Shown here one piece after another: positions 1 through 64,000 of a stretch of 64,000 nt of DNA (its first letter is position 1; each line of letters begins with the position of its first letter). Location of the stretch: positions 1 through 64,000 of the forward strand of contig CAOKWH010000001.1 in assembly GCA_948473085.1 (NCBI GenBank), given 5' to 3'. This DNA is from an uncultured Clostridia bacterium. Its GTDB lineage: Bacteria; Bacillota; Clostridia; Oscillospirales; Ruminococcaceae. Made by a program: the position numbers and the translations under genes. The notes beneath the pieces were generated by a model that did not search any database, had not been told where the DNA came from, and was given only the letters and a program-made list of their open reading frames with translations.

Positions 1-937
<937 letters not shown>

Positions 938-3900
938 TTAGAAGTTATCGTCATCGGGGAGATCGTCGAGATCCATTTCAAAGTCGGCAAAGAGATCCTC
1001 GCTCATCTCCGGCTCCTCATCCAGGTCGGGCATGGATACATCAAAGCCATCCTGGAACTCGCTCTCAACCTCTACCCCCTTGTCGCCCATATCGATTTCG
1101 TCTGCAACGGTCAGGCCGATGTTGTCATCGTCATCCTCAAAGGACTGCTTGAGGTCAATCTCGTTGCCCTCCTTATCCAGCACCCGCATATCCAAAGCCA
1201 GCGATTGCAGCTCCTTGATGAGCACCTTGAAGGACTCGGGGATGCCGGGCTTGGGCACATTGCGGCCCTTGACAATGGCCTCGAAGGTCTTTACACGGCC
1301 CACCACATCGTCCGACTTGACTGTCAGAATTTCCTGGAGGGTGTAGGCAGCGCCGTAGGCTTCCAGTGCCCAAACCTCCATCTCACCAAAGCGCTGGCCG
1401 CCAAACTGGGCCTTACCGCCCAGAGGCTGCTGGGTAACCAGCGAATAGGGGCCGGTGGAACGGGCGTGGATCTTATCATCAACCAGGTGATGCAGCTTGA
1501 GATAGTACATATAACCCACTGTAACGCGGTTATCAAAGGGTTCGCCGGTGCGCCCGTCATAGAGGACGGTTTTGCCGTCGGCGTCCAGCCCGGCTTCCCG
1601 CAGCGCATCCTGTACATCGTACTCGGTGGCGCCATCAAATACCGGGGTCATTACCTTCCAGTCCAGGGCGGCGGCAGCGCGGCCCAGATGCACTTCCAGC
1701 ACCTGCCCGATGTTCATTCGGGAGGGCACGCCCAACGGATTGAGCACAATATCCAGCGGACGCCCATCCGGCAGGTAGGGCATATCCTCCTGAGGCAGCA
1801 CCCGGGATACAACACCCTTGTTTCCGTGGCGGCCAGCCATCTTATCCCCCACCGAGAGCTTTCTCTTCTGGGCAATGTAGCAGCGCACCACCATGTTTAC
1901 GCCAGGCGAAAGCTCATCGCTGTTCTCCCGGGTAAACACCTTGACATCCACAATAATGCCATATTCGCCATGGGGCACCCGCAGGGAGGTATCCCGCACT
2001 TCCCTGGCCTTTTCGCCAAAGATGGCCCGGAGCAGGCGCTCCTCGGCGTTCAGCTCGGTTTCACCCTTGGGGGTTACCTTGCCCACCAGGATATCGCCGG
2101 CGCGCACCTCGGCGCCCACGCGGATAATACCCCGCTCGTCCAGTTCCTTCAGCACATCTTCGCCCACATTGGGGATGTCCCGGGTAATCTCTTCCGGCCC
2201 GAGCTTGGTATCTCTGGCTTCAATCTCGTATTCTTCAATATGGATGGAGGTATAGATATCCTCCTTTACCAGCCGCTCGTTGATGAGAACGGCATCCTCG
2301 TAGTTGTAGCCCTCCCAGGTCATAAACCCAATGAGCATGTTTTTGCCCAGGGAAATTTCACCATTGGAGGTGGCGGGGCCGTCGGCAATTACCTGCCCCT
2401 TGGTTACGCTATCCCCCACACTGACAATGGGGCGCTGGTTGGTACAGGTTCCGGCGTTGGAACGCAGGAACTTAATCAGCCGGTAGGTTTCTTCGGTACC
2501 CCTTGCATCCTCAATGACAATCTGGTCGGCGCTGACACTCTTAACCACGCCGTCGGTCTTGCTCAGTACAGTAACGCCGGAATCCACGGCAGCCTTGTAC
2601 TCCATACCGGTGCCGACTATGGGGCTCTCGGTGCGCAGCAGCGGCACAGCCTGGCGCTGCATGTTGGCGCCCATCAGCGCACGGTTGGCATCGTCGTTCT
2701 CCAGGAAGGGAATCATGGCGGTGGCCACCGAAAGTACCATCTTCGGGGAGACATCCATAAAGTCCACCTTGCTGCGGTCCACCTCCATTACCACATCCCG
2801 GTAACGGGAGGCAACCCGCTCGTTGGCAAAGGCGCCCTCAGGGGTCAGCGGCTCATTGGCCTGGGCCACAATGTATTCATCCTCCACATCGGCAGTCATA
2901 TAGACCACCTCGTCCAGCACCCGGCCGGTGGCCTTGTCCACCCGGCGGTAAGGGGCCTCGATAAAGCCGTACTTGTTGATGCGGGCAAAGGAGGCCAGGT
3001 AGGAAATCAGGCCGATGTTGGGGCCTTCCGGCGTCTCAATGGGGCACATGCGGCCATAGTGGGTGTAGTGTACATCCCGCACTTCAAATCCGGCGCGGTC
3101 CCGGGAAAGGCCGCCAGGGCCCAGGGCGGAAAGACGCCGCTTGTGGGTCAGCTCGGCCAGCGGGTTGGTCTGGTCCATGAACTGGGACAGCGAGGAGGAG
3201 CCGAAAAACTCCTTGATGGCAGCCACAACAGGGCGAATGTTAATCAGCGCCTGGGGGGTAACCACATCCATATCCTGCACCTGGGTAGCCATACGCTCCC
3301 GGATAACCCGCTCCATCCGGGAAAAACCGATGCGGAACTGGTTCTGCAGCAATTCGCCCACCGAACGGATACGGCGGTTGCCCAGATGGTCAATATCATC
3401 CTTGGTACCCACCCCGACAATGAGGTTGCACATATAGTTAATGGTGGCAAACATATCGTCAATAATGATATGCTTGGGAATCAGCTCGTCGCAGCGGGTG
3501 CGAATGGCCTCCCGCAGGCTCTCCTCGTCCTGGCACTGCTCCATAATCTCGCACAGCACCGAGAAGCGCACCTTCTCGTTGATGCCGTACTCTGCACAGT
3601 CAAAGGGGATGAAGTCGGCAATCTCCACCATGCCGTTGGACATCACCTTGACCTCGGTGTCATGCAGGGTGATATAGGCGGCGGAAACACCGGCGCGCTC
3701 AATTTCCATTGCCTTTTCCTTGGTGAGCAGATCGCCGGCCTCGGCCATCAGCTCCCCTGTAAGGGGGTTGACAATCGGACGCGCCAACACCTGGCCGGCA
3801 AGGCGCAGGCCGATGGCGAGCTTTTTGTTGTACTTATAGCGGCCTACCCGGGACAGGTCGTACCGTCGGGCGTCGAAGAACAGGTTGTCGATGTGGGTCT

Positions 3901-4657
3901 GGGCGCTTTCCACCGTGGGGGGTTCGCCCGGGCGCAGCTTGCGGTAAACCTCCAGCAGGCCCTCCTCGGTGGATTTGGTGGAATCCTTCTCAATGGTGGT
4001 GCGCAGGGTGGCATCCCCGCCAAACAGGTCAAGAATCTCCTCATCCCGGCCCACGCCCAGCGCCCGGATAAAGGTGGTGATGGGCAGTTTGCGGTTTTTG
4101 TCTATGCGGACATAAAAGATGTCGTTGGAGTCGGTTTCATACTCCAGCCAGGCACCCCGGTTGGGGATAACGGTGGCGGCAAACAGCTCCTTGCCGGTTT
4201 TATCCCGGGAGGCGGAGTAGTACACACCGGGAGAGCGGACCAGCTGGGAAACAATGACACGCTCGGCGCCGTTGATGACAAAGGTGCCGCTATCTGTCAT
4301 CAGCGGAAAATCGCCCATGTAAATATCCTGCTCCTTCACCTCACCGGTCTCCCGGTTGAGCAGGCTGGCCCTTACCCGCAGCGGAGCGGCGTAGGTGGTA
4401 TCCCTTTCCTTGCATTCTGCAATGCTGTACTTGGGCTGGTCATCCAAGCGGTAGTCGATAAAATCCAGCACAAGGTTGCCCTGGTAGTCTGTAATGGGGG
4501 AAACATCGCGAAATACTTCCTTCAGGCCTTCCTCCAGAAACCACTTATAGGAGTTCTTCTGAACTTCAATAAGATTCGGCATTTCCAGCACTTCGCCTAT
4601 TCGGGAAAAACTCATACGGACATTTTTACCCAATTTTACAGGTTTTACATTCACCAT
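938..4657 (-). CDS. rpoB: DNA-directed RNA polymerase subunit beta
   Basis: Provided ORF 938..4678 (1246 aa) has RpoB hallmarks ([100 protein letters not shown]). Start chosen at MVNVKPVKL (4657) behind a GGAG; the upstream ATG at 4678 is possible. Confidence 0.97.
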
Positions 4658-4817
4658 AGGCACAATCACTCCATTCATCTATTAACGGTTGGTTAAATAC
4701 CACAAAAATTCCGGCGAAATTTTGATGGTCCCTGCAATAAAATGTTGCTTTTTCGGATTCTATGTGCTATACTATTCTGTATAAAAGGCATAGATATCCA
4801 TTCTGATACAGTATACT

Positions 4818-4846
4818 ATTATATAACGCCAAAAAGGCAATGTCAA
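4818..4846 (-). promoter_or_regulatory. SigA-type promoter for rpoBC with perfect consensus (TTGACA-N17-TATAAT)
   Basis: Minus strand reads TTGACA (4846-4841), 17-nt spacer, TATAAT (4823-4818), about 160 nt upstream of rpoB. Confidence 0.85.
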
Positions 4847-4948
4847 GGTGCAAATTTCCTGACATTGCCTCTTTTTTCGCATAAAAGCTGCCATACTGTG
4901 CCAAATACGCCGCCATCCACAGCAAAACGCAGCCTTGGGCTAAAATAG

Positions 4949-4984
4949 GCCAGTCCCCGGCAGCCGCCAGGGACTGGCTTTGGT
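4949..4984 (-). terminator. Intrinsic terminator-like hairpin downstream of the 4994..5287 gene
   Basis: GCCAGTCCC...GGGACTGGC inverted repeat followed on the minus strand by CTATTTTAG. Confidence 0.55.
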
Positions 4985-4993
4985 TAATAGATA

Positions 4994-5287
4994 TTATAGC
5001 AGATCTTCTGCATCCACCAGATGTTTGGCATGTTTTAAAGCCTCAATCCGGTACCATAAAAAGGCCACCGGCACATAGAGCATCAACAGTGTTTTGTAGG
5101 AAATTACATCCAGGTAATCCCCCAAAAACAGATGATACAGCAGCGGGATAGACAGCACCAGCGTAAACCCCAGCGTGAATACGAAGCGATTGGCGCCAGC
5201 CTGCATGTGCACTGCGAAACGACCGTAAGTGATAATTGCGGTAACTGCCAGTACGACGCCCAGAAGCAGCAAAGCTTTAAAGATCAT
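4994..5287 (-). CDS. Small hypothetical membrane protein
   Basis: MIFKALLLLGVVLAVTAIITYG...FVFTLGFTLVLSIPLLYHLF...; three likely transmembrane segments. Provided ORF starts at 5347; the internal ATG at 5287 is more plausible. Confidence 0.6.
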   Translation of the reverse strand: MIFKALLLLGVVLAVTAIITYGRFAVHMQAGANRFVFTLGFTLVLSIPLLYHLFLGDYLDVISYKTLLMLYVPVAFLWYRIEALKHAKHLVDAEDLL

Positions 5288-5357
5288 AGTAACACTCACC
5301 TTTCCATTTACAGACAATAATAGTTTAAAACAAACCCTGTACCGCATGGCGCAGGTT

Positions 5358-6791
5358 TTAAGCCTTTAAAAATTCCTCAAAAGCCCGGTAGGTCATGTAC
5401 ACATCGGTTTTGGAAACCAGCTCGTAGGGGGCGTGCATCGAGAGAACCGGAACCCCTACATCCACAACCTCCACATTCATGTGAGCCACATATTTGGCAA
5501 CTGTGCCGCCGCCGCCCTGGTCCACAGCGCCCAGCTCACCGGTCTGCCAGATAACGCCGCCATTGTCCAAAATGGTGCGCACCTGGTGCATAAACTCGGC
5601 CGAAGCATCGTTGGTGCCGCCCTTGCCGCCGGAACCGGTGTACTTGGTAATAACCACGCCCCGGTTGATATAAGCGGTGTTCCGCCGCTCCGAAACCTCG
5701 GGGTAGGTGGGGTCGAAGGCTGCATTTACATCGGCAGAGAGGCAGGTGGAATTGGTCAGTACACGCCGGGACTCCGCTCCCTGGGCCGCACAGAGGTCCT
5801 CGATGAAAATCTTGAGGAAGTCGGAATCCAGGCCGGTGTTCCCCTCGGAGCCCACCTCCTCCTTATCCGCAAACACGGTTACCGAGGTGAAGGCGGGGTT
5901 TGCCACCTTCAGCGCCGCCTGCATGGAGGTATAGGCGCAAACCTTGTCATCATGGGCGTAGGCGCCAATGAGGCTGCGGTCAAAGCCCACATCCCGGGCC
6001 TTAAAGGCCGGTACCATTGTCAGCTCAGCCGAGAGGAAATCCGCCTCGATCAGGCCATATTTTTCATGCAGCAGCCGCAGGATGTTCAGCTTTACCTTCT
6101 CCTTGACCTTTTCATCGTTATAGGGACGGGTGCCCACCACAATATTGAGGTTTTCGCCCTTTACCCCTTCCCGCATGGTCTTGGCCATCTGGTCCTTGGC
6201 CAGGTGGGGCAGCAGGTCGGTGACATAGAACAGTGGGTCGCTTTCCTCCTCGCCAATGGCCACCTCCAGCACACTGCCGTCCTTGCGGATAACGGTGCCG
6301 TGCAGCGCCAGCGGGATGGCGGTCCACTGGTACTTTTTCACGCCGCCATAGTAGTGGGTCTTAAACAGCGCAATGCCGCTCTCCTCATACAGCGGGTTGG
6401 GCTTGAGGTCCAACCGGGGGGAATCGATATGGCTGATTAGCAGCCGCACGCCCTCCTCCAGCGGCCGGGTGCCGACAGTGGCCATAATCAGCGCCTTGCC
6501 GCGTACATTGCGGTAAATCTTATCCCCGGGACTATAGCGCTTTCCAACCTCAAACTCGGCATAGCCATTTTCAGTTAGCTTGGCAATAGCTGTACGCACC
6601 ACTTCCCGCTCAATTTTGGAGTGGTCCAAAAACTGCTTATACTCCTCGCAGAAAGCGTCCGCCTCAGCCAGCTGCTGCTCGGTGAGCTTTTCGCCGGCAT
6701 CCACTGTGTTGTACAGCAGCTGCTCCGCCAGCAGCTCACCCTTGGTCTTTTCTGTACTCATAGCTGTTCCTCCTTTGTCTTTCAATTCCAT
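5358..6791 (-). CDS. M18 family aminopeptidase
   Basis: 477 aa; LLISHIDSPRLDLKPNPLYEESGIALFKTHYYGGVKKYQWTAIPLALHG, DKEEVGSEGNTG and SMHAPYELVSKTDVYMTYRAFEEFL match the M18 aminopeptidase family; downstream of an AGGAGGAA ribosome-binding site. Confidence 0.9.
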   Translation of the reverse strand: MELKDKGGTAMSTEKTKGELLAEQLLYNTVDAGEKLTEQQLAEADAFCEEYKQFLDHSKIEREVVRTAIAKLTENGYAEFEVGKRYSPGDKIYRNVRGKALIMATVGTRPLEEGVRLLISHIDSPRLDLKPNPLYEESGIALFKTHYYGGVKKYQWTAIPLALHGTVIRKDGSVLEVAIGEEESDPLFYVTDLLPHLAKDQMAKTMREGVKGENLNIVVGTRPYNDEKVKEKVKLNILRLLHEKYGLIEADFLSAELTMVPAFKARDVGFDRSLIGAYAHDDKVCAYTSMQAALKVANPAFTSVTVFADKEEVGSEGNTGLDSDFLKIFIEDLCAAQGAESRRVLTNSTCLSADVNAAFDPTYPEVSERRNTAYINRGVVITKYTGSGGKGGTNDASAEFMHQVRTILDNGGVIWQTGELGAVDQGGGGTVAKYVAHMNVEVVDVGVPVLSMHAPYELVSKTDVYMTYRAFEEFLKA

Positions 6792-6809
6792 TATATACCT
6801 AAAACTTCT

Positions 6810-7397
6810 TTAATACAAGGCCTTCAAATTGTACAATTTTTCATAAATATTTTGTGTATTACAAACCTTATCCACATAAAAAGCGGTATCTTCAAAGGGG
6901 ATATTCACAATATTCTCGCCTGTGCTGTATTCCGGGTTTTCCAGCCAGGCTGTGGCATTGCCCCAGCCGGCATGGTAGGCGCACAGCGCGTTGTTCACGC
7001 TGCCAAACTGCTGGATAAGCGCCGATATTAGAAAAACGCCATACCGGATATTCTCTTCCGGGTCGTACATATCCTCATAGCTGGTAGCAGCATCCGGCTC
7101 CAGCTTGGATTTTACCCAGTCGAAGGTATCCTCGGTAAGCTGCATCAGCCCCCGCGCCCCAATGGGGGAGGTGGCATCGGGCTGAAAGCTGCTCTCGGTG
7201 CGGATGATGGCATAAACCAGGGCGGGGTCCACCCCAAATTCCCGGCTGTACTGCTCCACCTGCTGCTGATATTTCATGGGATAGGCCATCCTGTAATACC
7301 TTCCGGACGCCCCTCGCACAGCCCAAACACCCAGCAGCACCGCCGCCAGCAGCAGGAAAAGCGCCTTTAACCCTCCGTGTCTTGTTCTTCGGCTCAT
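6810..7397 (-). CDS. Lytic transglycosylase (SLT domain) with N-terminal membrane anchor
   Basis: VDPALVYAIIRTESSFQPDATSPIGARGLMQLTEDTFDWV...YDPEENIRYGVFLISALIQQFGSVNNALCAYHAGWGNATAWL: the SLT catalytic E and GLMQ motifs. Confidence 0.92.
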   Translation of the reverse strand: MSRRTRHGGLKALFLLLAAVLLGVWAVRGASGRYYRMAYPMKYQQQVEQYSREFGVDPALVYAIIRTESSFQPDATSPIGARGLMQLTEDTFDWVKSKLEPDAATSYEDMYDPEENIRYGVFLISALIQQFGSVNNALCAYHAGWGNATAWLENPEYSTGENIVNIPFEDTAFYVDKVCNTQNIYEKLYNLKALY

Positions 7398-7425
7398 AAG
7401 GTTCTCCCATATCCTTCAATTTTGC

Positions 7426-8079
7426 TTATTCTTCCCCCTGGCGGCCGGCCGACAGGCGTCGGGCGCTGTCATACCCCCCGGATTCTATCTTCTCCATCAT
7501 GTCCGCTACCTTCAGCTTTAAGCTCTCCACACTGTCGTTATTTTCCAGCACATAGTCGGAGCGCTTGACATAATAGCTCTCCTTGTGCTGGGCATTTACC
7601 CGGGCCTCGGCCTCGGCCAGGCTCAGGGCATCCCGCTGGACAATGCGCTGGATGCGTAGCTGCGTATCCGCCACCACCGACACAACTACATCGCAGAACC
7701 GGTCGGCCCCGCTTTCAAACAGGGTCGGCGCGTCCAGTACAATCAGGCTGGCCCCCTGGGCCTTCAGCCGGTCCAGTTCCCGGCGGATGGCTTCGATAAT
7801 ATAAGGGAACACAATTTCGTTGAGCCGCCGGAGCTTGGCCTTATCGCCAAATACAATCTCCCCCAGGCGGCGGCGGTTGAGGGTGCCATCCACATGGAGG
7901 ATGTCAATGGAAAATTCCAGCGCCAAATCCGCCAGGCAAACCTTTTCATTGTCGGTTACATCGTGGGCCACTTCGTCAGCGTCCACCCAGGCGGCTCCCC
8001 GGCGCCGAAGATAGTCCCCCACAGTGGATTTTCCGGCGCCGGTTTGGCCAGTCAGGCCCAGAACCACGGTATTTTGCAT
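7426..8079 (-). CDS. coaE: Dephospho-CoA kinase
   Basis: MQNTVVLGLTGQTGAGKSTVGDYLRRRGAAWVDADEVAHDV (P-loop and CoaE signature), LDAPTLFESGADRFCDVVVSVVADTQLRIQRIVQRD. Confidence 0.93.
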   Translation of the reverse strand: MQNTVVLGLTGQTGAGKSTVGDYLRRRGAAWVDADEVAHDVTDNEKVCLADLALEFSIDILHVDGTLNRRRLGEIVFGDKAKLRRLNEIVFPYIIEAIRRELDRLKAQGASLIVLDAPTLFESGADRFCDVVVSVVADTQLRIQRIVQRDALSLAEAEARVNAQHKESYYVKRSDYVLENNDSVESLKLKVADMMEKIESGGYDSARRLSAGRQGEE

Positions 8080-8101
8080 CTGTAATCCCTCCCTGACAAA
8101 C

Positions 8102-9136
8102 TCAGTCCAAATCAATAAAAGTAAAGGCCGCGGCCCGAATCAGCCGGTTGTACACCGCCAGCCCCACGCCATCGGCATCGGGGCAGCGCACATATACCTC
8201 CCGGGCGCCCAAATGGTCAAACTCCCGGAGCAGGCGGAACAGCTCCTGTGCCTGGCGCAGGTGGTCCTGCTGAGCGCCATAGGCAAAGGCGGGCTTTTGC
8301 AGCCCCTGCTGCTCGCCATCAAACACCATTGCATAGACCCCTTCCCCTTCCAAGGCATTGACATAGCTGCAAAAGCCCTGATAGCTGCCCCGCACCAGAT
8401 AAACCCGGGCCTTGGGGGAATAGTGCTTATACTTCATCCCCGGCGAGGCGGCCACCGCCCCGGCCTGGAGCTGCTGGGTCACTGCTGGGTCCACCCGGAT
8501 GGGCCCAATCAGCTGCTGCATCTCCTCCAATGTCACAGCGCCGGGCCGAAGCAGCCGGGGCTGCTCCCCAGCCAGTGTGATTACGGTGGATTCCACCCCA
8601 AAGGTGCAGCTGCCGCCATCCACAATGGCAGGCACCCGGCCGGTGAGGTCATCAATACAGTGCTGCACCTCGGTGGGGCTGGGGCTGCCGGACAGGTTGG
8701 CTGACGGCGCTGCAATGGGCAGCCCGCTAAGCCTGATAATCGCCTGCGCCACCGGGTGGGAGGGCATGCGCACCGCCACTGTGTCCAGCCCGGCAGTGGT
8801 GGCGTCCGGCACCTGGGGTGTGCGGGGCAGGATGATGGTCAACGGCCCCGGCCAAAACCGCTCCATCAGCAGGCGGGCCTTTTCCGGCACCCGGGCGGCA
8901 ACCTGCGGCAGGGCCTCCATATCTGCGATGTGCACAATCAGCGGGTTATCGTTGGGGCGGCCCTTGGCCTCAAAAATAGCGCCCACCGCCTGGGCATCCA
9001 GCGCATTGGCGGCCAGGCCATACACCGTTTCTGTGGGGATAGCCACCAGCTGCCCCTGCCGCAGCAGCCGGGCGGCTGCCTCCACTGCCTGATGCAGCTC
9101 TGCCGGGGTGTCGGTTTTATATACGATGGTTTTCAT
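8102..9136 (-). CDS. tsaC: L-threonylcarbamoyladenylate synthase (Sua5-type)
   Basis: MKTIVYKTDTPAELHQAVEAAARLLRQGQLVAIPTETVYGLAANALDAQAVGAIFEAKGRPNDNPLIVHI; C-terminal Sua5 domain (SPGMKYKHYSPKARVYLV). Confidence 0.95.
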   Translation of the reverse strand: MKTIVYKTDTPAELHQAVEAAARLLRQGQLVAIPTETVYGLAANALDAQAVGAIFEAKGRPNDNPLIVHIADMEALPQVAARVPEKARLLMERFWPGPLTIILPRTPQVPDATTAGLDTVAVRMPSHPVAQAIIRLSGLPIAAPSANLSGSPSPTEVQHCIDDLTGRVPAIVDGGSCTFGVESTVITLAGEQPRLLRPGAVTLEEMQQLIGPIRVDPAVTQQLQAGAVAASPGMKYKHYSPKARVYLVRGSYQGFCSYVNALEGEGVYAMVFDGEQQGLQKPAFAYGAQQDHLRQAQELFRLLREFDHLGAREVYVRCPDADGVGLAVYNRLIRAAAFTFIDLD

Positions 9137-9137
9137 A

Positions 9138-10214
9138 TTAATATTCCTGCTGCTGCTGCAGCTTTTCGGCCTGTTCAAAGGTGAGCAGCGCCTCAATGAG
9201 TTCATCCAGGGCGCCGTTGAGGATAGCATCCAGCTTATACAAGGTCAGGCCAATGCGATGATCGCTCACCCGGCTTTGGGGATAGTTGTAGGTGCGGATA
9301 CGCTCGGCCCGGTCGCCGGTGCCCACCTGGAGCTTGCGCTCGCTGGCCAGCTTTTCGTCCGCTTCCTTCTGTTTTTTCTCATAGATGCGGGAACGCAGAA
9401 TTTTCATGGCCTTTTCCTTATTCTTAAACTGGCTGCGTTCGTCCTGGCACTCCACCACTGTACCGGTGGGCAGATGGGTAATGCGGATAGCCGACTCGGT
9501 TTTGTTGACATGCTGGCCGCCGGCGCCACTGGCCCGGAATACATCAATCTGCAGATCCGAGGGGTTGATTTCCACCTCCACCTCCTCGGCTTCCGGCAGT
9601 ACTGCCACCGTTACTGTGGAGGTGTGGATACGGCCCTGGGTTTCGGTTTCGGGCACCCGCTGCACCCGGTGCACGCCGCTTTCAAACTTCAGGCGGGAAT
9701 AGGCGCCCTCGCCAGTGATGAGAAAACTGACCTCCTTCATGCCGCCCAGCTCGGTTTCGTTGCTGTTGAGCACCTCCACCTTCCAGCGCTGGCTTTCGGC
9801 ATACATGCTGTACATCCGGAACAGGGAGTTGGCAAACAGCGCTGCCTCCTCGCCGCCGGCGCCGCCGCGAATTTCCACAATAACATTCTTATCATCATTG
9901 GGATCCCGGGGCAGCAGCAGAATTTTAAGCTCCTCGCCAATCGTTTCCATATCCGCCTGGGACTCCTTATATTGTTCCTCCACAATCTCCCGGAAATCCC
10001 GGTCCAAACCGCCCTCGTCCAGCAGTTCCCTGGCCTCCTCAAACGAGCCCTTGGCCTTTCGGTACTCCCGGTACTTTTCCACAATGGGGGTGAGGGTTTT
10101 GTACTCCTTCATGTAGCCCTTGTATTTTTCATTATCGCTAATTACAGCCGGGTCGGTAAGCTTGAGGTTGATATCCTCGTATCGCTCCTCTACGGCAGCA
10201 AGTTTATCAAACAT
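9138..10214 (-). CDS. prfA: Peptide chain release factor 1
   Basis: 358 aa; contains [25 protein letters not shown] (GGQ motif) and [22 protein letters not shown]. Confidence 0.97.
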
Positions 10215-10272
10215 GTTTTTTACTCCTTTATCCTGTTACTTCAGATGGTGGGGCGGCAAAAACCCAGGGGTG

Positions 10273-10518
10273 CTAACGCATACCGGCCCCGCCCTTCTCT
10301 GGCGGATAGACCTCCTGCCCATCCCGGGAAATGCGCTTGATATTCTTTTCTGCCTTCACCCGGGGCACCAAAACCTCGTGCCCGCAGCCAGTGCACCGGA
10401 TACGAAAATCCATACCCGAACGCAGCACCAAAAATTCCCGTGTTCCGCAGGGGTGCGGTTTTTTCATGGTAAGTACATCCCCCACTCTCACATCCATCTG
10501 TTTTCCTCCTTTTGCCAT
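10273..10518 (-). CDS. DUF951 family small protein
   Basis: MDVRVGDVLTMKKPHPCGTREFLVLRSGMDFRIRCTGCGHEVLVPRVKAEKNIKRI; matches the DUF951 pattern, often upstream of translation genes. Confidence 0.85.
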   Translation of the reverse strand: MAKGGKQMDVRVGDVLTMKKPHPCGTREFLVLRSGMDFRIRCTGCGHEVLVPRVKAEKNIKRISRDGQEVYPPEKGGAGMR

Positions 10519-10811
10519 TCACCAGCAGTTTGCATCCGGTTAACGCCCGGCCCGTCCTCTGTATAGAAATGGCGCATTTAAAGTATAATTATAGCAGAAA
10601 AAAGCCTCCCCCCGCAAGAGTGGGGAGAGCTGCCCCTTTTCCTTTTCTATTGCCAGGATTGCCCGCCGTTCGTTCAAAAGCTTCTTTTTCATTTCATCCG
10701 CTGATATTCTGTCCATAGAATGGCTCTTTTACAGCCCAGAAAGGAAAGGGCAGCCTCATTGAATCGGCCCTATTCCCGTGCTAAAATAAAAAAGCAAAGG
10801 GGGAAAATAAA

Positions 10812-11195
10812 ATGGAAAACTGGCGGGAAGACAGATTGAGGCAACAGCTACAAAGCTATCAACTGCAGCTGAAAGATCTCCCCATACTGGACCAATATGA
10901 GGATACTGTGTCCGAACCGGCGCTGCTTATCCTCTTGGAATGGGCTTGTTATGGACAGAATACAGCCGGCATTGTGATGGGGCGGGAAATGGTGGCAAAA
11001 CTGCCACGGGCTTGGCTGAAAGAGCACCTTTTGCGGGTTGTAAAACAGGGGTTTGACTATATGGACGACTGGAATTACCGAAGATTGCTGGAACTAACCA
11101 TCGAACTCCTCCCGGAGTGTATCGCCCCCCTGTTAGCCCTTACAGCAGGGACAACCGACCCCGATTTGAAGGATGTAATAGACGATTATAAATAA
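10812..11195 (+). CDS. Hypothetical protein (127 aa)
   Basis: ORF preceded by an AAAGGGGG-type ribosome-binding site; soluble, Leu-rich; no family recognised. Confidence 0.55.
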   Translation: MENWREDRLRQQLQSYQLQLKDLPILDQYEDTVSEPALLILLEWACYGQNTAGIVMGREMVAKLPRAWLKEHLLRVVKQGFDYMDDWNYRRLLELTIELLPECIAPLLALTAGTTDPDLKDVIDDYK

Positions 11196-11273
11196 AGAAG
11201 CAGCCAAATAGGAGTGCCAAACTGCAAAATAAACCGCCGCCAATGAACCAGCAGGGCTTTCCCGCAAAAACTG

Positions 11274-11939
11274 CTAAGCCCCGCCCCGGATAAACCGGTC
11301 CACCCGGGCCGGGGCGTTTTCGTCCCCGACAAAATAGACAATATCGCCATCGTGGATGTGGTTGTATGGGCCGGGGGACAGGATGAGCTGCTCCCCCCGG
11401 CGAATGGCAATGACTGTTGCCGTGGTGTTGTGCCAAAAGTTCACCTCGGCCAGCGTCTTGCCGGCGCAGAAGGAGCCAGGGGCCACCGTTATCTCAAAAG
11501 GGGTAAAGGGATTGAGGTTCTGGAAGCGCTCGGCCCGGTCCATCAGGGCAGCAAGTTTTTCCCGCAGATGCAGCATCAGCTGTATTTCGGCATCAATATC
11601 CTGCTGGATGCTCTGACGCAGCTGGCTCATGGTTTCCACTCCTGCAAACTGCTGAATATATTTAATGGCCTTGTCCACCGAGGTGATGACAACGCCGCTG
11701 CCCTTTTCGGCATCCACAATGCCCATATCCGAGAGCAGGCAGATGGCCCGCCGGGCTGTTTCCGGGGATACATGGTACTTGCTGGCCAGGGAGGACCGGG
11801 CATAAATGCGGTCCCCCACCTTGTACTGCTGCTTGGCAATTTGAGTAGCGATATCCACTGCTATCTGCTGGTAACGGGGCATGGTCTCCTTGGGCTTGCC
11901 CTTTTCACTGGTACTCATCGGACTTCCTTCCTTCATCAC
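11274..11939 (-). CDS. GntR-family regulator with C-terminal RCK_C/TrkA_C domain (BusR-like)
   Basis: N-terminal winged helix (YQQIAVDIATQIAKQQYKVGDRIYARSSLASKYHVSPETARRAICLLSDMGIVDAEKGSGVVIT) and C-terminal GKTLAEVNFWHNTTATVIAIRRGEQLILSPGPYNHIHDGDIVYFVGDENA, typical of RCK_C. Confidence 0.88.
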   Translation of the reverse strand: MMKEGSPMSTSEKGKPKETMPRYQQIAVDIATQIAKQQYKVGDRIYARSSLASKYHVSPETARRAICLLSDMGIVDAEKGSGVVITSVDKAIKYIQQFAGVETMSQLRQSIQQDIDAEIQLMLHLREKLAALMDRAERFQNLNPFTPFEITVAPGSFCAGKTLAEVNFWHNTTATVIAIRRGEQLILSPGPYNHIHDGDIVYFVGDENAPARVDRFIRGGA

Positions 11940-12004
11940 ATACTGCTACCCCTGGGCGGGATGACTGACAGTATTTTGCCCCATTCTGTTGGATTATAAT
12001 GGGC

Positions 12005-12412
12005 TTAAAGGGTATAATCCTCCACCTTGCCCATAAAGCAGAAGGTGGCCTGCCGGGCTGTAAACTGCAGCAACACCAGCTGCCCGCTGTCCGCCCCCAT
12101 CGGGAAAATGCGCTCCAATTCCGGCAGCCAAAGCTCCTGCTTTTTCTCCCTGCTTGTGCAGATGGACACATCCCCCACCAGTGTTACACTGCCGCCGGGA
12201 GCCTCATAACTGATGCAGGACTTGGGGTTTTGGCTAAAGTTCTGTGTCTTTTTGGAAGAGGCCCGGGCAAAAAAGTAGAATGTCCGGATGCTCTCGGTGT
12301 GCAGCTTGGTCATTACACTGGCCCGGGGATAGCCATCCGCCCCCACGCATGTCAGGGTTACAGTACCGCACTGCCGGAGCAGTTCCTCCGCTTTGGCAAC
12401 TGCCTGATTCAT
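12005..12412 (-). CDS. Pyridoxamine 5'-phosphate oxidase family protein
   Basis: VTLTCVGADGYPRASVMTKLHTESIRTFYFFARASSKKTQNFSQNPKSCISYEAPGGSVTLVGDVSI, a PNPOx-like split-barrel fold. Confidence 0.82.
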   Translation of the reverse strand: MNQAVAKAEELLRQCGTVTLTCVGADGYPRASVMTKLHTESIRTFYFFARASSKKTQNFSQNPKSCISYEAPGGSVTLVGDVSICTSREKKQELWLPELERIFPMGADSGQLVLLQFTARQATFCFMGKVEDYTL

Positions 12413-12557
12413 TTTCTATCCTCCACTTCCTACTTTTTATAAGGGACTTGTGCCTTTACTGCAAATAAATTATGCAATTTCTCTTTGTTAAAATAATTGT
12501 AAATTATATGGGCAGCTACCTGTTACCGCAACCGCCCGATAAATTGAAAGCTGTCAA

Positions 12558-12848
12558 TCAGCCCCTTTTTAAATAGTCACATACAATGTCATGCAGTTCA
12601 ATATATGGGGTATCTTTCAGGCTTTCCCCCGAGTTTTCACAGGTTAATCTTAACTTCCCAACAGCTTGATTCCCATAGCCGTCAATAACCTCCATCATCC
12701 TTGTGATAAGCTCGGAAGTAATCCCATAATGCTTCTCCCGCATCCCTTCGTCATCCTCTTGCTCTAACGCTGTTTGGACACAGCTTTCTTGGATATCGGC
12801 AAGCGTTTTTAGAAATTCCCTTTGAAAATTATTCAAATTATCTGCCAT
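12558..12848 (-). CDS. Hypothetical protein (96-101 aa)
   Basis: MADNLNNFQREFLKTLADIQESCVQTALEQEDDEGMREKHYGITSELITRMMEVIDGYGN...; coherent helical composition; no family recognised. Confidence 0.5.
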   Translation of the reverse strand: MADNLNNFQREFLKTLADIQESCVQTALEQEDDEGMREKHYGITSELITRMMEVIDGYGNQAVGKLRLTCENSGESLKDTPYIELHDIVCDYLKRG

Positions 12849-13309
12849 AATCAACCTGCCCATCAGGATTTATCACTCTGATTATAGCACAGCCCATCTT
12901 TCCCTTCAAGCTGCGAATCGTGAAATCGCTGGCGCTTAGCTCCATGCCTGCAAAAAATCTGTTTGCAGATAGTATACCACAGCTTTGATTGCCCTGTATA
13001 GCAATATTTTTTCTGTAAAAGGGAGATAAAACCGCTTTTCCTGTTGATATGCCCCTTTCTAAAGCAGCGCAGCTTTTCCGCCATCCTGCGGCAGCTTTAT
13101 CCGTCAGCACTTTGCCTAATAGGCACGCATTGCAGCGGACAAAACGGCCCCCTTTACAAAGCAGAAAATTTATGCTACCATAACAGCTATTCCCACAAAA
13201 CAGTTCAATATAGAACATTTTAGCCAGCCACATAATACCAGGCCGGAACGGAAGAATAAATAAGGATGCCTGCCGGGCCAACGGATGAATTATAGGAGAT
13301 GATTTCTTT

Positions 13310-14683
13310 ATGGAGCAGGACAGCAAAATAACCCTATTTGAACACACCCCCATTCCAAAAGCGGTCATGCAGCTTTCGGTGCCCACCATTCTCAGCTCGC
13401 TGGTTATGGTGCTGTACAATTTAGCGGACACCTACTTTGTAGGGATGTTGGGCGACCCGGTGCAGAATGCCGCTGTTACCCTGGCATCGCCTCTGCTGCT
13501 GGCCTTTAACGCTGTAAACAACCTGTTTGGCGTGGGCAGTTCCAGCATGATGAGCCGGGCCCTGGGCCGCAAGGATTACGAAACGGTTTCCCACAGCTCA
13601 GCCTTTGGGTTTTACTGCGCCCTGTTTAGCGGGCTGCTGTTCTCGCTGCTGTGCGGCCTGTTTTCCGCCCCGCTGATGGGGCTGCTGGGTGCGGATGCCG
13701 TTACAGCCGAAACCACCTATGCCTACATGTTCTGGACAGTTATCTGCGGCGCAACCCCGGCTATCCTCAATGTGGTGCTGGCCTATCTGGTCCGGGCGGA
13801 AGGTTCCTCCCTGCAGGCCAGTATTGGCACCATGAGCGGCTGTATCTTAAACATGATTTTAGACCCCATCTTCATCCTGCCCTGGGGGCTGGGAATGGGA
13901 GCGGCCGGAGCTGGCCTGGCCACCTTCCTTTCCAACTGTGTGGCCTGCCTGTACTTTATGGTGCTGCTGTTTATCAAGCGGGGCAAAACCTATGTGTGCG
14001 TCAACCCCCGCAAGCTGAAAGCCCGGGATGGCATTGCCTTTGGTGTGTTCCAGGTGGGCGTTCCCGCCTCTATCCAGAACCTGCTGAATGTCACCGGCAT
14101 GACACTGCTCAACAACTTTACAGCTGCCTATGGCGCGGGGGCTGTGGCCGCTATGGGCATCAGCTTTCGTATCTACATGGTGCCCATGCAGGTGGCAATG
14201 GGGCTTTCCCAGGGCATTATGCCGCTGGTCAGCTATAACTACGCCAGCGATAACATAAAGCGGATGAAAAACACCATCTACTTTGCAGCCAAAATTGTGC
14301 TTTGCATTATTACAGCAGTTTCGGCTCTGTATTTTATCACCCCCGGCACCTTTATCTCGCTGTTTATGAACAATGCCGAAATTATCGCCTATGGCACCCG
14401 CTTCCTGCGGGGGTTCTGCCTGGGCCTGCCCTTTATCTGTATGGACTTTTTGGCTGTTGGTGTGTTCCAGGCAGTAGGTATGGGCAAGGAAGCGCTGATT
14501 TTTGCCGTGCTGCGAAAAATTATACTGGAAATTCCCGCCCTGTTCCTCTATAACTGGCTGTTCCCGCTGTACGGGCTTCCCTATGCCCAGTTTACAGCCG
14601 AGGTAATCCTGGCCATCTCTGCCCTGTTTGTCCTGCGGCGGCTGTTCCGGCAGCTGGCGAAGGAACATCCTAACCTGGCTTGA
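13310..14683 (+). CDS. MATE family efflux transporter
   Basis: 457 aa, 12-TM; LFEHTPIPKAVMQLSVPTILSSLVMVLYNLADTYFVGMLGDPVQNAAVTLASPLLLAFNAVNNLFGVGSSSMMSRALGRKDYE is typical of MATE/NorM-like proteins. Confidence 0.95.
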   Translation: MEQDSKITLFEHTPIPKAVMQLSVPTILSSLVMVLYNLADTYFVGMLGDPVQNAAVTLASPLLLAFNAVNNLFGVGSSSMMSRALGRKDYETVSHSSAFGFYCALFSGLLFSLLCGLFSAPLMGLLGADAVTAETTYAYMFWTVICGATPAILNVVLAYLVRAEGSSLQASIGTMSGCILNMILDPIFILPWGLGMGAAGAGLATFLSNCVACLYFMVLLFIKRGKTYVCVNPRKLKARDGIAFGVFQVGVPASIQNLLNVTGMTLLNNFTAAYGAGAVAAMGISFRIYMVPMQVAMGLSQGIMPLVSYNYASDNIKRMKNTIYFAAKIVLCIITAVSALYFITPGTFISLFMNNAEIIAYGTRFLRGFCLGLPFICMDFLAVGVFQAVGMGKEALIFAVLRKIILEIPALFLYNWLFPLYGLPYAQFTAEVILAISALFVLRRLFRQLAKEHPNLA

Positions 14684-14687
14684 TATA

Positions 14688-14721
14688 GGGCCTCCAAAGC
14701 TGCTGCTTTGGGGGCTTTTTG
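14688..14721 (+). terminator. Intrinsic terminator of the MATE gene
   Basis: GCCTCCAAAGC-TGCT-GCTTTGGGGGC-TTTTT directly after the stop. Confidence 0.8.
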
Positions 14722-14804
14722 TCTGTGCTAACAGCAAATAGAGGTTGAATGGACAGCGCCATGGTGCTATACTTTAGCCAAAACAGATGGAAAGGATAAA
14801 CAAT

Positions 14805-15236
14805 ATGGAAAAGCAAGCACACCCTATCCATGATGGGATATCCCCTATTATTGTCCCCGAGGCCGGAGAGACCGAACAGTTCCAGCTGCTCTGGGATATG
14901 CTGGTGCCACCGGCCGGCCAGGCCAAAACCGCCCAGGGGGAGCTGATTCGCATTGCGGGCAGAATCCAGCATGAACTGCTGGACAACGGCGGGATGAACT
15001 GGGATGACGAGTACCGGTGCATGCTGCGTACTTTCCCTCAGTATCTACAGCTTGGCACTGCCTTCAACGAGGAGGACCAGAAGGCGGCGGAACTGCTGGT
15101 GGGCCTGATTCTTGCGGATGGCGATGCCGGCCGGATAAACGGCTTTTTCTGTTCGGCCCTGTGTGCCTGCGCCGTCGCCTGGGTACAGCAGAACCCAACC
15201 GTACTTCCCCCGCTAAAGGCGGAATATACGCGATAG
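14805..15236 (+). CDS. Hypothetical protein (143 aa)
   Basis: MEKQAHPIHDGISPIIVPEAGETEQFQLLWDMLVPPAGQAKTAQGELIRIAGRIQHELLDNGGMNWDDEYRCMLRTFPQYLQLG...; GGAAAGGA ribosome-binding site. Confidence 0.6.
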   Translation: MEKQAHPIHDGISPIIVPEAGETEQFQLLWDMLVPPAGQAKTAQGELIRIAGRIQHELLDNGGMNWDDEYRCMLRTFPQYLQLGTAFNEEDQKAAELLVGLILADGDAGRINGFFCSALCACAVAWVQQNPTVLPPLKAEYTR

Positions 15237-15296
15237 GGTTTGGATTTCCCCCATATAAAATGCCCAAAACAGGCCACACCCAACTATAAAACTGCC

Positions 15297-15337
15297 AAAA
15301 AAGCGGAGCAGGTACCCAGTACCCGCTCCGCTCTTTT
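15297..15337. terminator. Bidirectional-looking hairpin in the convergent interval
   Basis: AAAAGCGGAGC...GCTCCGCTCTTTT. Confidence 0.6.
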
Positions 15338-15352
15338 GGGATCATGCACATG

Positions 15353-15381
15353 AAAAAGCGAGTACAACGGTACTCGCTTCT
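15353..15381 (-). terminator. Intrinsic terminator of rpsU
   Basis: Minus strand GAAGCGAGTAC-CGTT-GTACTCGCTTTTTC. Confidence 0.75.
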
Positions 15382-15403
15382 GCACGGTATTATCAAGTAA
15401 AGC

Positions 15404-15580
15404 TTACTTGAACTTGCGCTTACGCGCAGCCTCGGACTTCTTCTTGCGCTTTACGGAAGGCTTTTCATAATGTTCTCTCTTACGAACTTCTGCCAGAACG
15501 CCGGACTTTGCACACTGTCTCTTAAAACGGCGCAGCGCGCTCTCCAAAGATTCGTTGTCCTTGATTCTGATCTCTGACAT
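15404..15580 (-). CDS. rpsU: 30S ribosomal protein S21
   Basis: [58 protein letters not shown]. Confidence 0.96.
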
Positions 15581-15749
15581 TTCCATTTCCCTCCCTCGCC
15601 ACACGGCAGGAGCTTTCATCCGCCGAAATCTGCCACATTAGCTGACAGACTAAGTGGATAACAAAAGATATTATACTAAATCCGGCAGACAGTGTCAAGA
15701 CCTTTTATAGCAATGCTATACTAAAATATTCCTTTGGCCTGTTTTTTGG

Positions 15750-18161
15750 TTAGCCCTTACAAACAATGTTCACCAGCTTACCGGGGACATAGATCTCCTT
15801 TACAATCTGCTTGCCGGCAATCAGCTCGGCCACAGCCGGGTCGGCCTTGGCCAAAGCAATAGCCTCCGGAGCGGCGATATCTGCCGGCACCTGCAGCCGG
15901 GCCTTGATTTTGCCCGCTATCTGCACCACAATCTCCACCGTGCTGTCCACACACTTGGCCGGGTCGTAGCCAGGCCAGGTCTGGCCGCTGATCTGTCCGG
16001 CAAAGCCCATCTGCTCCCAAACCTCCTCGGTCAGGTGGGGAGCAAAGGGGTTGGCAAGCAGCAGCAGGGTTTTAAACTCCCCTGTGGTGATACTGCCAGC
16101 GTCGTAAATCTCGTTGAGCAATGTCATCATCGCGGCAATGGCAGTGTTAAACTTCATTGCCTCAATATCCTCAGTGACCTTTTTCACCGTCTTATGGAAG
16201 CTGCTTTCCAGCCCGGCGCTGTATCCCTCGCCCTCCGCGGCAATTTCCATCAGGTTCCACAGCCGGTCCAGGAACCGCTTGCAGCCCTTGATAGCCGAGG
16301 CGTTCCAGGTGGCGCTCTTTTCAAAGTCGCCAATGAACATCTCATACAACCGCAGGGTATCGGCGCCATATTCCTTCACAATATCGTCGGGGTTTACCAC
16401 ATTGCCCCGGCTCTTGCTCATCTTTTCGCCGTTCTCTCCCAAAATCATGCCATGGCTGGTGCGCTTGGCATAGGGCTCCGGGGTGCTTACCACACCAATA
16501 TCGTACAGGAACTTGTGCCAGAACCGGGAGTAGAGCAGATGCAGGGTGGTGTGCTCCATACCGCCGTTGTACCAATCCACCGGTGCCCAGTAGTCCAGCG
16601 CCTCCTTGGAGGCCAGCTCCTTGTTATTGTGGGGGTCGCAGTACCGCAGGTAGTACCAGGAGGAACCGGCCCACTGGGGCATGGTATCGGTTTCCCGCTT
16701 GGCAGGGGCGCCGCAGACGGGGCAGGGAGTGTTTACCCAGTCCTCAATGGCGGCCAACGGGCTTTCGCCGTTGTCGGTTGGCTCGTAGCTCTCCACCTCG
16801 GGCAGGCGCAGCGGCAGCTGCTCCTCCGGCACCGCCACCATGCCGCAGTGAGGGCAATGGATGATGGGGATGGGCTCCCCCCAGTACCGCTGGCGGGAGA
16901 ACACCCAATCCCTGAGCTTGTAGTTCACCTTTTCCCGGCCCTTACCGTTTTCAGCCAGCCACTGGATCATCTTCTGCTTGGCTTCCTCCACCGACAGGCC
17001 GTTGAGGATACCGCTGTTCACCAAGATACCGGTGTCACAGTCGGTAAAGGCGGCCTCGGCCACATTGCCGCCAGCCACAACCTCAATAATGGGCAGGTCA
17101 AACTTCTTGGCAAACTCCCAGTCCCGCTCGTCATGGCCGGGCACCGCCATAATGGCGCCGGTGCCATAGGTCATGAGTACATAATCGGAGATAAAAATGG
17201 GAATTTCCCCGCCGGTAACCGGATTGATACCGTTTACCCCGGCGATACGCACGCCGGTTTTCTCCTTGTTCATCTCCGCCCGTTCAAAGTCGGACTTGCG
17301 GGCGGCCTCCTGCTGGTAGGCGTGTACCTCCTCCAGGTTGGTTATCTGTCCGGCCCATTTTTCCACATAGGGGTGCTCCGGCGCTATAACCATATAGGTG
17401 GCGCCATATAATGTATCCGGCCGGGTGGAAAATACCGTGAGCACATCCCCGGCAGTGGTGGCAAAGTCGATTTCCGCGCCGGTGGAGCGGCCAATCCAGT
17501 TGATTTGGGAGGTTTTAACCCGCTCAATATAATCCACACTGTCCAGATCGTCTATCAGCCGCTGGGCGTACTGGGTGATGCCCAGCATCCACTGGTTTTT
17601 CACCTTATGCACCACTTCGCCGCCGCACCGCTCGCAGACGCCGTTTACGACCTCCTCGTTGGCCAGCACGCATTTGCAGGAGGTGCACCAGTTGACCGAC
17701 ATCTCCTTTTTATAGGCTAAGCCGTGCTTAAACAGCTGCAGGAAAATCCACTGGGTCCAGCGATAGTAATCCGGGTCGGTGGTGTTGATCTCCCGGGTCC
17801 AATCGAACGAGAGGCCCAGGCTTTTCAGCTGGTGCTTGAAATTGGCCACATTGTTTTTGGTGACAATTTCGGGGTGAATGTGGTTTTTAATGGCAAAATT
17901 TTCGGTGGGCAGGCCAAAGGCGTCCCAACCCATGGTGTACAGAACATTGTAGCCCTGCATCCGGCGCTTTCTGGCCACAATATCCAAAGCAGTGTAGGAC
18001 CGGGGGTGCCCCACATGCAGCCCCTGCCCCGAGGGGTAGGGGAACTCCACCAACGGGTAGAATTTGGGCTTGGTGTAGTCATCGGTGGCAGCAAAGGTGT
18101 TGTCCCGCTCCCAGATGTCCTGCCACTTTTTTTCAACTTGGGCAAAATCGTACTTCATCAT
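15750..18161 (-). CDS. leuS: Leucyl-tRNA synthetase
   Basis: 803 aa; [51 protein letters not shown] (HIGH-like), [21 protein letters not shown] (KMSKS). Confidence 0.98.
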
Positions 18162-18193
18162 AAAAAAGACTTCCTTCCCTTTCGGCCTGGCAA

Positions 18194-18556
18194 TCAGGCA
18201 GGCTTTACTATCTCTGTAATATCAACCTCCGGCGCATCCCGCCATAGTCGCTCCAGAGAGTAAAACTCCCGTACCTCGCCCCGGAACAGGTGGACAATTA
18301 CGGTGCCGTAGTCCAGCAGAACCCAGTCGGCGGTGTTGTAGCCCTCAAAGCTGCGGGCCTCGATGCCCAGCTTGCCCAGCTGCTCATCCACCTCGTCGGC
18401 AATGGCCTTCACCTGGGGAACATTCTGCCCGGTGGCAATGATGAAATAATCCCCCAGTGTGGTGTGTTCATGAATATCCAGCAGCTTGATATCTTCGCCC
18501 TTTTTGGCGTCGATCAGCTGGACGATTTTTTTCGCCAGTTCCAGCTCTGTCATCAA
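18194..18556 (-). CDS. rsfS: Ribosome silencing factor
   Basis: [48 protein letters not shown]...[40 protein letters not shown]. Confidence 0.95.
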
Positions 18557-18568
18557 ATCTCTTCCTTT

Positions 18569-19780
18569 CTATATCAAAATGCCGTATTCCTCCATTACCT
18601 GGATGGTATCCTGGGTAAGGGGGGTGGCCGTTTTCTGCATCTTCTGTTTGGTAAACAGCAGCGATTCCCGGATGGCCGCATCCAAATCCCGTCCGGCCAG
18701 CTCCCGCAGGCGGATGGCGTCGGGATACTCCCGCTCGGCGGAAGTAAGATCGGCCACATAGATAATTTTTTCAAACAGGCTCATTCCTGCCCGGCCGGTG
18801 GTGTGGTAAGCCACACCGGTTACAATATCCCGGTTGTAAACCCCCAATTCCTCCTCTATATAGGCCGCAGCAGCGGGGCCGTGCCAGATGGCGGGTACCT
18901 GGCTGAACAAGTTGTCATTGATTATAGCAGACTTTAGCGGCTCATGCAACCGCTTTAACAGGGAAAACTGCTGTTGATGGGGGATGTTTTTGCAACTATC
19001 GTGCAGCACCCCCGCTATATAGCACAGCTGTTCACTGGCACCGTACTGCCGGGCCAGCTCCCGGGCCTTTTCGGCCACATTCATGGAATGGACAAAGCGC
19101 TCCGGTTTTTCCCGCTCCCGGGCCAGGGCAATATACTGCCCAAACGGCCATGGGTAGTCCTCCGGGTCGGTGCCATAGAGGCCATTCTGCCAGATGTAGT
19201 CCAGCACTGCCGGGGAAACTCCCAGCCGGGCGGCATCCCGGCAGCCGGCAGCAAGTTGCCGGCGTATCCCGGTGGAGGAAACTGCAAACGCCGGGGCGTG
19301 TATAATGCTGGTTTCCCCACCCAGGGCAGCAATGCGGGCGGCCTGCTGCTCCAGCTGGGCCGGGGTATCCTCCCCCCGCTCCATTGTACAGATGGTGGCC
19401 AGCCGCACCAGCTCCTCCCCCCGGTGCCAATCCAGCACTGTGCAGAACATATCGCTGCCAGTGAGGAAGTAAAAGCTGCTGCCGGGATACAGCTCATGCA
19501 GCTGCGCAAGGGTATCCACCGTATAGCTGGGGGCGGGACGCTGCTGTTCCAGCCTGCACAATTCAAAACCCGGATGCCCCTGCAGGGCCAGCTCCACCAT
19601 CCGGCAACGGTGCTCGCCGGCCGGCAGGTCCGGCACCTCCTTATGCGGGGGAACTGCCGTGGGCACAAACAGCACCCAGTCCAGCCCCAGCTGCCCGGCA
19701 AAGGTGCCGGCCAGGCGGATGTGCCCATTGTGAATCGGGCTGAAGGTGCCGCCCAATACTCCTATCTTCACTGCTGCCAA
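18569..19780 (-). CDS. nadD: Fused nicotinate-nucleotide adenylyltransferase (NadD) + YqeK-type HD hydrolase
   Basis: One 403-aa ORF: N-half KIGVLGGTFSPIHNGHIRLAGTFAGQLGLDWVLFVPTAVPPHKEV (NadD); C-half FVHSMNVAEKARELARQYGASEQLCYIAGVLHDSCKNI and YNRDIVTGVAYHTTGRAGMSLFEKIIYVADLTSAEREYP (YqeK). Confidence 0.93.
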   Translation of the reverse strand: MAAVKIGVLGGTFSPIHNGHIRLAGTFAGQLGLDWVLFVPTAVPPHKEVPDLPAGEHRCRMVELALQGHPGFELCRLEQQRPAPSYTVDTLAQLHELYPGSSFYFLTGSDMFCTVLDWHRGEELVRLATICTMERGEDTPAQLEQQAARIAALGGETSIIHAPAFAVSSTGIRRQLAAGCRDAARLGVSPAVLDYIWQNGLYGTDPEDYPWPFGQYIALAREREKPERFVHSMNVAEKARELARQYGASEQLCYIAGVLHDSCKNIPHQQQFSLLKRLHEPLKSAIINDNLFSQVPAIWHGPAAAAYIEEELGVYNRDIVTGVAYHTTGRAGMSLFEKIIYVADLTSAEREYPDAIRLRELAGRDLDAAIRESLLFTKQKMQKTATPLTQDTIQVMEEYGILI

Positions 19781-19796
19781 CTCCTTCTGCCTGGGC

Positions 19797-20099
19797 TTAC
19801 AGATCCTCTTTTTTCAAGCTGATTTTGGGGTCCTTCAGGTTGCGGCGAAACAGTACAAAACGGGTGCCAATCACCTGTACCACATCGCTGCCGGTAGCCT
19901 CTGCCAGATGGTCGGCGGCCTCCCGGGCGGAAACCGGGGCAGCATCCAGCACCCGGCCCTTTATCAGCTCCCGGGCGGTGAGGGCGTCGTCCGCCTGCTT
20001 AATCAGGTTTTCGGCAATACCCTCCTTGCCCACCTGCAGGATGGTATCCATACTGTTTGCCAGCCCTCTCAAGTGGGCTCTCTGCTTGCTTGTCAGCAT
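19797..20099 (-). CDS. yhbY: YhbY-family RNA-binding protein (CRM domain)
   Basis: MLTSKQRAHLRGLANSMDTILQVGKEGIAENLIKQADDALTARELIKGRVL. Confidence 0.94.
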   Translation of the reverse strand: MLTSKQRAHLRGLANSMDTILQVGKEGIAENLIKQADDALTARELIKGRVLDAAPVSAREAADHLAEATGSDVVQVIGTRFVLFRRNLKDPKISLKKEDL

Positions 20100-20134
20100 T
20101 GTTTGTATCTCCTTTAAAACTTCTTTTTTCGCTG

Positions 20135-20764
20135 TCAGTTGGCGGCCTTTGCGCTGCCCTCCGGAACAATCTCCCCAGTGCGGATGCCTGCCTCCACCTG
20201 GGCGGCCAGCTGCCGCAGCGCCTTGCCCCGATGGCTGATGGCGTCCTTTTCCTCATCCGGGTATTCGGCCATGCTCCGCTCCCCCACATAAAAGATGGGA
20301 TCGTACCCAAAGCCCCGATCCCCCCGGGTTTTGTAGCCAATCTGCCCGGGGCAGTCCGCCTGGCAGCTCAGCTCCCGGCCATCGGCCAGCACAAAGTGGA
20401 TGGCGCAGACATACTGGGCGCCCCGCTGCTCGGGCGGGGTATTTTGCAGCTCCTGCAGCAGCAGCTCAATCTTCTGGGGATGGGGCAGTTCCTCGCCGCC
20501 ATACCGGGCCGAATAGACCCCCGGGCGGCCGTCCAGTGCATCCACACAGAGGCCGGAATCATCGGCAATGACCGCGTGGCCGGTGTGTTCATGTACCGTC
20601 ATGGCTTTGATACGGGCATTGGCGGCAAAGGTGTCGCCATCCTCTACAATATCCAGGGCTATGCCCTCCTGCTTCATGCTTACCACATCAAAGCCCAGCG
20701 GCTCCAAAATCCGCTGGAACTCCCGCAGTTTTCCGGCATTGCCGGTGGCTACAATGACCTTCAT
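20135..20764 (-). CDS. rdgB: XTP/dITP diphosphatase (RdgB/HAM1)
   Basis: MKVIVATGNAGKLREFQRILEPLGFDVVSM...VIADDSGLCVDALDGRPGVYSARYGGE...GDRGFGYDPIFYVGERSMAEYPDEEKDAISHRGKAL. Confidence 0.96.
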   Translation of the reverse strand: MKVIVATGNAGKLREFQRILEPLGFDVVSMKQEGIALDIVEDGDTFAANARIKAMTVHEHTGHAVIADDSGLCVDALDGRPGVYSARYGGEELPHPQKIELLLQELQNTPPEQRGAQYVCAIHFVLADGRELSCQADCPGQIGYKTRGDRGFGYDPIFYVGERSMAEYPDEEKDAISHRGKALRQLAAQVEAGIRTGEIVPEGSAKAAN

Positions 20765-21690
20765 GCTTCCTCCCCCACTTCCTTTTTCCCAAACAGGGCT
20801 GCCGCAAATTCCGCCGGCACAAAGGGGCGCAGATCCTCCATGCCCTCCCCCACGCCAATGAACTTGATGGGCACGCCCAGCTCATCCCGGATGGCGATGA
20901 CAGCGCCGCCCTTGGCAGTGCCGTCCAGCTTGGTGAGTACAATGCCGGTGAGCCCGGCAGCCTCCCGGAAGCTCTTGGCCTGGGCAATGGCGTTCTGGCC
21001 GGTGGTGGCATCCAGCACCAGCAGCACCTCCAGCGAGCTGTCCGGCAGTTCCCGCTGGATAACCCGGGCAATCTTGCCCAGTTCATCCATCAGGTTTTTC
21101 TTGTTGTGCAAACGGCCGGCTGTATCACACAGAATAACATCGGCCCCCCGGTGTTTGCCGGCATTGATGGCGTCGAATACCACGGCGGCAGGGTCGCTGC
21201 CCTCGTCGTGGCGGATCATCTCCACCCCCGCCCGGTCGGCCCAGATGCCCAGCTGGTCGGCGGCGGCGGCCCGGAAGGTGTCAGCGGCGGCCAACAGCAC
21301 GCTTTTGCCCTCCCCTTTCAGGTAGGCGGACAATTTGCCGATGGTGGTAGTTTTACCCACGCCGTTGACGCCAATTACCAGAATAACCGACGGCTTTGTT
21401 TCCAGGCACAGGGGGCTTTCCTCCCCCAGCAGCCCAGCTATAACCTCCTGCAGCAGGCCAATCACCTCCTGGGGGTCGGCAACGCCTGTACGCTTGACCC
21501 GATGCCGGAGCTCCTCCATAATCCGCTGGGTGACGCCGGCGCCCACATCCGCCATAATCAGCGTTTCCTCCAGTTCGTCAAAAAACTCCTCGTCCACCTT
21601 GGTAAAGCCGGCGGCAATATCCCCCAGCCGGCCCATAAAGGAATCCCGGGTCTTTTTCAGCCCGGCGCTGATTTTATCAAAAAAGCCCAT
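20761..21690 (-). CDS. ftsY: Signal recognition particle receptor
   Basis: VILVIGVNGVGKTTTIGKLSAYLKGEGKSVLLAAADTFRAAAADQLGIWADRAG...DVILCDTAGRLHNKKNLMDEL...ITGIVLTKLDGTAKGG-type SRP GTPase motifs. Confidence 0.97.
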   Translation of the reverse strand: MGFFDKISAGLKKTRDSFMGRLGDIAAGFTKVDEEFFDELEETLIMADVGAGVTQRIMEELRHRVKRTGVADPQEVIGLLQEVIAGLLGEESPLCLETKPSVILVIGVNGVGKTTTIGKLSAYLKGEGKSVLLAAADTFRAAAADQLGIWADRAGVEMIRHDEGSDPAAVVFDAINAGKHRGADVILCDTAGRLHNKKNLMDELGKIARVIQRELPDSSLEVLLVLDATTGQNAIAQAKSFREAAGLTGIVLTKLDGTAKGGAVIAIRDELGVPIKFIGVGEGMEDLRPFVPAEFAAALFGKKEVGEEA

Positions 21691-21707
21691 TTGCTTCCCT
21701 CCAACTT

Positions 21708-24700
21708 CTATTTTACACCCAGCTGCTGCTCCAGTTCGCCTATGCGCAGTTCAATCAGCTTGGAAACGCCCTCCTCCTGCATGGTGACACCATACAGCAC
21801 ATCGGCCTCCTCCATCGTGCCCCGGCGGTGGGTGATGGCAATAAACTGGGTGCTGCCAGCCATGCTGCGCAGGTATTTTGCATACTTGGCCACATTGACA
21901 TCGTCCAGCGCCGCCTCAATCTCATCCAGCACAACAAACGGCGACGGGTTGACGCTGAGAATGGCAAAATAAATGGCAATAGCCACAAAGACCTGCTCGC
22001 CGCCGGACAGCGCCGCCAGGTTCTTAATCACCTTACCCGGGGGCTGCACCGAAATTTCAATGCCGCAGTTGAGCGGGTCGGCAGGGTCCTCCAAATGGAG
22101 GGCAGCCCGGCCGCCGCCAAACAGATCGGCAAAAATACGGCCAAAATGCCGGTTAATCTCCGCAAAACTTTGCAGAAACAGCTCCCGCATCTGGGCGGTG
22201 AGCTCCTCTATCAGCCGGGCCAGTTCCCGCTGGGAACGCTCCACATCGGCAAGCTGCGCCGACAAAAACTGCTGCCGGCCCGACACCTCAGCATACTCCT
22301 CCACCGCCCCGACATGTACATTGCCCAGGGCGCGGATGCGGTTTTTAATACTGTTCAGCCGCCGGGATGCACCGGCAGGGTCCTGCAGAGGCGGGGTATC
22401 CCTCCGGGCGACGGACGGGGTAATTTCGTACTCATCCCACAGTTTGGCTATCACCTGATCCCGGTCCAGGCCGATGGCGGCCAGCCGTTCATCCAGGCGG
22501 GCAACCTCCCGGGCAAAGCCCTCCCGGCGGCCGGTGAGCTCGCGTATCCGGGCGCGCAGTTCGCTGGTTTTGCCCTCGCACAGCTGCCGGGCCTGATCGG
22601 CCCCCTGGATGCGCTCTCCGGCGGCGGCTGTTTCCTCGGCAATGGTGTCCAGGCGCATCCTTCCGGCCTCCAACTCCTCCTGCTTCTCCCACATATCCTG
22701 TTCCAGATCAGCCATGCGCTGGGCAATTTCCTCCATTCGGGCGGCTCCACCCTGCCGGACGGCCAACAGGCGCTGCTGCTCGGCAGCAGCAGCGGCGCTG
22801 TCCTTCTGCTGTTCCAGCAGCTTCATCTCCAATCCGGCGGCCTGGCGTTCCAGCTCCCGGCTGCGGCTATCGGTGGCCTGGCGGCGCTGCTGTTCGGCCT
22901 CAATGGCGGCGTTTTGCTCCTCCAATTCCGCTGTCAGGGCGGCAATTACCTCCCGGGCGCTGCTGCTTTCACAGGCTAACTGCTCCAACCGCCCAGCCAG
23001 GCTTTGCTGCTCGGCTGTTTCCTTGGCCTTGGCCTCGGCGGCAGAATTCAGCGCCAGTTCAAGCCGTTTCTGCTCACTTTCAGCCCGTATTAAATCATCG
23101 GCAAGAACGCGCACCTGGGCATCAATACCCCGAATCTCCTCCTCGACGGCCTTTAACTCAGCGGCCTGGCTGTCCAGCAGGCGCTGGGTTTCGCCGGCCT
23201 TCTGCTCGGCCTGGGCAGCGGCGGCTTCCAGCTGCTCAATCTCCCTGCGGCGGCCCAGCAAACCGGAACTTTTAGCCGTATATCCACCGGTCATAGCGCC
23301 GCCGGTGTTGATAACCTGGCCATCCAGCGTGACAACGCGGAACCGATATCCACAGTGCCGGGCCATATTGACAGCACAGTCCAGATTTTCAGCAATGGCG
23401 ATTCTGCCCAGCAGATGCTCCACAATGCCGCCATACTGCTCCCCGGCCTGGACCAGGGTGGAGGCAATGCCTATGTACCCATCCAACCCGGCCAGCTCCC
23501 GGTCATCCATCCGCCTGCCCCGCACAGCGGTGAGGGGCAGGAAGGTAGCCCGGCCCTTGCGCTCCCGGTCCAGCAGGCGGATGCACTGCTTGGCGCAGTT
23601 TTCATCCTCCACCACCAGGTTTTGCAGGGCCGCCCCCAGGGCAATTTCGATGGCGGTGCCATATTCGGGCGGGGCAGTGATGAGCTGGGATACGGTTCCA
23701 TGCACCCCCTGCAGCGCCCCCTTGGCGCTGCTTTGCAGAATGTGCTTCACACTAAAGGTGTAGCCTTCCAGGCTCTTTTCCATCCCTTCCAAAATGTTGG
23801 CGCGCTGGCGTTTCTGGGCAGCGTCAGTCAGAATACCCGCTATCCGCTCGGCCAGTTCCTGCTGCCGGGCCTGACGGCCCTGCCAGCGCAGCTGGTAGCC
23901 CTTCCGGGTGTTTTCCAGCTCCGCCCCGCGCTGCCGGGCGGCGGCAATCAAATCGCTGCACACTTGCAGTTCCTGCCGGTAATCTTCATATACCTCTTCC
24001 CGCTGGGCAGCGGCGTCCTGAATCTCCTTCAAACGCCGGCGGGTTTCCTCCAACAGGGACTCGGAGGCCGCACCGGAGAACCGGGCATCGTCTATACCCT
24101 TATAGATGGCTGCCCGGTGCAGCTTCTGCTGGGCGATGGCAGCGTCCTGCTGCTCCACTTCAGCGGCACAGGCCCGCAGCTGCTCCTGTAACTGCTGCTG
24201 CTCCTGCCGGGTCTGCTCCAGCCCGGCGTTCAGCTCTGCCAAGCGTTCCCCGGCAGCGGCCAGGCCCTGTTCTGCCTCTGAGGCATTTTTCTCCCCTTCA
24301 GCCAGTTCCCGCTGCAAGGCGGCAATACTCTCCCGGTGGTGGGCAATATCGTTTTCATTCACCGCCTGGGCGGAGCGAATCTCGGCGGCGGTGTTCTCCC
24401 ATTCCCGCAGCTTCCGGCGCAGGCCGTCTGCTGCCGCGGCATAGTCCTGCATTTGGGTATAAAGCAGGTTTACCTGCTCCTCTAAGGCGTCCCCCTCCTG
24501 GGTCAGATCCTCATACTCGCCCTTTGCCGCCAGAAATTTGTCCTGCATTCCGGCATACTGGGCAGAAAACCGGTCGATATCCGCCAGCCACACCGAAATT
24601 TCCAGGGTACGCTTTTCCCCAGCCAGGGCAAGGAACTCCTGGGCCTTTTCCGCCTCCTGTTTCAGTGGGCCAACCCGGTCACTCAGCTCGGCAAGGATGT

Positions 24701-25277
24701 CCCGCAGCCGGAGCATATTCTCCTCGGCAGCGGCCAGCCTGCGCTGGGCTTCCCCCCGGCGGTAACGGAATTTGGAAATGCCGGCGGCTTCCTCGAAAAC
24801 CTCCCGGCGTTCCGAGCTTTTGGAGGAAATAATCTCGGCAATGCGCCCCTGCCCAATTACCGAATAGCCGTCCCGACCCAAACCGGTATCCATAAACAGC
24901 TCGTAAATATCCTTCAGGCGCACGCTGGCGCCTCCCAGCCGGTACTCGCTCTCGCCGGAGCGGTAGAGCTTGCGGGTGATGGAAATTTCATCGCTGTCCA
25001 CATTCAGCATGCGGTCGCTGTTGTCCAGCACCAGGTTCACCGAGGCGCTGCCCTGGGGCTTGCGAATGGCGGTGCCCCCAAAGATGACATCCTCCATTTT
25101 ACTACCCCGGAGCGTCTTGCTGGATTGCTCGCCAAACACCCAGCGCACAGCGTCCACAATGTTGCTTTTGCCGCTGCCATTGGGGCCCACCACTGCGGTA
25201 ATGCCCCGGCCGAAGGTGAGCTTTACCTTATCCGGGAAGGATTTGAAGCCCTGAATTTCCAGTGATTTAATCTGCAC
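21708..25277 (-). CDS. smc: Chromosome segregation protein SMC
   Basis: 1189 aa; MQIKSLEIQGFKSFPDKVKLTFGRGITAVVGPNGSGKSNIVDAVRWVFGEQSSKTLRG, coiled coils with hinge, C-terminal ALSGGEQVFVAIAIYFAILSVNPSPFVVLDEIEAALDDVNV. Confidence 0.98.
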   Translation of the reverse strand: MQIKSLEIQGFKSFPDKVKLTFGRGITAVVGPNGSGKSNIVDAVRWVFGEQSSKTLRGSKMEDVIFGGTAIRKPQGSASVNLVLDNSDRMLNVDSDEISITRKLYRSGESEYRLGGASVRLKDIYELFMDTGLGRDGYSVIGQGRIAEIISSKSSERREVFEEAAGISKFRYRRGEAQRRLAAAEENMLRLRDILAELSDRVGPLKQEAEKAQEFLALAGEKRTLEISVWLADIDRFSAQYAGMQDKFLAAKGEYEDLTQEGDALEEQVNLLYTQMQDYAAAADGLRRKLREWENTAAEIRSAQAVNENDIAHHRESIAALQRELAEGEKNASEAEQGLAAAGERLAELNAGLEQTRQEQQQLQEQLRACAAEVEQQDAAIAQQKLHRAAIYKGIDDARFSGAASESLLEETRRRLKEIQDAAAQREEVYEDYRQELQVCSDLIAAARQRGAELENTRKGYQLRWQGRQARQQELAERIAGILTDAAQKRQRANILEGMEKSLEGYTFSVKHILQSSAKGALQGVHGTVSQLITAPPEYGTAIEIALGAALQNLVVEDENCAKQCIRLLDRERKGRATFLPLTAVRGRRMDDRELAGLDGYIGIASTLVQAGEQYGGIVEHLLGRIAIAENLDCAVNMARHCGYRFRVVTLDGQVINTGGAMTGGYTAKSSGLLGRRREIEQLEAAAAQAEQKAGETQRLLDSQAAELKAVEEEIRGIDAQVRVLADDLIRAESEQKRLELALNSAAEAKAKETAEQQSLAGRLEQLACESSSAREVIAALTAELEEQNAAIEAEQQRRQATDSRSRELERQAAGLEMKLLEQQKDSAAAAAEQQRLLAVRQGGAARMEEIAQRMADLEQDMWEKQEELEAGRMRLDTIAEETAAAGERIQGADQARQLCEGKTSELRARIRELTGRREGFAREVARLDERLAAIGLDRDQVIAKLWDEYEITPSVARRDTPPLQDPAGASRRLNSIKNRIRALGNVHVGAVEEYAEVSGRQQFLSAQLADVERSQRELARLIEELTAQMRELFLQSFAEINRHFGRIFADLFGGGRAALHLEDPADPLNCGIEISVQPPGKVIKNLAALSGGEQVFVAIAIYFAILSVNPSPFVVLDEIEAALDDVNVAKYAKYLRSMAGSTQFIAITHRRGTMEEADVLYGVTMQEEGVSKLIELRIGELEQQLGVK

Positions 25278-25361
25278 GCCGTTCTCCCTTCCTTTTCTAT
25301 CTAAAACGGCCCTTCCCCAGCCCGCCGAAAAACTTCCCTGCGGGTTCGGGAAAGGCAGCCA

Positions 25362-26366
25362 TCAGCTGCCAACCACTCTTAGCTTGCCCAAAGGCAGGCG
25401 GTCCTCCTCTATTATAGCACACATATATCCCAGCCGGGCCAGTTCTGCCAGGTTTGCCCGGCGCTGCCCCACTGCTCGGGAGCGATCCCGGGGATGGACA
25501 TACAGCCGCACAAGCCCTGGGGGCAGCCGTTGTTCCTCCAACTGCCGGAGTATCTCCTCCAACAGCAGGCGGCTTTCGCACAGCTCCCGGAACGCCGGGT
25601 GGTAACACCCCCCCAGCAAATTTTCCTCCAAGCTGGTACTGGCATGCAGCCCCAAACGGATGACCCGGATACCCTGCCCTTCAAAAAAGCGCAGCAGCCC
25701 GGCACAGATGGGAACACTCTCCTCCACGCCCGGCGGCTGGTATTCCCCGGCCAAAAACTGCGCCCCCAGCGGGGTATGCCGCAACACCACGGTGGGATAG
25801 ATGCGCACCTCCTCAGGCCCCAGCGCCGCCAGCTCCCGGGCGGTGCGCCAGGCCCCCTCCGGAGTATCCCCAGGCAGGCCGGTCATCATCTGCAGACCCA
25901 GCCCAATGCCAGCCTGCCGGATAAGCCGGGCAGCCTCCCGCACCTGGGCGGCAGTATGGCCCCGGCGGTTCTGTTCCAGCACCCGGTCATCCATCGACTG
26001 GGCCCCCAGTTCAATACTGGTAACCCCATAGCCCTGGAGCAGTTTCAGCACCTCGCCATCAATGGCGTCCGGCCGGGTGGAAAGGCGTACGCCCCCCAGC
26101 TGCCCAGAGCGGACAAACGGGGCTGCCGCCTCCAATAATGCGCACATATAAGCCCGGGGAATGGCAGTAAAGCTGCCGCCGAAGAAGGCCACCTGGGCCT
26201 GCCGGGCCGCCTCCCCCAGCTGGGCCACTGCCCGGGTGCAGGCCGCTGCCACCTCGGCCGGGGCAAGGGGGCGCTGTCGGCCGGAGATGCTGTGCTGGTC
26301 ACAAAAGCTGCACTGGTGCGGGCAGCCGATATGGGGGACAAACAGCGCAATGTTGGCATGCTTCAC
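25362..26366 (-). CDS. Elp3-like radical SAM protein
   Basis: KHANIALFVPHIGCPHQCSFCDQHSISG (CxxxxxCxxC), AFFGGSFTAIPRAYMCALLEAAAPFV...GVRLSTRPDAIDGEVLKLLQGYGVTSIELGAQSMDDRVLEQNRRGHT; lies between rnc and smc. Confidence 0.9.
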   Translation of the reverse strand: MKHANIALFVPHIGCPHQCSFCDQHSISGRQRPLAPAEVAAACTRAVAQLGEAARQAQVAFFGGSFTAIPRAYMCALLEAAAPFVRSGQLGGVRLSTRPDAIDGEVLKLLQGYGVTSIELGAQSMDDRVLEQNRRGHTAAQVREAARLIRQAGIGLGLQMMTGLPGDTPEGAWRTARELAALGPEEVRIYPTVVLRHTPLGAQFLAGEYQPPGVEESVPICAGLLRFFEGQGIRVIRLGLHASTSLEENLLGGCYHPAFRELCESRLLLEEILRQLEEQRLPPGLVRLYVHPRDRSRAVGQRRANLAELARLGYMCAIIEEDRLPLGKLRVVGS

Positions 26367-26370
26367 AGCG

Positions 26371-27051
26371 CTATTCCCCCATCAGCTCCACGGCCTCCTG
26401 GGCGGCCATCTGCTCGGCGGCCTTTTTGCTCTTGCCCTCGCCCCGGCCAATGACATTGGAGTTAATTTTCACATGCACCACAAAGGTTTTGTCGTGGTCG
26501 GGGCCGCGCTCCTCCACCAGCTCATAGCTCAGCTGCTCCTCGGGGTTTTTCTGCACAATCTCCTGCAGCAGTGTCTTATAGTCCTTAAACGCCGGTTTTT
26601 CCTCATTCTCCACTGCCCGCAGCACAAAGGGCATTAGAAATTTGCGGGTTGGTTCCATCCCGCTATCCAGATAGACAGCGGCAATCAGCGCCTCAAAGGC
26701 ATCTGCCAGGATGGAGGGCCGTTCCCGGCCGCCGGAATGCTCCTCCCCCTTGCCCAACAGGATATATTCCCCCAACTGGATACTCTTGGCCCAGCGCCAC
26801 AGCGACTGCTCACAGACAATGGAGGCCCGCAGCTTGGTCAGGTCCCCCTCCGCCAGGTGGGAGCTCTTAAACAGATAGTCGGATACAATGATGGAAAGCA
26901 CCGCATCCCCCAAAAACTCCTGCCGCTCGTTATAGGGGCAGCGCACCCGCATTTCGTTGGCATAGGAGGAGTGGGTCAGCGCTGTTTTTAGGTAGGTACT
27001 GTTCTGGAAGGTATAGCCAATGGTTTTTTCCAGTTCTTTCATCTCTCTCAT
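26371..27051 (-). CDS. rnc: Ribonuclease III
   Basis: LEKTIGYTFQNSTYLKTALTHSSYANE...NERQEFLGDAVLSIIVSDYLF and C-terminal dsRNA-binding domain. Confidence 0.96.
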   Translation of the reverse strand: MREMKELEKTIGYTFQNSTYLKTALTHSSYANEMRVRCPYNERQEFLGDAVLSIIVSDYLFKSSHLAEGDLTKLRASIVCEQSLWRWAKSIQLGEYILLGKGEEHSGGRERPSILADAFEALIAAVYLDSGMEPTRKFLMPFVLRAVENEEKPAFKDYKTLLQEIVQKNPEEQLSYELVEERGPDHDKTFVVHVKINSNVIGRGEGKSKKAAEQMAAQEAVELMGE

Positions 27052-28070
27052 TCGTTGGGTGCCTCCTGTTCGGCCGTCCGGGCCTTGTATTGTACCATAT
27101 ATTCCTCAATCAGGCCCACCATGTTGTTTTCACAGCAGGTCATGGCCTGGCGTACGGCGTTTTTAAACGCTTTGGCGTTGGAACTGCCATGCGCCTTAAT
27201 CACCGGTTTTTGCAGCCCCAGCAGCGGCGCGCCGCCGGCCTCGTTGGCATCCGATTTCTTTTTCAGCGCCCGGAGTTTTCCTGCCAGGAACAGGCCGCCC
27301 AGCACGCCGGGGAAACTGCCCACCATGCTTTTCAGCTCATTGGAGAAAAACTTGCCCATGCCCTCGGTGGTTTTCAGGATGATATTGCCGGTAAAGCCAT
27401 CGGCCACCGCCACATCTACCTCCCCCAGGGGCAGGCCCCGGGCCTCCACATTCCCGGTGAAATAAACAGGGGCATTTTTCAGCAGTTCATAGGTTTTAAT
27501 CTGTAGTTCCAGCCCTTTTGTCTCCTCGGCGCCAATGTTCACCAGCCCCACCCGGGGCCGCTGCACACCGCGCACCTTTTCCATATAAGCGCTGCCCATC
27601 AGCGCAAACTGCAGCAGCATTTCAGGGCGGCACTCATGGTTGGCCCCGGCATCCACCAGCAGGTACCCATCGCCAGTGCCGGGCACCAGTGTGCCAATGG
27701 CCACCCGCTTAACCCCCCGCACCCGCTTAACCATCAGGGTAGAACCCACCACCAAGGCGCCGGTGCTGCCGCCGGAAACAAAGGCATCCCCTGCCCCCTG
27801 GGCCAGCAGCTTCAGGCCCACGGCCATCGAGCAGTCGGCATATTCCTTCATAATGCTACTGGGGTCGGCCTCCACCGGGATAACCGTGGGGGCGTCGGCA
27901 ATTCCGATTCCATCCAGGCTGATACCGGCCTTTGCCGCAGCCGAACGAATCTCCTGCTCCGCCCCGGTGAGGAGGATATCCGCTTTCAGTTCGTCCACCG
28001 CCTGGCGGCAGCCCTCCAGCACAGCCAACGGGGCGTTATCCCCGCCAAACGCATCCACAATAATCTTCAT
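27048..28070 (-). CDS. plsX: Phosphate acyltransferase PlsX
   Basis: MKIIVDAFGGDNAPLAVLEGCRQAVDELKADILLTG...VSGGSTGALVVGSTLMVKRVRGVKRVAIGTLVPG...VADGFTGNIILKTTEGMGKF. Confidence 0.96.
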   Translation of the reverse strand: MKIIVDAFGGDNAPLAVLEGCRQAVDELKADILLTGAEQEIRSAAAKAGISLDGIGIADAPTVIPVEADPSSIMKEYADCSMAVGLKLLAQGAGDAFVSGGSTGALVVGSTLMVKRVRGVKRVAIGTLVPGTGDGYLLVDAGANHECRPEMLLQFALMGSAYMEKVRGVQRPRVGLVNIGAEETKGLELQIKTYELLKNAPVYFTGNVEARGLPLGEVDVAVADGFTGNIILKTTEGMGKFFSNELKSMVGSFPGVLGGLFLAGKLRALKKKSDANEAGGAPLLGLQKPVIKAHGSSNAKAFKNAVRQAMTCCENNMVGLIEEYMVQYKARTAEQEAPNE

Positions 28071-28074
28071 CTAT

Positions 28075-29388
28075 TTATGCCTCCAAATCTTCCAGGATCC
28101 GCTCCAGGTCGGCCAGCGCCCGCTGGGCCAGAGCGGCATAACGCTCGGTTTTCCCCTTTATTTTCTCCGGCAGTGGGGGCAGTATGCCCATATTGCTGCC
28201 CATTGGCTGAAAGTCCTGGGTATATGCGGCGCTGACATACCGGCTCAGGGCACCGGTCATGGTGGTTTCCGGCAGTATCAGCGGCGGCAGCCCCTGCATC
28301 CGCCGGGCCAAGGCAATGCCCGCTATCAGGCCGGAGGCAGCAGATTCCATATACCCCTCCACCCCGGTCATCTGCCCAGCGAAGAAGATGCGCGGCTCCT
28401 TACGCAGCGAAAAGTGACAGTCCAGCAGCTGGGGGGAGTTCATAAAGGTGTTGCGGTGCATCACCCCATACCTGGCAAACACAGCGTTTTCCAGCCCGGG
28501 TATCATGGAAAATATCCGCTTCTGCTCGGAAAACTTCAAATTGGTTTGAAACCCCACAATATTGTATAAAGTGCCCTCGGCGTTCTCCCGGCGCAGCTGC
28601 ACCGCCGCCCAGGGCCGGTGGCCGGTTTTGGGGTCCCGCAGGCCTACCGGCTTGAGCGGGCCAAAGCGCATGGTATCCCCGCCCCGCCGGGCCATGACCT
28701 CGATGGGCATACAGCCCTCGTACACCTTGAAATCCTGCTTTTCAAACTCCTTGAGCTCCACACTTTCGGCGCCGGCCAGTTCGGCCGCAAAGCGCTCATA
28801 CCCCTCCTTATCAAAGGGGCAGTTGATATAGTCATCCTCCCCCCGGCCATACCGGGCGGCGAAGAACACCTTTTCCATATCAATGCTGGATGCCTCCACA
28901 ATGGGAGCAGCGGCGTCAAAAAAGCTGAGATATTCCGCAGAGATGAGCCGCTGGATGGCCTGGGAAAAGGCCGGGGAGGTCAGCGGCCCAGTGGCGATGA
29001 TTACCTCCCCCTCCGGGATGGCAGTTACCTCCCCCTCCACCACTGTGATGAGCGGGTGGCTGCGGATTTTTTCGGTAACCAGGGCGGAAAAGCGATCCCG
29101 GTCCACCGCCAGCGCCCCGCCGGCAGCCACTGCAGTGGCTTTGGCACAGGGCACCAGCAGCGAACCCAGCCGCTCCATCTCCGCCTTAAGCAGCCCGGCG
29201 GCAGATTCCACCCGGGCCGCCTTGAAGGAATTGGAGCAGATTAGCTCGGCAAAACCAGGGGAATGGTGGGCCGGGGAAAACTTTTGCGGCTTCATCTCAT
29301 ACAGTGTCACCGCAATGCCGCTCTGGGCCAGTGCCCAGGCGGCCTCACACCCGGCAAAGCCGGCGCCGATTACAGCAGCCTGTTTCAC
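28075..29388 (-). CDS. trmFO: Methylenetetrahydrofolate-tRNA-(uracil-5-)-methyltransferase TrmFO
   Basis: AAVIGAGFAGCEAAWALAQSGIAVTLYEMKPQKFSPAHHSPGFAELICSNSFKA...FFAGQMTGVEGYMESAASGLIAGI. Confidence 0.96.
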   Translation of the reverse strand: MKQAAVIGAGFAGCEAAWALAQSGIAVTLYEMKPQKFSPAHHSPGFAELICSNSFKAARVESAAGLLKAEMERLGSLLVPCAKATAVAAGGALAVDRDRFSALVTEKIRSHPLITVVEGEVTAIPEGEVIIATGPLTSPAFSQAIQRLISAEYLSFFDAAAPIVEASSIDMEKVFFAARYGRGEDDYINCPFDKEGYERFAAELAGAESVELKEFEKQDFKVYEGCMPIEVMARRGGDTMRFGPLKPVGLRDPKTGHRPWAAVQLRRENAEGTLYNIVGFQTNLKFSEQKRIFSMIPGLENAVFARYGVMHRNTFMNSPQLLDCHFSLRKEPRIFFAGQMTGVEGYMESAASGLIAGIALARRMQGLPPLILPETTMTGALSRYVSAAYTQDFQPMGSNMGILPPLPEKIKGKTERYAALAQRALADLERILEDLEA

Positions 29389-31469
29389 TCCTTTTCCACC
29401 TTCCTCTCATATCCACACCCCTCCTTCAGGCAATGGATTTTGGCCATTCTGCCTGTCTTTTTAAACAGGGTGCTGCCGCACTGGGGGCATTTTTCCTCAA
29501 TGGGTTTATCCCAGGTCATAAAGTTGCACTCCGGATAGTTGACACAGCCATAAAAACTGCGGCCGCTCTTGGACTTTTTCACCACAATTTCACCGCCGCA
29601 CCGGGGACAGACCCCGCCGGTGGATTCCACAATGCGCCGGGTGTTGGTACACTCGGGAAAGCCGGAACAGGCCAGGAATTTGCCGTATCTGCCCAGGCGG
29701 ATCACCATTTTTTTGCCACACAATTCGCAGACAATGTCGGTTTCCTCATCGGGGATTTTAACCCGGGTGCCCTCCATATTCTTTTCGGCCTGTTCCAGGG
29801 TAGCGGCAAACTCTTTGTAGAAGCCAGACAGGGTGTTCACCCAGTCCTCCTTGCCCTCTTCCACATCGTCCAGGCTCTTTTCCATATTGGCTGTAAACTT
29901 GACATTGACAATGTTGGCAAACTGCTCCTGCATCAGCTTGGTGGTTACCTCCCCCAGGATGGTGGGCTTCAGCGCCTTCTGCTCCCGCTCAATATACCCC
30001 CGGGTGAGGATGGTGGTGATGGTGGGGGCATAGGTGCTGGGGCGGCCGATGCCATTTTCCTCCAGCGTTTTAATCAGCGACGCTTCAGTGTACCGGGCCG
30101 GCGGCTGGGTAAAGTGCTGGTTGCCCCGCAAATCCTTCACCCGCAGCTTATCGCCGGTGTCAATAGCCGGCAGCTTGCCCTCGGCGTCCTCGCTGTCATC
30201 CCGGCCCTCCTCGTACAGCACCGTAAAACCGTCGAACTTGACGCTGAAGCCGGAGGATTTAAACAGATACTCCCCAGCGTGGATGTCCGCCGCCACTGTG
30301 TTATAAAGGGCATTGGCCATCTGGCTGGCCAAAAACCGCTCCCAAATGAGCTTATAGAGCTTGTACTGGTCGGCGGACAGGCTCTCTTTCACCTTGTCCG
30401 GGCTCATCTCAATCATGGTGGGGCGGATAGCTTCGTGCCCGTCCTGGGCGGAGGATTTAGACTTGTACACCCGGCGGGAGGGGGGCAAATAGTCCTTGGA
30501 GAACTGCTTTTCGATATACTGGGCCGCCTGCTGCTGGGCCTCGTCCGAGACGCGCAGCGAGTCGGTACGCATATAGGTTATCAGACCTACAGCCCCCATG
30601 CCGGCCACCTCTACGCCTTCGTACAGATCCTGGGCCGCCTTCATGGTGCGCCGGGCCTGAAAGCCCAGCTTGCGGGAAGCCTCCTGCTGGAGGGTAGAGG
30701 TGGAAAAAGGCGGTGCCGGCGCCTTGCGCCGAATGCCCTTTTTCACAGCCCCCACCACAAATTCCACCCCTTCTAAGGCGGCAAGGATGCGGTCGGTTTC
30801 TTCCTTGTTGGGCAGCTCAATTTTGCCCTGGGCATTGCCGTAGAACTTGGCGGCAAAGGCGCTACGGCTGCCCTGGGCCAGCAGCTTGGCGTCGATGGTC
30901 CAATACTCCTCCGACTGGAAGGCGCGAATCTCCTCCTCCCGGTTGCAGATAAGGCTTACAGCCACCGATTGCACCCGCCCGGCGGAAAGGCCCCGGCGCA
31001 CCTTTTTCCACAAAAACGGAGAGAGCTTATAGCCCACAATGCGGTCCAGGATACGCCGGGCCTGCTGGGCATTTACCAGGTCGATGTTAATTTTCCGGGG
31101 ATTGGCCATGCCGCTTTGCACACCGCTTTTGGTAATCTCGTTAAAAGTGACCCGGTTGTCCTCCTCCAGGCTCAGCCCCAGGATGTAAGCCAGATGCCAG
31201 GAAATGGCCTCCCCTTCCCGGTCCGGGTCGGTGGCCAAATAGACCTTATCGCTCTTTTTTGCCAGTTTTTTCAACGAGGCAATCAGGTCCTTTTTCTCCT
31301 TCATTTCAATATAATTGGGTTTAAAACCGTGCTCTATATCAACGCTCATCTTGCTTTTGGGCAGGTCGCGCACATGGCCCATCGAGGCCACAACCTCATA
31401 CCCCGGCCCCAGGTATTTTTTTATAGTCTTGGCCTTGGCGGGGGATTCCACTATGACAAGATTGGACAT
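29385..31469 (-). CDS. topA: DNA topoisomerase I
   Basis: 694 aa; MSNLVIVESPAKAKTIKKYLGPGYEVVASMGHVRDLPKS...ATDPDREGEAISWHLAYIL...ITYMRTDSLRVS, C-terminal zinc fingers. Confidence 0.98.
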   Translation of the reverse strand: MSNLVIVESPAKAKTIKKYLGPGYEVVASMGHVRDLPKSKMSVDIEHGFKPNYIEMKEKKDLIASLKKLAKKSDKVYLATDPDREGEAISWHLAYILGLSLEEDNRVTFNEITKSGVQSGMANPRKINIDLVNAQQARRILDRIVGYKLSPFLWKKVRRGLSAGRVQSVAVSLICNREEEIRAFQSEEYWTIDAKLLAQGSRSAFAAKFYGNAQGKIELPNKEETDRILAALEGVEFVVGAVKKGIRRKAPAPPFSTSTLQQEASRKLGFQARRTMKAAQDLYEGVEVAGMGAVGLITYMRTDSLRVSDEAQQQAAQYIEKQFSKDYLPPSRRVYKSKSSAQDGHEAIRPTMIEMSPDKVKESLSADQYKLYKLIWERFLASQMANALYNTVAADIHAGEYLFKSSGFSVKFDGFTVLYEEGRDDSEDAEGKLPAIDTGDKLRVKDLRGNQHFTQPPARYTEASLIKTLEENGIGRPSTYAPTITTILTRGYIEREQKALKPTILGEVTTKLMQEQFANIVNVKFTANMEKSLDDVEEGKEDWVNTLSGFYKEFAATLEQAEKNMEGTRVKIPDEETDIVCELCGKKMVIRLGRYGKFLACSGFPECTNTRRIVESTGGVCPRCGGEIVVKKSKSGRSFYGCVNYPECNFMTWDKPIEEKCPQCGSTLFKKTGRMAKIHCLKEGCGYERKVEKE

Positions 31470-31495
31470 ACTATCAGCTCCTTTTCCACTTGGTA

Positions 31496-32665
31496 TTACG
31501 CCAGGGCATAGCCCAGCAGGCCCCGGTTTTCCACCAGACCATACAGCTCCAGTTCAGTTAAGGTGGAAAGCACCTGGGCAACTGTTTGCCCTGTGCGGGC
31601 GGCAATGGCGTCAGCATGTGCTGGCTGCTGGGTAAGCAGCGCCAGAATTTCCTGCTGCTCCCCGGTCAGGCTCTCCTCCAGCCCGCTGGACAGCTCCTGC
31701 TGGGGCAGCGCGCTTTTGCTTTTCTGCCGGGGACGGCTGCCTGCACGCAGCCGGGTGCTTTCCTGCTGTTCCTGCCGGAACAGATTGGCCCGAAAAGAGT
31801 CCTGATGCTGGTACTCGGCCAAAACATCCTCCGCACAGCTAACCGGAATGGCCCCCTGGCGCAGCAGCTTGTTCACCCCGCGGGAGAGGGGTTCATCAAT
31901 GCGGCCCGGCACAGCAAACACATCCCGCCCCTGGGCCAGGGCGTGTTCAGCCGTAATCAGCGAGCCGCTGTACTCGTCCGCCCGCACCACCAGCACACCG
32001 TTGCACAACCCGGAAATAATGCGGTTGCGTTGGGGGAAATTGCCCTGATGCCCCGGCATGCCCACCGGATATTCGGTGAGAACAGCCCCGTTTTTCTCCG
32101 CTATTTCCTTAACTGGGCGGCTGCCCTTGGGATAATCCAGATCAATACCACAGCCCAAAACGCCGATTGTGGCGCCCTCGGCTTTGATAGCGGCACGATG
32201 TGCCGCTAAATCGGTTCCAATGGCCATGCCGCTGACAATGATAACCCCCTGGCGGGCCAGCCCTTCGCAGAGGAGGGCAACTGCCTTCAGCCCATATTCA
32301 TCCACCTGCCGGGCTCCCACCACCCCAATAGCAATGCGGCTATCCAGCCCGGCCAGGCTACCCCGGATAAACAGCGCCGACGGCTTGGCATAGATGTTGT
32401 GCAGCCGCTGGGGATACTCGGCATCCTCCGGGGTGAGGACACGGCAGCCCGCCTGCCGGGCCTGCTCCAGCTGACGCTGGGCAGGCTCCAGGTCCCGGCG
32501 GCGCACCCGTTCCAGTTCGGTTTTGCTCAAAGCAAAGGACAGATTTTCCATCGGGCAGGCCAGCAGCTGCTGCGGGGTACCAAACTGCTCCAGTACCTCG
32601 TGGGAGCGGCGGGTGCCCCTGCCAAAAGTATCGGCAAACCACAGCCAAAAAATACAGTTCTCCAC
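31496..32665 (-). CDS. dprA: DNA-processing protein DprA
   Basis: IAIGVVGARQVDEYGLKAVALLCEGLARQGVIIVSGMAIGTDLAAHRAAIKAEGATIGVLGCGIDLDYPKG...GNFPQRNRIISGLCNGVLVVRADEYSGSLITAEHALAQGRDVFAVPG. Confidence 0.95.
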   Translation of the reverse strand: MENCIFWLWFADTFGRGTRRSHEVLEQFGTPQQLLACPMENLSFALSKTELERVRRRDLEPAQRQLEQARQAGCRVLTPEDAEYPQRLHNIYAKPSALFIRGSLAGLDSRIAIGVVGARQVDEYGLKAVALLCEGLARQGVIIVSGMAIGTDLAAHRAAIKAEGATIGVLGCGIDLDYPKGSRPVKEIAEKNGAVLTEYPVGMPGHQGNFPQRNRIISGLCNGVLVVRADEYSGSLITAEHALAQGRDVFAVPGRIDEPLSRGVNKLLRQGAIPVSCAEDVLAEYQHQDSFRANLFRQEQQESTRLRAGSRPRQKSKSALPQQELSSGLEESLTGEQQEILALLTQQPAHADAIAARTGQTVAQVLSTLTELELYGLVENRGLLGYALA

Positions 32666-32687
32666 AGGACCCCCCTTTCATCATGCG

Positions 32688-33485
32688 TTACTGCCGGCGC
32701 ATCTCCCATAGGAAAATGCTGGCGGCAACCGAGGCATTTAAGCTTTCGGCCTGCTGGGAAATGGGAATGAAAACGCTGCTGTCACAGGCAGCGAGCACCT
32801 CCGAAGAAAGGCCGGATCCCTCGTTGCCTACCACCACAGCCACCCCATCCCGATCCAAACCGGCCTGGGAACAGGTGAGGGCACTGCGATCCAGGGCGGC
32901 CCCCAGCACCCGGATGCCCCGGTGACGCAGCTGGACAATACAGCAGGCCATGTCCGGTACCACACAGAGCGGAAGGCGGAACACGCCCCCCATAGCCGCC
33001 CGGAGCACCTTGGGGCTGTAGACATCAGGGCAGTCGGCCGAGAGGATCAGGCCATCGCAGCCAAAAGCCAGGGCGGAACGCACAGCAGCGCCCACATTCC
33101 CCGGGTCCTGCAGGGAGGAGAGCAGCAGATACCGCCCGGACGGCGAAAGCGCCTCGAGGGTGAGCCGGGGCGGCGGCAGCTCACAGAGGGCAAAAGCCCC
33201 CTGGGTGGTTTGGGAGGCGGCCAGCCGCTGGGCCACCGGCCGGGTAATTTCCACCAGCTGTCCGGCTGCCTCCCGGGCAGGGGCCAGCAGCCGGGCATAT
33301 TTCTCTGCGGCCTCCGGGGTATAAAACAGCTCCCGGATGACAATGCCGGCCAAAGCAGCTTCCTCAATAAGTTTAGCCGATTCCACAACGAAAAGGCCGC
33401 TCAGGCCCCGCTCCCTTTTTTGGGAGGAAAGCCTGACCAGCTCCTTGATTTTCGGGTTTTGCGGCGATGAAATACTCTGCACCAA
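32688..33485 (-). CDS. TrmH/SpoU family RNA methyltransferase
   Basis: 265 aa; SPQNPKIKELVRLSSQKRERGLSGLFVVES...LLLSSLQDPGNVGAAVRSALAFGCDGLILS...VVVGNEGSGLSSEVLAACDSSVFIPISQQAESLNASVAASIFLWEM. Confidence 0.94.
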   Translation of the reverse strand: MVQSISSPQNPKIKELVRLSSQKRERGLSGLFVVESAKLIEEAALAGIVIRELFYTPEAAEKYARLLAPAREAAGQLVEITRPVAQRLAASQTTQGAFALCELPPPRLTLEALSPSGRYLLLSSLQDPGNVGAAVRSALAFGCDGLILSADCPDVYSPKVLRAAMGGVFRLPLCVVPDMACCIVQLRHRGIRVLGAALDRSALTCSQAGLDRDGVAVVVGNEGSGLSSEVLAACDSSVFIPISQQAESLNASVAASIFLWEMRRQ

Positions 33486-33550
33486 AATTCTTCCCTTTGT
33501 TTCCTGCCAGGGCGGCCTTTTCCCGGCCGGTTCCCGGCGCCTATAATACT

Positions 33551-33590
33551 AAAAGACGCCCGCTTCCATAGAAAGGCGGGCGTTTTTGCA
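33551..33590 (-). terminator. Intrinsic terminator of the infC-rpmI-rplT operon
   Basis: ACGCCCGC...GGCGGGCGT hairpin followed by a T-rich tract in either orientation, directly downstream of rplT. Confidence 0.8.
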
Positions 33591-33597
33591 CAAAAAA

Positions 33598-33951
33598 TTA
33601 GAGAGCAGCCTTAGCCTTCTCCACCAGCGCTGTAAAAGCAGCGGCGTCGTTGATGGCCAGCTCGGAGAGCATCTTGCGGTTGAGGGTGATGCCTGCCTTC
33701 TTCAAGCCGTTCATAAAGGTGGAGTAGTTTACACCATTCATGCGGCAAGCAGCAGAAATGCGGGTAATCCACAGGGAGCGGAAGTTTCTCTTCTTCTGCT
33801 TTCTGCCGATATAGGCGTACTGGCCGGACTTCATCACGGCCTGTTTGGCCATCTTAAACCGCTTGCTCTTAGCGCCAAAGTAGCCCTTTGCGAGCTTGAG
33901 GGTCTTTTTTCTTCTCTTGCGGGTCATAACCGCACCCTTAATACGAGCCAT
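33598..33951 (-). CDS. rplT: 50S ribosomal protein L20
   Basis: [84 protein letters not shown]. Confidence 0.98.
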
Positions 33952-34022
33952 TTTCTATTACCTCCAAGATTGAGTGTTTATCTAAAAAAGTCAGTTGTCG
34001 TTTTACAAAAACGGGCAGCCGC

Positions 34023-34220
34023 TTAGGCGTAGGGCAGCAGCAGCTTGAGCGCCTTGGCGTTGGTGCCATGTACATAGGCGGCTTTTCTGAGCAGTCTCTT
34101 GCGCTTGGTGGACTTCTTGTTCAGAATATGTCTTCTATAAGCCTGGGCTCTCTTAAACTTGCCCTTCTTGGTCATCTTGAAGCGCTTCTTGGCTCCGCTA
34201 TGTGTCTTCAGCTTCGGCAT
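34023..34220 (-). CDS. rpmI: 50S ribosomal protein L35
   Basis: [51 protein letters not shown]. Confidence 0.98.
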
Positions 34221-34243
34221 AATACTAAATCCTCCCTAAATTT

Positions 34244-34762
34244 TTACTTACCAGTCTTTGCGGTAACAAACATTGTCATACTGCGCCCCTCCAGCTTGGG
34301 CTGCTTTTCCACAGTGCCATAGTCGGCCACGCTTTCGGTAAAACGCTGCATCAGTGTGGTACCCAGCTCCGGATGGGCCATTTCCCGGCCGCGAAAGCGC
34401 ACCGAAACCTTGACCTTATCGCCGCCCTCCAGGAACTTGATAGCCTGCTTTACCTTTGTATTGAAGTCGTTGACATCAATATTCAGTGAAAGACGGATCT
34501 CCTTAATATCAATGGTTTTCTGGTTCTTTCTCGCTTCCTTTTCCCGCTTGGACTGCTCAAACCGATACTTGCCGTAATCGATAATCTTGCACACCGGCGG
34601 GTTGGCTTGGGGAGCGATTTTTACCAGGTCAAGGTTCCTCTCCAAAGCCAGCTTGTAGGCGTCCTTTGCGGACATAATGCCCAGCTGAGCGCCGTCCGGA
34701 CCAATCACCCGTACTTCCTTATCCCGTATCTCCTCATTGATAGGCAAATCCTTAACGCTAAT
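34244..34762 (-). CDS. infC: Translation initiation factor IF-3 (ATT start codon)
   Basis: ISVKDLPINEEIRDKEVRVIGPDGAQLGIMSAKDAYKLALERNLDLVKIAPQANPPVCKIIDYGKYRFEQSKREKEARKNQ. GGAGGT followed by a 7-nt spacer places initiation at ATT 34762-34760; the provided ORF from 34840 runs into leader sequence. Confidence 0.95.
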   Translation of the reverse strand: MSVKDLPINEEIRDKEVRVIGPDGAQLGIMSAKDAYKLALERNLDLVKIAPQANPPVCKIIDYGKYRFEQSKREKEARKNQKTIDIKEIRLSLNIDVNDFNTKVKQAIKFLEGGDKVKVSVRFRGREMAHPELGTTLMQRFTESVADYGTVEKQPKLEGRSMTMFVTAKTGK

Positions 34763-34938
34763 TGTAAGCACCTCCGTTTTACTGAATAAAAGATAAAGCG
34801 CAGACGATATTTCGCCCACGCTCGATAAACACCACAACAAAACCAGCCTTTCCCAAAGAAAAGCGACCTGTAAAAGTATCTACCATGTGCTGCCATTGGC
34901 GCACCGGTGAGAACAAAATATCGTTCTACTTGATTTAC
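34763..34938 (-). ncRNA. Structured 5' leader of infC operon (candidate L20-type autoregulatory leader)
   Basis: About 175 nt between the predicted start of transcription and the infC start; contains AGCGTGGGCGA-AATA-TCGTCTGCGCT hairpin followed by TTTATCTTTTATT. Confidence 0.5.
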
Positions 34939-34944
34939 CCAGTA

Positions 34945-34973
34945 ATTATAACAGGGCGGACAGCAGATGTCAA
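34945..34973 (-). promoter_or_regulatory. SigA-type promoter with perfect consensus for infC-rpmI-rplT
   Basis: Minus strand TTGACA (34973-34968), N17, TATAAT (34950-34945). Confidence 0.85.
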
Positions 34974-35024
34974 GGGAAAGTTTTAAAAAAGGAACCGTGG
35001 AGAATATCCTTCCTGGTTTTTGTT

Positions 35025-35282
35025 TTATAAAATGGTGTGCTTTGCCTGTTTCTTTAAGCCCTCCCGGACTGCTTCGGCCAGCAGCTCGATGGGGCGCCAT
35101 ATAAATCCGCCATCTTTACTGCCGTTTCAAAGCTGGGGCTGTGCTTCCCTTTTTCATAGGACTGCAAGGTGCGCAGCCCGATATCCAGCAGCCCTGCCGC
35201 CTTCTCCTGCGAACATCCTGCCTCTTCCTCAGCCTCCTGTAGATGGGTTATGCCGGTTGGCTGGTTTTTTTTAATTGTTCAT
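35025..35282 (-). pseudogene. XRE-family helix-turn-helix regulator, frame-disrupted
   Basis: Reverse-strand frames give THLQEAEEEAGCSQEKAAGLLDIGLRTLQSYEKGKHSPSFETAVKMADLYGAP then, in another frame, IELLAEAVREGLKKQAKHTIL*. The start after AAGGAG reads ATG AAC AAT TAA and is out of frame with the HTH. Confidence 0.65.
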
Positions 35283-35557
35283 GTAAAACAACTCCTTTAA
35301 TTGTAGTCAGACTTGGTCTGCTTAAAGAAATTGTATAACATTTTTCCTATCAAGCCAATGCGAGCAGGAACTGCTGGAACAGCACGGCAGAACAGTCCCC
35401 TTTCAGCAGTTGCCGGGGATCGTTTACAGTAGTGCAAAAGCAAAAAAATACCGCACAGGCCGGATAACCGACCCATGCGGAAAACACTTAAAGAGTTTAT
35501 TGGTACAGCCGCTTTGGCGCAAAATCTGGAGAGGCACCTGCCGGCTGCCCTTTCCAA

Positions 35558-35578
35558 CCGGCGGGCTAACCCGCCGAA
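35558..35578. repeat. Perfect hairpin (CGGCGGG-CTAA-CCCGCCG)
   Basis: 7-bp perfect inverted repeat with 4-nt loop upstream of the 144-bp repeats. Confidence 0.6.
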
Positions 35579-35610
35579 TTTGGACTAAAAGATACCTGCT
35601 TACCGGGAGA

Positions 35611-35913
35611 TAAATCATAGACCATCCAGCCTACACCGGGCGATATTTGACGAAGTCAAATTCGCACCGATACCGGCCAATTCATCTAAAACTTACTCAG
35701 AATGCAAATCTTACTCACCTCGATGTTTTGGCAAAGCCAAAACTCGCAGGGAGGTAAGTCGCAGACTATCCAGCCTATGCCGGGCGATATTTGACGAAGT
35801 CAAATTCGCACCGATACCGGCCAATTCATCTAAAACTTACTCAGAATGCAAATCTTACTCACCTCGATGTTTTGGTGTAGCCAAAACTCGCAGGGAGGTA
35901 AATCGTAGATTTA
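35611..35913. repeat. Tandem duplication of a 144-bp palindromic element (two copies plus a short third start)
   Basis: CGATATTTGACGAAGTCAAATTCGCACCGATACCGGCCAATTCATCTAAAACTTACTCAGAATGCAAATCTTACTCACCTCGATGTTTTGG occurs at 35641 and 35785. Internal hairpins GCGATATTTGAC-GAA-GTCAAATTCGC and GTTTTGGC-AAA-GCCAAAAC. Confidence 0.9.
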
Positions 35914-36957
35914 CCGACCAGTATCAGGGTTGGGCTTGCCAGTGTTGCCAGTGCTGGAAGAAGCAGGCTTGCTGCTCTCTTCCTTCTCGTCTGTAACAAC
36001 AGTCTCATCCAGCTCTACATCAGAGATAGCGTAAGCGCCCAGAGTTCTGGTCTTGAAGGTCCAGGCCTCGTAGTCCTCATCCCACTTCAGACCCTTGATT
36101 TCCTTAGCACCGTCAGCAGTTACTTCGTAGATGAAGGCATCCTCGTCAGCATAGATGTAAGCAACACCTGTCTTGTTGAAGGAAGGAGACTTCTCGAAGG
36201 TGATGAAGTCAATGTTGGCATAGTCGTACATATCGCCAAACTCAGCATTGAACTTGTTGTTATACTTCAAGTTCAGCTTGCCCTGGCCAGTTACATCAAC
36301 CTCAAATTCAAACAGGCTGCCGAAAGCCAGGGTTTCTTCACCCTCAACACCCTTGAAGTTTACAACCTCAACCTTAGCCCAATCTGCAACAGTATTGTAG
36401 GCTTCTTCATTGTAACCATACTCAGAACCAATATTCAGAGTGATATAATCCTTATCTGCAAAAGTATCCTTCAAATCGGAAGAATTCTTGTAAATAGAAA
36501 TGCTACCAGCCAGATCCGAAGTCTTTACAGCTGCTGCATCGGGCAGAACGAAAGTGATAGCGTATACATAGTCGTTAGTTACACCATCGTTAATCTTAAC
36601 CAGGTCAATAACAGGCTTCTCATCCAGCTTTCCAACCTTCCAGTCAGCCTTAACCTTGTAGCCCTTGATATCGTTCTTGTCTACAATATAAGTACCATCC
36701 TGATGATAAAGCGGAATAGCAACCTTGCTGCCGCCATTTTCTCTGCCAAAAGTAACAGGGCTACCAGCCTCTACAATGCCAGTTTCTGTTTCATTAGCAT
36801 CACCGAAACGGCCATTTCCATCTACATCGACATACAGGTTAGTAGTGCTATCTGTAGCCAAAATTACCTCGGCTGTTGCGGGACCAGCTGCAAATGCAAC
36901 TGTTGTCATTCCAGCAGTCATAACGGCAGCCAGAGTGAGCGCAAAAATCTTCTTCAT
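35911..36957 (-). CDS. Secreted/surface protein ending abruptly in NPDTGR
   Basis: MKKIFALTLAAVMTAGMTTVAFAAGPATAEV signal peptide behind AGGAGG, acidic extracellular domain, Ser/Pro/Gly-rich tail SSKPASSSTGNTGKPNPDTGR*; no C-terminal hydrophobic segment. Provided ORF start (37029) lies in the 5' leader. Confidence 0.85.
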   Translation of the reverse strand: MKKIFALTLAAVMTAGMTTVAFAAGPATAEVILATDSTTNLYVDVDGNGRFGDANETETGIVEAGSPVTFGRENGGSKVAIPLYHQDGTYIVDKNDIKGYKVKADWKVGKLDEKPVIDLVKINDGVTNDYVYAITFVLPDAAAVKTSDLAGSISIYKNSSDLKDTFADKDYITLNIGSEYGYNEEAYNTVADWAKVEVVNFKGVEGEETLAFGSLFEFEVDVTGQGKLNLKYNNKFNAEFGDMYDYANIDFITFEKSPSFNKTGVAYIYADEDAFIYEVTADGAKEIKGLKWDEDYEAWTFKTRTLGAYAISDVELDETVVTDEKEESSKPASSSTGNTGKPNPDTGR

Positions 36958-37047
36958 TGTTTCTTTTCCTCCTAAAGTTTTTCTTTTACAGTTTTCCACT
37001 GTTTCCAGCAAGCCGGCGCTCTCCAACACCCCCTGCTGTTAAGAAAA

Positions 37048-37075
37048 AGTATACCCCCCCCCGGCATTTTGTCAA
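37048..37075 (-). promoter_or_regulatory. Promoter with poly-G(9) spacer for the surface protein
   Basis: Minus strand TTGACA-AAATGCCGGGGGGGGG-TATACT (16-nt spacer, nine consecutive G). Confidence 0.75.
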
Positions 37076-37217
37076 CCGGTTTTTGACGCTTTTTTGTAAT
37101 CTTTTTGTAATTTATTTATTTTTACCAACTTATTTTGGCCTTTTTTGTTATTTTTCTGTAAGATTTGTACGGTTTTATTCCCCTTTTGTTTTCCACCATT
37201 TCCAGTTTTTTAAGTGC

Positions 37218-37262
37218 AAAACGGCGGCCGGAACCGTTTTTACCCGTTTCCGACCGCCGCAG
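37218..37262 (-). terminator. Intrinsic terminator downstream of purL
   Basis: Minus strand CGGCGGTCGGAAAC-N-GGTTCCGGCCGCCG-TTTTGC. Confidence 0.7.
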
Positions 37263-37281
37263 CTGTTTTTATTCTGTAACC

Positions 37282-40200
37282 TTATTTAAAATACTTGACA
37301 GCACCCTTAAATATCGGCTGATACTTGTGGCCCTCAATATTTTTATAAATCCCCTCGCTAAACCGCTCAAAGTGGCACATCTTGCCAAACACCCGGCCAT
37401 CCGGGGAGGTGATGCCCTCCACCGCATAGTAGGAGCTGTTGGGGTTGTAATCCACCAGCATGCTGGGCTTGCCCGCCAAATCCACATACTGGGTGGCAAT
37501 CTGGCCGTTTTGCTCCAGCTGGCGGAACAGTTCCGGTGTGCAGACAAACCGGCCCTCGCCGTGGGAGAGGCCCACGGTGTACACACCGCCCAGCTCGCAC
37601 TCGGCCAGCCAGGGGGACTGGTTGGACACCACCTTGGTGCGCACTATTGTGGACTGATGCCGGCCAATCTTGTTAAAGGTCAGTGTGGGGTCGGTATCCT
37701 TGATGTCCACAATTTTGCCATAGGGCACCAGGCCCAGCTTAATCAGCGCCTGGAAGCCGTTGCAGATGCCGTTCATCAGGCCATCCCGCTGTTCCAGCAG
37801 TTCCATAATGGCCGCCGATACGGCAGGATTGCGGAAAAAGGCGGTCATAAACTTGCCGGAACCATCCGGTTCATCCCCCGCCGAAAAACCACCGGGAATG
37901 GAAACAATCTGGCTCTGCCCCACCATCCGGGCAAATTCCCGGGCCGAATACTCAATATCGGCGGCGCTGCGGTTCTGGATTACGAAAAATTCCGGAGCCG
38001 CACCCTCCATCTCAAACACCCGGGCCACATCATACTCGCAGTTGGTGCCGGGGAACACCGGGATAAGCACCCGGGGCTTGGCAAAGGACTGCCGGGCCAC
38101 AATGCGCTTGGCAGCCTCGTGGTAAATTTCCGGGGCCTGCTCGCCAGTATCCGGCAGGTGATAGGGATAGATGCTGTGCAGCTTCTTCTCCCACTCCTGC
38201 TGGATGGCAGCGCCGTCGATGTGCTCTCCCGCCAGAGTAATGGCAAAGTCGGCGGATGTGCGGCCCAGCAGCGCGCCCTCCGGCAGCTCCTCAGTGCATT
38301 CCAGCAGGATAGCGCCGTGCAGCGGGGCAAAGATACGCTGAATATCCACACCTTCCTCAAAGGCGAAGCCAATGGCATTGCCCAGGCCCATCTTGGTAAT
38401 GCCCTCGCAGATGCCGCCGGCTGTTACAGCCCAGCCGGAAACCGCCTTGCCCTCGGCAATCAGCCGATGGGCAGTTTCAAACACACAGCGCACACTGTCA
38501 AAGCAGGGTAGGCCGTTTTTATCTGTTTCGGGGGCAAGCAGATACACCGGGTGCCCAGCGGCCTTGAATTCGGTGGAGATAATCCGGTCGAGCTGCTGGG
38601 TGGAAACAGCAAAGGAGATGAGGGTGGGCGGAACATGCAGTTCCTCAAAGCTGCCGCTCATGGAGTCCTTGCCGCCAATGGCGCCAGCTCCCAGTTCCAG
38701 CTGTGCCCGCAGGGCGCCCAGCAGGGCGGCAAACGGCTTGCCCCAGCGGCTGCCATCCTGTCCTAATTTTTCAAAATACTCCTGGAACGAGAGCCAGCAG
38801 TGCCGATAGTCGGCACCGGCAGCCACCAGCTTGGCCATCGACTCTATCACGGCATACATGGCGCCGTGGTAGGGGCTTTGCTCGGACAGATAGGGGTCAA
38901 ACCCCCATGCCATCATGGAGCAGGTGGTGGTTTTTGCATCCAGCACCGGAATTTTTGCCGCCATAATCTGGCTGGGGGAAAGCTGGTACTTGCCGCCGAA
39001 GGGCAGCAGCACCGTGCCGCCGGTAACGGTGGAGTCAAAGCGCTGCACCAGCCCCTTCTGGGAGGCTACATTCAAATCGGCCACCCGCTCCATCCAGCGC
39101 TGGGTTACACTGCCATCGGCTGCCGGGCAGGGCTTCCACTCCGGAGCGGATACCCGGATGTCTATATGCTTCACTGCGCCGTTGGAGTTTAAAAAGTCCC
39201 GGGACAGATCCACAATGGTATTGCCGTTCCAGTGCATCACCAGCCGGTTTTTATCGGTTACAACCGCCACCGGTGTTGCAGAGAGGTTTTCCTTCTGGGC
39301 GGCGGCAATAAACTGCTCCACATCCCCGGGAGCCACAACCACTGCCATGCGCTCCTGGGATTCGCTGATGGCCAGCTCGGTGCCGTCCAGCCCCTCATAC
39401 TTCTTGGGCACCCGGTCCAGCTGAATATCCAGGCCGTCTGCCAGTTCGCCAATGGCCACCGAAACACCGCCGGCGCCAAAGTCGTTGCAGCGGCGAATCA
39501 GCCGGGTTACTTCCGGGTTTCTAAACAGCCGCTGGATTTTGCGCTCCTCCGGGGCGTTGCCCTTCTGCACCTCTGCCCCGCAGTTCTCCAGCGAGGCAGC
39601 TGTATGGGACTTGGAAGAACCGGTGGCGCCGCCGCAGCCATCCCGGCCGGTGGCGCCGCCCAGCAGGATAACCACATCCCCAGGCACAGGCACTTCCCGG
39701 ACAACGGCATCCGCTGGGGCCGCGCCCATAACAGCACCCACTTCCATCCGCTTGGCCACATAGCCGGGGTGGTAAAGCTCGGCCACATGGCCGGTGGCCA
39801 GGCCAATCTGGTTGCCGTAGGAGCTGTAGCCAGCAGCAGCCGTGGTGACAATCTTGCGCTGGGGCAGCTTGCCGGGCAGTGTTTCGGACGCCGGGGCCAG
39901 CGGATTGCCGGCACCGGTGAGGCGCATGGCCTGATAGACATAGCTCCGGCCGGAAAGCGGATCCCGGATGGCGCCGCCCAGGCAGGTGGCCGCCCCGCCG
40001 AATGGCTCAATCTCGGTGGGATGGTTGTGGGTCTCGTTTTTGAACATCAGCAGCCAATCCTCGGGGGTGCCGTCGTGGTCCACTGTAATTTTCACCGAGC
40101 AGGCATTAATCTCCTCCGACTCATCCAAATCGGTGAGGATGCCGCTGCGGCGCAGTTCCTTCGCGCCAATAGTGGCCAAATCCATCAAGGTAACCGGCTT

Positions 40201-40986
40201 GTCCCTGCCGGCATGGACCGTTTCCCGCAGCTCCAAATAGCGCTGGTACTCCTCCTGGATATAGTCGCAATCGATGGAAACAGTATCAATATGGGTGGCA
40301 AAGGTGGTGTGGCGGCAGTGATCGGACCAATAGGTATCAATCATCTTCACCTCAGTAATGGTGGGATCCCGGCGCTCGGTATCCCGGAAATAGGCCTGGC
40401 AGCACAGGGCGTCGTCCAGGTCCATTGCCAGCCCGTTTTCCCGGATAAACTGCTCTAACCCAGCCCGGTCCAGGGCGGTGAAGCCCGCTACAACCGGCAC
40501 CGTTTCAGGGATGGCATAGCGGGTTTCCAGCGTTTCGGGCAGCCCCAGGCCGGCTTCCCTGCTCTCCACCGGGTTGATGAGATAGGCCTTGATGCGCTCC
40601 AGCTCCTGGGCGCTCACCTGGCCTTCAATAATATACACCCGGGCATTTTGCACAGTTGGACGCTCCCCCTGGGTGGCAAGCTGGATACACTGGGCGCAGG
40701 AATCGGCCCGCTGGTCGAACTGGCCGGGCAGGTACTCAATGGCAAAGATATGGCCCTCTGTTTCGGGCAGCTGGTCATAGGTGATATCCACCGGAGGCTC
40801 GGAAAAGATGGTGTCCCGGGCCTGGCCAAACGCCTCCCGGGAGATGCCCTCCACATCATAGCGGTTGAGCAGGCGCACCTTCTGGATGGTGTTCAGCCCC
40901 AAATCGCTTTTGAGAGAAGCAAGCACCCCGGCGGCCTCCACTGCAAAGGCCTCCTTTTTTTCCACATAGATTCTGTAAACAGACAT
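37282..40986 (-). CDS. purL: Phosphoribosylformylglycinamidine synthase (single-chain PurL with glutaminase domain)
   Basis: 1234 aa; [46 protein letters not shown]; C-terminal glutaminase [27 protein letters not shown]...[18 protein letters not shown]...[15 protein letters not shown] before ATG 40986. Confidence 0.96.
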   Translation of the reverse strand: [1234 protein letters not shown]

Positions 40987-41054
40987 ATGCACAACTCCTT
41001 AAACTTCTGCCGCTGGGCGGCGTGTCCGGCCCCTGTCAGGAGCCACCTGTTGGT

Positions 41055-42347
41055 TTATTCTATCTCCACACCGGTGCACCCCTGGGGGCCGGTGTCGATC
41101 AGCTGGATGGTGAGAATCTCCCCCCGGCGGTCGGCTGTGGAGGGGATTTGCACAAAGGTATAATTGGGGGTGTAACCCTGGATATAATCCGGGTGCTGCT
41201 TCTTTTCAATCAGCACCTGCTGCACAGTGCCCACCTGCGCCTGGCAAAAGGCCCTGGCCCCCGTCTCGGCCGCCTGGGCCAGCCGGGCTGCCCGGCGGCG
41301 GCGCTCCTCCATTGGCACCTGGCCCTGCAGGGTAGCAGCAGCGGTGCCGGGGCGCTGGGAATAGGGGAACACATGCACTGCCGCAAAGCCCATCTCCTCC
41401 ACAAAGGCCAGCGTCTGCAAAAACTCGGCCTCTGTTTCCCCAGGGAACCCTGTAATCACATCGGTGGTGATGGCACAGCCGGGAAATGCCGCCCGCAGCT
41501 TTTGCACAATCTCCCGGTAGCGGGCAGCGGTATAGTGGCGGTTCATCCGGGCCAAGGTGGCGTCACTGCCGCTCTGCAGCGACAGATGGAACTGCCCGCA
41601 GAGCTCCTTAACCTTCGCCAGCCGGGCAATATCCCCATCCGAGAGCAGCTCCGGCTCCAATGAGCCGATGCGCACCCGGCAGATCCCCGGAACAGCCGCC
41701 GCTGCCTCCACGGCATCGGGCAGCCGCAGCCCCTGTTCCCGGCCGTACAGCGAAAGGTTGATTCCGGTGAGCACCACCTCCCGGTAACCGGCAGCTGACA
41801 AATCCAGCAGCTCGGCAGTGAGGTCGGCCAACGCCTTGGAACGCAGCGGCCCCCGGGCCAGAGGGATAACACAGTAGGCACAAAATTGGGTACAGCCGTC
41901 CTGAATTTTTAAAAAAGCCCGGGTGTGGCCCGCCTCCCCCAAGGCAGCCAGCCGCTCAAAGGATTCCACCGGCTGATGGGGCGCCACCTCCACAATGCGC
42001 CGGCGTTCCCGAAGGAACCGCTCCACCTGCTGCACAATCTGGCCGCGCCCCTTGTTGCCCAGCACAATATCGGCCTCGGGCAATTCCCCCGCTATTTCGG
42101 GGTGGGTTTGGGGCAGGCAGCCGGAAAGCACCACCACCCCGGCGGGATTCTGCCGGCGGAACCGCCGCACTGCCTGCCGGGTTTTTTTATCTCCCGCCGC
42201 CGTAACCGTGCAGGAATTGACAATGCAAATATCCGCCGGTTCCTCCGGGGGCACCACCTGGTACCCCTGCCGGGCGAACAGGCTGGCCATTGCCTGGGAT
42301 TCGTACCGATTCACTTTGCAGCCCAGTGTATAAAAGGCAACCTTCAT
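41055..42347 (-). CDS. mtaB: tRNA t6A37 methylthiotransferase MtaB-type radical SAM protein
   Basis: MKVAFYTLGCKVNRYESQAMASLFARQGYQVV...DICIVNSCTVTAAGDKKTRQAVRR...AFLKIQDGCTQFCAYCVIPLARGPLRSK. Confidence 0.94.
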   Translation of the reverse strand: MKVAFYTLGCKVNRYESQAMASLFARQGYQVVPPEEPADICIVNSCTVTAAGDKKTRQAVRRFRRQNPAGVVVLSGCLPQTHPEIAGELPEADIVLGNKGRGQIVQQVERFLRERRRIVEVAPHQPVESFERLAALGEAGHTRAFLKIQDGCTQFCAYCVIPLARGPLRSKALADLTAELLDLSAAGYREVVLTGINLSLYGREQGLRLPDAVEAAAAVPGICRVRIGSLEPELLSDGDIARLAKVKELCGQFHLSLQSGSDATLARMNRHYTAARYREIVQKLRAAFPGCAITTDVITGFPGETEAEFLQTLAFVEEMGFAAVHVFPYSQRPGTAAATLQGQVPMEERRRRAARLAQAAETGARAFCQAQVGTVQQVLIEKKQHPDYIQGYTPNYTFVQIPSTADRRGEILTIQLIDTGPQGCTGVEIE

Positions 42348-42597
42348 TTTGCACCGCCCCAAAAAGTTTATTCCATAAAAACCGGAAGGCAGAGCCAGTT
42401 CTGCCTTTCTTTTGATTATAATAAATTTATCGACAGAATACAACGCTACTTTGGCCTGTTGGCCAATTTTCCTGCCGGTTTGGTGACTTCTGCACACAAA
42501 GCCGGATTTTATCCGCCGCTTTTAAGCTATTTGGCTGCTTTGCTGCATAGACATGTACCAGAAAATAAAAATCAGCTCATAAAAAGGAGTGCCAAAC

Positions 42598-43764
42598 ATG
42601 AAAAAATTTCTTACCCCCCTGCTCCGGCCTCTCCTGTGCGGCCTGCTGGCCGCTGCAATCCCCGCCGGCCTGCTCACACCCGCCTGGGCCGACAGCGCCG
42701 CCCTGGATTGCAGCTCCGCCATCCTGATAGAAGCAGACAGCGGTCAGGTGTTGTTTGAATACAACGCCGATGACCGCCACGCCCCAGCCTCCATTACCAA
42801 AATTATGACCATGCTGCTGGTGATGGAGGAGCTGGAAAACGGCAGCCTTGCCCTGCAAGACAAGGTGACAACCTCCAGCCATGCCTCCTCGATGGGGGGC
42901 AGCCAGATTTGGCTGGAACCCTATGAGCAGATGACTGTGGATGAGATGCTGCGGGCCACTGCCATTGGTTCGGCCAATGATGCCGCTGTGGCCCTGGCGG
43001 AACACATCGGCGGCACCGAGGATGCCTTTGTGGCCCGGATGAACGCCCGGGCCTCGGAACTGGGGATGGATGGCACCCACTTTGTCAACGCCTGCGGCCT
43101 GGATGAATCCGGCCACTACACCACCGCCCGGGATATTGCCACCATGTCTGCCGAGCTGCTGCGGCATAGGCAGGTTACCAACTACACCTCAGTCTGGCAG
43201 GACAGCCTGCGCGGCGGCGAAACCGAACTGGTGAACACCAACCGCCTGGTGCGGTTTTATGACGGCTGCAACGGCCTGAAAACCGGCACCACCGACGATG
43301 CCGGATACTGTGTGGCGGCCTCGGCTGAAAAGGACGGCATGACCCTGATTGCTGTAATACTGGGCGCCCGGGACAGCGACACCCGCTTTGCCAGCGCTAA
43401 GTCGCTGCTGGACTATGGGTTTTCCGCTTACTGCCGTATTCCCGCCCCGGACATCAGCGAAGAGCTGAGCAGCATCCCGGTGCGCCACGGCGTGCAGCCT
43501 TTTATCACCCCCATAGCCGACGCCCCGGAGGGCATTGTCATCGAAAAAGCCAAGCGCAACCAGCTCCTGCCGCAAATCGAACCGCTGCCAGAGGTGGAGG
43601 CCCCGGTGGCCCAGGGGCAGGGTTTGGGACGGGTGCAGCTACTGGTGGATGGCCAGTGCGTTGCCGAATATCCTATTGTAGCGCCTGACACAGTGGAACG
43701 CATGGACCTGTCCACGGCATTTTGCCGGCTGTTTGCTTCGCTATGCAATGGTAATGTAAAGTAA
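42598..43764 (+). CDS. D-alanyl-D-alanine carboxypeptidase (PBP5/DacF type)
   Basis: Signal peptide; SxxK APASITKIM, SxN IGSANDAAVALAEHIGG, KTG GLKTGTTDDAGYCVAASA. Confidence 0.94.
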   Translation: MKKFLTPLLRPLLCGLLAAAIPAGLLTPAWADSAALDCSSAILIEADSGQVLFEYNADDRHAPASITKIMTMLLVMEELENGSLALQDKVTTSSHASSMGGSQIWLEPYEQMTVDEMLRATAIGSANDAAVALAEHIGGTEDAFVARMNARASELGMDGTHFVNACGLDESGHYTTARDIATMSAELLRHRQVTNYTSVWQDSLRGGETELVNTNRLVRFYDGCNGLKTGTTDDAGYCVAASAEKDGMTLIAVILGARDSDTRFASAKSLLDYGFSAYCRIPAPDISEELSSIPVRHGVQPFITPIADAPEGIVIEKAKRNQLLPQIEPLPEVEAPVAQGQGLGRVQLLVDGQCVAEYPIVAPDTVERMDLSTAFCRLFASLCNGNVK

Positions 43765-43819
43765 TTGCACAATAATTTGTGAAAAACTGATAAATTGGTT
43801 CAATTGTTAAAAGTAGAAC

Positions 43820-43848
43820 TTGAAAAACCCCACAATATAGGGTAATAT
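43820..43848 (+). promoter_or_regulatory. Putative SigA promoter for pgi
   Basis: TTGAAA-N17-TAATAT. Confidence 0.5.
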
Positions 43849-43916
43849 TGTATTAAACCATCGGCCGATAGGGCAGTTTGGCCTTTGGCGGATGGCAGGA
43901 TAAAAGGAGTTAAAAA

Positions 43917-45200
43917 ATGTCTTTGGTTTTAAATGAAACTTTTCTGGAAGGGTTTGTAAGCCAGGAGGAGATTGCCTCCTATGCCCAGAGGCTGACGGCA
44001 GCTCATCGGCAGCTGTATGCACCGGACGGGCAACCCAAAGGCTGGCTGGCCCTTCCCACCGAAACACCGGAGGCGTTGCTTTGCCAAATTGAGGCGGCGG
44101 CGGAAAAGATACAAAAAACCTCAGATCTGCTGTTGGTTATTGGTATTGGCGGCTCCTACCTGGGCGCCCGGGCGGCACTGGATTTTCTTCCTAAAAAGCG
44201 GGGATGCCAGGTGCTGTTTATTGGCAACGACATCAGCGCCAGCCACCTGGAGGAGGTACTGGCAGAGTGTTCCGGGCGGGAGTTTTCACTCAATGTAATT
44301 TCCAAATCCGGTTCCACCACCGAGCCGGCCATTGCTTTTCGCATCCTCTATCGCGCGTTGCAGGAGCGCTATGGCGGGCAGGCTCCCCAGCGGGTGTACT
44401 GCACCACCGACCCTGCCGACGGCATTCTGCGCCGCATGTGCGAGGAGGAGGGCTTCATCCGGTTTGAAATTCCCAAGGATGTGGGCGGGCGCTACTCGGT
44501 GCTGACCCCGGTGGGGCTGCTGCCCATTGCGGCGGCAGGGCACAATATCCGCCAGCTTCTTGCCGGGGCAATCAGCGCAGCAAAGGATTGCCGGGGAAAT
44601 ACGCCTGCTAATCCAGCCTACCGGTATGCCGTTCTCAAGGATATTTTGTACCAAAAAGGGAAACAGGTGGAGCTGTTCGCCGCATACGAGCCCTTTGCCG
44701 CAACATTGCTCCAGTGGCTTATCCAGCTATATGGCGAGAGCTGCGGCAAGGATGGAAAGGGGCTTTTCCCCACAGCGGCGCTGTTTTCCACCGACCTGCA
44801 TTCGTTGGGCCAGTACATCCAGGAGGGCAGGCGGCTGCTCTGTGAAACGGTGCTCTGTTTACAGGAGGACAGCAGCCCCTTAACTGTGCCGGCCCTGGGC
44901 AGCAACCATGATGGCCTGCTCTATCTGGAGGGCAAACGCCTGGCCGACATTAACAGGACCGCCATGCTGGCAACGGCAGAGGCACACCATGCCGGCGGAA
45001 CCCCCACCATCCTGCTTATGGCGGGCCGCCGGGAGGAGCGGACCCTGGGGGAACTCTTTTACTTCTTTGAGGTAAGCTGCGCCATATCCGGCTATCTGCT
45101 GGGCATCAACCCCTTTGACCAGCCGGGCGTGGAGCAGTACAAAACAAACATGTTCCGTCTGTTGGGCAAGCCGGGGTATACCAATACACCAGAAAATTAA
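43917..45200 (+). CDS. pgi: Glucose-6-phosphate isomerase
   Basis: LLVIGIGGSYLGARAALDFL, VISKSGSTTEPAIAFRILYRAL, GINPFDQPGVEQYKTNMFRLLG. Confidence 0.96.
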   Translation: MSLVLNETFLEGFVSQEEIASYAQRLTAAHRQLYAPDGQPKGWLALPTETPEALLCQIEAAAEKIQKTSDLLLVIGIGGSYLGARAALDFLPKKRGCQVLFIGNDISASHLEEVLAECSGREFSLNVISKSGSTTEPAIAFRILYRALQERYGGQAPQRVYCTTDPADGILRRMCEEEGFIRFEIPKDVGGRYSVLTPVGLLPIAAAGHNIRQLLAGAISAAKDCRGNTPANPAYRYAVLKDILYQKGKQVELFAAYEPFAATLLQWLIQLYGESCGKDGKGLFPTAALFSTDLHSLGQYIQEGRRLLCETVLCLQEDSSPLTVPALGSNHDGLLYLEGKRLADINRTAMLATAEAHHAGGTPTILLMAGRREERTLGELFYFFEVSCAISGYLLGINPFDQPGVEQYKTNMFRLLGKPGYTNTPEN

Positions 45201-45260
45201 GGTTGTAATCGCTGTTTTATACAGAGGATATACAAATGACAGTGACAGGGAGGAATTATT

Positions 45261-45671
45261 ATGATTAGACTGATTGTTGGAAACAAGGGAAGCGGCAAGA
45301 CAAAGCGCCTGATTGACATGGTGAACGAGGCTGTTGCAGCGGATAAGGGCAACATTATCTGTGTGGAAAAGACCACCAAGCTCAACAATGACCTGGACAG
45401 ACGCACCCGTCTGGTGGATATCACCGATTATGCTGTAAACAACTATGATGGCCTGTACGGCTTTATCACCGGCCTGTATGCCTCCAACTACGACACCACC
45501 GATATTTTCGTGGATCAGACCCTGAAAATTGGCGGCACCGATCTGGAAGCCTTTGCCCAGATGGTTGTGGAACTGGACAAAATTGCAGATAAAGAGGGTA
45601 TTACCATCACCTTTACCGTATCCAGTGACGCCTCTGCTCTCCCTGAAAGCCTTGGAAAATACATCATCTAA
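45261..45671 (+). CDS. Small P-loop ATP-binding protein of unknown function
   Basis: MIRLIVGNKGSGKTKRLIDMVNEAVAADKGNIICVEKTTKLNNDLDRRTRLVDITDYAVNNYDGLYGFITGLYASNYDTTDIFVDQTLKI; Walker A GNKGSGKT; good ribosome-binding site. Confidence 0.85.
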   Translation: MIRLIVGNKGSGKTKRLIDMVNEAVAADKGNIICVEKTTKLNNDLDRRTRLVDITDYAVNNYDGLYGFITGLYASNYDTTDIFVDQTLKIGGTDLEAFAQMVVELDKIADKEGITITFTVSSDASALPESLGKYII

Positions 45672-45687
45672 AAAACTGCCCCAAAAT

Positions 45688-45716
45688 AAAAACAGCTCCA
45701 ATTGGAGCTGTTTTTT
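45688..45716. terminator. Intrinsic terminator between convergent genes
   Basis: AAAACAGCTCCAATTGGAGCTGTTTTTT perfect palindrome. Confidence 0.85.
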
Positions 45717-46394
45717 CTATTCCCCCGCCTGCACAACGCTTTGAAACAGCATCCGGTGCCTGGGGGGGATTTTTTTGTCCTGGTGCAGCTGGCCAAAGTA
45801 CCACTGCTTAAAGCTGCACTCCTTTTCCAGCTGGGTCAAAAATGCTCCCAGAGGGGTAATCTGTTCCTGGCTGCCATCCAAAAACACCCGCAGCCGGTCA
45901 GAGGGCTGGTGGGTAATAATATAGTCCACTGTATAACCATAGCGTTCCAGGTTCTGCCGGGCAGCCTCCAACTCCTGCTGGGTGGGCAGTTCCTCCTGCC
46001 ACCAGGTGCCGCTGGCAATCCGCTCATCCATATCGGCGCTGGCGCCCCCGCCCAGGAAGAAAAAGCGCTGCCCTTCCAGCTCCAGCACCTCTCCCCGCTC
46101 CACATACAGTACATTCCCATCCAAACGCCGCACCCTGCCGCCAAACTGCTGTTCCTCAGGATAGCGGCGGATCAGCGGCAGGTTATCGTGGGTGCCATCC
46201 ACAAACAGGGTGGTAAACTGCTGCCTGCCCAGCTTGCGCAGCAGCTTTTTCTCCTCCGCACTGCCATTCCAGAGAAACCCAAAGTCCCCGCAGACAAGGA
46301 GCAGATCGCCGCGCCTGAGACGCTTTATCCCCCTATCCTTAAACCGCCCGGCATCGCCGTGCATATCTCCTGTAATACAGATCAAACCCCACAC
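45717..46394 (-). CDS. Metallophosphoesterase
   Basis: ICITGDMHGDAGRF...LLVCGDFGFLWNG...LFVDGTHDNLPLIRRYP...FFLGGGASAD. Confidence 0.88.
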   Translation of the reverse strand: MWGLICITGDMHGDAGRFKDRGIKRLRRGDLLLVCGDFGFLWNGSAEEKKLLRKLGRQQFTTLFVDGTHDNLPLIRRYPEEQQFGGRVRRLDGNVLYVERGEVLELEGQRFFFLGGGASADMDERIASGTWWQEELPTQQELEAARQNLERYGYTVDYIITHQPSDRLRVFLDGSQEQITPLGAFLTQLEKECSFKQWYFGQLHQDKKIPPRHRMLFQSVVQAGE

Positions 46395-46650
46395 CCCACT
46401 AAAATGTAAAAATTTTTTGTCGGCTTTCCATAACCGGCTCTCTTTGTTATAATGATATTGTATGCAGACAAGGCCCCTTCCGGTTTAAAAGGCGGCAACA
46501 TCTGCCCATACTATCCCAGACAGGAACCATTCCGTATTGGCACTGGCCCAATAATACACGCTGCCCTTGCAGCCAAACCGGTATTGAAAGAAAAACGCAC
46601 ATCCTGCGGAATATTATAGCACATTTTCCCACCAGAAAGGAATAGCAATC

Positions 46651-47973
46651 ATGCGAAAACTCCAATCCCTTTTCAGCCTGCTGCTGGCTGTTTTTATAGT
46701 GAGCGTATCGGCTGCGCCGGCCTTTGCCGACTATGACCCCGGGTTCCCGGTGGATGCCGACGCCGTTTATCTCATCAACCTGGACACCGGCAAGGTGCTG
46801 TACGAAAAAAATGCTGATAAAAAAATCTATCCAGCCTCTACCACCAAAATTATGACCGCCATTGTGGTGCTGGAAAATATAACCGACCTGGACGGCCCCC
46901 AGATTGAGCTGAAGCTCTATATTCAAAACGCCCTCAGCGGTACCGGTGCTTCACTGGCGGGCATTCTCCGCGGGGATACCTTCACCCCCCGGGAGCTGCT
47001 CTATGCCGCCCTGCTCCCCTCCGGCAATGAGGCCGCCATGATGCTGGCCGACTATGTGGGGGATGGCAGTATTGACTACTTCTGCGAACTGATGAACGAC
47101 AAGGCCGCCGAAATTGGCGCTGTGAACACCCACTTTTCCAACCCCGACGGGCTGCACGACAGTGATTTGTACACAACCGCTTATGACCTGTACCTGATAA
47201 CCAAATACGCCCTGGAAAATGAAACCTTTAAGGAGATTATCAGCACCCCTTACTACTATGGCGGCGAGGACAAAAACGGCAACCCGCTGCACTGGAACAC
47301 CACCAACAAGATGATGTCCGGCGGCGATTACTATTACCCCGCTGTTATCGGCGGAAAAACCGGCACCACCGACGAGGCCGGCCGCTGCCTGGTGAGCATT
47401 GCCGAACACGGCGGATACACCTACCTGCTGGTGCTGATGGGTGCCCCCCAGTACGATTCCAGCGGCGCCCGGCTGGAGCGCAACGCCGCCTTTGACGAGA
47501 GCCGAAAGCTGTACGACTGGGTTTTCTCCTCCTTTGCCAACAAAACCCTCATTGAAAAGGGGGTTGGCGTGGGGGAAGTGCCGCTGAAGCTGGGGCAGAA
47601 CGGGAAGGACTACCTGCTTATTAAAAGCGGCGATGTGTTCACCGACCTTTTGCCCAACGAGATTGAGGCCAGCAGCATTACCTATGAGCTGGATCTCCCC
47701 CCCATTGTGCAGGCTCCCATACAGGAGGGGGACGAGGTAGGCACCATCCGGCTGATGCTGGCCGGGGAGGAGATTGGCCGTGTACCCGCTGTCGCTGCCG
47801 AAAGTGCCGACGCCAGCCTGATTGCCACGCTGATCGACTCGTTTATGCGGCTGTTCCGCAGCTTTGGGGCCAAGTTTATTGTTGTATTCATCCTGCTTAC
47901 CATCCTCACCTACATCACCATTACCATCCTGCGGAACCGGAACAAAAACCGTTATTACCGCCGCAGGCAGTAA
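46651..47973 (+). CDS. D-alanyl-D-alanine carboxypeptidase (PBP5 type) with C-terminal membrane anchor
   Basis: SxxK YPASTTKIMTAIVVLEN, SxN LPSGNEAAMMLADYVG, KTG IGGKTGTTDEAGRCLVSIAEHGGYTYLLVLMGAP; C-terminal TM FIVVFILLTILTYITITILRNRNKNRYYRRR. Confidence 0.93.
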   Translation: MRKLQSLFSLLLAVFIVSVSAAPAFADYDPGFPVDADAVYLINLDTGKVLYEKNADKKIYPASTTKIMTAIVVLENITDLDGPQIELKLYIQNALSGTGASLAGILRGDTFTPRELLYAALLPSGNEAAMMLADYVGDGSIDYFCELMNDKAAEIGAVNTHFSNPDGLHDSDLYTTAYDLYLITKYALENETFKEIISTPYYYGGEDKNGNPLHWNTTNKMMSGGDYYYPAVIGGKTGTTDEAGRCLVSIAEHGGYTYLLVLMGAPQYDSSGARLERNAAFDESRKLYDWVFSSFANKTLIEKGVGVGEVPLKLGQNGKDYLLIKSGDVFTDLLPNEIEASSITYELDLPPIVQAPIQEGDEVGTIRLMLAGEEIGRVPAVAAESADASLIATLIDSFMRLFRSFGAKFIVVFILLTILTYITITILRNRNKNRYYRRRQ

Positions 47974-47993
47974 GCTGCAAAAGGGGGGCTACT

Positions 47994-48488
47994 ATGCAAA
48001 AAATATTGATTATCGGCTGCTCCGGCGCCGGTAAAAGCACCTTTGCCCGCAAACTTGGCGCCGCCACCGGCCTGCCCCTCCACTACCTGGACATGCTGTG
48101 GCACAAACCGGACAAAACCACTGTGCCGCAGGAGGAGTTCGACCAGGCTCTGGAGGAACTTCTCCTGCAGGACAGGTGGATTATAGACGGAAACTACCTG
48201 CGCACCCTGGAACACCGCCTGCAGGCATGCGACACCGTTTTTCTGCTGGATTATCCGCTCTCCGTCTGCCTCTCCGGCGTCCAGGGGCGCATTGGCCAAA
48301 AGCGGGAGGATATGCCCTGGATTGAAACCGAGTTTGACGCGGAATTTCGCCAATGGATTATCGACTTCCCCCAGCAGCGGCTGCCGCAGGTCTATGCGCT
48401 GCTAAACCAGTACCGGCAGGGACGCACTGTTGTTGTCTTTCATTCCCGGCAGGAGGCACAGGAGTATCTGGATCATTTCCCGGGTTAA
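47994..48488 (+). CDS. Adenylate kinase-like P-loop protein (topology modulation/FlaR-type)
   Basis: MQKILIIGCSGAGKSTFARKLGAATGLPLHYLDMLWHKPDKTTVPQEEFDQALEELLLQDRWIIDGNYLRTLEHRL. Confidence 0.85.
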   Translation: MQKILIIGCSGAGKSTFARKLGAATGLPLHYLDMLWHKPDKTTVPQEEFDQALEELLLQDRWIIDGNYLRTLEHRLQACDTVFLLDYPLSVCLSGVQGRIGQKREDMPWIETEFDAEFRQWIIDFPQQRLPQVYALLNQYRQGRTVVVFHSRQEAQEYLDHFPG

Positions 48489-48525
48489 GCCGAGCCTGTT
48501 TTACATCTATCCTTTTAGAAACATG

Positions 48526-48567
48526 AAAAAATTGGGTGGGGTTTATAGCTCCCACCCAATTTTTTAT
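48526..48567. terminator. Bidirectional terminator between convergent genes
   Basis: AAAAAATTGGGTGGG-loop-CCCACCCAATTTTTT. Confidence 0.85.
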
Positions 48568-50885
48568 TCCCCCTGGAGCAGATCGGCCACCAGCACAGTA
48601 ATGTCATCTTCCCGGCCGTCCAGCTGACGCTCCCGGGCAGTGGCAGCCAGGTTGTCCGCCAGTTCCTGGGCACTGAGCTTGGCCCCGGCCTCCAACTGGG
48701 ATTTTACCCAGTCTGCCCCGGTGGCTGTAACCCCATCCGATACCAGCACCACCCGGTCCCCTTCCCGCAGGGTGAGGCCGCTCTTCTCAAACGCAACCCC
48801 CTCTATAATGCCCGCCGGCAGGGAATCCGACTGGACATAGCCGGCCCGGCCGTTCTTCACCACAAAGGTGGGGGCAGCGCCTGCCTTATAGAAGTTGGCC
48901 CGGCCGCTGTGCAGGTCAATGCCCGCTACATCCACTGTAGCCAGTGTCTCCTCCCCGCTCTTTAGAAGCAAGGCCGAATTGACAATTTTCAGGGCCGCAT
49001 CATACCCCACCCCGGCTTCCAGCAGACGCCGGAGCAGGTCGGAGGTCATGGCGCTATCTACGGCGGCATTGCCGCCGCTGCCCATCCCATCCGAGAGCAC
49101 CATGACAAAGCTGCCCTGCCCATCCGGGAAGCACCGGAACGCATCCCCGGTAATGCGGGAGCCGCTTTCGGTAAGCTGGGCACTGCCCCAATCCACTGTA
49201 TACACCGCCCGCTCGGCCAGCAGCAAGTAGGCATGCCCCTGGGCTGTCTGCACCGTGGGGCGCTCCATATCCCGCTGTACAGCATCGCCAATATCCAGCG
49301 CCAGCGCCGAGGGGTTCAGCCGGGGCAGCTTGAGCAGATTGACTTCCGCCTCCACCGTCAGCCGTTCCTCCTCATCAAAGTGGCAGCAGACAAAACTGGG
49401 TTCCATTCCGGCCTCCTCCAGCACCTTCTGCACCTTTTCCTCCAGCTTCTGATCCCGGCTGCGAATGGCATCCCACCGCTGGGAAAGCTCGTCGGTCAGC
49501 ATGGCCAGCCCTTCAAACTGGTCGGTAACCACACGCCGTATCTGACTCACCTTGCGGCGGCCGCCCAGTTCGGCAATGTATCGGGTGTAGCCTGCTGTCA
49601 GGCCGGATGCAAATTCCTCCGGCTTGCGGCAGCGCTGGATAAAATGGGCAGGCAGGTCGCTGCTTTCCACCCGGCCCTGCTTGCGCAGCAGGTCCATACT
49701 GCTATTTACCGCATCCATTGTCTGGTTATAGTCCGCCTGCCAGCAGCGGTAACGCCGGGAGCAGCCGGTACACACCTCGTTTGCCGCCTGCTGCCACACC
49801 CCCTCAATATTACAGCGGCCCATCTCGCTCAGCTTTTGCGAAACCTGCCGGGTAGTTTCCCCAATTTCCCGCAGGGCGGCGGCAAAGCGCTCCATCTTCC
49901 TGCGCAGCACCATCCGCTCGGCAGCAATATCCTCGGCTGGGGAATGTATTCCAGGCCGGACAAAGTTAATCAGCTGCCCCGGCAGCACCAGAAAAACCAT
50001 GCAGGCCAGGATGTTTTCCGCCACAGCAATCCGCAGCATCGAAGCACTGGGGGAGGCCACCCCTGCCAGCGATGACACCACCAGAAAGGCCAGCGCCATG
50101 GGCACACGCCCAAGCCGGGCAAACATGCCTGCAATCAGCCCGCCAATGGCATAGCTGCCCATGAGAAAGGAGGTTTCCCGGCCCATTGCCAGCGCCACTG
50201 CCCCGGCCCCGGTGCCCAGCAAAGCGCCCCCGGCCTCACCGCCGGCGAAAGCGAACAGCAGTACCGCCGTAACAGCGGCCACCCGCCCAAGTGACAGGCC
50301 CAAAAACTCCAGATGCCCCAGGGCCGCAGCGGCCAAAAGGAAGGTGACATACAAACAGGCAAGTTCATTTTGATAGGCAGTGGACACCCTGTTTTCCAGA
50401 ATACGCATAGTCCGGGCAAAAAAGTAGGCACTACCCGCCGCCAGCATACTCACTGCCAATGCCATGGCCACCAGGTAGGGGCTAAGCCCCAGGGCAAAGG
50501 CCACAGCCAACGACCCCACCAGCATGCTGCCCCCTGCTGCTGCCGGCGCGGCGTAGGGCAACCGCCGCCACATACTACCGGTGCCCAGTGTCCAGCGCAC
50601 ACCGCCGAGCAGCAGCACAGCAGCAATATACTGCATACCCGCCTGATGGGGCGCCCAGAGGTAGCCCACCAGCGCCCCAAAGATAGCCGGAGTGGAATAC
50701 TCCAGCGGCACGGCCGCTGCGAAGGCCACGCCAAAGGGCGCAATCCCCCCCAGAAGATAGGAGCCGGAGAATACAGCCGAAAGAACGGCCGAGGCCGCCA
50801 ACCCCAACAGCCGCCGGTTCTGGTCCGCCGCATGTTTCAGGCGTTCCCCCAGGGAAATTCCAATAAAGTCGGTTCTGTTTTGCAT
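48564..50885 (-). CDS. spoIIE: Stage II sporulation protein E (PP2C phosphatase)
   Basis: 773 aa; multi-TM N-terminus, C-terminal PP2C FVMVLSDGMGSGGNAAVDSAMTSDLLRRLLEAG...DRVVLVSDGVTATGADWVKSQLEAG...DDITVLVADL. Confidence 0.9.
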   Translation of the reverse strand: MQNRTDFIGISLGERLKHAADQNRRLLGLAASAVLSAVFSGSYLLGGIAPFGVAFAAAVPLEYSTPAIFGALVGYLWAPHQAGMQYIAAVLLLGGVRWTLGTGSMWRRLPYAAPAAAGGSMLVGSLAVAFALGLSPYLVAMALAVSMLAAGSAYFFARTMRILENRVSTAYQNELACLYVTFLLAAAALGHLEFLGLSLGRVAAVTAVLLFAFAGGEAGGALLGTGAGAVALAMGRETSFLMGSYAIGGLIAGMFARLGRVPMALAFLVVSSLAGVASPSASMLRIAVAENILACMVFLVLPGQLINFVRPGIHSPAEDIAAERMVLRRKMERFAAALREIGETTRQVSQKLSEMGRCNIEGVWQQAANEVCTGCSRRYRCWQADYNQTMDAVNSSMDLLRKQGRVESSDLPAHFIQRCRKPEEFASGLTAGYTRYIAELGGRRKVSQIRRVVTDQFEGLAMLTDELSQRWDAIRSRDQKLEEKVQKVLEEAGMEPSFVCCHFDEEERLTVEAEVNLLKLPRLNPSALALDIGDAVQRDMERPTVQTAQGHAYLLLAERAVYTVDWGSAQLTESGSRITGDAFRCFPDGQGSFVMVLSDGMGSGGNAAVDSAMTSDLLRRLLEAGVGYDAALKIVNSALLLKSGEETLATVDVAGIDLHSGRANFYKAGAAPTFVVKNGRAGYVQSDSLPAGIIEGVAFEKSGLTLREGDRVVLVSDGVTATGADWVKSQLEAGAKLSAQELADNLAATARERQLDGREDDITVLVADLLQGE

Positions 50886-51085
50886 GATACCACCACCATT
50901 TCTTCATTCTGCGCATGATACGCTTCTTTTTGGAATATACTTACATTTTAGGGTTTTTCTTTGATTATAGCCTTTATTCCTTCCCAAAACCTGTCGCTTT
51001 GCCGCTGCTGTTTTCCCCCGAATGCCGGACCATCCTGCCGAAACGCCGCAGACACTGAATTTTTCCGGCAAAACTTCCATTTTCC

Positions 51086-51114
51086 TTGACAAAAATAGTC
51101 GGTAACGATACTAT
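51086..51114 (+). promoter_or_regulatory. Putative SigA promoter for gltX
   Basis: TTGACA-N17-TACTAT, about 70 nt upstream of the start codon. Confidence 0.7.
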
Positions 51115-51184
51115 TATATACAAGTGAACAAATCCCTTTTTCGGGCATCGGCCTGAAAAGAATGTATAATACGGAGGCAGAAAA

Positions 51185-52645
<1,461 letters not shown>

Positions 52646-52646
52646 C

Positions 52647-52678
52647 AAAAAACGGCGCAGTATACTGCGCCGTTTTTC
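52647..52678. terminator. Terminator of gltX
   Basis: AACGGCGCAGTATACTGCGCCGTTTTT perfect palindrome. Confidence 0.85.
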
Positions 52679-52716
52679 TATTATCCAAACCCCGCTATGC
52701 AGTTTACCCGGGAATA

Positions 52717-52752
52717 GAAAAAAGCAGCAGGCTCATCGCCTGCTGCTTTTTT
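52717..52752. terminator. Terminator of the minus-strand VanY-like gene
   Basis: AAAAAGCAGCAGGC-TCATC-GCCTGCTGCTTTTTT. Confidence 0.8.
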
Positions 52753-53767
52753 ATTCTTTTTCTGTCCGCTCCGGGATACCATCCTTAAAATAGGCTGTTA
52801 CAATAAACCCATCCACATTGTTGCCGGAGATACTATATTCCCCTGATGTGGGAACCGGCACTGTGGTGCCATCTTCCTCAGCAGCAACATAGTAGATTTC
52901 GTAAACGCCGCTTTCCATACCATAATACAGGTGATCCCCTTCCCAGGAGAAGCCCTTCAGCCACTCGATGTATTCCTCCATACATAGCTGCCGCTGTGCC
53001 ATCAGCGCAGCATGGGGAACCCCCACATAGCGCAGATGCCAAGGCTCAGAATAGATGCCGGTAATATCTGCCTTGTCTGGCGCATACCGGACAATGAAGC
53101 CATAAGTATGGCAGTTCTCCCCAATCCAGGAATAGACCCCCTGGCCATCGTAGTTTTGGGTCACACCATATTGGTAGGCCCCCAAATCCAACGCTAAGCC
53201 GGAGTGGTGCTCACTATGGCCTGGCCGGGCCGACCAATGGGAGGCCAATTCGACCCCCATTTGCATGGAGTACTGCGAAAACAGCTGCTGTTGCAGCTCA
53301 TAGCTGCGATAGGTGCTGATAACATTGATGCGCACACTGCCGGCAACTGTCAGAAAATCATCCATCAGGCTGTTGAGCGCCTCTACAGTTTGGGGCAGGA
53401 GTTTTTCCTGCTCGTTTTTAACCAGATAGCTTTCGCTCTTGGTATCGGAAACAACAACCAATTTTTCCATATTGGGGAATGTACAGGCATACTCCTGGTT
53501 GACCAAAATCAGGTCCCCCTGATGGACATCGTCCGGCTGCATCTGTACATAGGTCCAGTCGGGTTCCCCCTGCTTTTCGGCATCTGCTGCCAAAACCGGC
53601 CGGGTGCCATTGTTGATAATAATCCACCCGCACAGGAACATCAGCAGGCAGAAGGAGAAGCCGTTGCCGTTTCGCGTTTTCTTCTGGCTTTGTCGCTTTA
53701 TCGGCCGGGTATCCGGGTCCCATCTGGAACAGTGGGGGGTGAAATCCTGTTCCCTTGAATCAAACAT
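52751..53767 (-). CDS. M15 family (VanY-like) D-Ala-D-Ala carboxypeptidase
   Basis: INVISTYRSYELQQQLFSQYSMQMG...WSARPGHSEHHSGLALDLGAYQYG...EPWHLRYVGVPHAALMAQRQLCMEEYIEWLK; N-terminal TM. Confidence 0.92.
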   Translation of the reverse strand: MFDSREQDFTPHCSRWDPDTRPIKRQSQKKTRNGNGFSFCLLMFLCGWIIINNGTRPVLAADAEKQGEPDWTYVQMQPDDVHQGDLILVNQEYACTFPNMEKLVVVSDTKSESYLVKNEQEKLLPQTVEALNSLMDDFLTVAGSVRINVISTYRSYELQQQLFSQYSMQMGVELASHWSARPGHSEHHSGLALDLGAYQYGVTQNYDGQGVYSWIGENCHTYGFIVRYAPDKADITGIYSEPWHLRYVGVPHAALMAQRQLCMEEYIEWLKGFSWEGDHLYYGMESGVYEIYYVAAEEDGTTVPVPTSGEYSISGNNVDGFIVTAYFKDGIPERTEKE

Positions 53768-53780
53768 TTGCTCACCTTCC

Positions 53781-55052
53781 CTACTGTACCGGGGTTTCTT
53801 CCTCGGCGTCGTTCTCTTTGTCCTCCGGCCGGGCTACAGGCTCCTGCAGGTCCTTCCAAATCTGGTTGACATATTCTACACACTCAAAGTAAACCTTGGT
53901 GAGAAGGTTCTCCGGTATCTGCAAACGCTGGGCATAGGCAATTAGGCCGTTCCAATCCGCTCTTTCATAGCAGAGCACCAGCTGATACAGGTCACTGCTT
54001 GGCCCTTCGCCGCCGGTAAGTGCCGATTTAACCTCCGGGGAGATGGGCAGTTCATTCAGCGCATCCTCCAGCGGAACATCCAAAAGGGTACCCAATGTGG
54101 AGAACATACCCATCAAATAGGCCTCATGCCCCGAGATAGGCAGGTTTTCCACCAGGTTTGCCAGTTCCATGCAGAAGTTGGCCCGCTGGAAGGAAATGCG
54201 AATCAGCTCATCCTGGACGCCGTCGCTCTCTTCCCGGAAGCTGAGCAGGTAAATCCACTGCTTGAGCTGGGCAATTCCAAGAATAACCAGCGCCTGCTGT
54301 ACCGATTTAACCTGATTGCGCAGCGCAAAGTAGGCCGAATTAACCAGCTTCATCAGCGAAAAAGCCAGGGTTACATCCCGGGAGATGATGTTTGTAATTT
54401 CATCAATATCCGGCTCGTCCTTAGTAACTGCCACCATCAGCTGGAAAAAGTTGCTTTGCATGTGATCAAAGCGATGTACCTTGGACTTTTTCTGCTCAGC
54501 CACATAGCTGCCCTGCAAATAATCGCAGCCCAGCTCCTTAGCCAGTTCCAGCGCCTCCGGTGTATCCAAATGGCTGGCAACCACCTTTTTTTGCAGGTTG
54601 TGCGCCACATTAATGACATTGCGCAGCGTGGTATCGTTCTTTCTAAAATCCACCTTGATAATATCCACTGCGTCCATAATACCAAAATAACGGGGCAAAA
54701 ATTCAAAGCCAATCAGGGCAATGCGATACCCCTGCTTTTTAAACCGGTAGATAATCTTCTTTGCCAGCGGATGGATAATGCTGTTGTCCTCCACCTGGAT
54801 AATCAGCTGATCTTTAGAAAACATTTTGGGGATATTGCGCATGAGCAGGTTCGGGGTAAAGGTCAGAAACGCCTGCTGCTCGCCCAGAAAGCGCTCATCG
54901 CTCAACTGGCCCAAAAATTCCTCGATGGCATTGGCCACCCAAACATCCTGCTGTGTATATAGGGAACTCTCGTCCGCGCGATACAAAATTTCATAGGCCG
55001 AAACCTTTCCATTTTTGTCCAATATCGGTTGCCGAACAATATAAGTTTCCAT
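53781..55052 (-). CDS. EAL-like/HDOD domain signalling protein (YuxH type)
   Basis: METYIVRQPILDKNGKVSAYEILYRADESS (degenerate EAL N-domain) plus HDOD C-domain (DIDEITNIISRDVTLAFSLMKLVNSAYFALRNQVKSVQQALVILGIAQLKQWIYLLSFR). Confidence 0.9.
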   Translation of the reverse strand: METYIVRQPILDKNGKVSAYEILYRADESSLYTQQDVWVANAIEEFLGQLSDERFLGEQQAFLTFTPNLLMRNIPKMFSKDQLIIQVEDNSIIHPLAKKIIYRFKKQGYRIALIGFEFLPRYFGIMDAVDIIKVDFRKNDTTLRNVINVAHNLQKKVVASHLDTPEALELAKELGCDYLQGSYVAEQKKSKVHRFDHMQSNFFQLMVAVTKDEPDIDEITNIISRDVTLAFSLMKLVNSAYFALRNQVKSVQQALVILGIAQLKQWIYLLSFREESDGVQDELIRISFQRANFCMELANLVENLPISGHEAYLMGMFSTLGTLLDVPLEDALNELPISPEVKSALTGGEGPSSDLYQLVLCYERADWNGLIAYAQRLQIPENLLTKVYFECVEYVNQIWKDLQEPVARPEDKENDAEEETPVQ

Positions 55053-55085
55053 AAAACTCCCTCCCTATCCTTTTCCGTGACAGTG

Positions 55086-57119
55086 TTAGCTTTTATATAG
55101 GCCCTTGGGCGGACGGTCCTCGGGCTGCTCCTGAGACCAGTGGATATTGATTTGGTCCCCATACTGAATCATATCCAGATAGGACGCCCTGCGGCCGTTC
55201 CGGGTTACAATAATTTCGCCCTTTGGGTCCTGAGGGTCAATCTCCACATAGTTCAGCAGGGAAAACAGCTGGTAGCCTTCCGCCTTGGGTGTCAGTACAC
55301 ATTCTACTCCATTTAGCCAAATTTGTATACCGCCTTCTATCTTTGCAGGGGACGGCGGGCTTTTAGAAGGAATATCCACCGGGGCTGTGATCCGATCCCC
55401 AGGGTGCAACGGCATGGTACGGTCGGTACAGAGGGTCCCATTCACCATCACCTCGCCCACATTTTCAAAGCCGTGCAGGTTCAGCAGCTGTTCCACAGTG
55501 CTCACCTGCCGGGCCTCTATCCGGTCTCCCTGTTCAATGGGCCGGTCCCCCTGGGCGGGTTCATCATTCACCCAGGCCTGGGTACCGGCTGGAACCTGTT
55601 TGCCAAACAGCTCCACCTCATAGGGGAACCAGGGGGAAACCGCCTGCTGCAGCAGCAGCGCCGCGTCGGCGCCATCCACTGCAGGTGTAAAGACAATTTC
55701 ATCCCCAGCCTGAAGCAGGGTTGACAGACTGGCTACAGTGCCGTTTACCTGAATTTCAGCCAAGGTGGGCAATTCCCCCCGGGCCACGGTGCGCTGGCCG
55801 TTGTATTCATAGCGGATGCTCTTTCCAGTGTGCCCCATAATCTGCCCATACTGGTATCCACTCAGCCGCAGGGCCTCCATCACCGTCATGGCCGCACCCG
55901 TCAGGTGTAGCTGTGCATCATTCACCGATACCGTCATAGTACCGCCGCCGTTACCCACCATCTCCAACGCTGTTACAGCAATGCCAATGGGGGTGGCGTA
56001 CTCGGCCGAAAGGAACTGCTCATCCGCCAAAATCTGCTGTTTCATATAGTTGCTGCCGCCAATGGCAACACGGTTGGACTCCACGCCCAGCTCCTTCACC
56101 AGCAGCGGGCACAGCCCCGGCGTGCGGCTGCCGCCGCCCACCATAAATACCGCCCGGGGCGGGGTTCCGTTAATTTGAAGGATGCCTTCGGCAATTTTAC
56201 GGGCCAGGTTTTCCACCGCCGGCTGCATACGGGCCAGCAGCTCGTCCAGCTCCACTGTATAGGCAAAGCCCAGTACATCCTGGTATTCAATCGTGGGCTT
56301 TCCGGCGCTGGCCTCGAACTTGAGGCGCTCCGCTGTGGAAAAGTCCACCAAAAATTCCTGCATCAGCCGCTCTGTCACCTCATCGCCGGCCACAGTAGCC
56401 ATTGTGTAGCCACAGATACTCCCGCCATTTGCCACTGCAATATCGGAGGTTCCTGCCCCCACATCCACCAGGGCAACATTGAGCAGGCGCAGCTCCTTGG
56501 GCACCACTGCATTCATTGCGGCAATGGGCTCCAGTGTAATGCTGGCAATGGATAGGCCCAGCAAAGACATGGTGGCATACAGGCTTTCCACCACCCCGTT
56601 GGGCAAAAAGGTAGCAATAAGCTCCACCTCCAGGCGCCTGCCCCGGTGCCCCAGCAGTGTAGAAAAGGCATAGCCATCCAGGTGGTAGCCCACAACTGTG
56701 TGCCCCACGCTGCAAAGCTCCACCGGTTCCTCCTCCAGCATCTCCTGCGCCAACTGTTCATAGGCCTGCTGCACTGCCTGCAGCTCTAAGTTGGCCAGAG
56801 TGCGGGAGTCAATAACCTGCTGGCTGGGCAGTTCCATCTCATAGCTGATCCGTTCGGTGCGCAGCACACGGCCGGCAGCCGCCACATGAACCTCTTTGAG
56901 CGCAATACCCAGTGACTGCTCCAGCTTCTCCTTCACCTGCCGGGCAATTCGGGCGGTCTGCTGGATATCCTCAATCTGGCCGTCCACCACAGCCCTGGCA
57001 GAATGCTCCACCGTTTCGGCCTGGATTACCTCCAACACGCCATCCCGGACTGTGCTGACAATGCCGGTGACGCTGCGTGTACCAATATCCAGTATAAATA
57101 GCGGTTTTCCTGTACCCAT
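55086..57119 (-). CDS. FtsA-like actin-family ATPase with long C-terminal extension
   Basis: 677 aa; PLFILDIGTRSVTGIVSTV, NVALVDVGAGTSDIAVANGGSICGYTMATVAGDEVTERLMQEFLVDFSTAERLKFEAS, AVFMVGGGSRTPGLCPLLVKELG; extension of about 270 aa with recurring VNG...GDxI segments. Confidence 0.85.
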   Translation of the reverse strand: MGTGKPLFILDIGTRSVTGIVSTVRDGVLEVIQAETVEHSARAVVDGQIEDIQQTARIARQVKEKLEQSLGIALKEVHVAAAGRVLRTERISYEMELPSQQVIDSRTLANLELQAVQQAYEQLAQEMLEEEPVELCSVGHTVVGYHLDGYAFSTLLGHRGRRLEVELIATFLPNGVVESLYATMSLLGLSIASITLEPIAAMNAVVPKELRLLNVALVDVGAGTSDIAVANGGSICGYTMATVAGDEVTERLMQEFLVDFSTAERLKFEASAGKPTIEYQDVLGFAYTVELDELLARMQPAVENLARKIAEGILQINGTPPRAVFMVGGGSRTPGLCPLLVKELGVESNRVAIGGSNYMKQQILADEQFLSAEYATPIGIAVTALEMVGNGGGTMTVSVNDAQLHLTGAAMTVMEALRLSGYQYGQIMGHTGKSIRYEYNGQRTVARGELPTLAEIQVNGTVASLSTLLQAGDEIVFTPAVDGADAALLLQQAVSPWFPYEVELFGKQVPAGTQAWVNDEPAQGDRPIEQGDRIEARQVSTVEQLLNLHGFENVGEVMVNGTLCTDRTMPLHPGDRITAPVDIPSKSPPSPAKIEGGIQIWLNGVECVLTPKAEGYQLFSLLNYVEIDPQDPKGEIIVTRNGRRASYLDMIQYGDQINIHWSQEQPEDRPPKGLYKS

Positions 57120-57156
57120 AGCGCTCTCCCGTCCTTCTGTTCTATCTCACTTGTTA

Positions 57157-57474
57157 TCAGTCCTTCGACCATTCCTTAGCCATTGCGGCCAAGGGGTCGT
57201 GCCCGTTCTTTATCCGGTAGGACGCCTGCAGCAGCTGCACATAAATGGCGGCCACCACTTCGTAAAGTTCTGGCGGGATATTACTGCCCACCTCCAGCAT
57301 GCAGAGCATGGACGCCGCGCTGTCATCCCGGAAAACCGGGATTCCCTGCCGCTCCGCCGTATCAATGATGCGCTGGGCAACTTCGCCGTATCCGGAGGCA
57401 ATGACAATGGGCGCCATATCCTCCTGCACATTATATTTTAGGGCAACTGCCTTGTTCTTTTTAGATCTTGACAT
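57157..57474 (-). CDS. Stand-alone FlhB C-terminal domain protein (YlqH/FlhX-like)
   Basis: MSRSKKNKAVALKYNVQEDMAPIVIASGYGEVAQRIIDTAERQGIPVFRDDSAASMLCMLEVGSNIPPELYEVVAAIYVQLLQ matches the FlhB/YscU cytoplasmic domain after the NPTH site; ATG overlaps the upstream stop by 14 nt. Confidence 0.85.
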   Translation of the reverse strand: MSRSKKNKAVALKYNVQEDMAPIVIASGYGEVAQRIIDTAERQGIPVFRDDSAASMLCMLEVGSNIPPELYEVVAAIYVQLLQASYRIKNGHDPLAAMAKEWSKD

Positions 57475-58864
57475 CAATACCCGTCCTTTTATAGGGCAGG
57501 GAGCGGAAGACATCCATCAGGGAGCGGGGGCGCTCCAGCCCCTCCACCTTCAGCTCTCCTACGCGGTATTCGGTTTGCTGCGTACACTGCCGCAGGCTGC
57601 TTTTCAGGTCGCTGTACACCGAGAGATAGGCCGGCGGGCAGTAAAGGGAACAATCGATAATTTTTTCCCGCACAAACAGTTCCAGCTCAAAACGGCCCAC
57701 ACTTTCAATATCAAAGGAGAGCAGCATGTGTATCTGTTTGCCCCCAACCGAAAACTCCCGGTCGTCCTCCTCGCCGTTGGGGTTAATCCAAATTTCGGCA
57801 AAGGAGCGCATATCCTCGTACTGCACCGGGATAACATAGTGCAGCAGCGGCGTAAAGTTACAGGGGGAGGAAAGCAGGCTGTGTATAATCCGTTCCAGCC
57901 GATCGGCGCCCTGGCTTGCCATTTCCTCCTGCCCGGTTTGCCGGTGCAGAATTTCGGCCAGCACATCCATCGCCGTATTTTCCCGGCGGCCCGACTGCTT
58001 CATGCCCTCCAAAAAACTCTCTAAGTTGCTCAAAAAATTGTTGCGGGCGGTATCCCCGTGCATCTGCTGAAGCAGGTTGGACACCGATTCCCGTAAAAAA
58101 TCCCCGTTGTTGTTATATCTGGAAAGGTTATACATCACCATTTTTACAACCTTTTCGGTCTGGTCGGAAAAGAGGATGCTGTCCTGCAATTCCAGCAGCA
58201 GATCCTGCGTCTGGCGCTTTAGCTCCTCAAACTGCGCCGGGGCGTTCTCCGACCGGTACTGCCCGGCCAGGTCCGCCAGCCTCTGGGACAAATCCTTGCT
58301 GGCAAACAGGCTCTCGGACAGGAAGGACAGGCTATTTGCCACCGATCCAAGCGTTTCACTCCTGGTATAAAACTGGGTCAGAGCCTTGAGGAAGGAAACC
58401 GTTGCGTGCCGCAGCTGGTTCTGCTGGGGATAATCCTTCAGCTCCTGGCGCAGCTGGTCAAACAGCGCCCCTTTAAAAAAGGTGGAAACCTTCTCCTGTT
58501 GGAGCATTTCGTCCGCAATCTGGTCCTCCGAGATTAAGAGGTTGCCAAACATCTGCTCCAGCTCCTGGGTAAAGGGGCTGTTGTTGGCCGGAAGGAGACG
58601 GATCAGTGCCTCCATAGAGGAGATGCTCTGCAAAAAATTAACCGTTACCGAAGGGTCCTTGAGCAGGTTGAGCAGCAGGGCGGAAGCGTCGTCCTGCTGA
58701 ATCATGCCGTTATTTTGCTGTAGCAGTTCCGACTGGGAGTTGGGCTTGTTTACCCGCGTGGTATCCTGCAGCGGAAAGGCCATGGCCATATCCACATTGC
58801 GCTTAATTTCCGGCGCCTGGTTTTTGTTGACAAGAGGGGTTGTCACCCTTAATATATCCGCCAT
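57461..58864 (-). CDS. Uncharacterised 467-aa protein, possible FliK/YlqG-like partner of the FlhB-like protein
   Basis: Long Gln/Leu-rich helical N-region; C-region IHMLLSFDIESVGRFELELFVREKIIDCSLYCPPAYLSVYSDLKSSLRQCTQQTEYRVGELKVEGLERP resembles a FliK flg_hook-type domain; overlaps the FlhB-like ORF. Confidence 0.6.
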   Translation of the reverse strand: MADILRVTTPLVNKNQAPEIKRNVDMAMAFPLQDTTRVNKPNSQSELLQQNNGMIQQDDASALLLNLLKDPSVTVNFLQSISSMEALIRLLPANNSPFTQELEQMFGNLLISEDQIADEMLQQEKVSTFFKGALFDQLRQELKDYPQQNQLRHATVSFLKALTQFYTRSETLGSVANSLSFLSESLFASKDLSQRLADLAGQYRSENAPAQFEELKRQTQDLLLELQDSILFSDQTEKVVKMVMYNLSRYNNNGDFLRESVSNLLQQMHGDTARNNFLSNLESFLEGMKQSGRRENTAMDVLAEILHRQTGQEEMASQGADRLERIIHSLLSSPCNFTPLLHYVIPVQYEDMRSFAEIWINPNGEEDDREFSVGGKQIHMLLSFDIESVGRFELELFVREKIIDCSLYCPPAYLSVYSDLKSSLRQCTQQTEYRVGELKVEGLERPRSLMDVFRSLPYKRTGIDVKI

Positions 58865-59078
58865 CTGTTTTCCCGGTGACGCCCCGGCTGTCCCCCTTTC
58901 GTTTGGATATTTTTATTTTATATTCTACTTTGCGATAATTTTAGTACATAAATATATATCGTACAGAAACAGAAAAACACAAGAGTTTTGCTTGTTTTTT
59001 TTGCAATGTGGTCGAACACCTTTATTAAAGTCCTAAAATATGCCCGGACAAAATAACATGAACAGTAGGTGAAGCATA

Positions 59079-61127
59079 ATGCCAATTGATCCCAGCATGG
59101 TACCCATGTTAGAAACTTTTATCTACGAATCCACCACGCTTCTGGAGCAGCTGGATGAGATTTTGTTGGAATCTGAAAAATCCAAGAGTTTCAGTGAGGA
59201 CTACATCAACGAAGTTTTTCGTATAATGCATACAATAAAAGGCTCGTCCGCAATGATGGAATTTACCAACATATCCGCCCTGGCCCACTCGGTGGAGGAT
59301 GTCTTTTTCATCCTGCGCGAAAACCCCGGCCGCTTGGCCAGCGTAAACGAAGCCTTGTTTGATGTTGTATTCCGAGCGTCCGATTTCCTGAAGATGGGCA
59401 TTGAGTCGGTGCAAAACACCGGCGAAGCCAACGAGGACCCGCAGGAAATGATCCAAGAGCTGGAACGCCTGGCTTCCATTATGCGCGGTGAAGCAGCCCC
59501 GGCTGCCGCTGCTGCCCCTGCGCCCGCTGCCGCAAGCAGTTCGGCCCCTGTGGCAGACCCTGCCTTTGCCGGGCTGCAGCAGATTAAAATTTACTTCGAA
59601 GACGGCTGCCAGATGGAGAATATCCGGGCCTTTATGCTGCTGACCCAGCTGAAGGACATCTGCGATGAACTGGAATCCATCCCGGCACATCCGGAAAACG
59701 ACGCCTCCCTCTGCTCGGAGATTATCCAGAACGGGTTTACTGTCTGTGTAAAGCCGGCTACCACTTTGGAGGATGTTATCCAGGTTATTGAGAGCGCTGT
59801 AAGCATTAAAACCTACGAGGTTTTGAAAGCGGAGGAAGCGCCCGCAGAGCCTGCGCCTCAGCCTGCCCAGGATGCACCCGCCGCCAGCGCGCCAGCGCCC
59901 CAGCCCGCCAAGCCTGCCGCCTCTGCACCCGCTGCCGGAGCTGGCGCAAAAGCCAAGCAGAGCCTTGTCAGCGTAAACCAGGCCAAGGTGGACCAGCTGA
60001 TGGACCTGATGGGCGAATTGGTTACCACCGAATCGATGGTTGTCAGCAGCCCGGACCTGAAGGGGCTGCAGCTGGATAACTTCAGCAAATCCGCCCGGGA
60101 GCTGCGCAAGCTCACCGATGAGCTGCAGGATGTGGTTATGTCCATCCGTATGGTGCCGCTGTCCGGCCTGTTCCAGCGGATGAACCGCATTGTCCGCGAT
60201 ATGAGCAAGAGCCTGAAAAAAGAGGTGGATCTGGTTACCGAGGGCGGCGACACCGAGGTGGATAAAACCATCAATGAAGCCATCGGCGACCCCTTTATGC
60301 ACATGGTGCGCAACGCAATGGACCACGCCATCGAATCCCCGGAGGAACGCCTGGCAGCCGGTAAGCCTGCCCGAGGCAAAATTACCCTTTCGGCCCAGAA
60401 TATCGGCGGCGAAATTGTTATGAAAATTGCCGATGATGGCCGCGGCCTGGACATTGATACCATCATGCGCAAGGCCCGGAACAACGGGATGCTCACCAAG
60501 CCTGAGAGCGAATACACCAACAAGGAAATTTTCAACTTTATCATGCTGCCCGGTTTTTCCACCAATAAGGAAGTTACCGAGTATTCCGGCCGTGGCGTGG
60601 GCATGGATGTGGTTCGGCAGAATATCGAAAAGGTGGGCGGTACCTTGTCCATCGACAGTAAACCCGGGCAAGGCACCGTGTTTACCATCAAAATCCCGCT
60701 GACCCTGGCCATTGCCGACGGTATGGAAATTGCTGTGGGCGACTCTATCTACACCCTGCCCATCACCTCCATCCGCCAGTCGCTGAAAATCTATGACGAC
60801 CAGCAGATTATCTATGACACCGATGGCACCGAAATGGTTATGCTGTACGGCGAGTGCTTCCCGCTGATTCGCCTGCATGAACTGTTCCATATCGATACCC
60901 CCATCACCGACCTGCACGATGGTATTGTGGTGCAGATCGAAAGCGCCGATAAAGTGGCCTGTCTGTTTGCAGACGAGCTGCTGGGCGAACAGCAGGTTGT
61001 GGTAAAGCCCTTCCCCAGTTTCTTAAACAAGTATGAAATTAAGCGCCTGGGGCTTTCGGGATGCACCATTTTGGGGGATGGCAGTATCAGCCTGATACTG
61101 GATGCCAATTCCCTGCTGAATATGTAA
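59079..61127 (+). CDS. cheA: Chemotaxis histidine kinase CheA
   Basis: HPt motif RIMHTIKGSSAMMEFTNISALAHSVEDVFF; kinase FMHMVRNAMDHAIESPEERLAAGKPARGKITLSAQNIGGEIVMKIADDGRGLD...GRGVGMDVVRQNIEKVGGTLSIDSKPGQGTVFTIKIPLTLAI; CheW-like C-terminus. Confidence 0.97.
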   Translation: MPIDPSMVPMLETFIYESTTLLEQLDEILLESEKSKSFSEDYINEVFRIMHTIKGSSAMMEFTNISALAHSVEDVFFILRENPGRLASVNEALFDVVFRASDFLKMGIESVQNTGEANEDPQEMIQELERLASIMRGEAAPAAAAAPAPAAASSSAPVADPAFAGLQQIKIYFEDGCQMENIRAFMLLTQLKDICDELESIPAHPENDASLCSEIIQNGFTVCVKPATTLEDVIQVIESAVSIKTYEVLKAEEAPAEPAPQPAQDAPAASAPAPQPAKPAASAPAAGAGAKAKQSLVSVNQAKVDQLMDLMGELVTTESMVVSSPDLKGLQLDNFSKSARELRKLTDELQDVVMSIRMVPLSGLFQRMNRIVRDMSKSLKKEVDLVTEGGDTEVDKTINEAIGDPFMHMVRNAMDHAIESPEERLAAGKPARGKITLSAQNIGGEIVMKIADDGRGLDIDTIMRKARNNGMLTKPESEYTNKEIFNFIMLPGFSTNKEVTEYSGRGVGMDVVRQNIEKVGGTLSIDSKPGQGTVFTIKIPLTLAIADGMEIAVGDSIYTLPITSIRQSLKIYDDQQIIYDTDGTEMVMLYGECFPLIRLHELFHIDTPITDLHDGIVVQIESADKVACLFADELLGEQQVVVKPFPSFLNKYEIKRLGLSGCTILGDGSISLILDANSLLNM

Positions 61128-61154
61128 ACTTCAACTGTAAAGGAGCAGTGTGCC

Positions 61155-61631
61155 ATGAGCGTTGAATCCATTATCAAAGACGAGAACGCCGTCGAAGACC
61201 TGCGGGGGCGTTTTCTGACCTTTTTTATAGGCGAAACCTATTACGGCATTGAATTGCTGAACATTATTGAAATTATCAGTGTTCAGCCCATTACTTATGT
61301 TCCGGGGCTTCCCATTTACTTTAAGGGGATTATCAACCTGCGGGGCAAGGTTGTGCCCATTATTGATGTCCGCTTAAAGTTCTGCAAGCCGGAACGCGCC
61401 TATGACGAAAAAACCTGTATTATTGTTGTAATGATACAGGATATGCAGGTTGGCCTTATTGTGGACAGTGTTGCCGAGGTAATTTCCATCGAAGATGCAC
61501 AGAAAAGCGACCCGCCCGAGCTGGGTGGCAACGGGGAGCGTTACCTCTCCTCCATTGCCAAGGTGGATGACAAAATTATTCTGAATATCAGCTGCGAAAA
61601 GTTTTTCCAAAGCGATTTTCGCACCTATTAA
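61155..61631 (+). CDS. cheW: Chemotaxis coupling protein CheW
   Basis: FLTFFIGETYYGIELLNIIEIISVQPITYVPGLPIYFKGIINLRGKVVPIIDVRLKF. Confidence 0.96.
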   Translation: MSVESIIKDENAVEDLRGRFLTFFIGETYYGIELLNIIEIISVQPITYVPGLPIYFKGIINLRGKVVPIIDVRLKFCKPERAYDEKTCIIVVMIQDMQVGLIVDSVAEVISIEDAQKSDPPELGGNGERYLSSIAKVDDKIILNISCEKFFQSDFRTY

Positions 61632-61652
61632 AAAACAAAGGAGTTTTCTATA

Positions 61653-62522
61653 GTGGATCGTTCAGAAAATACCTCGGGCATGGCCAAGTCGCATATCATC
61701 CGCATTACCGACCAGGAGTTTACCACACTGGCCAACTATGTTAAGGACAATTATGGAATTGACCTGACCAAAAAACGCATTTTAATCGAAAGCCGCCTGA
61801 CCCCGGACCTACGCCGGCATGGGTTTACCAACTTCCAGCAGTACATTGATATGCTCTTTAAAGAGAAATCCGAAACGGAAATTGTAAACCTCTTAAACAA
61901 GCTGACCACCAATTTGTCCTATTTCATGCGGGAAAACGAGCATTTTAACTACCTGTTTTCCCAGGTCCTCCCCTATCTGGAGCGCACCCGTACCAACCGG
62001 GAGCTGCGCATCTGGAGCGCCGGGTGCTCCACCGGGCAGGAAGCCTACAATATTCAAATGGTAATTGATGAATACTTTGGCGCCAGAAAGGCCCATTGGG
62101 ACACCACCATGCTGGCCACTGATATTTCCATGCGGGTGCTGAATAAGGGGCAAAAGGGTATTTATACAGCGGACGAGCTGAAGGACCTGCCTGCCAACTG
62201 GAAGTCCAAATACACCGTTGCTCTGCCAGATGGAACCTTCCAAATTATCGAGGCGCTGCGCAAGCAGGTAATTTTCCGGCCGGGTAATTTGATGGAGCCC
62301 TTCAACTTCAAAAAGCCGTTTGATTTGATATTCTGCCGCAATGTTATGATCTATTTTGATGAGCAGACCAAGGCAGAGCTGGTCAACAAGTTCTACAACT
62401 GGACCGCTCCCGATGGCTACCTGTTTATTGGGCATTCGGAAAATATCAACAACCTCCGCACTCGCTACACTTATATCCAACCCGCAATTTATCAAAGGAG
62501 GGATGGCTTCAATGCCCATTAA
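61653..62522 (+). CDS. cheR: Chemotaxis protein methyltransferase CheR
   Basis: LRIWSAGCSTGQEAYNIQMVIDEYF...FDLIFCRNVMIYFDEQTKAELVNKFYNWTAPDGYLFIGHSENIN. Confidence 0.96.
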   Translation: MDRSENTSGMAKSHIIRITDQEFTTLANYVKDNYGIDLTKKRILIESRLTPDLRRHGFTNFQQYIDMLFKEKSETEIVNLLNKLTTNLSYFMRENEHFNYLFSQVLPYLERTRTNRELRIWSAGCSTGQEAYNIQMVIDEYFGARKAHWDTTMLATDISMRVLNKGQKGIYTADELKDLPANWKSKYTVALPDGTFQIIEALRKQVIFRPGNLMEPFNFKKPFDLIFCRNVMIYFDEQTKAELVNKFYNWTAPDGYLFIGHSENINNLRTRYTYIQPAIYQRRDGFNAH

Positions 62523-63561
62523 AAAAATCCGATTGCTGATTGTGGATGATTCCCTGTTCTTCCGGCGCACCTTACAGGAGTTCCTTTCGTCCAACCCAAG
62601 AATTGAGGTCGTTGGCACAGCGGTTGACGCCATAGACGCTATGGACAAAATTAAAAAGCTCAACCCGGATGTTGTTACATTGGATGTGGAGATGCCCAAG
62701 TTAAACGGCATCGACTTTTTAAAGCAGCTGATGCCGCAGCACCCTCTGCCGGTTATTGTGGTAAGTTCCGCACCTATCCGTGCCCTGGATGCCTTGGATG
62801 CAGGTGCCGTGGACTTTGTCCGCAAGCCGGAGATTAAAGGGCCGCAGGATTTGGCCCACTTTATGACCGATTTGATTCAAAAAATCTATGTGGCATCCAT
62901 TTCCAAGGTAAAGAATCAAATTGCAGCATCCACCCTGTCGGCGCTGTCCCGTATTTCCAAGCTGAACACCAATGCCGGCCAGAATACGGTAATTGCCCTG
63001 GGTGCCTCCACTGGCGGCACCGAAGCAACCATCCAGGTGGTGCAGAGCCTGCCGGCAGATACCCCCGGCATTGTCATTGTGCAGCACATGCCGGCTGGAT
63101 TTACCAACATGTATGCGCAGCGGCTGAACCGTATCTGTAAAATGTCGGTGGTGGAAGCGCAGAATGGCGACCGTGTGGAGCGCGGCAAAATTATCATTGC
63201 TGCCGGCGAATACCACCTTCGCCTTGCCAAGGACGCCAGGGGCTACTATGTACAAAGCGAGCGCGGTGCAAAGGTAAACGGCCACTGCCCCTCGGTAGAT
63301 GTGCTGTTTGACTCTGTGGCGGAGGTCGCCAAAGCAGATGCCATGGGCATTATCTTAACCGGAATGGGCGCAGACGGTGCCAAGGGGCTGCTTAAAATGC
63401 GCCAGGCGGGTGCCTATACGCTGGGCCAGGATAAAGAAAGCTGCGTTGTTTACGGTATGCCCATGGTGGCCTTTGACATTGGCGGTGTACAAAAGCAGCT
63501 GCCGCTGACCGATATGGCCGGGGAAATTATTCGTTATCTTAACACTAGGCGGCCATTATAA
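62512..63561 (+). CDS. cheB: Chemotaxis protein-glutamate methylesterase CheB
   Basis: MPIKKIRLLIVDDSLFFRRTLQEFL (receiver), ALGASTGGTEATIQVVQSLPADTPGIVIVQHMPAGFTNMYAQRL, GMGADGAKGLLKMRQAGAYTLGQD (esterase); ATG overlaps the cheR stop by 11 nt. Confidence 0.96.
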   Translation: MPIKKIRLLIVDDSLFFRRTLQEFLSSNPRIEVVGTAVDAIDAMDKIKKLNPDVVTLDVEMPKLNGIDFLKQLMPQHPLPVIVVSSAPIRALDALDAGAVDFVRKPEIKGPQDLAHFMTDLIQKIYVASISKVKNQIAASTLSALSRISKLNTNAGQNTVIALGASTGGTEATIQVVQSLPADTPGIVIVQHMPAGFTNMYAQRLNRICKMSVVEAQNGDRVERGKIIIAAGEYHLRLAKDARGYYVQSERGAKVNGHCPSVDVLFDSVAEVAKADAMGIILTGMGADGAKGLLKMRQAGAYTLGQDKESCVVYGMPMVAFDIGGVQKQLPLTDMAGEIIRYLNTRRPL

Positions 63562-63572
63562 GCCATATATGA

Positions 63573-63626
63573 TAAAAAGCGGATACAATCAATTCTCCAT
63601 AGAGCTTTGATTGTATCCGTTTTTTA
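63573..63626. terminator. Bidirectional terminator between cheB and cheD
   Basis: AAAAAGCGGATACAATCAA-loop-TTGATTGTATCCGTTTTTTATTG. Confidence 0.85.
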
Positions 63627-63638
63627 TTGTTTTTATCA

Positions 63639-64000
63639 TTAGAAAACCCATTCGCCGCGGTTGGCCGATTTTACAAGCATCTGCCCATTTTCCGCATTGA
63701 AATAAACGGTTCTGCCATAATCCTTGCCAGTGTCATCTGCAATAATAGGAATGCCCAGCCTGCCCAGCTCGGCCTTTACAGCCGCTACATTGCGCTGCCC
63801 AATATTGGATAGATTCCCCCCTTTGAAATTGGAGAACATCCTGGCGCCGCCCGCAATTTTGGCTGTCAGCCTGCGGCGGCTTGCACCAGCCGCCACCATA
63901 CGCTGAACCAGTATTTCCAAAGCCTTATCCGCATAGCAATACGGCCGGTCGTTTTTTCCCTGCTCGCTTGTAGGCAGCATAATGTGGGAAAGCCCTGCAA
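63639..64000 (-). CDS. cheD: Chemoreceptor glutamine deamidase CheD (N-terminus beyond the window)
   Basis: GLSHIMLPTSEQGKNDRPYCYADKALEILVQRMVAAGASRRRLTAKIAGGARMFSNFKGGNLSNIGQRNVAAVKAELGRLGIPIIADDTGKDYGRTVYFNAENGQMLVK; reading frame continues past position 64000. Confidence 0.95.
   Translation of the reverse strand, partial: AGLSHIMLPTSEQGKNDRPYCYADKALEILVQRMVAAGASRRRLTAKIAGGARMFSNFKGGNLSNIGQRNVAAVKAELGRLGIPIIADDTGKDYGRTVYFNAENGQMLVKSANRGEWVF

Follow-up and report, generated by a model that had tools for sequence, protein, structure and literature searches.

A candidate phase-variable poly-G promoter, one of a family, before a signal-peptide protein gene of a gut-type Clostridia bacterium

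A run of nine guanines separates the -35 and -10 hexamers of a promoter in an uncultured, chicken-gut-type Clostridia bacterium, and slipped-strand phase variation of transcription at this tract, in a family of putative surface proteins, is the best explanation for it and one that we regard as probable. The promoter lies on the minus strand (37075-37048) of the window, as we call the whole stretch of 64,000 nucleotides that was analysed, and reads TTGACA-AAATGCC-G9-TATACT with a spacer of 16 nt; the first-pass annotation had given exactly this layout and had placed it about 90 nt before a signal-peptide gene, both of which are borne out by the sequence. Its wider claim, that a Clostridia commensal has a slippable G-tract in the spacer of a strong-looking promoter serving a signal-peptide protein, agrees with the sequence and with comparative data, and its term "candidate" phase-variable promoter appears to be the right one, because change of tract length within a clone and an effect on expression are what we infer. 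Beyond that annotation, we observed that the window promoter is one member of a family of poly-G promoters. The features of the window copy are:

37110-37106 and 37099-37095, minus strand: two TTACA direct repeats, 11 bp apart, a candidate activator site
37070-37075, minus strand: promoter -35 hexamer TTGACA, read from the sequence
37063-37069, minus strand: spacer part AAATGCC, kept across the genus as AARTGC(C)
37054-37062, minus strand: G9 homopolymer GGGGGGGGG (C9 on the plus strand), adjoining the -10 hexamer, the proposed slippage tract
37048-37053, minus strand: promoter -10 hexamer TATACT, which is TATAAT in most relatives
37006-37038, minus strand: stem-loop at the start of the 5' leader, predicted by RNAfold
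35911-36957, minus strand: 348-aa protein MKKIFALTLAAVMTAG...KPNPDTGR, a member of a paralogous family, with a signal peptide recognised by inspection

A consensus scan gave the promoter 11 of 12 matches over the two hexamers, and such scores are by themselves not rare. The -10 hexamer is followed after 90 nt by the ATG at 36957, which is itself preceded by AGGAGGAAAAGAAACA, and the gene upstream (37282-40992) is one that we take, judging from its sequence, to encode phosphoribosylformylglycinamidine synthase. An Rfam search of positions 35000-38000 returned no family. Hairpins resembling the leader stem-loop are predicted by RNAfold for most paralogues, including those with a fixed promoter, and the element is possibly an mRNA stabiliser.

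A single G/C run of nine is unremarkable in 64 kb, as a second-order Markov model predicts about 0.5 runs of nine or more per window (56% GC), and the significance of the window promoter therefore rests on recurrence and placement. Genome-wide pattern searches found TTGACA-N7-G8 eight times in the 1.89-Mb genome versus zero in a reversed control; in all eight copies the G-run touches TATAAT, TATACT or, once, TATAAA, and every copy whose downstream gene is present in the assembly precedes a signal-peptide protein. There are 15 tracts of at least eight Gs in this genome, eight of them in promoter spacers and seven in or beside coding regions. The same arrangement recurs in two congeners, the isolate An564 (deposited as Hydrogenoanaerobacterium saccharovorans, NZ_JACSNR) and Candidatus Avimicrobium faecavium (CAJFQR, a chicken MAG), which carry 6-7 and 9-10 TTGACA-type poly-G promoters (6 and 9 matches with a slightly looser pattern); An564 has two further ones with TTGACG, and the total is at least eight in each congener. 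The 2.3-Mb genome of An564 contains only six tracts of at least eight Gs, and all six adjoin TATAAT, have TTGACA or TTGACG 15-19 nt upstream, and precede signal-peptide proteins. Across the three species paralogous signal-peptide proteins lie downstream of nearly all poly-G promoters.

These distributions bear on the view that the run is a coincidence or an assembly artefact, that is, a chance G-run, a miscounted homopolymer or neutral slippage on which selection does not act. The single G9 run in 64 kb is indeed close to what the Markov model predicts, MAGs make up several of the assemblies, and some of the poly-G loci sit at contig ends. Against this, G-runs of such length are otherwise few, with 15 and 6 tracts in genomes of 1.9 and 2.3 Mb, and they are concentrated in the promoter spacer; the reversed controls are empty, and An564 was deposited as a strain rather than a MAG; we regard this account as very improbable. 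Its simplest form, a chance G-run, was rejected on account of the eight occurrences against none in the control together with the six of six An564 tracts that lie in promoters.

Some further tracts were observed in coding regions. In the window's own genome (G000) a LysR regulator is split into two halves in different frames across a G8 (L051, C21:17563), an ABC ATPase has a G8-G9 tract at its start (L053, C22:23860), and a G8-G9 tract lies at the junction of a GntR-like gene and an ABC ATPase (L050, C20:15470); these three are candidate translational switches. Several coding-region G8-G9 tracts have TAC on their upstream side and TAT on their downstream side.

The spacing of the poly-G promoters sets them apart from the other promoters of the genus. 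In the three genomes the spacer is 17 nt in 149 of the 212 ordinary promoters listed (exact TTGACA/TATAMT), and this share of 70% upholds the earlier claim that one extra G would give the window promoter its optimal spacing. Among the listed TTGACA-type poly-G promoters, a class taken from G5 upward, only 4 of 25 have 17 nt (Fisher p=2e-7), and their spacers run from 11 to 18 nt, although these 25 are not independent cases because paralogous promoters share ancestry. The two TTGACG promoters of An564 have spacers of 18 and 19 nt, so that overall, in the three species, runs of G5-G11 recur at the equivalent spot within spacers of 11-19 nt. As in transcriptional phase variation of the porA/opc/vlp type, an uninterrupted simple repeat lies between the -35 and -10 hexamers; every listed promoter starting TTGACAAARTGC has an unbroken G-run, and what surrounds it appears to be an otherwise intact vegetative promoter with conserved TTGACA and TATAMT, its spacings bracketing the genus norm of 17.

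Tract length also differs between similar copies, both paralogues and species, with G7-G11 seen from one species to another, a comparison made on one assembly consensus per species rather than between strains, and MAG homopolymer counts can be wrong. The clearest case is a pair of recent duplicates in A. faecavium (L034/L038), whose flanks are identical at 110 of 120 positions (~92%) and align gap-free; they have G8 and G10 tracts and spacers of 15 and 17 nt. The poly-G promoter of an amino-acid permease (AA_permease_2; L213, L020) has a spacer of 11 nt in An564 and 16 nt in A. faecavium, the two proteins being 92% identical over 65 compared residues; this difference is not pure slippage, since its 5 nt include non-G bases. 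Genes outside the protein family lie downstream of the two copies with 11-nt spacers, a point against reading the tract as a switch.

We propose that DNA polymerase would slip on the G-tract and thereby shift the spacing of the -35 and -10 hexamers in 1-nt steps around a 17-nt optimum, so that within one clone transcription of the exported protein would be high in some cells, intermediate in others and very low in still others. With its 16 nt the window copy should, on this proposal, fall short of its maximum and reach the optimum on gaining one G. Such a switch would stand before most members of the surface-protein family and one amino-acid permease, and the set of these proteins would therefore vary from cell to cell, while in each species a single gene cluster would stay on a fixed promoter. 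The benefit would probably be evasion of phage, antibody or competitors.

A further observation is awkward for this proposal. Among 398 genomes of the taxonomic family the G-run is biased to the non-template strand, with 38 poly-G versus 3 poly-C places, even though the poly-C pattern was the looser of the two; the poly-C counterpart of the promoter is thus nearly absent from that sample. The preference for non-template G is unexplained by slippage alone and counts against reading the tract as a switch. It is a point for the alternative that the G-run, having descended together with the family, is a fixed structural element of the promoter (a rigid spacer, a binding site or G at -14/-15) whose length matters little and which switches nothing. 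The invariable contact of the run with the -10 hexamer and the common descent of many copies speak for the same alternative, as does the base composition of ordinary promoters in the genome, which at the second position ahead of the -10 carry G in 48% of cases and C in 12%. The last figure, however, may also account for the strand bias under the switch proposal, since a G-run would keep the favoured base in place at any length. A structural element would be expected to show constant spacing and to tolerate interruptions, rather than G5-G11 and spacers of 11-19 nt in three species; moreover, some family members have fixed promoters with no G-run, and unrelated, mostly exported genes in other genera and phyla carry one. 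We accordingly consider a fixed structural role unlikely.

The protein family itself helps to place the tract. Profile searches matched 12, 17 and 14 family stretches in the three genomes, some genes being two-domain. For the 348-aa window protein Pfam gave no relative scoring above chance and the PDB none that convinces, and a structure predicted from three sequences (mean pLDDT 40) was too poor for use. Each species has one family locus with an ordinary fixed 17-nt promoter free of any G-run (G000 C15; G001 C2, 199-205 kb; G002 C68), and homologues in other genera of the taxonomic family (G006, G008, G024) have no run of seven or more Gs within 300 nt upstream. These loci show the G-tract to be apparently dispensable for expression of the family, and the most natural reading of the G-run is therefore as an addition made at genus level to some of its members, not as a family constant.

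The first-pass annotation spoke of a "surface antigen". An export signal and a sortase-like C-terminal motif are present, and a surface location is what the signal peptide seen by inspection, the xPxTGR C-terminus and the enrichment of exported or membrane products described below would suggest. Genus members whose C-terminus was read (the window gene; L207, L209, L211, L214-L216, L255-L260) end in [NI]P[DSN]TGR-stop; in these C-termini no hydrophobic segment and positive tail follow the motif, as would be the case in an anchor of the NPXTG/LPXTG sortase type. Sortase genes occur in all three genomes. Among the other-genus loci L266, L267 and L270, homologues end in NPSTGARA, NPSTGAAC or NPGTGC, and a protein adjoining one homologue ends in ...IAAGAVVFRRKK. 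Directly 3' of the window gene (~35620-35910) we observed two tandem, near-identical elements of ~140 bp with internal inverted repeats, and similar ~140-bp elements lie 3' of other family genes in all three species.

Upstream of the window promoter the two TTACA repeats begin 35 and 24 nt before the -35 hexamer. Direct repeats of 11 bp are typical of OmpR/PhoB-family regulators, and the TTACA pair is a candidate response-regulator site resembling sites of that type. Both TTACR repeats are found in 14 of the 16 class-A promoters of the genus, the window promoter among them, at the same position or 1 nt closer, and the proximal one in all 16; among the genus promoters compared, the TTACA repeats are absent from the six of the other class. 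This conservation and the 11-bp period favour the possibility that the promoter is ruled mainly by a trans-acting factor at the repeats, the tract only fine-tuning its strength over evolutionary time. Such an account leaves a pure, length-variable G-run in near-optimal promoters unexplained, and in the second promoter class the tract is present but the repeats are missing; as the main explanation it seems to us improbable, although regulation by a trans-acting factor and switching at the tract are mutually compatible.

Beyond the genus, a search of 398 genomes from the taxonomic family, this genus included, located TTGACA-N-G8-TATAMT in 15 of them; in a phylum sample of 398 others only 1 had it, and neither set gave a match in its reversed controls. 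Among the matches listed from public genomes there are scattered cases in Clostridia, Bacilli, Treponema, Streptobacillus, Streptococcus and others; the pattern used there allows a spacer of up to about 18 nt, and its spacer distribution is left out of the evidence. An N-terminal signal or membrane segment, called by a simple hydropathy rule of our own making, is encoded downstream in 57 of 75 listed matches versus 121 of 452 background ORFs from the same loci (p=6e-16), and in 42 of 58 listed cases after poly-G promoters, the figure for ordinary promoters being 13 of 41 (p=8e-5). Unrelated genes that seem to share a switch design and a bias to exported products would be typical of contingency loci. 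By appearance, the downstream genes in public genomes include several carbohydrate-type ABC permeases. Streptobacillus notomytis has several promoters with G9-G11 spacers (L101, L158, L162, L180, L182), and one Clostridia MAG has three poly-G promoters in a row before paralogous exported proteins (L154).

This raises the possibility, towards which we lean only slightly, of a multi-locus contingency system in gut Clostridia, in which at least eight dispersed poly-G promoters would independently and gradually switch surface proteins, so that every cell would display its own chance mosaic on top of a core protein that stays constant, and of a design for exported proteins that would have evolved more than once, in gut Clostridia, Bacilli, Treponema and Streptobacillus. 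If this is true, surface make-up would vary at random among the cells and strains of a species, which would bear on escape from phage and antibody, on the interpretation of expression data and on strain-level metagenomics, tract length being readable from reads; the An564 strain genome, lying within the genus, would make switching directly testable. We found no earlier report of poly-G or other homopolymer promoter switches in Clostridia in the open-access literature that was searched, most subscription papers lying outside it. Phase variation in gut commensals was described there mostly as DNA inversion, and tract slippage from pathogens and Bifidobacterium pili.

Among known systems, the vlp lipoprotein genes of Mycoplasma hyorhinis have a poly-A tract in each vlp promoter and generate combinatorial surface mosaics. 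They resemble the present case in being a surface-protein gene family with its own homopolymer promoter for each gene; they differ in having poly-A, clustered genes and a wall-less host, whereas here the tract is poly-G, the loci are dispersed and a sister cluster is on a fixed promoter. The fimbrial promoter switch of Haemophilus influenzae uses a (TA)n repeat, a dinucleotide in a divergent promoter pair, where the present one has a G homopolymer in a promoter spacer. In the passages that cite that switch in PMC9187656 and PMC5084427, the spacer repeat alters both the spacing and the expression of a surface structure. In the pilus of Bifidobacterium breve, G-tract slippage controls a surface structure in a gut commensal (PMC9187656), but that tract is located inside the coding region, where it acts as a frameshift switch, unlike the promoter-spacing tract seen here. 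Neisseria porA (poly-G) and opc (poly-C) share with the window promoter a homopolymer between the -35 and -10 hexamers of the promoter of an exposed protein. In N. meningitidis a change from 11G to 10G causes a twofold loss of PorA and 9G gives a 13-fold lower level (PMC3639595), so that 1-nt changes of the tract give graded expression, a behaviour that we propose for the present promoters by analogy. The Neisseria cases are single genes of a Gram-negative organism, whereas here, as known from sequence, a multi-gene family of a Clostridia commensal would be governed by G-runs adjoining the -10 hexamer.

Follow-up and report, generated by a model that had tools for sequence, protein, structure and literature searches.

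The window, a 64,000-nucleotide stretch of DNA from an uncultured Clostridia bacterium (GCA_948473085.1, CAOKWH010000001.1:1-64000), contains a minus-strand operon that faces a plus-strand cheA-cheW-cheR-cheB cluster (59079..63561) across an A+T-rich divergent intergenic region (58865..59078), in which no sigma-D-type promoter consensus is found. A preliminary description of this DNA had placed four minus-strand genes at 53781-58864, divergent from the chemotaxis operon, and all four are open frames at these positions. They encode P467 (57461..58864), a 467-aa protein with a disordered N-terminus, a helical middle and a C-domain that resembles T3S4 domains; FlhX (57157..57474), a 105-aa stand-alone FlhB cytoplasmic (post-cleavage) domain; a 677-aa FtsA-like actin-fold ATPase with a C-terminal beta-grasp extension (55086..57119); and a degenerate EAL-HDOD protein (53781..55052). 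Two further features had been overlooked. A fifth, co-directional gene on the minus strand (52751..53767), 13 nt downstream of the EAL/HDOD gene, encodes a VanY-type D-Ala-D-Ala carboxypeptidase (Pfam VanY, 2.9e-33) with a signal-like N-terminus, and a strong palindromic terminator with a 15-pair stem and T-runs at both sides (52718..52752) closes the operon between this gene and gltX. At the other end of the window, an ORF listed as cheD (63639-63980, minus strand) is cut by the window end, and a longer frame of 181 codons is open in locus L103.

The left portion of a fla/che cluster lies in the window, and the cluster continues past cheA-W-R-B with cheC/D, flgF/G-type genes, flhA, flhB, fliRQP, fliY/M, motBA, flgE, flgD and fliK (flhB and fliK named by family match, the others by recognition of sequence and order). 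The normal flhB of the organism lies at G000:C1:69227-70249, in the same cluster as the P467-FlhX operon, and its normal fliK lies at 80494-81597 of the same contig within fliEFGHIJK. As the cluster has its own flhB and fliK elsewhere, P467 and FlhX constitute an additional, detached FliK/FlhB-C pair.

Export switching in flagella is controlled by FliK together with the C-terminal domain of FlhB, and how the two flip the specificity of export is an old question. Detached FlhB C-domains, termed FlhX, are known in Helicobacter, Campylobacterota, Actinobacteria and Bacillus (YlqH). The FlhX of the window matches Pfam Bac_export_2 (PF01312) above the cut-off (E 1.9e-17) at profile positions 262-332, which cover the cytoplasmic domain only and no membrane part. 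Its match to TIGR00789 (E 2.9e-26, 91.5 bits) is under the curated cut-off of 117.35, so that the assignment is based on PF01312 and on alignment. The ORF comprises 118 codons, with 105 aa counted from the likely true ATG at 57474. The protein had been described as starting past the NPTH autocleavage site, and this is borne out by an alignment of FlhX proteins, in which it lacks NPTH and starts at the position equivalent to that in the organism's own FlhB (own FlhB IRNPTHFAVAIKYD, FlhX MSRSKKNKAVALKYN). As P467 ends at 57461, the stop of one gene and the start of the other overlap by exactly 14 nt (57461..57474, minus strand), also as described, and this overlap is likely to couple their translation. 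As a stand-alone FlhB cytoplasmic domain that starts just past the cleavage site and co-occurs with full-length FlhB, the protein is of the known FlhX type (Helicobacter pylori HP1575, Bacillus YlqH, TIGR00789 flhB_rel). It differs from this type in its score below the TIGR00789 cut-off, in its overlap with a FliK-like gene, in its position at the cheA divergent junction and in sharing an operon with an ATPase and an HDOD protein. FlhX is reckoned a flagellar component in studies of Actinobacteria and Campylobacterota (PMC10746217, PMC9321776), and flhX-fliK gene adjacency is mentioned in one of these (PMC9321776). Neither FlhX nor its pairing with FliK is new, and the earlier suggestion of an undescribed system does not hold for FlhX; it is a better fit for the divergent P467 branch with its overlap and for the attached FtsA-like ATPase, of which no description was found in the open-access literature. 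In one genome, an apparent mobile element abuts flhX; its serine-recombinase-type gene (L282:3218-4570) has its end directly at the 3′ end of flhX.

The FliK-like C-region earlier ascribed to P467 is invisible to single-sequence HMM searches, which returned nothing significant from Pfam or NCBIfam and no Flg_hook (PF02120) match, and it emerges from family profiles, structure prediction and a tail motif. A P467 homologue in locus L088 matches Flg_hook weakly (0.0066), FlhX partners in other Clostridia match it clearly (best 2.9e-11), and the P467 C-terminal profile aligns with that of these partners (hhalign 94%, E 1.8e-7; unrelated control families below 3%). Comparison with the true FliK proteins of the P467-bearing genomes gave no direct signal, a weak negative given that some FliK ORFs in the profile were mis-called. 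The T3S4/FliK-C-like domain spans residues ~338-445 (57530..57853, minus strand); in the AlphaFold model, strands and a helix are predicted at 341-442 with pLDDT of ~70-85, and the model is poor outside this domain and parts of the helical region. The best Foldseek match of the domain among 350,542 PDB chains is 5cuk, the SS (substrate-specificity-switch) domain of PscP, with a probability of 1.00, an E-value of only 0.013 and a TM-score of 0.52 by target. The protein ends in the FliK-type pentapeptide IDVKI (57464..57478, minus strand), and the tail GIDVKI resembles those of the organism's own FliK (GLDAYI) and E. coli FliK (GVDIFA). The last five residues follow a hydrophobic-[DN]-x-x-hydrophobic pattern in 27/27 P467-type proteins, 13/13 YlqG-type proteins and 11/18 true FliK proteins, against a background of 0.6-2% (1.3% for the P467-type comparison). 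This motif is partly confounded by the overlap, which places the FlhX ATG inside the D-V codons of P467 in overlapped pairs. As it is kept in the non-overlapped members (L085, L091, L099, L208 and L210) and in all YlqG-type partners, it is not solely a by-product of the overlapping ATG. The modelled C-domain fold, the profile link to Flg_hook-matching FlhX partners and the tail motif together support the view that P467 is FliK-like.

Compared with T3S4 switch proteins of the FliK and PscP-YscP type (PF02120), P467 shares the predicted strand-helix order of the C-domain, the top fold match, the terminal hydrophobic-D-x-x-hydrophobic tail (VDIFA in E. coli FliK) and the pairing with an FlhB C-domain, and differs in a sequence that falls outside PF02120, in its helical middle region and in the presence of a true fliK in the same genome. 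A homologue of 881 aa (L091:2424-5069) has a helical region that is apparently duplicated internally. The closest precedent for the pair are the YlqG-YlqH-type bicistrons of Bacillus, in which a FliK-like gene also lies directly upstream of FlhX and which are kept in flagellated Clostridia at a locus of the rbgA-rnhB-ylqG-ylqH-yraN type. In contrast, the P467-FlhX pair has a cheA-junction locus, an overlapping stop and start, a divergent P467 subfamily, and an FtsA-like ATPase gene and cyclic-dinucleotide receptor genes attached to it. Evolved swarm clones of B. subtilis carry ylqG P457Q among several mutations, and the change is left out of the evidence here.

The gene order of the P467-FlhX locus is conserved far beyond chance. 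The order cheBRWA< >P467-FlhX-(ComFB)-(PilZ)-FtsA-like-(EAL/HDOD) recurs across genera, with insertions, and is found in Angelakisella, Anaerotruncus colihominis, a Subdoligranulum MAG and others; Sedimentibacter hydroxybenzoicus keeps it as well, with PilZ and ComFB genes after the ATPase. At most P467-type loci cheA flanks P467 head to head, and most P467-type pairs, including that of Sedimentibacter, have the exact 14-nt overlap. The preliminary description had proposed conserved synteny and a comparison of flagellated with non-flagellated species as checks, and the second agrees with the first: in 61 related genomes, FlhX is present in 19/20 with FlhB and 0/41 without it, as raw counts that, like the other co-occurrence counts given here, ignore kinship among genomes. 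Of the 19 FlhX-positive genomes, 17 have a P467 homologue immediately upstream of FlhX (16/19 when only the other flagellated relatives are counted), and in the remaining two (G037 and G041) the gene upstream of FlhX matches Flg_hook (1.2e-6 and 2e-5). Sporulation was considered as the source of the FlhX and FtsA-like pattern and rejected for this set; the sporulation marker SpoIVA occurs in 57/61 relatives and is thus so nearly universal that the pattern does not track it. One genome of the same genus without FlhB has a truncated flagellar cluster (L292, G001:C1:203000-218000) of which only fliE-fliK is kept, after which come a hemerythrin-like gene and one of VanY type that shares 37% identity with that of the window; the distal cluster including the P467-FlhX module is therefore gone there.

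The third protein of the operon had been described as an FtsA-like ATPase with a C-terminal extension, and both sequence and model agree. It has FtsA, PilM and ThiS matches in Pfam and NCBIfam, and an AlphaFold model built from 66 homologues reaches a pLDDT of 90.5. The first ~390 residues have the FtsA fold, with FtsA as the best structural matches (Foldseek best 1.1e-28; TM-score by target 0.82-0.87 for the best matches), and the motifs of the ATP site, including those for phosphate and adenosine, are invariant in the 66 homologues (D11-T14, the D219-D226 region and G328-G329). The extension (residues ~390-665; 55125..55952, minus strand) contains repeated ThiS/ubiquitin-like stretches (Pfam ThiS 1.5e-9 in two stretches, and S4), modelled as strands with pLDDT mostly above 85. 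Unlike FtsA (TIGR01174, PF14450), the modelled protein has no C-terminal amphipathic membrane helix and instead carries ~275 residues of beta-grasp-like domains, ending in strands and a disordered tail. Its identity as the cell-division FtsA was rejected, as it scores 91.5 bits against TIGR01174, under the cut-off of 175.85, and is absent from all 41 non-flagellated relatives, which must divide; none of the 61 relatives has a canonical FtsA above that cut-off. PilM and EutJ belong to the same actin-fold superfamily by profile and fold, but the match to them is weaker than to FtsA, and no pilN, pilO or pilQ neighbours were seen on inspection of the window and the loci of relatives.

In the class Clostridia, 86/342 genomes carry the FtsA-like gene, all of them among the 138 with a PF01312 match, which in one fragmented genome (G257) is only weak and of FlhX strength. 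Carriers comprise 84/105 FlhX-positive genomes (G257 counted among them) versus 2/33 FlhX-negative genomes. Within the family, the gene adjoins FlhX in only 7/11 carriers and has other neighbours elsewhere. A constant flagellar neighbourhood was not found beyond P467-type loci, and sigma-factor matches near the gene outside the P467 locus are probably rpoD. No literature on this FtsA-like protein together with flagella in Clostridium was found among open-access papers.

The fourth gene is, as described, a degenerate EAL/HDOD gene (Pfam EAL 1.5e-13, HDOD 1.3e-21), in which the DDFGTG-type motif is missing on inspection, and it adjoins the FtsA-like gene also in L201, L204, L208 and L210. Among the neighbour families checked (PilZ, ComFB, EAL/HDOD and VanY), VanY-type genes lie beside the cluster in L086 and L090 too. 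Genes for PilZ proteins and for the ComFB family of cyclic-dinucleotide receptors (PMC12313861) are absent from the operon of the window and occur in or near the operon in relatives (L088:3862-4170, L089:6417-6722 and L233:14489-14761).

The preliminary description had offered two readings, an accessory flagellar export control module or a distinct chemotaxis-controlled surface apparatus. The former is favored by the tracking of FlhX and P467 with the flagellum and by the FliK switch-domain features of P467. It also withstood two of the refuting conditions set out beforehand, a lack of conserved synteny and a C-region with no relation to FliK. In the form given here, a module accessory to the flagellar type III export apparatus that switches its specificity, with docking by FlhX, unloading by P467 and control by the ATPase, we consider it about evenly balanced between right and wrong. 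FlhX would correspond to the FlhB cytoplasmic domain as it is after cleavage, and P467, translated from the same mRNA through the coupling, would be a second switch protein of the FliK type. The last five residues of FliK have been proposed to act on the FlhB C-domain, and this domain to be ejected (PMC13344023). FlhX would most likely dock on the export gate and replace the FlhB C-domain ejected by the normal FliK at hook completion. By analogy with FliK and FlhB-C, P467 would contact FlhX and remove or reposition it through its T3S4 domain and C-terminal pentapeptide, so that the pair would reset or retune the early or late export state. The FtsA-like ATPase would probably provide nucleotide- and cyclic-dinucleotide-responsive, envelope-linked control, together with EAL-HDOD and, in relatives, the PilZ and ComFB neighbours, and VanY may trim the peptidoglycan where assembly takes place.

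An ordinary YlqG/YlqH-type pair is a rival reading, in which FlhX is a backup for the FlhB C-domain, P467 a divergent FliK-like partner with mild redundancy, and the ATPase, HDOD and VanY genes mere operon passengers. It agrees with the occurrence of FliK-like/FlhX bicistrons at housekeeping loci in other Clostridia, with the lack of linkage of the ATPase gene in many genomes and with the title of a report that calls H. pylori FlhX (HP1575) a "spare part" (Wand 2006, as cited in PMC3040844). However, the P467-FlhX-FtsA-like order is kept in lineages as distant as Sedimentibacter, the FtsA-like gene is strongly associated with FlhX-positive genomes, and a redundant spare should have disappeared from more than 1/20 genomes, and we regard the backup reading as rather unlikely. 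A distinct chemotaxis-controlled surface or secretion apparatus was suggested by the combination of an FtsA/PilM-fold ATPase, an FlhB-like protein and chemotaxis genes, and is very improbable: no extra export gate, pilin, rod or needle genes, nor other secretion or structural genes, accompany the operon or its relatives, FlhX is found only alongside FlhB (one fragmented genome excepted), and the FlhX partner genes of other Clostridia are located at ordinary housekeeping loci.

A further alternative covers the ATPase alone and fits either reading of the P467-FlhX pair, namely that the FtsA-like protein, as an ATPase of the FtsA/PilM type, serves the envelope or morphogenesis of Bacillota in general and takes no direct part in the flagellum, the flagellar correlation reflecting lineage history or shared loss. 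A strictly flagellar distribution was rejected at the phylum level, where 209/220 carriers in a sample of 399 genomes have FlhB and 11 do not, so the link to flagella is not absolute; conversely, the gene is missing in 120/329 flagellated genomes of this sample. In several FlhB-less carriers it adjoins the ATP synthase (atp) operon, and in most of the FlhB-less Bacillota loci L308-L313 and L316 it lies between glyA-upp-comEB and that operon, a placement suggesting a role apart from flagella; spoIID-like and mbl-like genes are its neighbours in other cases. Against a general envelope function stand the exclusively flagellar carriers of the class Clostridia, the absence of the gene from non-flagellated relatives that nearly all keep SpoIVA, and its separation from division FtsA. 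The link of the FtsA-like gene with flagella is strong and not absolute, with neighbourhood linkage confined to P467-type loci, and we rate the envelope function of the ATPase as a serious possibility, a little short of an even chance.

Returning to the accessory switch module, its boldest version is a resettable second export switch in flagellated Clostridia. A dedicated FliK-like protein would put a free FlhB C-domain in place and take it off again, with energy or gating from a hitherto unrecognised FtsA-like ATPase that carries ubiquitin-like domains, and cyclic-dinucleotide receptors would tune the process. Flagellar assembly could then resume or pause beyond a switch that is normally irreversible; we think this version improbable. 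An operon encoding a detached FlhB C-domain and an apparent second FliK-type tail, coupled by an overlap, would provide a natural test of the FlhB-ejection idea (PMC13344023). The FtsA-like family, in Clostridia found only in genomes that have flagellar export genes, may be a flagellum-associated protein so far overlooked in many cultured species, including those of Clostridium, Sedimentibacter and Anaerotruncus.
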